Shown one piece after another: positions 1 to 30,441 of a stretch of 30,441 bases of DNA. The DNA is from a virus. A program made the translations under genes and the position numbers. How positions within the stretch are numbered: position 1 is the first letter of the stretch; every line of letters begins with the position of its first letter. The stretch is taken from IMG/VR virus record IMGVR_UViG_3300020183_002696, positions 1-30,441 of that record; one strand, 5' to 3'. Below the pieces are notes generated by a model. It was not told where the DNA came from and did no database searches. It worked only from the letters and a program-made list of their open reading frames with translations.

Positions 1-1631
1 GGCTTGTGTTCACACCAGTGACGCTGATACGCAAGCCACAACTCAAGGTGCTCAATAGCAGTCATGTCGTTGCGGGTAACAGAACCCACAGCCTTCATGG
101 GAAACGAGAACACCATTGTGTGGTCAGGACGCATATTGCACGGCTCGTGTGGGAACCCCTTGTCAATCATAAACTGACACAGGGGGTCTTTACGGTCAGC
201 ACGAACGGTGCGAATGTAGTACTCGTTGTGTCGTGCGTGAATACCGCTTGCAGAATCAGTCAACTGCGATACCGTTCCGCTTGGCTTTACACAAGTAATA
301 GCAGCCGCAGGATTGATGCCAATCTTCTTTGCCCACTCCTTGTTGGTAGCCACTGCTTCCCCCTTCAGGGTTTCAAGCAAACGGTTCAGGGTTTCTCCCT
401 GCTTACGCATAAGTGGATTGTCAAGAATACCTGTAAGCGAAACACCAAGCAGGGCTTCCTCTTCACAGTTCTTCTTCCACTCACTAGACAGGTACGGGAA
501 GTGGGTAAGTGACGCTTGCCATGTGCCAAGAATAGCAGCAAGACGAACCTTACGCTTCAGGGATTCAGGAGTGTCGTCCTTGCGAACAATTACTTCGCTC
601 AGATTGCAGAACTCCTTGTCGCGTAGAATAATTTCTGAACACGGATTGGTTCCAAACTCGTAAGACGAATCACGGCGGTCGCCTAGTTTAGACACAGTCT
701 TTTCACACGCTTCACGATTAAAAATACCACGCTCGCCACTCTTGGAGTTGTACAGAGACAGCCACTCCTCCATGAATGTGCCAATCTCGGGCTTCTCCTT
801 GTACGCAACACTGTTGTTGGCTAGTGCCCGCTGTGGGTTCTCGTTCCACCACGCACCACTCTTGGCATTACGCATACGCTCGTCTGTGAGATTGGACAAG
901 GAGATAAGAGCAGACCGACGCACACCACCCACAACCACCACCTCTGCAACCTTGCAAATAATATCGTGGCACTCCATAGAGGTGAGTTTGCGTCCTACTG
1001 CTCGCTTGAATGTGTCTACGGTGAAAGTGAACAGTTCCTCTAGCGGACGAGGCCCACTTGCACGACCACCAAAAGTCTTGAGACGAGCACCCGCAGGGCG
1101 AATCTTGCTCAAATCCCACGACGGAATCTGCCCACCAATCAGCAGCGACACTAGTTCACGATACGCCTTTGCCCAGCCCTCTTTGGAGTCCTTGACCACA
1201 ATTACAGTATCGCTGCTGCTGAACTGCTCTGAAATGGTGGGGAGTTTCTCCACATACTGACGCTCCACGGAGAAGCCAACACCTGTACCGCACATCAGCA
1301 CATACAGGATTTCATCAAACGCACGAACCTTGTTGACTGCCACATACGAGCAGTTGTAGCCTGCGGTGTTGTCACGACGGAGTGCTTCGCCTGCGGTCAT
1401 CAGAGAACGCATGGACGGCATGATTTCAAGATTCAGAACCGCTTCACGAAGTTCTTCACGAGTGGTCTTGGGAATCTTGACACCCTTCTCGTTCCAGTGC
1501 TCGTCAAAGAACGCGAAATAACGGTCAACCGTTTCTTCCCATGTTTCGCGTCTGCCTTCGCTTTCAAGCCAGCGAGAATATCTTGAAAGATGAATAAAAG
1601 ACTGGTACTGAGTGGGAAGACTCTTGCTCAT
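1..1631 (-). CDS. nrdJ: Adenosylcobalamin-dependent ribonucleoside-triphosphate reductase (class II), C-terminus cut off by window edge
   Basis: This gene reads leftward off the window, so only the first 543 codons are present of a protein usually about 740 residues long. The monomeric class II enzyme reduces ribonucleoside triphosphates to deoxynucleotides with coenzyme B12. The conserved cysteines are visible: C94 in NCSYVAV, and C331 (NPCSEI) and C342 (FCNL), which are 11 residues apart like the radical and redox cysteines of the Lactobacillus enzyme. Further family blocks are MCGTGVGFS, GERGIFNREA, LLGVSLTGIL and CVKPSGTVSQL. The ATG at 1631 is preferred because GGAGG lies 6 bases upstream. 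An in-frame ATG at 1643 would overlap that ribosome site. With thyX and dut it supplies DNA precursors. The family call is firm; only the C-terminus is unseen. Confidence 0.95.
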   Translation of the reverse strand, partial: MSKSLPTQYQSFIHLSRYSRWLESEGRRETWEETVDRYFAFFDEHWNEKGVKIPKTTREELREAVLNLEIMPSMRSLMTAGEALRRDNTAGYNCSYVAVNKVRAFDEILYVLMCGTGVGFSVERQYVEKLPTISEQFSSSDTVIVVKDSKEGWAKAYRELVSLLIGGQIPSWDLSKIRPAGARLKTFGGRASGPRPLEELFTFTVDTFKRAVGRKLTSMECHDIICKVAEVVVVGGVRRSALISLSNLTDERMRNAKSGAWWNENPQRALANNSVAYKEKPEIGTFMEEWLSLYNSKSGERGIFNREACEKTVSKLGDRRDSSYEFGTNPCSEIILRDKEFCNLSEVIVRKDDTPESLKRKVRLAAILGTWQASLTHFPYLSSEWKKNCEEEALLGVSLTGILDNPLMRKQGETLNRLLETLKGEAVATNKEWAKKIGINPAAAITCVKPSGTVSQLTDSASGIHARHNEYYIRTVRADRKDPLCQFMIDKGFPHEPCNMRPDHTMVFSFPMKAVGSVTRNDMTAIEHLELWLAYQRHWCEHK

Positions 1632-1659
1632 TCGTGCCTCCATTGTTAGGGTTGGTAGA

Positions 1660-1667
1660 GTATTTAG
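1660..1667 (-). promoter_or_regulatory. CTAAATAC box upstream of nrdJ
   Basis: CTAAATAC lies 28 bases before the nrdJ start. It resembles the T4 late promoter box (TATAAATA) and recurs before three other genes. The leader from this box to the start codon also resembles the leader of the Sm-like gene at 11225 (shared ACAATGGAG). Its function is inferred from motif and position only. Confidence 0.4.
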
Positions 1668-1724
1668 CCCCTACCGAGTGCGTCACAGGCAATCAAATAT
1701 GAATTTGAATTTTTAGTTTAAGTT

Positions 1725-1946
1725 TTAAAAATCCGTTGGGTCTACTTCTTCAAACATGTCCACAAAAAGATACGGAACTCGCTTTCCACAGTAGATTCCT
1801 TCAACAATACACCTAGTGGGGTCTTGTGCAATTTCTCCGTAATACACAAAACGGTCATCAGGACGCAATCCGAACGACTCCACTCTGAAATCATTCAGCA
1901 TATCTGATTTTATTTTAACAATAGAAAGTGGTCGTGGGTTTGCCAT
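1725..1946 (-). CDS. Small protein of unknown function (73 aa)
   Basis: I do not recognise this protein. It is a 73-residue soluble-looking product with no signal peptide or membrane segment. It has a mixed basic N-terminal half and an acidic C-terminus ending FEEVDPTDF. It starts with ATG 11 bases after the fibre gene at 1958-3052 and ends about 57 bases before the putative nrdJ promoter box, so it is probably the last gene of the fibre transcription unit. Co-transcription with virion genes suggests a late or structural accessory role, but nothing in the sequence proves that. Coding is supported by tight spacing and the lack of any competing frame. Confidence 0.65.
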   Translation of the reverse strand: MANPRPLSIVKIKSDMLNDFRVESFGLRPDDRFVYYGEIAQDPTRCIVEGIYCGKRVPYLFVDMFEEVDPTDF

Positions 1947-1957
1947 AGATTATTTCC

Positions 1958-3052
1958 TTATGCAAACAGTTTCATGTCTCTGTTTAGTGGTCTTCGTATT
2001 CTTGCCCCAATATAATCCACACGAATCAGTCTGCTAGTTGCGGTTGCAACCGAACCAGTTTTTCCTATCAAGCAACCTGGATTGAGGTAGTCTGTAGTGG
2101 CTGTGGGATACCTAGCAGAATTTGATGGTGCTGCTGTTCCGCCAGAAACACCAGCGGTGGTGTCATTAAGAATTTCCCAAGTAGTGGTAATGGTTCCGCT
2201 AGTATCTCTTTCCACACACATATAAGTTCTGTATATGGTGCTTGTGGAAAAAGCAACACCTGTATTAATTCTTTCTTCTGCTCCATCGTTTCTAAACACT
2301 ACTTGAAATGTGGTTTCGTTGAGTGTTCCATTGTAAACTCTGTTGAAATAGATTCCATCATTTGGGATAACATTTGTCCAAGTGTCTGCAAAACCTATTC
2401 GGGTGTCTGTTGTTTGGGATGTTACATCAGTGTCAGTCATAAACCGACACTCCAATTCGTACTTGGTGATATAGCCAGTGCTTGGGGTTGGTATTCCAGG
2501 TAAAAGGCTTGCGTGCAACAAACCTCCTGCGTATCCTGTGGTGTTTGAAGTTGTTCCTGTGATAAAGTTTATTACTCCATTACACTTATCAAATCCGTAA
2601 CTGGTAGTGCTGGTTGTGCTTATTGTGAAAGCACCACCGTTCGCGTTTGCACCCAACCATTCGCCTTGTGCTATGGACGAGGAAAAGTTGTTGCTTGTAA
2701 AATCCGTGAACGCAACAAAGTCGCTTTGTGCTGTGGAGCCTGAGCGGGACTCGTGCCTTTGCAGGAATACACTTTGGTTTTTTATTGTGCCTGTTGCACC
2801 ATTAAAGGAACCAACTCCAATAACTGCACCTGTTGAGCCGTTAAAACTGTTTACTAGATTTGGTGCAAAAATATTTGAAGAAAATGTTGCACCGCTAGCA
2901 CTAACTCCTCCACTCATGGTGACAAGACCAGTGAATGTAGCACCTTCGGTGGTTTTTACTCGTATACCACCCTCTTCTTCAATAATCAATTCCGCAGTAA
3001 GACCCGTGGAGTAGCCACCTACAGATACGAATGGAACAATTGTGTCAGCCAT
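1958..3052 (-). CDS. Virion fibre or appendage protein with FNGxTGA repeats
   Basis: This 364-residue protein is rich in Ser, Thr, Gly and Asn and poor in charge in its N-terminal third, as is usual for phage fibres. It carries two copies of an (S)FNGxTG(A/T)(V/I) motif (near residues 69-90), the same motif found five times in the next gene, so the two are related. Residues of about 95 to 360 look like a beta-rich C-terminal domain, perhaps a lectin-like receptor-binding head. It follows the gene at 3065 by 12 bases and is likely co-transcribed with it and with the collagen-like gene. The exact position in the particle cannot be determined from sequence. Confidence 0.75.
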   Translation of the reverse strand: MADTIVPFVSVGGYSTGLTAELIIEEEGGIRVKTTEGATFTGLVTMSGGVSASGATFSSNIFAPNLVNSFNGSTGAVIGVGSFNGATGTIKNQSVFLQRHESRSGSTAQSDFVAFTDFTSNNFSSSIAQGEWLGANANGGAFTISTTSTTSYGFDKCNGVINFITGTTSNTTGYAGGLLHASLLPGIPTPSTGYITKYELECRFMTDTDVTSQTTDTRIGFADTWTNVIPNDGIYFNRVYNGTLNETTFQVVFRNDGAEERINTGVAFSTSTIYRTYMCVERDTSGTITTTWEILNDTTAGVSGGTAAPSNSARYPTATTDYLNPGCLIGKTGSVATATSRLIRVDYIGARIRRPLNRDMKLFA

Positions 3053-3064
3053 TGGATTCCCCTA

Positions 3065-4522
3065 TTACACAGGTATTACAGTTTCCACAACTTTGAATGT
3101 GGTGTTGGTGTTGATTGGTGTTGCTCGCAAACGCAGAACTTTACTCCCACCTGCAACAGTTGCTATGGTTGTGGTGTACGAAGAACACAGACTTGACCCC
3201 GAGCGAATCAAGCCGTATTGGGTGTTGTAGGTGTTGGTTCCGTCGTGAATAGCAATTATTTTGAGTGCTTCGTATCCGCTAGAGTGTGAAGCCTGCACAA
3301 AAAACTCAACGCTTCTGTTGATGTCTGCTGCTAAAGCGCCACCATCATACACCTCTACGCTTGCAATAATTTGATTGGCGGCTGTGGTTACCAAAGCGGT
3401 GCTTGTTGTGTCAATAAGTGCAGCAGCAGCACCAATTACCACGCTACCAGTCGCTACGACGCTTCCTGTTGCAATATTTGTTGTTGAAATGGATGGGCTA
3501 AGTGTAATCAATCCACTCTGGTCATCAACAGTAATGGCTGTTCCGTTGCCTGCACCGCCCCAATCACCAATATAGGTGATACTGTTTGCGCCGTCACCGT
3601 TTGCACTGGAGTTTAGATACAGAGTTCCACCCACTCCTCCTGTAGTGGATAAAACAGAATCAGTCTGTAATCCTGATGAGAATACTGTGTTAGCAGAGAA
3701 TGTGCCGCCTGCGGATGAAATTCCTGCTGTGAATATGGTAAGACTACTGAATGTTCCGCCTGCTGAAGATATTCCTGAATTGAATGAGTTCAGTGCGGTG
3801 AAGGTGTTGGTTCCACCCACCGTGACACCTGTGACTGCACCTGTTAATCCGTTGAATGACTGCACACCAATATTGGTAATAGTAACCGCACCAGTAGCCG
3901 CACTAATACTGATACCTGTTCCTGCCGCTGCGGAAGACACACCTTGAACCGCACCTGTGAGTCCGTTGAATGATGTAATATAATTTACAAATGATATTGC
4001 ACCAGTTTGTCCGTTCCAAGACGAGACACCCTGAATCGCACCAGTCAGTCCATTAAAAGAATGCACACCAGTATTTGAAACAACAACTGCACCTGTGGTG
4101 GGAGAGACTAGTATTCCATTACCAGACCCCGATACAGATGATACATCACCACCCGATGAAGCAATAGTAAATGTGTTTCCGCTCTGTGTAATGGTGATAT
4201 TTGTTCCTGCTGTTATGCCTATCGCACCCGTCAACCCATTAAAGGTGCTGACATAAGACGCAGTGGTTCCCAAGAAACCCGAAGACACCGCAGAGAAATA
4301 ATCTTTTACCGCACCAAGTGTGGGAATCTGATAGGTCAGTCCTGCGTTAATCCCCGCAGAAGCACCACAAACACCCGCACCCACCCAAACAGGAGTGTTT
4401 CCGCTGCCCTTGCCCATCCAAAAAGTATTATTAGAGTGGTTGAAAACTGGCTCACCAAGAGTGAGTCCTGACCCCGATGTTGGATTTACTGTGCTTTTCT
4501 TTAGTGAAATTTCAATAGCCAT
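3065..4522 (-). CDS. Virion fibre protein with five FNGxTGA repeats
   Basis: This 485-residue protein begins MAIEISLKKS and has an N-terminal segment of about 90 residues (GEPVFNHSNNTFWMG, then IPTLGAVKDYF) of a kind common at the particle-attaching end of phage fibres. Residues 93-232 hold five copies of (S)(F/W)NGxTGA(I/V), followed by GISSAGGTFS repeats at about 250-275. The C-terminal 200 residues look like a beta-structured domain. The ATG has GAGGAAA upstream and a CTAAATAC box 14 bases before it, so it may have its own late transcript. The role (host binding or attachment shaft) is inferred from composition and neighbours. Confidence 0.75.
   Translation of the reverse strand: MAIEISLKKSTVNPTSGSGLTLGEPVFNHSNNTFWMGKGSGNTPVWVGAGVCGASAGINAGLTYQIPTLGAVKDYFSAVSSGFLGTTASYVSTFNGLTGAIGITAGTNITITQSGNTFTIASSGGDVSSVSGSGNGILVSPTTGAVVVSNTGVHSFNGLTGAIQGVSSWNGQTGAISFVNYITSFNGLTGAVQGVSSAAAGTGISISAATGAVTITNIGVQSFNGLTGAVTGVTVGGTNTFTALNSFNSGISSAGGTFSSLTIFTAGISSAGGTFSANTVFSSGLQTDSVLSTTGGVGGTLYLNSSANGDGANSITYIGDWGGAGNGTAITVDDQSGLITLSPSISTTNIATGSVVATGSVVIGAAAALIDTTSTALVTTAANQIIASVEVYDGGALAADINRSVEFFVQASHSSGYEALKIIAIHDGTNTYNTQYGLIRSGSSLCSSYTTTIATVAGGSKVLRLRATPINTNTTFKVVETVIPV
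3827..4246 (-). repeat. Five FNGxTGA coding repeats in a fibre gene
   Basis: Residues 93-232 of the fibre protein contain five copies of a short motif, F/W-N-G-x-T-G-A-I/V, at irregular spacing of about 15 to 65 residues. Three copies are followed by (I/V)QGVSS or a near match. Two more copies occur in the adjacent fibre gene. The DNA of the copies is similar but not identical, so this is an old protein-level repeat rather than a recent tandem duplication. Confidence 0.75.
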
Positions 4523-4536
4523 AGGTTTCCTCTACG

Positions 4537-4544
4537 GTATTTAG
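4537..4544 (-). promoter_or_regulatory. CTAAATAC box upstream of fibre gene
   Basis: CTAAATAC sits in the 23-base gap between the collagen-like gene and the fibre gene, 14 bases before the ATG. It has nearly the same arrangement (box, 14 bases containing GAGGAAA, ATG) as the box before the GIY-YIG gene. It is a candidate late promoter. The short distance to the start codon would leave a very short leader. Confidence 0.4.
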
Positions 4545-4545
4545 G

Positions 4546-6318
4546 TCATTCCGCAACAGTCAAAAGCCCACCATCCACACTAGAAACCGCGTCGCCTTTT
4601 GCCCCCTGTGCACCCGCAGGCACATACAACACAGAAAACCGTTCGCCTTCGTTGGGTACACCACCAGTAGCAGAGCCGTCAGTTCCCGACGACCATGTTA
4701 ACGAATAGCAAGTTGTTGCACCGCTGTACGCACCTATTCTGCCTATGCTTCCAGTACGATACACGGATATGAGATTTCTGTCCATGCTTTGCAGATACAG
4801 AACACCTCGGAAAGCCGCAACTCCAGAACCTGGAATACTTATAAAGAGTTCAAAAATATTTGAACGGTCTATTCCGTGGTAGTCTGTTCCAGAGAAGAAC
4901 AGGGTATTTGAACCACCGTGTGGTGTAGATATTGAGTGATTTCCTGACACATATCCAGAACCAAAACTAATGCCGCTGTTGGCTGATGGGCCTGTTCCAA
5001 TAGCGGTGTACAGGTATTGGAATCCGTATGCTCCTGTTACCCCTTGTGGACCTTGTGAGCCAGTTGCACCCGCAGGACCAGTTGGGCCAGTTGCTCCTGT
5101 GGAGCCGCCACCGCCAGATATGTTTATTGTGACTTTGCCGCCAACTTTGGTAACAGTTGCGACTCCACTTCCTGTGAAATTGATGCCACGGACATCGGGT
5201 GTGATTTTCACCCCATCGTGGTACACAGCCACCTTGCCACCACCACCAGTGGACGCAAGCCAGCCCATGTCTTGTGGAGATACCTTGCCACCACCCAAAA
5301 TCTTTTTCAGAATACGGTCAAGGCGAGCCTCGTCAATGGCTACAGATTTTTCACTTGGGTCGTAGACTAGTGGGAACTTGGCAGTTAGTAAACCGCTATC
5401 GCCTTGTTCACCCTTTTCGCCCCGTTCGCCTTGTTCACCACGGTCGCCCTTGTCGCCCTTTAGTCCCCTCTCCCCCACTCGTCCCGCTTTACCGTCCGCA
5501 CCCGCCTTGCCGTCTTTTCCGTCTTTGCCGTCTTTTCCTGCAAGCCCTGGAATTCCATGTTCGCCCTTATCGCCTTTAGCACCCTTTTCGCCCCGTTCAC
5601 CGCGAGCACCGTTTTCGCCACGGTCGCCCTTGTCGCCTTTCTCACCCGTTTCACCACGCTCGCCCTTGTCGCCTGTATCGCCCTTTGGGCCCTGCTCGCC
5701 GCGTTCGCCTTGTTCACCGCGTTCTCCTTTCTCGCCACGCTCACCGTCTTTGCCGTCTTTTCCAGGTTCGCCCTTGTCGCCTGGCCACCCGTTCCATCCT
5801 GTTTCACCACGGTCGCCCTTTTCACCCCGTTCGCCCCGTTCACCACGGTCGCCTCTGTCTCCCTTTTGTGGAACAAGCCCTGCAATTTCTGAAAGCACAG
5901 TAGCCAAGCCCTTGCGGAACTCGCTGAACTGTGCCTCTGTAATGTACACATGCGGTGGCGGTGGAGGGATAAACTCTTCGCCCTCACTCAACACCACGGT
6001 TTGTGGTGTGGGCTGCACATACTCAAACAGGGTGTCTACTACACCTGTGTCCGCAGACAGCACCACCGCACGACCGCGTGGGTCAAGAAAGCAATGCTCG
6101 CCAAGCCCGTCACCAATTTTCAAAATATACGGATTACTTGCGGCTGCTTGGGTTTGGGAAATGTAAGTAAAGGTGTCACCAATAGAGTAACTAGTGCCCT
6201 TGACGCGATGAGTCAGGGTAAACTGCGACCCAAAGCCGTAACGCCCCTCCGAAAACGGCAGGGGCTTTTGTGGCTCTTGCGAGTCTTTAGACTGTGAGAA
6301 TCGCTTGAACTGTTCCAT
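4546..6318 (-). CDS. Collagen-like virion fibre protein
   Basis: This is a 590-residue fibre protein in four parts. Residues 1-152 form an N-terminal domain with a poly-proline stretch (IPPPPPPHV near 117-124) and a short helix. Residues 153-308 are 52 uninterrupted Gly-X-Y triplets, mostly GER, GEK, GDK, GDR and GKD, expected to form a charge-stabilised triple helix. Residues of about 310-405 are a linker domain, followed by a second, uncharged set of eight triplets (GAT, GPT, GPA, GSQ type). The last 150 residues look like a beta-rich trimeric tip. Phage collagen repeats are known in tail and head fibres. The opposite strand is open for 262 codons here only because of the repeat. Confidence 0.85.
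   Translation of the reverse strand: MEQFKRFSQSKDSQEPQKPLPFSEGRYGFGSQFTLTHRVKGTSYSIGDTFTYISQTQAAASNPYILKIGDGLGEHCFLDPRGRAVVLSADTGVVDTLFEYVQPTPQTVVLSEGEEFIPPPPPHVYITEAQFSEFRKGLATVLSEIAGLVPQKGDRGDRGERGERGEKGDRGETGWNGWPGDKGEPGKDGKDGERGEKGERGEQGERGEQGPKGDTGDKGERGETGEKGDKGDRGENGARGERGEKGAKGDKGEHGIPGLAGKDGKDGKDGKAGADGKAGRVGERGLKGDKGDRGEQGERGEKGEQGDSGLLTAKFPLVYDPSEKSVAIDEARLDRILKKILGGGKVSPQDMGWLASTGGGGKVAVYHDGVKITPDVRGINFTGSGVATVTKVGGKVTINISGGGGSTGATGPTGPAGATGSQGPQGVTGAYGFQYLYTAIGTGPSANSGISFGSGYVSGNHSISTPHGGSNTLFFSGTDYHGIDRSNIFELFISIPGSGVAAFRGVLYLQSMDRNLISVYRTGSIGRIGAYSGATTCYSLTWSSGTDGSATGGVPNEGERFSVLYVPAGAQGAKGDAVSSVDGGLLTVAE
5395..5862 (-). repeat. Collagen-like Gly-X-Y repeat (52 triplets)
   Basis: The 468 bases encode 52 consecutive Gly-X-Y triplets without interruption. 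Acidic residues dominate X and basic residues dominate Y, a pattern that stabilises bacterial and phage triple helices without hydroxyproline. The 9-base periodic DNA is a likely site of length change by slippage or recombination. Confidence 0.9.
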
Positions 6319-6322
6319 CCTA

Positions 6323-7006
6323 TTATGTAGGGCGTACTGTTAGTGCCTTCCACGAGTGGGGATACAGGGGTGCAATGATTTCAGAAATTGCTTTGGCGTA
6401 CTGTTGCACTTCCCACTGTGCGTGTGCGTCAATCCGCTGTGCGTAGATACGGGCAAACGCAGACAGCGAACCTGTCCACCACCATTCCGTATAGGTTCCC
6501 TGTGGCAGTACTGCACGAGCCTGTTCAGGAGCAACCCCACGAGCCAACAGGCGGTTGTATGTGTCAAGGGCTTCCAACACCACACGGTTGTAAATCTCGT
6601 CCATCTCTGCAACCAGTGGCACATCGTCCACAAAATTGCTGCTGCCTTGTTTGGCTCCATCGGTGGGTGCTGCTCGCCATTCAGGAGTGTAGAACTGCGG
6701 CTCGTCTGTGACATAGCGACGAGACACTTCGTTCATAACAAGACCAACTTGATGTTTTCCGAGTTGTGCTCTGATAAAAATTGGAGCCTTGATGCGTAGT
6801 GTGATTTGCGGATGGGCAAACGGTGTCCAGTGGTTGTGTTTAGCCAGATACCCAATAAGTTTTTCGTCCTTGCCGCTGAACTCTTCGCTCTCCTTGTTAA
6901 AGGACACGCGAGCAGCGTTCACCACAGTCAGGTCGTCTCCCATGTGTGACACATATTCCACATGACCACAGTTCAGTACAGAAATAAAGGTTTCACGAGT
7001 TTGCAT
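6323..7006 (-). CDS. thyX: Flavin-dependent thymidylate synthase
   Basis: ThyX makes dTMP from dUMP using FAD, NADPH and methylene-tetrahydrofolate. Its 227 residues match the family length. Visible motifs are VNAARVSF near residue 30, the FAHPQITLRIKAPIFIRAQL block, and the signature region KHQVGLVMNEVSRRY. The signature ends in the conserved NExSRRY, but the usual RHR start of the motif (RHRx7S) is replaced by KHQ or HQV, a divergence I believe is also seen in other phage ThyX proteins. The C-terminal WTGSLSAFARIYAQRIDAHAQWEVQQYA matches the nucleotide-binding end. It lies 6 bases downstream of the small gene at 7013-7258, in the replication transcript. Confidence 0.93.
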   Translation of the reverse strand: MQTRETFISVLNCGHVEYVSHMGDDLTVVNAARVSFNKESEEFSGKDEKLIGYLAKHNHWTPFAHPQITLRIKAPIFIRAQLGKHQVGLVMNEVSRRYVTDEPQFYTPEWRAAPTDGAKQGSSNFVDDVPLVAEMDEIYNRVVLEALDTYNRLLARGVAPEQARAVLPQGTYTEWWWTGSLSAFARIYAQRIDAHAQWEVQQYAKAISEIIAPLYPHSWKALTVRPT

Positions 7007-7012
7007 GGTGGG

Positions 7013-7258
7013 CTATCCGTAGAATTCGTCGTCTTCGTTTTGCTCGGGGTTCTCGTCGTCGGTTTGGTCTTCAGAGTCAATCTCTTCCAGTTCAAATCCT
7101 TCAAGTTCAACTCCTGTCAAGTCTTCAGCGTATTCCACCGCCCGCTTGTACAGTTCAGGGTTGGTGTTCTTTACATACTCTAGAATTGCAAAAGCGTATG
7201 CAATAACAGGATGCTTGAAACTGTGTGCGTCTTTGTCGTTGTATTCGTCTTCGCTCAT
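7013..7258 (-). CDS. Small acidic protein of unknown function (81 aa)
   Basis: I do not recognise this 81-residue protein. It begins MSEDEYNDK, contains a short helical segment (HPVIAYAFAILEYVKN) and ends in a strongly acidic tail of about 30 residues rich in E and D. The ATG at 7258 is chosen because it is one base from the primase stop codon and has AAGGG upstream. A longer reading from 7324 would lie inside primase. Acidic tails of this kind occur in DNA-mimic and single-strand-binding accessory proteins, but that is only a suggestion based on composition and on its place between primase and thyX. Confidence 0.7.
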   Translation of the reverse strand: MSEDEYNDKDAHSFKHPVIAYAFAILEYVKNTNPELYKRAVEYAEDLTGVELEGFELEEIDSEDQTDDENPEQNEDDEFYG

Positions 7259-7259
7259 A

Positions 7260-8252
7260 TTACACCCTTTTCCATTGACTCCATTTGAGACGAGCCTCCA
7301 TACCGCTGCACGAGTATCTATCAATCTCGTCCTGTACTTGTTGTGCGGACTTGCCTGAAAGCACCATATCGTTAATATCTTTTTCTAGAACTCCAGAACC
7401 CCACACGCAGACCGTATAGCCGTTTTCAATGGCTTCTCGCGTGGCTTCAACAATTTCTCGGTTACGCGGCTCGTTGTCCAAAACAACAACCACATCCCTG
7501 AAACGAGACACCACATCTCCCAACTCGCTGCCTGCAAAAGCAATACCATTATCCAAAAATACAGAATCAATCGGGCCTTCTGTTGCGTAAACTCGCCGTG
7601 AGTAATCAACTGTGTCGCCTCCAAAAAACATTCTGCCGTCCTTGGCGAACTTCACGGTAATGTATCGTATAGCACTCTTGGAGCCTCCAACGGCTCGTCC
7701 TTGCACTCCAAGCAGTTCTCCGCTCTTGTTCAGGAACGGAATGACGATACGCTCGTCATTAGGAACGGTTGTATATGTAGGGTCAATGCCACGAACCCAA
7801 TCACCAAACGATTCGCAAAAATAGAATCGGTCTAGGCGGGGAATGGCTCGCCCTGTGCAGTACCGATGGGCAGCATGGGCAGCATCCAATTCTGAAATAC
7901 GCGGAAGGGTTATCCGTATTGCCTTTTGTGCAATAACTGTTTCGTCAGGCTTGGTGTAGTTGGAGTGCCCGTTCTCGCCGTTACGCCACCGCTCTAGTGC
8001 GTACTCACGACACAGCACAGGAGCCACAATCTCCAAGAACTTGTACATGGTGTGCCCAATACCGCAGTTGTGGCACTTGTAGTAGTAGTCGTTCTTCTTG
8101 GGAAAGAAAAACCCACGAGCCTTGTTCTTGTTCTTTTGTGAATCACCACACAGAGGGCATCGTGCGTTTGCCAAATTGGCACTCTTCCACTTGAACTTTT
8201 GTAGTTGTGGCGACACCAAGTTAATGTATTTTTTGTCAATCAGGATAGACAT
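7260..8252 (-). CDS. DNA primase, T4 gp61-like
   Basis: This 330-residue protein makes RNA primers for lagging-strand synthesis with the helicase encoded just upstream. A zinc ribbon is formed by C32, C35, C60 and C63 in RCPLCGDSQKN and KCHNCG, followed by the GHTMYKFLE segment. A Toprim-type catalytic core follows, with VYATEGPIDSVFLDNG (conserved Glu) near residue 220 and VVVVLDNEPRN (acidic metal ligands) near 250. T4 gp61 has the same order and similar length (342). The start codon directly abuts the helicase stop codon, so the pair is translationally coupled. Confidence 0.92.
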   Translation of the reverse strand: MSILIDKKYINLVSPQLQKFKWKSANLANARCPLCGDSQKNKNKARGFFFPKKNDYYYKCHNCGIGHTMYKFLEIVAPVLCREYALERWRNGENGHSNYTKPDETVIAQKAIRITLPRISELDAAHAAHRYCTGRAIPRLDRFYFCESFGDWVRGIDPTYTTVPNDERIVIPFLNKSGELLGVQGRAVGGSKSAIRYITVKFAKDGRMFFGGDTVDYSRRVYATEGPIDSVFLDNGIAFAGSELGDVVSRFRDVVVVLDNEPRNREIVEATREAIENGYTVCVWGSGVLEKDINDMVLSGKSAQQVQDEIDRYSCSGMEARLKWSQWKRV

Positions 8253-9662
8253 TTAGAAATTCCAATCGTCTGTGCCACCGCCACCAAACTTTTTGGCAAA
8301 GTCACGCTTGCCGTAGCCGCTGCCGAAACCTTCTTCCTTGGTGGTAGCCGCTTGGGACAACTCCTCAAACTCTTCCTTCTTTACATCGTAGAACTTCATC
8401 TTGGCGTAGTTTAGCCCCACAATAAACTTTTTGTTTGCAGCCTTGGTGTTGTAGCGATTCTTTAACTGCTTCACCATAATCTGCCCTGCCTTTTCCAATT
8501 CTTCAGTTGTAATGAGTGCTGCCATGAAGTCTGCGGTATGGGGCAGACCAAACGACTCTGAAGTATCGGTGAGTTCCACATCGGTGGACGAGTATCCTGA
8601 ACGGTTCACCTGTGTGGCTGTGAACAGGGGCACATTCCGTTCCATTGCAAGCCCACGCAACTCTTCTGCAATAGCCTTGATGTAACTGTACGAGTTTACA
8701 TTGCTGCCACCGCTCTTGAGACGAGACGACGAGCAGATGTTGATGTAATCAATAAACACAATGTCAGGCACGAAGCCCTTCTTTAGTTTAAGTTCGTCCA
8801 GTAGAACCCTGAAGTGGTTAGCATTTGCCACCGAAGTGGGGTACTCCTTGATAATGAGTTTGCCGCTCACCCCACGAGTTGCTGCCTGCAACCGCTTCTC
8901 GTACATCTCCAACGGCAGGTCATGGAGTTCATCCATCGTGATGTCCATGATGTTTGCGTCGATGCGTTCCGCAATACGCTCTTCTGCCATTTCCAGTGTC
9001 ACATACAGCACATTCTTGTTCTGCATGAGACAACACGCAGCGTGGTGACACATGAACAGGCTCTTGCCTACACCTGTGCCTGCCATGATGACATTAAAAG
9101 TCTTGGGAGCCACGCCGCCCTTGGTGATAAGATTAAACATCTCCAAGTCAAACGGAATCTTGTCTTCTTCACGGTGGAGCACATCGTATCGCTCCTCGTA
9201 GTTTTCAAGGTAGTCGTGACCAATATTTGTATCAAACGAAACCGCTAGGGCTTTGCTCAAGATGTCAGGCAGGGCATTGGGTGTACGCACCTTGTCCTTG
9301 CCGTCAATAATATGAATAGATTCAAGAATGGCATTGTAGATGGCTTTGTCCTTGCAGAACTTCTCTGTGGTGTCTAGCAGCCATTGGGTGTCCTGCTTGT
9401 CACTCCTGCACACCGTGTCCACAAGTTCTCTGCACCGCTTGATTTCGTCTTCGGTAAGAGCCTTGTCGCCTTCCAAAGAGATAAGGAGGGCTTCCTTGGA
9501 GGGAACCCCCTTATACTTCTCAATGAATCCCTTGATTTCACGGAACACCGCACGATCAGGGCGATTGGCAAAGTACTCTTCCTGAAGGAATGGCACAGTC
9601 TTCTTGCAGAACTCTTCGTTGTTGATTAGCCCTGCAATAACTGTTTGTTCAATCGTACTCAT
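8253..9662 (-). CDS. Replicative DNA helicase, T4 gp41 / DnaB family
   Basis: This 469-residue RecA-fold hexameric helicase unwinds the fork. The N-terminal DnaB-like domain covers about residues 1-150. The ATPase domain has Walker A AGTGVGKS at 194-201, VTLEMAEERIAERIDA at about 221-236 (the DnaB H1a region) and Walker B VFIDY at 302-306, then TATQVNRSGY. The C-terminal tail is glycine-rich (GSGYGKRDFAKKFGGGG) and may bind primase or a loader. GGAGG precedes the ATG. The genes primase, helicase and uvsX are contiguous with 0-base gaps, showing a replication operon. Confidence 0.95.
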   Translation of the reverse strand: MSTIEQTVIAGLINNEEFCKKTVPFLQEEYFANRPDRAVFREIKGFIEKYKGVPSKEALLISLEGDKALTEDEIKRCRELVDTVCRSDKQDTQWLLDTTEKFCKDKAIYNAILESIHIIDGKDKVRTPNALPDILSKALAVSFDTNIGHDYLENYEERYDVLHREEDKIPFDLEMFNLITKGGVAPKTFNVIMAGTGVGKSLFMCHHAACCLMQNKNVLYVTLEMAEERIAERIDANIMDITMDELHDLPLEMYEKRLQAATRGVSGKLIIKEYPTSVANANHFRVLLDELKLKKGFVPDIVFIDYINICSSSRLKSGGSNVNSYSYIKAIAEELRGLAMERNVPLFTATQVNRSGYSSTDVELTDTSESFGLPHTADFMAALITTEELEKAGQIMVKQLKNRYNTKAANKKFIVGLNYAKMKFYDVKKEEFEELSQAATTKEEGFGSGYGKRDFAKKFGGGGTDDWNF

Positions 9663-10712
9663 TTATTCCTCCGTATCGGTTTCACTCACACTCTGCGGCT
9701 CGTCCTTGCCGTAACAGAACTCCTTCTGCACAGCAACCTCTAGACGCTCCATGACTTCCTTGGTAAAATACTTTTCAGGGTTCTTAATGATTTGGGACTC
9801 AAACGCAGTCTTGCCGCCACCCACATCAATCTTGGTAGACACCTTGTTGAAGATGCCGTACTTGATGGCAATGTCTAGCAGCCCGTAATACGGATTTAGC
9901 CCTGTTTCAAAGTTCAACTGCACATCCACCATCTTGTTTTCCTTGGTCTTGCGACTCTTGTAGGTCTTGCAGTGGATGATATTGCCTACCACCTCGTTGT
10001 CCACCTTGTCCTTCTTCTTGGACAGGTAGATAATGGTGGACGCAGCGTACTTGAGTCCTGCACCGCCACCCATCTCCTTGGTTGGCACATACGCACCCAC
10101 CACATCGTAGGTGTGATTAGTCATAATCATGGGAATGCGAGCGTGTCCCAACTTGATGGTAAGCACGCGAAACGCAGCCTTTACAACCTGTGCACGAGTC
10201 ATGTCACGGGTGTTCTTGCCTTCTGCGGTGTCGTTCATTTCCTTTTCGGTGCTCAACATGCCTAGCGAATCCAACACAATCATCATGCGTGGACGCTTGG
10301 CTTCATCGGTTTCCAAGTACTTGTCAATGGCTGAAATGCACTGATGACGGAACTCCTCCACCGTTGCAACAGGTAGAACCGCAACACGCTGACGGTCAAT
10401 ACCACGAGAGTCCAACATCTCACTGGTAATGGCTTGCTCTGAATCAAAATACAGCACCATGCTGTTGTCGCCTGCGTTCAGGAACTCACGCACCACATTC
10501 AGGGCAAAGTAGGTCTTGCCTGTGGCTTGCTCGCCTGCTAGTGCCACAATCTTGTTGTCAGGCAATCCGCCGTACAGCGAACCACTCACAAGTGCATTAA
10601 ACGAGTACGAACCTGTTGAAATGTACGATTGGGTATCGCTGCCGTCTAGTCCTTCAATCGCAATCTTGCCGTACTTGTTTCCCGATGCCTTTAGAATGTC
10701 CTTCAGATTCAT
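9663..10712 (-). CDS. uvsX: RecA-like recombinase, UvsX family
   Basis: UvsX forms filaments on single-stranded DNA and promotes strand exchange for recombination-dependent replication and repair. The 349-residue protein has Walker A GEQATGKT at 60-67, YFDSEQAI at 88-95 and Walker B MMIVLDSLG at 143-151. MTNHTYD and the GGAGLKYAAS loop (DNA-binding L2 region) follow. The C-terminus is acidic (ETDTEE), as in RecA. It starts on an ATGA overlap with the 59-residue gene before it and is followed directly by the helicase. A sigma-70-like promoter inside the preceding small gene may drive it. Confidence 0.93.
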   Translation of the reverse strand: MNLKDILKASGNKYGKIAIEGLDGSDTQSYISTGSYSFNALVSGSLYGGLPDNKIVALAGEQATGKTYFALNVVREFLNAGDNSMVLYFDSEQAITSEMLDSRGIDRQRVAVLPVATVEEFRHQCISAIDKYLETDEAKRPRMMIVLDSLGMLSTEKEMNDTAEGKNTRDMTRAQVVKAAFRVLTIKLGHARIPMIMTNHTYDVVGAYVPTKEMGGGAGLKYAASTIIYLSKKKDKVDNEVVGNIIHCKTYKSRKTKENKMVDVQLNFETGLNPYYGLLDIAIKYGIFNKVSTKIDVGGGKTAFESQIIKNPEKYFTKEVMERLEVAVQKEFCYGKDEPQSVSETDTEE

Positions 10713-10888
10713 TTGCCTAATGCCTTTCGTTGTGTGTCAATAGTTTCCATCTCACGGATGTGGTCTTGTAGTATAACCGAAGACGAGCCTTTGTCAAGCA
10801 TCAATCTCTTTACTTCAGTTTGCAACCACTCCTTCCTCTCACGAAGGAGGTTGCAAATGTACTGTTTATTTAATTCAGTAATTGCCAT
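10709..10888 (-). CDS. Small protein of unknown function upstream of uvsX (59 aa)
   Basis: This short gene lies in what would otherwise be a 177-base gap. It encodes 59 residues, MAITELNKQY to QRKALGK, predicted to be almost entirely helical and charged, with heptad-like leucines and isoleucines that could form a coiled coil. Its stop overlaps the uvsX start (ATGA), and its start is one base after the stop of the Sm-like gene, so it fits exactly between them. Helical partners of recombinases and helicases are common in T4-like phages. A link to UvsX is suggested only by position. A good TTGACA-N16-TATACT promoter lies inside it. Confidence 0.7.
   Translation of the reverse strand: MAITELNKQYICNLLRERKEWLQTEVKRLMLDKGSSSVILQDHIREMETIDTQRKALGK
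10770..10797 (-). promoter_or_regulatory. Sigma-70-like promoter upstream of uvsX
   Basis: TTGACA at 10797-10792 and TATACT at 10775-10770 are separated by 16 bases. The expected start of transcription is near 10763, about 50 bases before uvsX. The box layout is the same as that of the promoters before the UV endonuclease and dUTPase. It lies inside the 59-residue gene, so it could uncouple uvsX expression from upstream genes. Confidence 0.55.
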
Positions 10889-10889
10889 C

Positions 10890-11225
10890 TCAAGTAGTCA
10901 ACTTGAGCGACGGAACCGCCATCTCCTTGGTAGGCACGACGAGTCCTGAACCAAAAGCACTGCTGTACTCGTTGGCTAGGTCGTCCATTGGTTCTGCGGT
11001 AAACAGCACGGCATCCTTGGGAATCTCAAATCCCTGATCCTGCTTGACTGAAGCCATCCACGGCACAATGGCAAGGCTTGCGCCCTGACCGTTGCGACCG
11101 GACACAGGAATAAGCATGCACGGATTCTTTAGATGATATCCCGTGATGTTCTCACCTGTAAACTTTTCGCTCACCTTTGCAATAATCTCTTCACCGCTAC
11201 GCATCTTCAAAATTAGTGTTGACAT
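10890..11225 (-). CDS. Sm-like (LSm/Hfq-fold) phage protein
   Basis: This 111-residue protein starts MSTLILKMRSGEEIIAKVSE and continues with ITGYHLKNPCMLIPV. This is the strand pattern of the Sm1 motif: a hydrophobic strand, a G-E turn, a second strand, then a Tyr-x-Leu-x-Asn-Pro strand. Sm-like proteins of this kind are known from cyanophage-related sequences, and ring-forming Sm proteins bind RNA. The C-terminal half (FEIPKDAVLFTAEPMDDLANEY) is extra. The ATG has GGAG 8 bases upstream. Position at the head of the uvsX-helicase-primase operon would suit an RNA-binding regulator of that operon. Fold assignment is by pattern only. Confidence 0.6.
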   Translation of the reverse strand: MSTLILKMRSGEEIIAKVSEKFTGENITGYHLKNPCMLIPVSGRNGQGASLAIVPWMASVKQDQGFEIPKDAVLFTAEPMDDLANEYSSAFGSGLVVPTKEMAVPSLKLTT

Positions 11226-11260
11226 TTCAAATCTCCATTGTAAGGGGTTACTGTATCTAT
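11226..11260 (-). promoter_or_regulatory. Leader of the Sm-like gene, with ATAGATAC box
   Basis: The leader begins with ATAGATAC (11260-11253), which overlaps the stop codon of the upstream Mom-like gene, and continues to ACAATGGAG before the start codon. It resembles the nrdJ leader. It also contains TTGATA-N15-TACAAT, which could be a sigma-70-like promoter. Which of the two readings is functional cannot be decided. Confidence 0.35.
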
Positions 11261-12075
11261 CAAGACTCCGAAACGAAATCCAAAACTGACTTATTATTTT
11301 GTCTATGTGAGTTCACATTTTTAGAATTTATGTTTACCACATCCAATTTAAAGTCAGGTATGCTGTTGAGCAAATAATATTTGCCGTCTTTACCTTGTTG
11401 TTTCCACACCAAATCAGCGTGTTTTGGGTATCCTGTATTCCATTCAACTGTAGAATTTTTTAGTTCACGCTTGGCTGTTTTGTTCAGGGGCATGATGTAT
11501 CGAAACTGCTTACCTTTGACTCTGCGTATACCTTTTATGTGCATGAAATCAGGAGTCAGCCAAAACACTTTAGATTTGCCTAATAGTTTTGCATTCTCTG
11601 CACACAAAGACTTTGATGTTCGTGGGTGAATTTTCTCTCCGTCTGCTCCGATATACACATCAGTCCAAATGAAACCTCCGTACAGAAAGTTTGCAGACTG
11701 ATACACATATCCAGGTTTCCCAACAATTCCGTCAGCCCATGTGTACAAAAACTTTTTGTTGGGTGTGTGTATTTTCATCCATCGAATCACGCCTGAAAGC
11801 ATTTGTGACTCTGAATTTCTTGGCATATCAGGAGCCATACACATCTTGCCAATTTCGTAGTAGTCCGCAGAAGTACAAGACGGAAACAGTTTTTTGATTG
11901 TGTGTAGTGGTTGTGTTCCCCACCCAAGAGTCAGAACGCCAACAAGAGTTTCCCCGTTATACACACCAAGGTAGTGTTTGGTGAGGCGAGGCATAACCTT
12001 GGAGTAGTGGTGTTGTTGTACAAAGTCCACCGCTATCGCTTTGGGTATCTCTGTTATTTGAAACGAATACTTCAT
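11260..12075 (-). CDS. Mom-like DNA modification protein (first copy)
   Basis: This 271-residue protein resembles phage Mu Mom, a GNAT-fold enzyme that converts adenine in DNA to an N6-carbamoylmethyl form and protects against restriction. Visible blocks are QHHYSK (21-26), YLGVYNGETLVGVLTLGWG (35-53), YEIGKMCMAPDMPRNSES (73-90) and the long ADGxxGKPGYVYQSANFLYGG block at 114-134, which carries the family's Y-Q-x-x-N-F/W-x-Y-x-G pattern. The C-terminal 100 residues are basic and may bind DNA. It is AT-richer than its neighbours, which suggests separate transfer. An ATAAATAC box lies 12 bases before the ATG with no strong ribosome site. A more distant relative is encoded at 18910-19824. Confidence 0.6.
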   Translation of the reverse strand: MKYSFQITEIPKAIAVDFVQQHHYSKVMPRLTKHYLGVYNGETLVGVLTLGWGTQPLHTIKKLFPSCTSADYYEIGKMCMAPDMPRNSESQMLSGVIRWMKIHTPNKKFLYTWADGIVGKPGYVYQSANFLYGGFIWTDVYIGADGEKIHPRTSKSLCAENAKLLGKSKVFWLTPDFMHIKGIRRVKGKQFRYIMPLNKTAKRELKNSTVEWNTGYPKHADLVWKQQGKDGKYYLLNSIPDFKLDVVNINSKNVNSHRQNNKSVLDFVSES

Positions 12076-12087
12076 GCGTTCGCCGTT

Positions 12088-12095
12088 GTATTTAT
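12088..12095 (-). promoter_or_regulatory. ATAAATAC box upstream of Mom-like gene
   Basis: ATAAATAC lies in the 27-base gap after the polymerase C-terminal segment, 12 bases before the Mom-like start codon. It matches seven bases of the T4 late box. If used as a late promoter it would restrict the modification gene to late infection, as timing control is also known for Mu mom. Confidence 0.45.
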
Positions 12096-12102
12096 CCCGT
12101 AC

Positions 12103-13071
12103 TCACACGAAAAGTGATTCTAAAGTACTCTCTTGTTCAGTTTTCCATCCAATCGCATTTGTAATACTGCGGAGTGGTTCAAGAAATGCTTTATCAAATT
12201 GCATTTCCCAATTCACATATTTTGTTAGACCGAATTCAGGAGGCAGGGTAGTCGTAAAACCAACCACATGCTCGTGAATAGGATTAGGAGTCTTCAAATA
12301 GATAAACTTAATCTTTTCGCCTTCGCCAATAATCCTGTACTTCTTGCCCAACTTTTGCTTACGCACCAAGTGGTTGTGGAGCAGGGCGGCTTTCACCGCA
12401 ATAGGTGTGGATTTACGATATACGCATTGTGAGTCTTTATACCCGTCCAATCCGTTTGCAGAACGGGGAAACGCCATTGATTCAGGAGGCAGGGCTTTGA
12501 ATTCTTCACGAGTGCTTTTCACAAATGCCTGTAGTGTAGTCTCGTCTTGCAGCAGCACCATCTCAACGGCTTTCTTTAGAACTTTACGAACCCACGCAGG
12601 AGTACTGGAACGGGTGGTTTCAATACCCATGATTTTGAACTTGGGGGTCTTGTACTGCACACCCTCGCTGTTCCACACCGAAAGCATGTACCGCTTCTTG
12701 GCAGTCCACACACCCTTCTGTGCAATCACTTCCCGCCCCATTACCATCTTGTTGCTGTACGCATTCATTACATCCGCAAGACTGGCAAACTCTTTGTCAA
12801 TAAACGGCTGCAAGATGCGGTCGCAGAAACGATTCAAAAAGTCCACAACCTTTTCAGGTTCGTGCTCGCCCTTGAACGACTGCTTGACTGCTTCACCCAA
12901 TCGCAAGTACACAGAGTCGGTGTCGCTTGCAATCACATAGTCTTGCCCATCCGTCTTGAATATCTTGTTTAGATACCTGTTGAGTGCTTCGCCAATCCAT
13001 TGAATGCTTAACTGCCCCGACAGGGTAATAGCCTCTGCAAGTGCCACATCAAAGAAACGGAAGTACTCGTT
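12103..13071 (-). CDS. DNA polymerase family B, C-terminal segment (gp43-like)
   Basis: This frame continues the polymerase from the residues after motif B to the C-terminus (322 residues). It starts in mid-domain: NEYFRFFDVALAEAITLSGQLS follows the conserved GAIG of the segment at 13074-13193. Motif C, ASDTDSVYLRLG, lies at about residues 48-59 with the two catalytic aspartates intact. The thumb region ends ESTLESLFV. No ATG or ribosome site stands at the start. The first possible initiator is a GTG at 13047, which would lose conserved residues. The segment therefore probably depends on recoding from the upstream frame (a shift of 5 bases) or the gene is broken. Catalytic residues and codon use look intact, which argues against decay. 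Confidence 0.85.
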   Translation of the reverse strand, partial: NEYFRFFDVALAEAITLSGQLSIQWIGEALNRYLNKIFKTDGQDYVIASDTDSVYLRLGEAVKQSFKGEHEPEKVVDFLNRFCDRILQPFIDKEFASLADVMNAYSNKMVMGREVIAQKGVWTAKKRYMLSVWNSEGVQYKTPKFKIMGIETTRSSTPAWVRKVLKKAVEMVLLQDETTLQAFVKSTREEFKALPPESMAFPRSANGLDGYKDSQCVYRKSTPIAVKAALLHNHLVRKQKLGKKYRIIGEGEKIKFIYLKTPNPIHEHVVGFTTTLPPEFGLTKYVNWEMQFDKAFLEPLRSITNAIGWKTEQESTLESLFV

Positions 13072-13079
13072 ACCTAACC
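13072..13079 (-). other. Candidate recoding site: GGT, TAG stop, GGT (bypass of 5 bases)
   Basis: The eight bases read GGTTAGGT. The motif-B frame ends GCG ATT GGT TAG. A second GGT at 13074-13072 is followed directly by AAC GAG TAC TTC, which encodes the residues expected after GAIG in family B polymerases. Re-pairing of the glycyl-tRNA from the first GGT to the second would skip exactly 5 bases and restore the conserved protein. T4 gene 60 uses matched glycine codons with a UAG after the take-off codon in the same manner over 50 bases. Alternatives are a -1 shift that inserts Leu-Gly, separate polypeptides, or a mutation. Confidence 0.5.
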
Positions 13080-13193
13080 AATCGCACCGTAGGCAGAGTT
13101 CAGTTGGATTTTTCTAACCAACTGAAAATTACGATATTTTGAGATATCGTATTCTGTCTGCCTACGAAGCGATTGCAATTCCTCCGTAGTCAT
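13074..13193 (-). CDS. DNA polymerase family B, motif B segment (39-residue frame)
   Basis: The ATG overlaps the stop of the GIY-YIG gene (ATGA), so translation can restart by coupling. The 39 residues run MTTEELQSLRRQ, then KYRNFQLVRKIQLNSAYGAIG, and stop at TAG. The second part is polymerase motif B (KxxxNxxQ(L)xxKKIxLNSxYGAxG), which binds the incoming nucleotide. Without the insertion the ancestral reading would have been LKKRG-MTTEEL, joining the segment at 13948-15444 smoothly. On its own this peptide cannot be active; joined to the frame at 12103-13071 it would form a 361-residue C-terminal polymerase subunit. The same bases form a strong inverted-repeat structure. Confidence 0.75.
   Translation of the reverse strand: MTTEELQSLRRQTEYDISKYRNFQLVRKIQLNSAYGAIG
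13079..13175 (-). other. Three-way-junction inverted repeat over polymerase motif B
   Basis: An outer stem pairs 13079-13097 with 13157-13175 (18 of 19 positions on the minus strand, counting one G-U pair). Inside it two hairpins are perfect: 13099-13107 with 13118-13126 (9 pairs) and 13130-13137 with 13144-13151 (8 pairs). The linkers are only 5, 3 and 1 bases, so the whole folds as a compact three-way junction. The 3' arm encodes the invariant polymerase residues, whereas the 5' arm encodes a variable linker that appears to have adapted to pair with it. It ends at the GGT codon of the candidate recoding site. Confidence 0.75.
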
Positions 13194-13906
13194 TTTTGAG
13201 TAATTTGTTGACATAACCATCCTTTTGAACGACCTCTGTTTGGTGTAATACCATTCTTACTGGTTTTCCACAATGTAGTATACGCTAAATTTCTACTGAT
13301 GCAAAATTCTTCCAATCTATTTGTTTGGTGTTCTTTTCCACTTGGGTCTATAATTTTAAACCAAGAAGATAGAGCATCTCTCATTTTTGATTTGTTTTTT
13401 CTCCAATGGTTTTTTGATTTTTTACTGATGATTTTCTTAAACGATGATGGTCTTGTAGAACCATTATTTTTTTCTGTTGCTTTTTTTAGATTTGTAATTG
13501 CTATTTGCTTGTATTTGTATGGATTCATGCTTTTTGTTTTTTTAACAGCAGATACACATTTCCTGACAGTTTTTGGGTTTTTCATGGCATTGTTTTTGCC
13601 AAGATTTATTCCCATTTTGTTCACATAGTCCCATCCACCAATTCCTCCTGTTTTTATGTTGTAACAGGAAGGATTGTTTATATGTTCTGCTATTATCTTT
13701 TGTTCTTGTTCATACATTTCTTCTCTTGATGAACACATAGATAGTATTTCTTTTTTGAATGCTTCTTTTCCATATTTTTCTATGGCTTTGTTTAATACTG
13801 TCCCACTGCCAAGATAAGAGTCGTTTTCGTTGTCTGTTTCATGTGCACCGATGTAAAACTTTTTGTTTATCTTGTTGGTTGTCTTGTAAATTAAATACTT
13901 TCTCAT
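13190..13906 (-). CDS. GIY-YIG homing endonuclease inserted in the DNA polymerase gene
   Basis: This 238-residue protein starts MRKYLIYKTTNKINKKFYIGAHE, an N-terminal GIY-YIG nuclease domain (YLIY, then YIG), with an R/E-rich helix and the conserved Asn (CYNIKTGGIGG) near residue 80-90. A NUMOD3-type segment (NLGKNNAMKN) lies near residue 105, and a C-terminal DNA-binding repeat (EHQTNRLEEFC then GRSKGWLCQ) near 190-235. The gene is much AT-richer and lysine-richer than the flanking polymerase, a sign of transfer. It fills nearly the whole gap between polymerase segments: 41 bases before, none after, so there is no room for a group I intron core. It is therefore a free-standing endonuclease that splits the gene. 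Confidence 0.92.
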   Translation of the reverse strand: MRKYLIYKTTNKINKKFYIGAHETDNENDSYLGSGTVLNKAIEKYGKEAFKKEILSMCSSREEMYEQEQKIIAEHINNPSCYNIKTGGIGGWDYVNKMGINLGKNNAMKNPKTVRKCVSAVKKTKSMNPYKYKQIAITNLKKATEKNNGSTRPSSFKKIISKKSKNHWRKNKSKMRDALSSWFKIIDPSGKEHQTNRLEEFCISRNLAYTTLWKTSKNGITPNRGRSKGWLCQQITQK

Positions 13907-13921
13907 AATTTCCTCCGAAAG

Positions 13922-13929
13922 TATTTATA
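13922..13929 (-). promoter_or_regulatory. T4-type late promoter box TATAAATA before the GIY-YIG gene
   Basis: TATAAATA is a perfect match to the T4 late promoter consensus. It lies in the 41-base gap between the end of the N-terminal polymerase segment and the endonuclease start, 15 bases before the ATG, with GGAGG between. In T4 the intron endonuclease I-TevI is likewise expressed from a late promoter. Placement here would also make motif B and C-terminal polymerase part of a late transcript. Confidence 0.6.
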
Positions 13930-13947
13930 ACCAATGGCACTTACAAA

Positions 13948-15444
13948 CTAAAGTATCCCTCTCTTTTTTAGTTCCTCTTCTATTTCCACTAATTTCTTCT
14001 CTGATTGAAGCATCAATTGCTTGAACCGCTTGCGTTCCTCGTACATGATTTCCATGAGTTCAGGCAGGAACCCGTGACGGTCTTTGCGGAACGCCACACC
14101 GTTGGCAGCAATAGACAGTTTGCTCTGTTTGGCGTGGTTCAAGTATTCCGCAGGGTCAAGAAACGCGGTGACAGGCTCGCCACGATTCCTGCTCAAGATG
14201 GAGTCGGGTGTAATATTGTTCCGCTTCCACAGGGGGCTAGCGTCTTTGGTTTCAGGTGAAATATTGTACTGCATGATAAGATGTGGGTACAGTGAGTTCA
14301 AGTCAAAACTCACCACCCAATCGTGCATTCCCACAAGGGGGTCTTTCACATACGCACCCGCGTACTGTTCCTTCTTTTCCGCTTCACGCTTCTGTGGAAC
14401 CACCATGCCCTTGCTCATCAGGTGGTGATGAATAATGGCATCCCATGTGCGAACCTGTGAGAACACATCCTCAAAGTTTACTCGGGCAGAATACGCAAGA
14501 GCAACCGCAAGGTCAAGCAGTTTTAGTTTCTCTTCCAGTTTGGCAACCAGTTCCACATCCTTGTAGTTGTACTCCATGAACTTTTGGAAGTTCTGTGTGT
14601 AGAACTCTTGCAGGGTTTCGTACTCGCTATACGACAACTTTTCCTCGCCCAACTCCACCGAACACACATGGTTGAGTGAGTACGACTCTTGCTTCACATA
14701 GGTAAACTTTAGGTACAACTCCAAGTAGTCAAGGGTGGACACGCCACCAATAGTAAACACCCGTTGGTCGCGTCCCATTCGGTTCACGGTGGTTTCACGC
14801 AGCCGCCCCCACGGTGAAAGGGCGTTTGCCCACTCGTCCGCAATCCAATTCATGCGAGCCACCATGTACGGAATATCAAAGAATCGGATGTTCCATCCTG
14901 TCACAATGTCAGGGTCTTCGTGCTTCCAAATCTCCACGAATCGTCGGAGCAGCGACTCCTCATCGGCAAAGCACTCTGCTTCCACACCTTCCAGTGTGAA
15001 ATCACCAAGCCCAAGCACATAGGTCTTGCTGCCCACCGTGAGGGTAATAGCAATGATGCGTTCGGTTGGGGAATCAGGCGACGGGAAGCCGCCGTCGCAC
15101 GAAGTCTCAATATCCAAGTACGCCACACGCAGACGGGAGAAGTCGTACTCTACTTCGTGCGGAAACTCTTTATACAAGTACTGATATACGAAACTTGTGT
15201 TGCCGTACACTTCAAAGTTGCTGACATCCTTGTACTGGTCAATAAACTGCCGTGCTTCGTGAACCCCTTCAAAAGTAATGGGTTCCACGGGATTGCCGTA
15301 GATGGTGGTGAGTCCTGTGTGTTCTTTAGATTTGATATACAGCGTTGGGCAGAACGGCACGGCTTCGTGTACACGACACCCGTTTCGCCATCCGCGATAC
15401 AGCACATTCTTGCCACGAAGGTCAACGCTTGTATAGAAGTCCAT
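13948..15444 (-). CDS. DNA polymerase family B, N-terminal segment (exonuclease and motif A)
   Basis: This 498-residue part holds the N-terminal and 3'-5' exonuclease domains and the start of the polymerase domain. Exonuclease motifs are DIET at 111-114, NIRFFD at 185-190 and YNYKD at 292-296. Motif A, DLNSLYP, is at 381-387, followed by the GFLPELMEIMYEERKRFKQLM helix. It ends ELKKRGIL at a TAG where the endonuclease cassette was inserted; the last residues (IL) come from the cassette. Motifs B and C are encoded separately downstream. Split gp43 genes, with two subunits that assemble, are known in some Aeromonas T4-like phages. The start ATG overlaps the methyltransferase stop (TAATG). Confidence 0.93.
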   Translation of the reverse strand: MDFYTSVDLRGKNVLYRGWRNGCRVHEAVPFCPTLYIKSKEHTGLTTIYGNPVEPITFEGVHEARQFIDQYKDVSNFEVYGNTSFVYQYLYKEFPHEVEYDFSRLRVAYLDIETSCDGGFPSPDSPTERIIAITLTVGSKTYVLGLGDFTLEGVEAECFADEESLLRRFVEIWKHEDPDIVTGWNIRFFDIPYMVARMNWIADEWANALSPWGRLRETTVNRMGRDQRVFTIGGVSTLDYLELYLKFTYVKQESYSLNHVCSVELGEEKLSYSEYETLQEFYTQNFQKFMEYNYKDVELVAKLEEKLKLLDLAVALAYSARVNFEDVFSQVRTWDAIIHHHLMSKGMVVPQKREAEKKEQYAGAYVKDPLVGMHDWVVSFDLNSLYPHLIMQYNISPETKDASPLWKRNNITPDSILSRNRGEPVTAFLDPAEYLNHAKQSKLSIAANGVAFRKDRHGFLPELMEIMYEERKRFKQLMLQSEKKLVEIEEELKKRGIL

Positions 15445-16190
15445 TATGTTCCTGTTAGTTCTTTGATTCGTATTAGTGACTTGTCAAAATAGTCTTTATT
15501 CAATTCGCAACCAACGAAGTTTCTGTTGGTGTTGTGTGCGGCTATGGCAGTTGAACCACTTCCGCTGAAACAGTCTACCACAGTTTCTCCAGTTTTGGTA
15601 TAGGCACTTATGAGTCTTTCCAATAAAAATATCGGCTTCTGTGTTGGATGCCAATTAACATATTCTTTGCTCATTGTGTGATTATTTTTTTCCCAAACAT
15701 CTGTCGGTATCTTTCCAAGTGGATTATTAGCGGCAGTCTTACGAACATTTGTTTTTACTTTATAGGGTATACGAACAGCATCAGCATCAAACAAAAAATC
15801 TTCACCTTTACTATACACCAACAAATCTTCGTGTTTTCTCGCAAATGATTTCTTGCTTCTCCCACCCCAATCGTAGTGCCAAATAATCCAATTCTGATAT
15901 GTTAGTTGGAGTTTATTGAGAACTTCAAGTTTGTACTTCAAGAATGTATCTGTCTTGGTTGTTCCCCAAACACAAAAACACCGATTTGGTTTTAGGACAC
16001 GAAAACATTCTCTACTCCATTCGTGACACCAATCAAGATATTCTAATTCACTACCCCACTGGTTGTCCCAATCATTCTTAACAATTTCAAAGTAAGGGGG
16101 GTCAACAAGAATCATATCCACAGAATTGTCCTGTAGAGACGATAAAAACTGTAGGCAATCCTCGTTTTTTATCTTGTTGTTTGTTTCCAT
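15444..16190 (-). CDS. DNA adenine/cytosine-N4 methyltransferase (DPPY, beta-type order)
   Basis: This 248-residue enzyme transfers a methyl group from AdoMet to an exocyclic amino group in DNA. Catalytic motif IV, DPPY, is at 30-33, before the AdoMet-binding motif I, DCFSGSGST, at 206-214, which is the beta-class order. HPTQKP at 181-186 is motif X. DPPY favours N6-adenine. The ATG at 16190 is chosen because it overlaps the GroES-like stop codon (TAATG) with GGTGGA upstream; a longer reading from 16214 is possible. It is AT-rich compared with the polymerase gene after it. It may protect phage DNA from restriction or pair with the nuclease-like gene two genes upstream. Confidence 0.9.
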   Translation of the reverse strand: METNNKIKNEDCLQFLSSLQDNSVDMILVDPPYFEIVKNDWDNQWGSELEYLDWCHEWSRECFRVLKPNRCFCVWGTTKTDTFLKYKLEVLNKLQLTYQNWIIWHYDWGGRSKKSFARKHEDLLVYSKGEDFLFDADAVRIPYKVKTNVRKTAANNPLGKIPTDVWEKNNHTMSKEYVNWHPTQKPIFLLERLISAYTKTGETVVDCFSGSGSTAIAAHNTNRNFVGCELNKDYFDKSLIRIKELTGT

Positions 16191-16456
16191 TATCGTTCCA
16201 CCATTGCAATCCAATCCTGATGAACCAAGTCCTTGCCATCATACCCGCGACCAAGATTCTTTGTCAAGTCCCATATCACCTTGTCGCCTATTTTAATGTC
16301 TTCGGTCAGGTCGGGGCCAATATCCACAACTTCACCCCATACCATTTTGCAAGTCACCTTTTCGGTGTAAATAATTCCTGCTTCGGTGGTTTTCTGCCCA
16401 CCTAGTTTGGTTGCGACTAGTGCCCATTTTCCGATTGGCTTGAGTTTCTTTTTCAT
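16190..16456 (-). CDS. GroES-like co-chaperonin
   Basis: The 88 residues match the single-domain Cpn10 fold: KPIGKWALVATK at the N-terminus, a mobile-loop segment QKTTEAGIIYTEK whose GIIY corresponds to the GroES GIVL contact with GroEL, then WGEVVDIGP, IKIGDKVIWD and a C-terminal DWIAMVER strand like DILAIVEA. T4 encodes a functional analogue, gp31, to help fold its capsid protein. Length is slightly below the usual 95 residues. It starts on an ATGA overlap with the nuclease-like gene. A shorter relative (16996-17214) shares its first 25 residues. The call rests on the motif pattern. Confidence 0.72.
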   Translation of the reverse strand: MKKKLKPIGKWALVATKLGGQKTTEAGIIYTEKVTCKMVWGEVVDIGPDLTEDIKIGDKVIWDLTKNLGRGYDGKDLVHQDWIAMVER

Positions 16457-16950
16457 TTACTGTTTCCTTGTGCGTCCAACAACCACTCGTCTAACCCTTG
16501 GAGAGAAACACTCTCGCCGCATTTTGTATTCAAATATGTACTTTCAAATTCTTGGTGAGAAATAATAGAGACATTAGGATAGATACGCTTCATGTGCTGT
16601 CTGAATTCTTCACTTAAATAGTAGTCTTTCCAATACCATGCCGCATCCAATCCTGCTAACACAATTGTAGCACATCTGTAGCCGCCGTCCACTACCATCT
16701 GCTGCAATTTCATAATTTCAAAAGGAATCTTTTCTTCAGCCGTGCCTTGAACTTCTTGATACTTTAAACTAAGCAGTTCATCGCCGTTCAGAAGAATGTC
16801 AACATAATGCTTTCCACCATTACGCTTCTTGCCAACATATACGCCCCGTTTATTTGTATTTTTTGCTACTGTGTGGGTGCTATAGTTTTCGAGAAGTCTT
16901 CGTACTTCTTCTTCGTAGTTGGTTCCTGTTTTGGTGTTTCGTTTACTCAT
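16453..16950 (-). CDS. PD-(D/E)XK nuclease-like protein
   Basis: This 165-residue protein has the layout of a small restriction-like nuclease: an N-terminal helix with EEEVRRLL (13-20), then GGKHYVDILLNG with Asp51 at the end of a strand, then LLSLKYQ with Lys63, then QGTAEEKIPFEIMKLQQMV (68-86), a block typical of this superfamily. The usual motif is D...(D/E)xK; here the second acidic position is Ser61 (SLK), so activity is uncertain or uses another acid such as Glu67. It sits between two methyltransferases, which suggests a restriction-modification or self-recognition role, but phage nucleases for host DNA degradation are equally possible. Confidence 0.55.
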   Translation of the reverse strand: MSKRNTKTGTNYEEEVRRLLENYSTHTVAKNTNKRGVYVGKKRNGGKHYVDILLNGDELLSLKYQEVQGTAEEKIPFEIMKLQQMVVDGGYRCATIVLAGLDAAWYWKDYYLSEEFRQHMKRIYPNVSIISHQEFESTYLNTKCGESVSLQGLDEWLLDAQGNSK

Positions 16951-16980
16951 TCCGTAAACAAATTTTCAAGAGTGTTAGGC
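16942..16980 (-). repeat. Junction sequence similar to 17205-17241
   Basis: On the minus strand this stretch and the one at 17205-17241 share CCTAAxACTxTxGAAA, then TGTTxAxGG and TGAG. At 17205-17241 the sequence encodes the methyltransferase C-terminus (PNTLERMLR) and the start of the next gene. Here the same bases read PNTLENLFTE in a frame that has no complete gene, and run into the start of the nuclease-like gene. It looks like the remnant of a second copy of that gene end. Confidence 0.5.
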
Positions 16981-16995
16981 AGATATCCTTGTCTA

Positions 16996-17214
16996 TTATT
17001 TGTTGTTGGGCAAAGATACAACAGCAGTTATACTGCCATCGTCCTCCTGTTCAAGTCGCACTACGGGAAGGTACACCACGCCACCCATCAATGGGTCGGT
17101 GTACGCTTTAACATTGATTTTAACATCAATGCCTGCTTCGGTGGTTTTCTTCTTGCCACCACCAACATTTTGCATTTCAATCCATTCTCCGATAGGTCTT
17201 AAATTTTCGCTCAC
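16996..17214 (-). CDS. Truncated or diverged GroES-like small protein (72 aa)
   Basis: This 72-residue protein starts at a GTG that overlaps the methyltransferase stop (GTGA). Its first 25 residues, LRPIGEW then GGGKKKTTEAGI, closely match the N-terminus and mobile loop of the GroES-like protein at 16190-16456 (LKPIGKW then GGQKTTEAGI). After that the two diverge. The C-terminal 40 residues (MGGVVYLPVVRLEQEDDGSITAVVS) still look like beta strands but lack the DWIAMVE end. It may be a co-chaperonin-derived protein with a new role or a decaying copy. The coupling to the methyltransferase and the conserved loop argue that it is translated. Confidence 0.6.
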   Translation of the reverse strand: MSENLRPIGEWIEMQNVGGGKKKTTEAGIDVKINVKAYTDPLMGGVVYLPVVRLEQEDDGSITAVVSLPNNK

Positions 17215-18521
17215 CTTAACATCCTTTCTAAAGTATTAGGTACTTCTTCAGTAATTCGTGCTTCTGCAATCCGCACATATTCAGGATTTAGTTCGGTTCC
17301 AATGTACTTGCGTCCGTTGTTGAGTGCCACTACAGCAGTTGTGCCGCTGCCTGTAAACGGGTCAAACACCGTGCATGGAACAACCTCTGCATCTGAACAG
17401 TTACAAGTCTTTTCCCAACCATTCTCTACGGCTCCTTCCCCCCAAGTAAGAAGAGTGTATCCCTTCTTCTTAAACTGTGTTCTTCTTCCGTTACTGATGG
17501 GGATATCGTTCCATTGCTCGGTGTGCTTGTCTCCTTCAACAGAGATGCGATAGTCACCACCGTTAGCCTCAAGCCAAAGAACCGTCGCACTATCTTCGGG
17601 AGTTAGTGTAACACCTTTACGCTCAATAGGCTCAACAGGCTCCAAGTTCTTTGTTGGTTTGGAAGTTTGCCTTTTCCAAGGAGTTCCACATTTTGAACAA
17701 CATCCGTGTTCGCTGCTTCCTGCCAAGATGCAAGGCAGAATCAAGTCCTTGGGATAGGTAGCAAAGTGAGCACCCTTGTATGCCTTGGTAGTCACAGTCC
17801 ATACCGAACGCTTGTTACGCTTGCCGTCAGAAGCCCACACACGGTCAGGTTCCAGTGCAGGGTCACGAGCACCCTTGTCCTCGGGCTGTGTGCGGTTTTT
17901 ATTTCCAGGAGCATGAGGCTTGCCTACTGCTGCTTCTTTTATTGCTTGGTGGTCGTAATAATACTTTGGTTGTTTGGTCAACATGAAAATGTACTCGTGA
18001 GACTTGGTGCAACGGTCAGTCACACTTTCAGGCATGGGGTTGGGCTTGTTCCAAATGATGTCTTGTCGTAGATACCACCCATCGGCTTGCAGAGCAAGTG
18101 CCACACGCCACGGAATACCAATCAGGTCTTTGTGCTTGAGTCCGCTCTTCTTGGCTCCTGCCTTGCCCTTTTGTGACACGCCCTTGTAGCCGTCTGCGTA
18201 CTTAATCTTGCCGTATGCGGGAGTAGCACCGCCCATCTTACGCAACTGCTCCATGCCGCCGCTTGTGGTGGCATACGAATCGCCAAGGTTCAACCACAGG
18301 GTTCCGTCGTCACGCAGGATGCGACGAGCCTCACGAAATACCTCCACCATTTTCTGCACATACTGCTCGGGAGTTTCTTCACACCCAATCTCTTCGCTGC
18401 CGCCGTCGTAGTCCCTAAGCCCGTAATACGGAGGAGATGTAATAATAGTGTGGACGCACCCATCAGGCAGCGTCTTCATGCCGGTGATGCAGTCGCCTAG
18501 TATAATTTGGTGAGTACTCAT
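17211..18521 (-). CDS. DNA methyltransferase (N4/N6 type) with a zinc-binding-like insertion
   Basis: This 436-residue enzyme has motif IV TSPPYYGLRDY at about 28-38 and AdoMet motif I VFDPFTGSGTT at 385-395, the beta-class order. SPPY is typical for N4-cytosine methylation but also occurs in N6-adenine enzymes. Between them lie IPWRVALALQADGWYLRQDIIWNKPNPMPES, a conserved block of this family, and a region with CCSKC (near 276) and CNCS (near 374) that could bind zinc. The ATG at 18521 overlaps the stop of the gene before it (TGATG). It is the second methyltransferase of the block; the target sequence is unknown. Confidence 0.9.
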   Translation of the reverse strand: MSTHQIILGDCITGMKTLPDGCVHTIITSPPYYGLRDYDGGSEEIGCEETPEQYVQKMVEVFREARRILRDDGTLWLNLGDSYATTSGGMEQLRKMGGATPAYGKIKYADGYKGVSQKGKAGAKKSGLKHKDLIGIPWRVALALQADGWYLRQDIIWNKPNPMPESVTDRCTKSHEYIFMLTKQPKYYYDHQAIKEAAVGKPHAPGNKNRTQPEDKGARDPALEPDRVWASDGKRNKRSVWTVTTKAYKGAHFATYPKDLILPCILAGSSEHGCCSKCGTPWKRQTSKPTKNLEPVEPIERKGVTLTPEDSATVLWLEANGGDYRISVEGDKHTEQWNDIPISNGRRTQFKKKGYTLLTWGEGAVENGWEKTCNCSDAEVVPCTVFDPFTGSGTTAVVALNNGRKYIGTELNPEYVRIAEARITEEVPNTLERMLR

Positions 18522-18907
18522 CAATATTTTGTTCCACGCACAAAGAACTGCTCTTCGTATTCTTCAAACCCAAAGCACTCCCTAGCATACTGTAGAATGA
18601 TGTCTTTGTCAAACTTGTTGCACGAGTACACATCAAGTGTAATAAATCGTTTGGGTTCCATTGAGTGAATCTGAATTCCACTTTCAATCAGCGGAACCCA
18701 ACCACTAACGCCTGCCTTGTCGGGATACAGTTCCCTTCCGTTCTGTGTTGGCCCGTGCATCACCACAGGTTGGCTCATTCGGGTCATGCCAATCTTGTCT
18801 ACAACCCGTTCAAGAAAACGGTAGTGTAGTTCCAAGTCATCGGCTGCTCCAACGCGACAACTGTACATGTCCAAGTAATACGAATATCCAAACGGTTTAC
18901 TTTCCAT
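18521..18907 (-). CDS. S-adenosylmethionine decarboxylase-like protein
   Basis: The prokaryotic enzyme (SpeD) cuts itself at a serine to make a pyruvoyl group and decarboxylates AdoMet, giving the aminopropyl donor for spermidine. In this 128-residue protein Ser76 (in ESGIQIHS), His81 and Cys96 (DVYSCNK) have exactly the 5 and 15 residue spacing of the bacterial catalytic Ser63, His68 and Cys83, and the cut site Glu-Ser is kept. The usual ESHISIHTWPE is changed to ESGIQIHSMEP, so a substrate or partner change is possible. speD genes are known in cyanophages. It lies between a Mom-like gene and a methyltransferase that uses AdoMet. Confidence 0.72.
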   Translation of the reverse strand: MESKPFGYSYYLDMYSCRVGAADDLELHYRFLERVVDKIGMTRMSQPVVMHGPTQNGRELYPDKAGVSGWVPLIESGIQIHSMEPKRFITLDVYSCNKFDKDIILQYARECFGFEEYEEQFFVRGTKY

Positions 18908-18909
18908 AA

Positions 18910-19824
18910 TTATTTTCCTCGTTCTTTAGGATACTGCTTGGGTGGATTACGCCCCTCAAACTCCCGCCGCAACTTCTTGGTTTCGGCTTTGGTAGCACCC
19001 AACACAAAAGCGTACTTGTGCTTGCTGGGCATCTGAATCTTTTGGGATTGGCTCTGCTTGGTCTTGCTGTGGGCACGAAGTTGTGCTTCCACCCCCGCAG
19101 GCACATTCTCCCACAACATGCGTTGGTCGTTGTTCCAATCCCGTTCCCACTTGATGCCCAACTCTTTGGCGTATTTCTTGTACGCACTACGCACACGGAA
19201 AAAGCGGTCGCTTACAACCTTGCCTGTGTACGGATTGATGTACCGTGTGGTGGTTCCTGACTCCTGCCCCAAGTAGTACCAGTTACACGCTTGGTAAATG
19301 GTTCCCAACTCTTTGGCAGTAGGGTCAGAGTACGCGGTGAACAGGCGATATGGTGTATTCTTCACCATCCACCCACAGCACCACATAAGGAATGAACTTG
19401 CAAGATTCTTGGGACTCCACGACACACACGCACCACGGCTAACCAACCGCTCTAGTGTTTTGGTGTCTTCACCCAACAGTTTGGAAAATGCGTTGGGCAT
19501 GTTCATCAGGATGACTCCTGCCATGATGTCTTTGCCAATCAGCCCTTGATTGGGGTCGTGGTAGTACGCACCAAACCAGTGTGTGGTGTACTGTGACAGG
19601 TTGCCCAACCACTCGTGTCGCTTAATGAACGCTACGGCTTGGGCACGGTCTTGGGGAGTTGTTAGCGGTCGGAATACAAAATCAGAAACCCGAAGGGCTT
19701 GTGCAGCGGCTTCGGTTAGTCCTGCGGCTTTCAGGTCGTCTTCGCGGTTGCGTAGACGAATATCGTATTGCCAGCAGTGGTCTTTGTTGTATTCCCGCAG
19801 ACACGGGTTTTCGGTTTCACTCAC
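18910..19824 (-). CDS. Mom-like DNA modification protein (second, diverged copy)
   Basis: The 304-residue protein shares the Mom-type block order with the gene at 11260: a first strand around FIKRHEWLGNL, a strand HWFGAYYH, IMAGVILMNMPNAF, LVSRGACVSWSPKNLASSFLMW, and the C-terminal signature TAYSDPTAKELGTIYQACNWYYLG near 168-191 (compare ADGxxGxxGYVYQSANFLYGG). A basic C-terminal third (residues of about 220-304) is likely to contact DNA. It starts at a GTG overlapping the preceding stop (GTGA) with GGAG upstream. Identity with the first copy is low, so they may act on different sites or have different acyl donors. The assignment is by pattern. Confidence 0.55.
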   Translation of the reverse strand: MSETENPCLREYNKDHCWQYDIRLRNREDDLKAAGLTEAAAQALRVSDFVFRPLTTPQDRAQAVAFIKRHEWLGNLSQYTTHWFGAYYHDPNQGLIGKDIMAGVILMNMPNAFSKLLGEDTKTLERLVSRGACVSWSPKNLASSFLMWCCGWMVKNTPYRLFTAYSDPTAKELGTIYQACNWYYLGQESGTTTRYINPYTGKVVSDRFFRVRSAYKKYAKELGIKWERDWNNDQRMLWENVPAGVEAQLRAHSKTKQSQSQKIQMPSKHKYAFVLGATKAETKKLRREFEGRNPPKQYPKERGK

Positions 19825-20441
19825 ACTAACTCCATTACTTTTGTTTTGAACCCCTCCAAGCGGTTCAAGAAAGCAGTCTTTACCCTTTGGTCTGTAAGAC
19901 CACTAGCAATACTGTTTCCCTTGTTAGTTTTCTCTTGTAGATAGGTAGTCTGTGCTTCCTTTTTGGTTGCAAAATAACCAATCCACTTATCATTTTTCTT
20001 TCCGCAACCACACTTTGCTCGCCAAGGCTTCTTTCTATTGGGAAAATATTTGACTCCAATATCTTCTGTAATTTTTTGAGGAAAGAAGTTGTTCACTACT
20101 TTAGGAACAATCAAGCAAGTTTCGGGGCTGTATACCCGATTTCCTTCCACTAGCAAATCCTTGTCTAATTCAACACCGTCTTCGTTCCAATACAGTTGAA
20201 CAGTAGCCCAAGCAGAAAATTTTGTGAAAGAAAACCACTCCTCTGTAACTGAACAATCCACATAAGCCTGATTCCGTCCATCGTTCTTTGGGCCATAACA
20301 CCGGTCAAGCATGGCTTTCCAAGTGCTGTAGACAGGACACAGAACTTGTTTTCCGTTATTTCTGCCTGTTACAACATAGTTGGCATCGTTGACACCAACC
20401 CCGTAAACAAGTTTGGGAGACTTGAGTTTGTTGAATGCCAT
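19821..20441 (-). CDS. Homing-endonuclease-like protein (HNH family with AP2-like C-terminus)
   Basis: This 206-residue protein has the layout of phage HNH-type endonuclease-like proteins: YSTWKAMLDRCYGP (about 38-51), YVDCSVTEEWFSFTKFSAWA, LDKDLLVEGNRVYSPETCLIVPKVVNNFF (about 92-120), and a C-terminal AP2-like DNA-binding segment, WRAKCGCGKKNDKWIGYFATKKEAQTTYL. These proteins often occur as free-standing mobile genes in T7-like and T4-like phages. It is AT-richer and more lysine-rich than its neighbours, which supports recent arrival. It is coupled to both neighbours by TAATG and GTGA overlaps, which is unusual for a recent insertion. Confidence 0.6.
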   Translation of the reverse strand: MAFNKLKSPKLVYGVGVNDANYVVTGRNNGKQVLCPVYSTWKAMLDRCYGPKNDGRNQAYVDCSVTEEWFSFTKFSAWATVQLYWNEDGVELDKDLLVEGNRVYSPETCLIVPKVVNNFFPQKITEDIGVKYFPNRKKPWRAKCGCGKKNDKWIGYFATKKEAQTTYLQEKTNKGNSIASGLTDQRVKTAFLNRLEGFKTKVMELV

Positions 20442-20824
20442 TACTTGAGTGCCTTCACAATCTTGTTCCAGTACTTGGCAGTCTTGGGGTTGGTGTTTCC
20501 CCGCGGTCCGCCGTTATGAATACGAGCCAACTGCTCCACACTTGCACCTTTGGGAGCGTACCGACACCAATACGCCCACACAATCCGCTCCGAGTACGCC
20601 TTGTCCATACAGTCGCGGTACGAGCCACCAATAGACGGGTCGTACTCCACAGCGTCACGCCAATACGAGTACCAAATCTGATACGGGCCAATCGCCTTGC
20701 CACCGTCACCAATCAGGTTCTTGCCACGCCCCGATTCCACGGTGTACATGGCATCCAGTAGACGGGCAGTAGGCACAGAGGGCGGAACCGCAAGAGCAGC
20801 AGTCGCAATCAAAGTAGAAATCAC
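20441..20824 (-). CDS. Lytic transglycosylase / lysozyme-like cell-wall hydrolase with signal peptide
   Basis: The 127-residue protein opens with a short hydrophobic segment, MISTLIATAALAVPPSVP, which looks like a signal peptide. The lysozyme-fold part follows: TVESGRG with Glu30 as likely catalytic acid, GDGGKAIGPYQI (39-50), the YWRDAVEYDP helix, and ARIHNGGPRG near the C-terminus. This is the pattern of small SLT/goose-type lysozyme-like proteins. It would cut peptidoglycan for release or entry. The GTG start overlaps the UV endonuclease stop (GTGA), with AAGGA upstream. A separate holin was not found nearby. Confidence 0.75.
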   Translation of the reverse strand: MISTLIATAALAVPPSVPTARLLDAMYTVESGRGKNLIGDGGKAIGPYQIWYSYWRDAVEYDPSIGGSYRDCMDKAYSERIVWAYWCRYAPKGASVEQLARIHNGGPRGNTNPKTAKYWNKIVKALK

Positions 20825-21744
20825 AGGAGAATCCTTTCACGGCATTCAAGTAGTGCCAAGTCTTTGGCTTTGGCTTCCAGCATGACATCGTATTCACGCA
20901 CGGTGTCCAACACAGGTATTTCTCCCTTTATGTAGTCCGAGTGGGCTTGAGGACGAGCACCATCACGAGATTCCGAGTAGTGTACTTTAGGAATTTCACA
21001 GAAGCCGTCCCAAGTGCTGAATGCCATCTTGGCAGCGTCTTCAAGGGTTTCACGCTGACAGAAGCGGTGGTGGTGCACATCCAACACCAACTTCAAGCGG
21101 TCACAACGCGACCACAGGATTTCGTACAGGTCGCTCATGCTCCACATGGACGGCTTGTCGTCGTTCTCCACCGTGAGGCGAGCCTGTACACGGGGCGAAC
21201 ACTCGCGGAACCTGTCCACGAATCGTTTGGCAGCGTCAGTCTTGTCGCCGTAAGTGCCGCCCACATGAATATTGATGGCAAACTCGTCACCGTAACCCAA
21301 CAGGTCTGCAAGCAGCGAGTGCATCTCCAAACACAGAATACTTTTATCTGCAATGTCGTGGTCAGGCGATGCCAAACAGGTGTACGGACCAGGATGACAC
21401 GATAGCCGCATCCCCTCGCTCTTGGCGTACTGCCCTGCGGCAGCAAGGTTGGCTGTGACTGCTTCGTGGTGGTGCAGAGACAAATCGTGCAGGGTGTACT
21501 TCAGGGTGGGATGGTCCATGAACGGAAACACGCCGCTCCCAATACGGAAGAACCGAATTCCATTTGCGGCATTCCATTGCAGAATAGGCAAAAGGTCTTC
21601 GGTATTGCGAACAGCAAGTTCTCCCACCCGCTCCATAGTAAACCTGTCCATACGCAGAGTACGGTCGGTGAAAACCCTGTCCTTTGGCTTGCGTCCGTGT
21701 GCAAGCGACAAGTTTTGGCAGGCGTAGCCAAGGTGGCGAATCAT
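20821..21744 (-). CDS. uvsE: UV damage endonuclease, UVDE/UvsE family
   Basis: UVDE nicks DNA 5' to UV photoproducts and abasic sites without a glycosylase step. The 307-residue protein has the TIM-barrel metal-site blocks of the family: HLGYACQNLSL at the N-terminus, LQWNAANGIRFFRIGSGVFPF (56-76), SCHPGPYTCL, INIHVGGTYGDK, RLTVENDD and LVLDVHHHRF, which together supply the expected histidine, glutamate and aspartate ligands. The ATG at 21744 follows GAGGC; a TTG at 21762 is unlikely because it lies within the promoter. This is a repair gene that complements UvsX and suits a phage in sunlit water. Confidence 0.9.
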   Translation of the reverse strand: MIRHLGYACQNLSLAHGRKPKDRVFTDRTLRMDRFTMERVGELAVRNTEDLLPILQWNAANGIRFFRIGSGVFPFMDHPTLKYTLHDLSLHHHEAVTANLAAAGQYAKSEGMRLSCHPGPYTCLASPDHDIADKSILCLEMHSLLADLLGYGDEFAINIHVGGTYGDKTDAAKRFVDRFRECSPRVQARLTVENDDKPSMWSMSDLYEILWSRCDRLKLVLDVHHHRFCQRETLEDAAKMAFSTWDGFCEIPKVHYSESRDGARPQAHSDYIKGEIPVLDTVREYDVMLEAKAKDLALLECRERILL

Positions 21745-21750
21745 GCCTCT

Positions 21751-21778
21751 ACTATACCACAACCTGTGCGGATGTCAA
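21751..21778 (-). promoter_or_regulatory. Strong sigma-70-like promoter of the UV endonuclease gene
   Basis: TTGACA at 21778-21773 and TATAGT at 21756-21751 are separated by 16 bases. The expected transcription start, about 7 bases after the -10 box, falls at or next to the ATG at 21744. The mRNA would thus have almost no leader, and the GAGGC between box and ATG might not be transcribed. Confidence 0.7.
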
Positions 21779-21782
21779 CCAG

Positions 21783-22442
21783 TTATTGGGACTGTTGAAT
21801 ATTATAATTGGTGTTTTGATTTTTTAAATCGTAATAATACGAATCGTCGTCTCCGTTAATCACCCAACGGTCACTGGCGGCTTCGCATCGGAACACTTTA
21901 TCGTCAACCTTAAAATCTGGATTCTCGGGGAAAGGTTTAGTGACAAAGGACATATGTTTCCAAAATATTCTATTATTTGGTTGTAGCGTGTAGCAGCCGT
22001 TATCCAACTGTATCATGTGTAGGCACTTGTATTGTGTTGGTTCGTCACTGTACGGATTGTCGTACCAATCAAAAGTCATCATGTAATTGCCCCACAGTTC
22101 TTGTTTGTCTTTAAAAACTGTTTTTACTCTTGATGCTTTCAAATAATCGTAAACAACCGCTGTGCAATTAACAGAAAAGCAGTCCCACAATTGCAGATAA
22201 TCTAAAGGCATTTGTGGTGCTGTTTCTTTGTGACACAACATGTGAACAGGAACTCTGCTTCGGACAAGCCCATCATCGGTTAGAACATGAAACAGTAGTG
22301 CCCTGTCAGGATTTGATTGAGCAGCAAACACAGTAACTTTCACAAATTCACCAATGTGAGCCTTGTGTTGGTACATGTGCTCTTTTCTCATGTAGCAATA
22401 AAAATGTGGTATATTTTGGTTTAGCATAAGAGAATCATTCAA
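21783..22442 (-). CDS. Protein of unknown function (219 aa)
   Basis: I do not recognise this 219-residue protein. It is rich in Tyr, Phe, Trp, Asn and Asp, has no signal peptide or membrane helix, and looks like a mostly beta soluble domain. Notable segments are HIGEFVKVTVFAAQSNPDRALLFHVLTDDGLVRSRVPVHMLC (about 30-70), which might be an OB- or SH3-like fold, and MTFDWYDNPYSDEPTQYKCLHMIQLDNGCYTLQPNNRI. The first codon is a TTG overlapping the stop of the gene before (TTGA); an in-frame ATG at 22427 is an alternative. It is AT-richer than the next gene and ends about 5 bases before the UV-endonuclease promoter. Confidence 0.7.
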   Translation of the reverse strand: MNDSLMLNQNIPHFYCYMRKEHMYQHKAHIGEFVKVTVFAAQSNPDRALLFHVLTDDGLVRSRVPVHMLCHKETAPQMPLDYLQLWDCFSVNCTAVVYDYLKASRVKTVFKDKQELWGNYMMTFDWYDNPYSDEPTQYKCLHMIQLDNGCYTLQPNNRIFWKHMSFVTKPFPENPDFKVDDKVFRCEAASDRWVINGDDDSYYYDLKNQNTNYNIQQSQ

Positions 22443-22762
22443 TCACGAGAGTCTTTGTCTTTCAGGTATGCAGCCAGCAGCACCATGTAGTTTATTACAT
22501 CCACACAGGTGTCCATGAATGACTCGTCCTGTACATTCATCTTGCCTGCGTGAATAAAAGACGACAGGCGACTCATCTTGTCGGTGAGACGCACCATGAA
22601 GCCTTGCTCGGTTTTACAGATGCCCATAGACTCCACGCGGGTAAAGTTGGCAAACGGTTCCACGCCGTCCTTGCCTGCGTAGTCGCGGTTCTTCAGGCTC
22701 ATCAGGTCACGAGCAGCCTTGCACAGTTCCGCATGAAATGCCAGTAGTTCGTCTCGGGTCAT
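22439..22762 (-). CDS. DUF1599-like (nucleotide-modification-associated) protein
   Basis: The 107-residue helical protein has LMSLKNRDYAGKDGVEPFANFTRVESMG (about 20-47), MVRLTDKMSRLSSF, and DESFMDTCVDVINYMVLLAAYL. These blocks match small phage proteins of the DUF1599 type, a MazG-like all-alpha arrangement. The group has been linked to nucleotide modification by gene context; no reaction is established as far as I know. The acidic and Asn positions (ExxxDxxxDxxNY) resemble metal-binding residues of MazG-type pyrophosphohydrolases, so a nucleotide-pool role is plausible. It overlaps dut by ATGA and the unknown gene after by 4 bases. Confidence 0.65.
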   Translation of the reverse strand: MTRDELLAFHAELCKAARDLMSLKNRDYAGKDGVEPFANFTRVESMGICKTEQGFMVRLTDKMSRLSSFIHAGKMNVQDESFMDTCVDVINYMVLLAAYLKDKDSRD

Positions 22763-23304
22763 GGGTTTACTCCTGTGCTGCCAAATCCGCCGTTGCGGGT
22801 TTCACGATACGGACGGTCTTGCACCCACTGGATATCTGTGGGAACGCACCGCACCAGTTCGCCCTGACACAGCCGCATGTTGTCGGTTATGAGAATCTCT
22901 CGTGCACCGCTGCCTGCACTAATGTTGCTTACCATTACAAGCAGTTCGTTGGTGTAATCGTGGTCAATCACACCTTCAGAGTTGGTAAGCACCAGTCCGC
23001 TCTTCAAGGCTAGCCCGCTGCGAGCGTGTAGCCGCACAGAGTACCCTGCGGGAATGTCTAGAATCAGCCCTGTGGGAACCAGTACACGCTGACCTGGAAA
23101 TATCCACACCTTGCGTTCGCAGTTGGTGACATCGACCTTCTTGTTTTCAGGTAGCCCTGATGTGCCTTCGTAGTAGTTGATGTGTTCAGGGTGCAGCCGT
23201 GCGTGGATATCAAAACACGCAGAGCCTTCGGTGGCAAACTTGGGCAGCACAGGATTAGTATCGGGTAGGGCGTAAACGCCTAGTCTTTGCACGGTGTCAT
23301 ACAT
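22759..23304 (-). CDS. dut: Deoxyuridine triphosphatase (dUTPase)
   Basis: dUTPase cuts dUTP to dUMP and pyrophosphate, keeping uracil out of DNA and feeding ThyX. The 181-residue trimeric-type protein shows motif 1 SACFDIHA (28-35), motif 2 ARSGLALKSG (94-103), motif 3 GVIDHDYTNEL (111-121), motif 4 region GELVRC (148-153) and the C-terminal motif 5 RNGGFGSTG (170-178). An insertion of about 30 residues after motif 1 (HINYYEGTSG to NCERKV) makes it longer than the usual 150. The ATG has AAGGAG upstream and its own promoter. Confidence 0.95.
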   Translation of the reverse strand: MYDTVQRLGVYALPDTNPVLPKFATEGSACFDIHARLHPEHINYYEGTSGLPENKKVDVTNCERKVWIFPGQRVLVPTGLILDIPAGYSVRLHARSGLALKSGLVLTNSEGVIDHDYTNELLVMVSNISAGSGAREILITDNMRLCQGELVRCVPTDIQWVQDRPYRETRNGGFGSTGVNP

Positions 23305-23324
23305 GATGAATCTCCTTTACAGGG

Positions 23325-23352
23325 AGTGTACACTACACTAAAAGAATGTCAA
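23325..23352 (-). promoter_or_regulatory. Sigma-70-like promoter of dut
   Basis: TTGACA at 23352-23347 and TACACT at 23330-23325 are 16 bases apart. A transcript from about 23318 would have a 14-base leader holding the AAGGAG ribosome site. The -35 box overlaps the stop codon of the preceding gene. A transcription unit of dut, the DUF1599-like gene and the unknown gene at 21783 may begin here. Confidence 0.6.
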
Positions 23353-23591
23353 GCGGACTGTTTGTATATTACTGTTTGGTCTGATTTTTTAATCACTATT
23401 CCAAGCCCTTGGTCTTGTTTGTACACATCAGTGTCGGTTGCTTGATTTACGAGTATGCCATTAGGTTTTGGTCGGATAGTAATTTTGTTTGGGCTTTTGA
23501 TAACCAATTTATTTTTGGTGGTTTTTATCCCCTCGTCAATATTGGCGGTGATTTGAAAAGACGGTTCTTTGATTTTTAATTTGTTGGTCAT
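23349..23591 (-). CDS. Small protein of unknown function (80 aa)
   Basis: I do not recognise this 80-residue protein. It is rich in Lys, Ile, Thr and Asn with alternating hydrophobic and polar residues (KLVIKSPNKITIRPKPNGILV, GLGIVIKKSDQTVIYKQ), so it probably forms beta strands. It overlaps the preceding gene by 4 bases (ATGA) and ends at the dut promoter. Coupling to a likely virion protein suggests a structural or assembly role; that is inference from position. Confidence 0.6.
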   Translation of the reverse strand: MTNKLKIKEPSFQITANIDEGIKTTKNKLVIKSPNKITIRPKPNGILVNQATDTDVYKQDQGLGIVIKKSDQTVIYKQSA

Positions 23592-24043
23592 CGCACCACT
23601 TTATCACTAACAACAAAGCGACCAGTAAGCAGTTCGTTCACGGTGGCTCCCTGCATCAAATCAAAACCGTACACCCATGTGCCTACTGGAACTTTACCCA
23701 TCGTGGTGTAGTCAATGTTTAGGCGAATACCACCTGTAAACACCCCACCAGTTTCTCCGCTGTTCAGGTAGATGCCACCTGTACCTGCAACTCCTTGAGA
23801 CACCCATGTAATGCCGTTTCGTAGCGTGGCTCCCTCAAGATAGTCTCCAGTAGTTCCACCACCAGTTACGCCACTAACTGTTGCTTCCAAATACTTGTAA
23901 ATATTTGCCGTGTTAGAACGCACCTGAAACCGTGCGGTGTATCCGCTCAGATTTATAGCGGTTCCATTGGTGTCGTAATACTCCACATGGAAATTAAGTG
24001 TCTCGTCCTGCTTGGCGTAGATGTCGTAGTTGGCTGATGGCAT
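23588..24043 (-). CDS. Probable virion structural protein (151 aa)
   Basis: The 151-residue protein starts MPSANYDIYAKQDETLNFHVEYYDTNGTAINLSGYTARFQVRS. This is the pattern of an N-terminal Ig-like domain in phage baseplate and fibre-associated proteins (xxD, hydrophobic strand, D-x-x-G-x-x-x-x-L-S/T-G-Y-x-A). A glycine-rich middle (GVTGGGTTGDYLEGATL) leads to strands ending TWVYGFDLMQGATVNELLTGRFVVSDKVVR. No enzyme motif is seen. The ATG overlaps the glycosyltransferase stop (TAATG). Identification as a virion component is by similarity of pattern and not secure. Confidence 0.6.
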   Translation of the reverse strand: MPSANYDIYAKQDETLNFHVEYYDTNGTAINLSGYTARFQVRSNTANIYKYLEATVSGVTGGGTTGDYLEGATLRNGITWVSQGVAGTGGIYLNSGETGGVFTGGIRLNIDYTTMGKVPVGTWVYGFDLMQGATVNELLTGRFVVSDKVVR

Positions 24044-25263
24044 TACCGTTTTCTCTCCTTGAAGCGAGTCGCTCTAGGAGGTATGTAGGCAGATTTTTGA
24101 GTTTGTTGGGCTTGTGCTTGCTGTTGGGCTTGAGCCTGTGCCTGCATCTGCTGCATTTCAAGCAGTTTTTGCCTGTACGCCTCGTAGTTCTTCTGTACCC
24201 GTTCCACTTCTGTGGGTGGCAGGCGACCTTCCTTGAGCAATATTTCACAAGCCTTGTAGCCGCTTGCGTAATCGTGAGTGTAGAACGCTGTAGCCCCTAG
24301 TTCATCCAAAGCCATCCACTTGTACACATTGGTGTCTATGAACAAGATGTCCTGCTGTGGATACGGAATTTGGGCGGCTTCCTTGGCAAACATATACGCC
24401 GCACGAGGTCTGCCCATCATTCGTAGACTTCGTGCGATGGCATGGAGAGGTTCGGCTCGGCACGGGCGGTAGTCGTATGCGTCCAGCAACTTCTGCTGAA
24501 TCACGGGCCACTCTTTCTCCTGTGCCATTGTAATCAGGGCTACGCGGAACAGGGAGTAGTAGCACTCCTCTTCCCATCCACCCATCTCTACCCGCTTGTA
24601 GTACGCATCAACCGCCTTGTCCCATTGCTGTGAGTCAAAGTACGACTGTGCAAGGTAGAACTGGTATCGTGAATTGGTTGGCTCGGTTTTGAGTGTTTCA
24701 AGGAGCATTTCTGCGTCCCTAGAATACTTTTCAACCTGTGTGATATTCACATTTCGTGCACCTAGAGTACGAGCCTCTAGGTGGTAATTGCCGTCAATCT
24801 TTTCCTGATGGAGCGGTTGCTTGTCACAATGTGCGTACTCGTGAAGAATACCGATATACTTCCAACCAATACCTGTCTTGAAGATTTGGTTACGCCACCA
24901 AATACACTGGTCGCGTCCACACTTCAGAGCGTATCCGTCTGCGGTCATGTTCTTGCCGTTGGGGAACTTGAAATCGCCAACAACCTTGTCGTCTGCATCA
25001 ATCATCCAAGCGTAGTCAGCCTTGCCATCACAAAGGGCTAGTGCTTCGGTGCGGTTGTGACCGAAACTTACCCACGGCTTTTCAATCAGTTCACCTGGAA
25101 TTCCCTTTTCGGCAAAGTACTTCTTGACGAGTTCCTGTGTGCCGTCTGTAGAACCTGTGTCCACAATCACCCAATAGTCAATGTGCTTGTGAACAGAGTC
25201 CAAGCACTCGTGAATGATGTGGGTTTCGTTTTTGACAATCATAGAGAGACATACTGTAGACAT
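24043..25263 (-). CDS. Family 2 glycosyltransferase with TPR-like C-terminal domain
   Basis: The 406-residue protein starts with a GT-A catalytic domain: SMIVKNETHIIHECLDSV at the N-terminus, WVIVDTGSTDGTQEL near 31-45 and the metal-binding MIDADDKV near 86-93. From about residue 195 a helical repeat region with TPR-like units follows (SRYQFYLAQSYFDSQQWDKAVDAYYKRVEMGG). The tail has a Gln/Ala-rich stretch (QMQAQAQAQQQAQAQQTQ, near 374-391) and a basic end. Enzymes of this kind add sugars to proteins or polysaccharides. The gene lies at the edge of a sugar gene block. The ATG has AAGGAG upstream. Confidence 0.85.
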   Translation of the reverse strand: MSTVCLSMIVKNETHIIHECLDSVHKHIDYWVIVDTGSTDGTQELVKKYFAEKGIPGELIEKPWVSFGHNRTEALALCDGKADYAWMIDADDKVVGDFKFPNGKNMTADGYALKCGRDQCIWWRNQIFKTGIGWKYIGILHEYAHCDKQPLHQEKIDGNYHLEARTLGARNVNITQVEKYSRDAEMLLETLKTEPTNSRYQFYLAQSYFDSQQWDKAVDAYYKRVEMGGWEEECYYSLFRVALITMAQEKEWPVIQQKLLDAYDYRPCRAEPLHAIARSLRMMGRPRAAYMFAKEAAQIPYPQQDILFIDTNVYKWMALDELGATAFYTHDYASGYKACEILLKEGRLPPTEVERVQKNYEAYRQKLLEMQQMQAQAQAQQQAQAQQTQKSAYIPPRATRFKERKR

Positions 25264-25283
25264 TCACGATTCTCCTTGTACGG

Positions 25284-25292
25284 TTATTTATG
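25284..25292 (-). promoter_or_regulatory. CATAAATAA box before the glycosyltransferase gene (weak)
   Basis: CATAAATAA lies 20 bases before the glycosyltransferase start codon and resembles the other late-type boxes. It coincides with the last codons and stop of the epimerase gene (CAT AAA TAA), so chance is a real possibility. Confidence 0.25.
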
Positions 25293-26186
25293 CTGGGCAA
25301 TCCAGTCTTCAAGCCGAACTTTGGGTTTCCATCCAAGTTCTTTATTTGCATTATCACAGTTCGATAGAGAGTTTCTAACCTCACCTATTCTGGGAGGCAA
25401 ATGATATAATTCTCCTCCTATCAGTCCTGCCACATCGTTTACTGAATAATTTTTACCACAACCAATATTGTACACTTCTCCCCAACCATTACGACCAAAT
25501 GGCGGAAGAGTAGAGGCTTTGATGTTTGCATCTACTACATCAGAAACATGAACAAAGTCTCTACGCTGCTCGCCATCACCAACTACTGTAAGAGGACTAT
25601 TGTGTTTTGCCTGATTCAAAAATATTCCAATCACAGGAGCGTATTGTCCTTTTGATGGTTGCCCTTCACCGTAAACATTAAAATATCGTAGACAGACCGT
25701 TTCCACTCCATACAAAGACCAATACAGTTTACACAAATCCTCTCCCATACTTTTTGACAGAGCATAACCGTTCAAACAATTTTTTGGATGTGTCTCGTTT
25801 GTTGGGATGCTTTCACACAATCCGTATACAGAAGCACTTGAAGAAAAAATGAACCGTTTGACTCTGTTTTGTTTACAGCATTGCAAAACAGTATTAGTTC
25901 CAACTACATTGTTCGTAATAGTGCTAACAGGATTATCAATACACGACTGTATGCTTGATTCTGCTGCCATATGAAAGACAACATCAACCCCATCATATAG
26001 ATTCACAGTTGATGCAAAATCACAAACATCTAGTTTGAAATTTTCTGCTCCCGTGTTCCATCGTGGAGCAGACCCATTCGTTGATGTTTCATTATCTAAA
26101 ACCACAACGCGGTTTTCTTCTGAAACTAAACGGTCAACCAAATGGGAACCTATGAATCCTGCTCCACCCGTCACCAGTGCTTTCAT
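25284..26186 (-). CDS. NAD-dependent sugar epimerase/dehydratase (UDP-sugar 4-epimerase-like)
   Basis: The 300-residue short-chain-dehydrogenase-type enzyme acts on a nucleotide sugar. The Rossmann motif is GGAGFIGSHL at 7-16, VVVLDNETS follows, then DVVFHMAAES near 68, FIFSSSASVYG with catalytic Ser near 113-123, and YALSKSMGE with the Tyr-x-x-x-Lys pair near 141-149. RYFNVYGEGQPSKGQYAPVI and the RRDFVHVSDVV block are typical for GalE/WbpP-like 4-epimerases. It is AT-richer than the core phage genes, like the rest of the sugar block. Substrate cannot be assigned. Confidence 0.9.
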   Translation of the reverse strand: MKALVTGGAGFIGSHLVDRLVSEENRVVVLDNETSTNGSAPRWNTGAENFKLDVCDFASTVNLYDGVDVVFHMAAESSIQSCIDNPVSTITNNVVGTNTVLQCCKQNRVKRFIFSSSASVYGLCESIPTNETHPKNCLNGYALSKSMGEDLCKLYWSLYGVETVCLRYFNVYGEGQPSKGQYAPVIGIFLNQAKHNSPLTVVGDGEQRRDFVHVSDVVDANIKASTLPPFGRNGWGEVYNIGCGKNYSVNDVAGLIGGELYHLPPRIGEVRNSLSNCDNANKELGWKPKVRLEDWIAQHK

Positions 26187-26314
26187 GTATATCCTTTAAT
26201 CTTGTTTGGAAAGAATAAAAATACCACAGCCATTCCACCAACATACTGTCCATCTGCAAAAGAACCAGCGTTCGAACCAATATCAAATATCAAAAAAGAG
26301 GTTTCAGTCTCCAT
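26183..26314 (-). CDS. Short unassigned frame (43 aa), possible methyltransferase remnant
   Basis: This short frame fills the gap between two genes. It overlaps the end of the phosphodiesterase-like gene by 25 bases in another frame and its stop overlaps the epimerase start (ATGA). The 43 residues begin METETSFLIFDIGSNAGSFADGQYVGG. IFDIGSNAGSF resembles the AdoMet-binding motif I of FkbM-type methyltransferases, after which the sequence turns hydrophobic and stops. It may be the surviving start of such a gene or only a leader frame. No experiment or homology search backs it. Confidence 0.4.
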   Translation of the reverse strand: METETSFLIFDIGSNAGSFADGQYVGGMAVVFLFFPNKIKGYT

Positions 26315-26748
26315 GACTCTCTCCATTTAAACGGGATATCCGTGCATATTGCCCATGCTGTTGGGAACGGGGAAGGAACAGTTTCCGATAGGTCTACAGT
26401 CACTCCGTAATTGCTGTAAATTCCAGGATAGCACCACAGTATATTTTTGCTAGTAAGCGTACACTTGTCACCATCGTGCCAAAAACAATGGATTCTTTCT
26501 TTCAACATCTCTTCAAGTGCGTCCATGTTTTTGGCATGACACCACATGGCAGGATGCTTAAGAAACGAGGGAGCAATTTCGTATTGTGGAACATCGTGTC
26601 CCAAACACCACTTGCAAGTTCTAGAGTCGTACCATACATCAATCTCTACATCAAACCCTTCAGAGATTGCTGCGTTGATGTAGTCGGGGTGATTTTCCTT
26701 TTCAGGAATCTTTCCGTTCAGATTTCCTCTGTGTGCTATAAGTCTCAT
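26290..26748 (-). CDS. Short glycerophosphodiester phosphodiesterase-like protein
   Basis: This 152-residue protein opens with MRLIAHRGNLNGKIPEKENHPDYI and has FDVEIDVWYD near residue 31-40 and LGHDVPQYEI near 49-58. His-Arg, Glu-x-Asp and a second His match the catalytic set of the GDPD TIM-barrel family, which cleaves glycerol phosphodiesters. It is only about half the usual length (250 residues), but short versions with this composition are found in polysaccharide gene clusters, where the substrate is not known. It starts 3 bases after the stop of the glycosyltransferase gene. Confidence 0.7.
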   Translation of the reverse strand: MRLIAHRGNLNGKIPEKENHPDYINAAISEGFDVEIDVWYDSRTCKWCLGHDVPQYEIAPSFLKHPAMWCHAKNMDALEEMLKERIHCFWHDGDKCTLTSKNILWCYPGIYSNYGVTVDLSETVPSPFPTAWAICTDIPFKWRESWRLKPLF

Positions 26749-26751
26749 GGT

Positions 26752-27756
26752 TTACTTCCACACCAAACCAAACCGATTGGGAACATACTGTTGGCAGTAC
26801 TCGTATCTTGGAGATATTGAAGACCCCTTGGATTTCAAGAATTTTAGTACTGTATCGTGGTAATATTCAAAACACTTTTCGGGATAGTGCTTGCTTTCGT
26901 ATGCCTGTTGTGCCCGCTGACCCACCTCTTTGTATCTCTCGTTTTCAAGCAGATACAGTATCTTTTCCTCTAAATCCGAGAAATCGTCCTTCATAATCTC
27001 GTATTCGGTAAACGGCATCGCTCCGTCCTGAACAGACAGCGACTTCATTTTTGGCATAAGAATAGCAGTTCCAACGCTGGCAAGTTCCCATATTCTGTGA
27101 GAGTCGTATGAATTTCCAAAGTAGTGCAATCCCACTTTGCTCATGTTGACTATTTCTTTGAAATTCTTTGTTTTCTCACCAAACAGGTTTTTGTCGTACC
27201 ACGGCAGAGGGGTGTTTGGATGTGGCTCAACATTAACATACCAATTCAGATGTTTCAGATTTCCTGTCATAAGTTCTTTCAACTTGTGAACAAACGGAAT
27301 CCTACGAGAGTTAGTCATGTTGGCTATAAATGAAACATCATACGGACGCTCGTTGATGCCTTCCATTTTTGCACTGGGCCAAGGAAAGTGAAACGGGGCT
27401 ACAGCACACGGTCTAGGATTTTTTGTATCAACGGTATACTCTCTCTGCATCACCAAATCTGGTGGTCTGTTGCTCCACACTTGGACATCTTCAAAGTCTG
27501 TATCGTCGTGCTGAATAAGCACAGAGTCTCTACAGAAGTTACTGATGATATAATCCGTGACTGGAATTGTTTGAGGGTAGTGGAGATACAGAACAACAGC
27601 ACGATACTTGCAATCAATTCCACGATTGATAAACTCTATGATGTTTGTTTCGTCCACCATATCACAATCGTAACCACGCTTTGAAAAGCAATCAAAAATA
27701 TAAGTGGAATTTGGAATTCCGTGATGGTTCAAAAATAAGAAGTCTTTTGTTTTCAT
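26752..27756 (-). CDS. Glycosyltransferase, CgeB-like (GT-B type)
   Basis: The 334-residue protein has an N-terminal region with FLFLNHHGIPNSTYIFDCF and a C-terminal GT-B donor-binding domain: MSKVGLHYFGNSYDSHRIWELASVGTAILMPK (about 221-252), with the acidic residue of RIWELASVGT corresponding to the E-x7-E region, and then LEEKILYLLENERYKEVGQRAQQAYESKHYPE. This resembles CgeB-type and family 1 transferases of surface polysaccharide clusters. The start at 27756 is one base after the preceding stop; the longer reading from 27780 would overlap that gene. The sugar and acceptor are unknown. Confidence 0.72.
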   Translation of the reverse strand: MKTKDFLFLNHHGIPNSTYIFDCFSKRGYDCDMVDETNIIEFINRGIDCKYRAVVLYLHYPQTIPVTDYIISNFCRDSVLIQHDDTDFEDVQVWSNRPPDLVMQREYTVDTKNPRPCAVAPFHFPWPSAKMEGINERPYDVSFIANMTNSRRIPFVHKLKELMTGNLKHLNWYVNVEPHPNTPLPWYDKNLFGEKTKNFKEIVNMSKVGLHYFGNSYDSHRIWELASVGTAILMPKMKSLSVQDGAMPFTEYEIMKDDFSDLEEKILYLLENERYKEVGQRAQQAYESKHYPEKCFEYYHDTVLKFLKSKGSSISPRYEYCQQYVPNRFGLVWK

Positions 27757-27757
27757 T

Positions 27758-28597
27758 TTATTGGTTTCCGTAGAATGCACTAAACACAGTTTTGTATTCC
27801 TGTTCGGTCATATACCACGGATGAAACTCTGGTTGGAAATCCCAATTTAAGTTGTGTGCGTGTAGAGTTGACCGAGTATTCATAATGTAAAAATTGTTCA
27901 CGATAGCAGCCCACACAAGTTCTATAGGAAAAGTGGTGTAGTTTTGTAGTGTTATCTCTTTTGCGAGATACTGATGAATCAAACTAATCATCCACACTTG
28001 TTCACTACCATAACTTTCCGTCTTGTACTCATGTGTATCTATGCTGTCCATTCCTGTTGCTTGCTTATAAAGAGATTTTGCTGTATTTAAAATTCCTGCC
28101 CATTTTTGGAGGTCTGTTTTCTTTCCAATTTGCAACCAATCAGATACTCTAAAAAATGATGTTTGTGAATCTGTTTTTTGAGGATGGATGGTCATCATGT
28201 TTCCAGCAATCACCCTGTTTTCAAACACTCTCATAAGACTATTATTCTGTTGTGGAATGGTGTCCCACAAACCAAATGGATTTTGCAAAACATCAAAGTC
28301 TGCTCGGCATACCATTACCAAATCACCGCTACAATGCTTCAGTCCCTCTTTGTAGGACACCAGTTGTCTGTTGAATGATTGTATGAATCCTAACCCAGGG
28401 TCGTCCACGAAAACAACCTTGTCTATTAACTTTTCCAATCCCTGTATGTGTTGCTCCTGACCTTTCCATGTGCAAACCACAAGTTCTCCATCAAACCACT
28501 TTCTCATGTTTGGTATGGTTTGTGTTATGAATGGAGTAGGACGCTTATCAAACGCAATACCACCGCGAATTAGAACTGTATTTCCTGATGTGTTCAT
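27758..28597 (-). CDS. WavE-like polysaccharide glycosyltransferase
   Basis: The 279-residue protein begins MNTSGNTVLIRGGIAFDKRPTPF, and has MRKWFDGELVVCTWKGQE near 29-46, VVFVDDPG, and LVMVCRADFDVLQNP near 93-107, where RADFD provides the Asp-x-Asp type motif. These match the WavE family of lipopolysaccharide core synthesis proteins. The ATG at 28597 overlaps the stop of the preceding truncated methyltransferase (ATGA), so a longer start at 28648 is unlikely. Phage copies are uncommon; the gene was probably taken from a host polysaccharide locus. Confidence 0.72.
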   Translation of the reverse strand: MNTSGNTVLIRGGIAFDKRPTPFITQTIPNMRKWFDGELVVCTWKGQEQHIQGLEKLIDKVVFVDDPGLGFIQSFNRQLVSYKEGLKHCSGDLVMVCRADFDVLQNPFGLWDTIPQQNNSLMRVFENRVIAGNMMTIHPQKTDSQTSFFRVSDWLQIGKKTDLQKWAGILNTAKSLYKQATGMDSIDTHEYKTESYGSEQVWMISLIHQYLAKEITLQNYTTFPIELVWAAIVNNFYIMNTRSTLHAHNLNWDFQPEFHPWYMTEQEYKTVFSAFYGNQ

Positions 28598-28869
28598 TTT
28601 TCGGTCTGCTGTAGAAATAACATATTCAAACATACTTTTTGCCTGCACATATGAGCAGATTGTGGATTGGGTTCAAACGCATGAACCCGTGCTGTTGGAA
28701 AAATGTGCATGAACTCCAAACTCTGATTTAAATGCCACGAACCAATATCCAAAATGGTATTGATTTTTGAAAAATCAACCAAATCCAAAATATGTAACAG
28801 TCTTTGTGCCACAAGACCATTGTAACTCATGGCTTCTGCGAACTTGGAATTTATTTCTTTATAGCCCAT
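28594..28869 (-). CDS. Truncated FkbM-type methyltransferase (91 aa)
   Basis: The 91 residues contain the start of an AdoMet-dependent FkbM-type methyltransferase: a helical lead (FAEAMSYNGLVAQRLLHIL), motif I ILDIGSWHLNQSLEFM near 39-54 and motif II ARVHAFEPNPQSAHMCRQ near 60-77. The normal domain is over 200 residues, so motifs III and later are missing, and the frame stops where the next gene starts. The product cannot be an intact enzyme by itself. It overlaps the nucleotidyltransferase gene by 11 bases. It may be a fragment left by recombination, or a small protein kept for another use. Confidence 0.65.
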   Translation of the reverse strand: MGYKEINSKFAEAMSYNGLVAQRLLHILDLVDFSKINTILDIGSWHLNQSLEFMHIFPTARVHAFEPNPQSAHMCRQKVCLNMLFLQQTEK

Positions 28870-29962
28870 ACTTGCTCCATTCTATACTTCCAAACCCTGC
28901 ATCGGTTATCACATTAACTGACTTGGCTCGGTCTTCGTCTTGCTGATTCAGTTTATCGTTTATAAGCACCCTACAACCACTAGTCATTCCCATGAGCAAA
29001 ACATCCCAACACAGTCCAAGACTGTTTAGATGCTCTTCCGTCATCTTTCTGGCAGACTCTTTACGAGCAGTACACAAAACAATCCTATGACCCTGTGAGT
29101 CCCACTCATTGATTTTCTTGATTACATCAGGAAGTGCTATTGGCTCGTTGTTAATCAAGTCACTAAATCTATGGATGTGTTTCAAAATAGTTCCGTCAAT
29201 GTCGCAGAAGATGGTCTTTGGCTTTTCTGTGTAGAATTCTTTTAGTTTTCCAAGATACAGAGACAGGTCTTTTGGTGTTCCCAACGCAATGAACTGATTA
29301 CTTGGAATTCTAATGCCAGCAATCTTCATTCCGTCTTGTATCATGTAGTTGTAGGTTTCCGAGATGTAGCACTCCTTTTTTCCCTCTGCCTCAAAGGTTT
29401 CCATCAGCCTGTCAGCAGAACGAACAAAATCTGAACCTCTTCTCCAATAGTGAAGTCCAACAAGTCCGTCTGTGCTTATCACTTTCTTTTCCACAACATC
29501 CGTGACTATACCATTATCATCAACCTTTGCAAAACTGTTCTTTGGGTCTGTAGAGAAAAACAAAAGAATAGACCCATCAAGACCCGTTTTTCGGGTGGAC
29601 TCCAAGAAAGCATCAGAGTTCCACTTTAGAATTTGGTCACAATTAGTGATGATGAGTTCGTCATCGTTGTTGATAAGTGTACGAGCAAACATGGCAGTTT
29701 CGGCTGCTCCTCGTGTTGGCTTGTCTATTCTGATTTCCACAGAATTAGGCTTCAACTTCTTTAGTAGCCTGCTCAACTCTTCGTTGTGCTTTTCATCATC
29801 AAACTTTCTAGTGATGAAAATGTAGTCTCCATCAATGTTCAAGGAGGTGACAGAGTGCTCAACCAAAGTCATGTCATTAACCTTGATTAGTGGTTTAGGA
29901 ATATCATAACCATCAACCTTGAAACGAGAACCCATACCAGCCATAGGCATGACTATTTTCAT
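28859..29962 (-). CDS. Sugar nucleotidyltransferase fused to a HAD phosphatase
   Basis: The 367-residue protein has two domains. Residues of about 1-235 form a nucleotidyltransferase: MPMAGMGSRF near 5-14 (nucleotide-binding loop), IPKPLIKVND with the conserved Lys near 21-30, LIITNCDQIL near 103-112 (metal-binding Asp), and GLVGLHYW. Residues of about 250-367 are a HAD phosphatase with IFCDIDGTILKH (catalytic Asp pair), RIVLCTARKES and a late VLINDKLN motif. Fusing sugar-phosphate activation to a phosphatase suggests one enzyme for two steps of a nucleotide-sugar pathway, as in heptose or capsule genes. The substrate is not assigned. Confidence 0.88.
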   Translation of the reverse strand: MKIVMPMAGMGSRFKVDGYDIPKPLIKVNDMTLVEHSVTSLNIDGDYIFITRKFDDEKHNEELSRLLKKLKPNSVEIRIDKPTRGAAETAMFARTLINNDDELIITNCDQILKWNSDAFLESTRKTGLDGSILLFFSTDPKNSFAKVDDNGIVTDVVEKKVISTDGLVGLHYWRRGSDFVRSADRLMETFEAEGKKECYISETYNYMIQDGMKIAGIRIPSNQFIALGTPKDLSLYLGKLKEFYTEKPKTIFCDIDGTILKHIHRFSDLINNEPIALPDVIKKINEWDSQGHRIVLCTARKESARKMTEEHLNSLGLCWDVLLMGMTSGCRVLINDKLNQQDEDRAKSVNVITDAGFGSIEWSKYGL

Positions 29963-29963
29963 A

Positions 29964-30299
29964 TCACTCTCCTTGTCTTGCTACTGAATACTTATCACCT
30001 ATCACGGACGGAACCTTGACACAAAGAACTGTGCAGTCTTCCAAGAACTCTGGAAGAGCAGGCTCATTTGGTTCTATTATGAATATGTCTCCTTCAACTA
30101 TCGTAGTGTGGTTCAGGGCCATCTTGCCCTTCAGAAGAACATTGTATTCGGTTGCTATCTTGTGATAGTGTTCTGCCCACACCTCTCCCTTTTTATGGGT
30201 AAGAACACCAATCTCAAACCCCTTTGTTCGAAGAATGGACGGTTCAAAATCTCCAATCAACCAACCACGAGTCATGTCTTGTAGTTTTAGGAGTTTCAT
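29964..30299 (-). CDS. Cupin-fold protein in sugar gene block
   Basis: The 111-residue protein has a cupin beta barrel: FEIGVLTHKKGEVWAEHYHKIATEYNVLLKGKM, in which the His-x-His and Glu match metal-binding cupin motif 1 (G(X)5HXH(X)3-4E(X)6G), and VEGDIFIIEPNEPALPEFLED as motif 2. Such single-domain cupins in polysaccharide clusters can be sugar isomerases or epimerases, or binding proteins. It lies between the nucleotidyltransferase-HAD gene (1 base after) and the cytidylyltransferase gene (ATGA overlap), so it likely acts in the same nucleotide-sugar route. Confidence 0.75.
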   Translation of the reverse strand: MKLLKLQDMTRGWLIGDFEPSILRTKGFEIGVLTHKKGEVWAEHYHKIATEYNVLLKGKMALNHTTIVEGDIFIIEPNEPALPEFLEDCTVLCVKVPSVIGDKYSVARQGE

Positions 30300-30441
30300 T
30301 TTGCAGCCTCTCTGAAACGAGATATGAGATTGGTGGTAGAAAAATCTTCTACCTTTGGGAAGAATACCACATCAGAGCAGTGTTGTCTACCCACAACTGT
30401 CTTGTTTTTATATTCTTCTCCAATCACCATGACTTTGGGCG
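30296..30441 (-). CDS. Cytidylyltransferase-like protein, C-terminal end only (cut by window edge)
   Basis: This frame enters from the right edge and ends at a TGA overlapping the cupin start (ATGA). Its last 48 codons read PKVMVIGEEYKNKTVVGRQ, CSDVVFFPKVEDFSTTNLISRF. This matches the C-terminal part of nucleotidyltransferases of the glycerol-3-phosphate / heptose cytidylyl- or adenylyltransferase family (VxGxDY, then FSTTxLI). Those enzymes activate sugar phosphates, so the gene fits the block. The N-terminus, with the HxGH motif, is outside the window and could decide the exact type. Confidence 0.75.
   Translation of the reverse strand, partial: PKVMVIGEEYKNKTVVGRQHCSDVVFFPKVEDFSTTNLISRFREAAK

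Follow-up and report, generated by a model that had tools for sequence, protein, structure and literature searches.

The question raised by this locus is how one polymerase chain could be read from a gene in which the frame ends at a stop codon within polymerase motif B and the conserved continuation resumes five bases further on. The locus lies in the window, the whole stretch of 30,441 nucleotides that was analysed, which is an IMG/VR virus record (IMGVR_UViG_3300020183_002696) for which there is no larger genome. There, on the minus strand, the gene for a family-B DNA polymerase is divided into an N-terminal piece, a GIY-YIG endonuclease gene and a C-terminal piece. The N-terminal piece (43A-like; 13948..15444, -; Pfam PF03104 at 8e-26 and PF00136 at 1.7e-17) comprises the exonuclease domain and the start of the polymerase domain, and its C-terminus reads ...EEELKKRGIL before the stop. 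The gene that splits the polymerase (13190..13906, -) is assigned to the Seg-like GIY-YIG homing endonucleases by Pfam and homology: the match to SegE_GIY-YIG (PF19835) reaches 20.6 bits, under the cut-off of 25, and the protein is homologous to the annotated GIY-YIG/Seg endonucleases in the split gene 43 of the Aeromonas phages phiAS4 and Aes120. This homology bears out the statement of an earlier note on this DNA that a homing endonuclease gene splits the polymerase gene directly upstream of the site.

The C-terminal piece begins with ORF1 (43B-like; 13077..13214, -), a frame of 46 codons that reads MSTNYSKMTTEELQ...NSAYGAIG. It starts at the ATG at 13214, with a likely Shine-Dalgarno sequence, AAAGG, upstream; another possible ATG, at 13193, shares bases with the stop of the endonuclease gene. 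The piece reads ...KIQLNSAYGAIG, followed by TAG. The take-off codon is GGT (Gly 46 of ORF1; 13077..13079, -), preceded by ATT (13082-13080, minus strand) and followed by the skipped stretch TAGGT (13072..13076, -), in which the landing GGT (13074-13072) shares its first G with the last base of the stop TAG (13076-13074). The resume codon AAC (13071-13069) stands directly behind this second GGT. A skip of 5 bases gives GAIG-NEYFRFF and leads into the frame of ORF2 (12103..13071, -), the rest of the polymerase (NEYFRFF..., motif C DTDS; PF00136 at 23.4 bits and family alignment). The earlier note had described precisely this order of ATT GGT TAG, 5 bases and NEYFRFF after a second GGT, and the description proved correct when the coordinates were re-read. 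In phage T4, 50 bases of gene 60 are bypassed between GGA codons, with UAG after the take-off codon, and mobA splits the topoisomerase gene. The primary paper on the mobA cassette is reportedly that of Bonocora and colleagues from 2011, and the phage 25 polymerase is said to have been treated by Petrov and colleagues in 2010.

The same 5-base gap is present in IMG/VR contigs of two other metagenomes (L002 and L003; 100% identity over the 5,500 nt compared), and 32 distinct alleles, the window included, have a gap at this position in motif B of the polymerase; an assembly error is therefore ruled out. Looking in related phages for the gap together with the endonuclease had been the earlier note's own suggestion, and the 32 alleles carry the endonuclease or its remnant wherever the sequence allows. 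The scan for motif B followed by TAG returned a dozen polymerase loci from other phages. A scan of motif B for GGN and GGN-AAY separated by 5 inserted bases of any kind gave 19 matches; since all 19 are phage PolB genes with TAG right after the take-off codon, a stop which the scan did not require, chance is excluded. One scan pattern required TACGG and GGTTA, so the uniformity of these letters is partly selected. L137, L138, L139, L140, L143, L146 and L240 were added by scans that looked for homology to the endonuclease and took no account of the gap. L229, flagged by a broad scan, was excluded as a group I intron case, and L235 (Acinetobacter), the only match in bacterial genomes, is a chance match outside any polymerase. 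All gap carriers are metagenomic sequences: no cultured phage carrying the gap was found, and tblastn of cultured phages with ORF1 and two joined 43B proteins gave only uninterrupted polymerases among the matches listed.

A stop directly follows the take-off codon in 32/32 alleles (TAG in 26, TAA in 5, TGA in 1), and the take-off codon itself is GGT in 25, GGA in 2, CTT in 2, TCC in 2 and GCC in 1. The skipped length is 5 nt in 15 alleles and 9 nt in 5; lengths of 10, 6 and 4 nt occur in 3 alleles each, 8 nt in 2 and 11 nt in 1, so that frame changes of 0, +1 and +2 are all present. The resumed protein matches the conserved polymerase continuation in every allele (mostly N/S-x-YFR). The codon before the resume point equals the take-off codon in its first two bases in 28 of the 32, and the synonymous pairs are Gly-Gly, Ala-Ala (L085, GCC TGAATAA GCT), Leu-Leu (L138 and L140, CTT TAG CTA/CTC) and Ser-Ser (L143, TCC TAGCGAA TCT); L240 reads GGA TAA GGA. 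Such matching is partly expected, because the take-off and landing codons encode the same conserved polymerase residue. In the three 4-nt alleles (GGT TAGC) and in L139 (TCC to ACC), a fully matching landing codon is lacking. The length of ORF1 is near constant, about 44-46 codons in most alleles, and gap-free split relatives have similar starts.

Upstream of the gap, the RNA of the window folds with a z-score of -5.65 versus shuffles into a long stem, P1, around two hairpins, P2 and P3, which together form a three-way junction. The arms of P1, placed by the fold and by covariation, lie at 13157..13175 (-; 5' arm, 13175-13169 and 13167-13157) and 13079..13097 (-; 3' arm, 13097-13087 and 13085-13079). 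The 3' arm encodes motif B, NSAYGAIG, and extends up to and including the first base of the take-off codon. Inside P1, folding gives P2 (ACGATAT/ATATCGT; 13130..13151, -) and P3 (CAGTTGG/CCAACTG; 13099..13126, -); P3 is kept in a subset of the family, and the junction of the two, present in the window, is not kept in all members. A tRNA or hammerhead-like identity of the junction was rejected, as no tRNA and no Rfam family matched.

P1 is the constant element of this structure. In 23 distinct sequences, 95.7% of its cells are paired and its covariation score is 0.492, versus 0.07-0.14 in slid controls and 0.18 in shuffles. Several pairs show all four Watson-Crick types, and third-base changes in the motif B codons are matched by changes in the 5' arm, which often change the amino acid. 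The stem has 14.3/15 pairs in 23 gap alleles versus 5.0/15 in 53 gap-free controls, and its duplex energy is -29.7 kcal/mol versus -12.4 kcal/mol. A weakened remnant (13/15 pairs, -17.8 kcal/mol) is found in L130, a sister of L095 that has neither gap nor endonuclease, as if the gap had been lost. Tied to the gap by covariation and co-occurrence, P1 is a candidate stimulatory stem. In a rough calculation that assumes the mRNA exit about 14 nt behind the P site, the folding energy freed by a 5-nt forward move averages 4.6 kcal/mol in gap alleles versus 1.6 in controls, in line with the zipper motor that has been put forward for gene 60 and its 5' stem-loop (PMC5009743). No stable hairpin spans the gap in all alleles, the gap being too short for a T4-like loop; a short hairpin GUU-AGGN-AAY fits several 5-nt alleles, not all, and is not claimed. 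The earlier note had missed this RNA structure upstream of the gap, as well as the group I intron that cultured phages, described below, have at this site.

Homology to the endonuclease is found upstream in every allele with enough sequence (27 examined); three contigs are too short on that side. L211 and L219 have just a C-terminal remnant of the endonuclease, with gap and P1 kept. The endonuclease and ORF1 are 91-100% identical within the pairs L095/L103, L096/L115 and L141/L227, whereas the flanks are more divergent (mostly 55-90%) and the identity drops sharply at the gap. Aligned without gaps, ORF1 of the cassette-sharing pairs shows 0-2 synonymous differences versus 22-34 in the next 90 codons. 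An example of an empty site is L004, in which the C-terminal part is 99% identical to the window in protein, the sequence reads GAIG-NEYF directly, and high DNA identity is back right after GGTTA. The earlier note had counted gap-free relatives as evidence against bypassing; such relatives do exist, L004 among them, and are read as empty target alleles rather than as a contradiction. The endonuclease gene adjoins the gap and, as seen from the cassette comparison and from L004, co-transfers with it. These comparisons indicate that the cassette has moved between phages.

The split polymerases of L134, L135 and L136 have the endonuclease and no gap, and L134 has no P1. At motif B, the residues are changed to GSCG in L135 and to GACG in L136, perhaps another form of immunity, by recoding. 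Motif B is also recoded in L014 (GALGSEYF), unlike in its close siblings, and a different endonuclease-like ORF with a PFYVGKG motif lies elsewhere in that polymerase gene (L014:2176-2860). In L095, L103 and L106, the polymerase C-terminal gene has moved with the cassette away from the N-terminal gene. In L095 and L106, where both halves are present, they are about 4-9 kb apart, and the split enzyme must therefore work from separate genes. L085 and L086, whose polymerase carries the Ala-Ala gap, have an apparent intein at motif C downstream of the gap (between DTDS and CEGST...).

A group I intron occupies nearly the same position in other phages. In the Aeromonas phages phiAS4 and Aes120 and the E. 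coli phage G2285, the polymerase gene is split or interrupted and contains a related endonuclease, and motif B has a group I intron (RF00028 match) whose splice point, judged by sequence, lies about 5 bases before the gap position; in the record of G2285 (L229, MK327933.1), the polymerase is annotated with undeterminable intron/exon boundaries. The E. coli phage TH15 has the endonuclease, no intron and no gap. The intron and the short gap are two kinds of insertion at one polymerase site, and removal of the gap from the RNA ahead of translation, by a micro-intron, a ribozyme or editing, therefore has a precedent at this locus, where conserved RNA structure also flanks the site. Such removal is nevertheless very unlikely: 4-11 nt is too short for any known intron, an intron in the window was rejected, as no Rfam match to a catalytic intron core was obtained there, and splicing predicts no kept stop, while all 32 alleles have one and three different stops are used. 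A stop that is kept while its identity changes points to translation, not to DNA or splicing. Ordinary programmed frameshifting or stop readthrough in place of a hop is given equally little chance. GGT TAG C resembles a prfB-type +1 site, and the 4-nt alleles, which have no fully matched landing codon, may use classical +1 frameshifting; gaps of 6 and 9 nt keep the frame, as suits readthrough. A single mechanism would, however, need shifts of 0, +1 and +2, and with these three frame classes neither a single ordinary frameshift nor a reassigned stop can be the mechanism common to all. No fixed frame change at an overlapping slippery codon is seen in the family, GGT TAG offers no plausible -1 slip, and readthrough would place two or three extra residues within motif B and leave the 5-nt class unexplained. 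Reassignment of the stop was rejected on the further grounds that TAG, TAA and TGA are all used and that a 5-nt gap would break the frame anyway.

The remaining alternatives turn on the part downstream of the gap. Just after the landing site, dN/dS is 0.02-0.13 in the closest pairs, and motif C (DTDS) is intact in all sequences long enough to include it, which indicates purifying selection and a downstream part that is in use. This selection would also suit termination at the stop with the C-terminal piece made from an internal start, giving a three-piece polymerase, and the window does have a GTG 8 codons past the landing site. That arrangement is extremely improbable, as the first ATG/GTG/TTG after landing is found anywhere from codon 1 to 45 with no conserved position, the conserved residues NxYFR...GQLSIRWI would usually be lost, the chain would break in the middle of motif B, and P1 and the landing codon would be left unexplained. 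It is barely conceivable that the inverted repeat and the gap act on DNA only, as a shield against the endonuclease in a dead polymerase copy. The endonuclease does co-occur and the gap lies at its probable cleavage site; against this stand the low dN/dS past the gap with an intact motif C, the persistence of P1 and gap after deletion of the homing endonuclease gene in L211 and L219, and the presence of the endonuclease without the gap in L134-L136 (in L134 also without P1). Moreover, neither PolA nor a PolB besides the split one was found on the four contigs searched, one of which is of 178 kb.

The split gene, the joint occurrence of gap, stop, resume codon and P1 in 32 alleles, and the mobility are read directly from the sequences. 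On this basis, a 5-base bypass between matched Gly codons, linked to an endonuclease as in T4 gene 60, which the earlier note had proposed, is the best-supported reading, to which the 32 alleles, the stop, the landing codons, P1 and the mobility all contribute. Ribosomes very probably skip the stop-containing gap of 4-11 bases, and there is good confidence that a mobile cassette, made up of the GIY-YIG endonuclease gene, ORF1 of the split polymerase and the gap, has its bypass part here. In the proposed mechanism, the ribosome would reach the Gly take-off codon with the stop in the A site; the peptidyl-tRNA-Gly would then detach and re-pair 5 nt downstream on the second Gly codon, where translation would resume. 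The 3' arm of P1 would still be within the ribosome at take-off, and P1 would zip as the mRNA exits the channel and thereby pull the mRNA forward, a role modelled on what has been proposed in T4 gene 60 for its 5' stem-loop. The outcome would be a continuous 43B subunit, which would assemble with 43A into the replicative polymerase. The gap would also interrupt the putative target of the endonuclease itself, leaving the carrier immune and gap-free alleles to be cut and converted.

The likeness to T4 gene 60 and mobA, for which the bypassing precedents have been described (PMC5009743, PMC11194080, PMC3014915), extends to several features. In both, a homing endonuclease gene interrupts a replication gene essential to the phage, ORF1 is about 46 codons long (46 in T4 and mostly 44-46 here), a Gly take-off codon with an immediate stop is paired with a synonymous Gly landing codon, an mRNA stem lies upstream, and the gap is interpreted as protection against the endonuclease. 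Unlike T4, with a 50-nt gap, a topoisomerase and an HNH endonuclease, the present cases have 4-11 nt, a DNA polymerase and a GIY-YIG endonuclease, and one long stem encoded by a conserved motif (with a three-way junction in the window). Gene 60 is a single member, whereas here there are many, with Ala, Leu and Ser variants and in-frame variants. In the split gene 43 of the Aeromonas phages 25, phiAS4 and Aes120, PolB is split in the same region with a homologous GIY-YIG endonuclease, and the insertion at 43B motif B lies within about 5 bases of the gap; there, however, seg43 is accompanied by a self-splicing group I intron (RF00028) instead of a 4-11 nt gap. The 43A and 43B of phage 25 were reported to co-purify with polymerase activity (PMC2988022). 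In the mitochondria of Magnusiomyces capitatus, conserved genes likewise contain numerous inserts that are bypassed, the byp elements. An unused codon reportedly takes part in their bypassing, for which the mRNA context does not matter (PMC5009743), unlike the stop and the conserved context stem found here. Synthetic stop-hops in E. coli, with matched codons around a stop, have exactly the layout of L138, L140 and L240. No natural in-frame stop-hop is known according to PMC5009743, and these alleles would be the first natural cases known in the open-licence literature.

T4 gene 60 has been described as apparently unique in phages (PMC3014915), and reviews have long presumed that its bypass has shorter counterparts (PMC5009743). 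It is likely that the alleles form a family of short-gap bypasses (4-11 nt, the first in-frame stop-hops included) that is widespread in phage PolB, linked to the endonuclease, fills the niche of the group I intron and is driven by an mRNA zipper encoded by motif B. If the gap is bypassed, bypassing turns from a near-unique T4 curiosity into a mobile and widespread gene element, and there is a second instance, independent of the first, in which bypass evolved together with a homing endonuclease. The one site would then have two solutions, at the level of the ribosome (gap) and of the RNA (intron). The family offers candidates in an essential enzyme that vary in gap length, frame, stop, take-off residue and stem, and this natural variation makes the rules of take-off and landing testable by comparison. 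Gene callers will list such polymerases as broken.

Among the other genes of the window, one for a Mom DNA-modification family protein (PF25680; 11260-12075, -, 1e-54) adjoins the polymerase C-terminal piece directly, and another is found at 18910-19824 (-, 4e-11). N6/N4 DNA methylases (PF01555) are encoded in the replication region at 15444-16214 (-) and 17211-18524 (-), and a homologue of S-adenosylmethionine decarboxylase (PF02675, 9e-15), here in a phage, at 18521-18907 (-). The gene at 4546-6318 (-) encodes a structural-looking protein with long collagen-like GxY repeats (PF01391, 7e-32).
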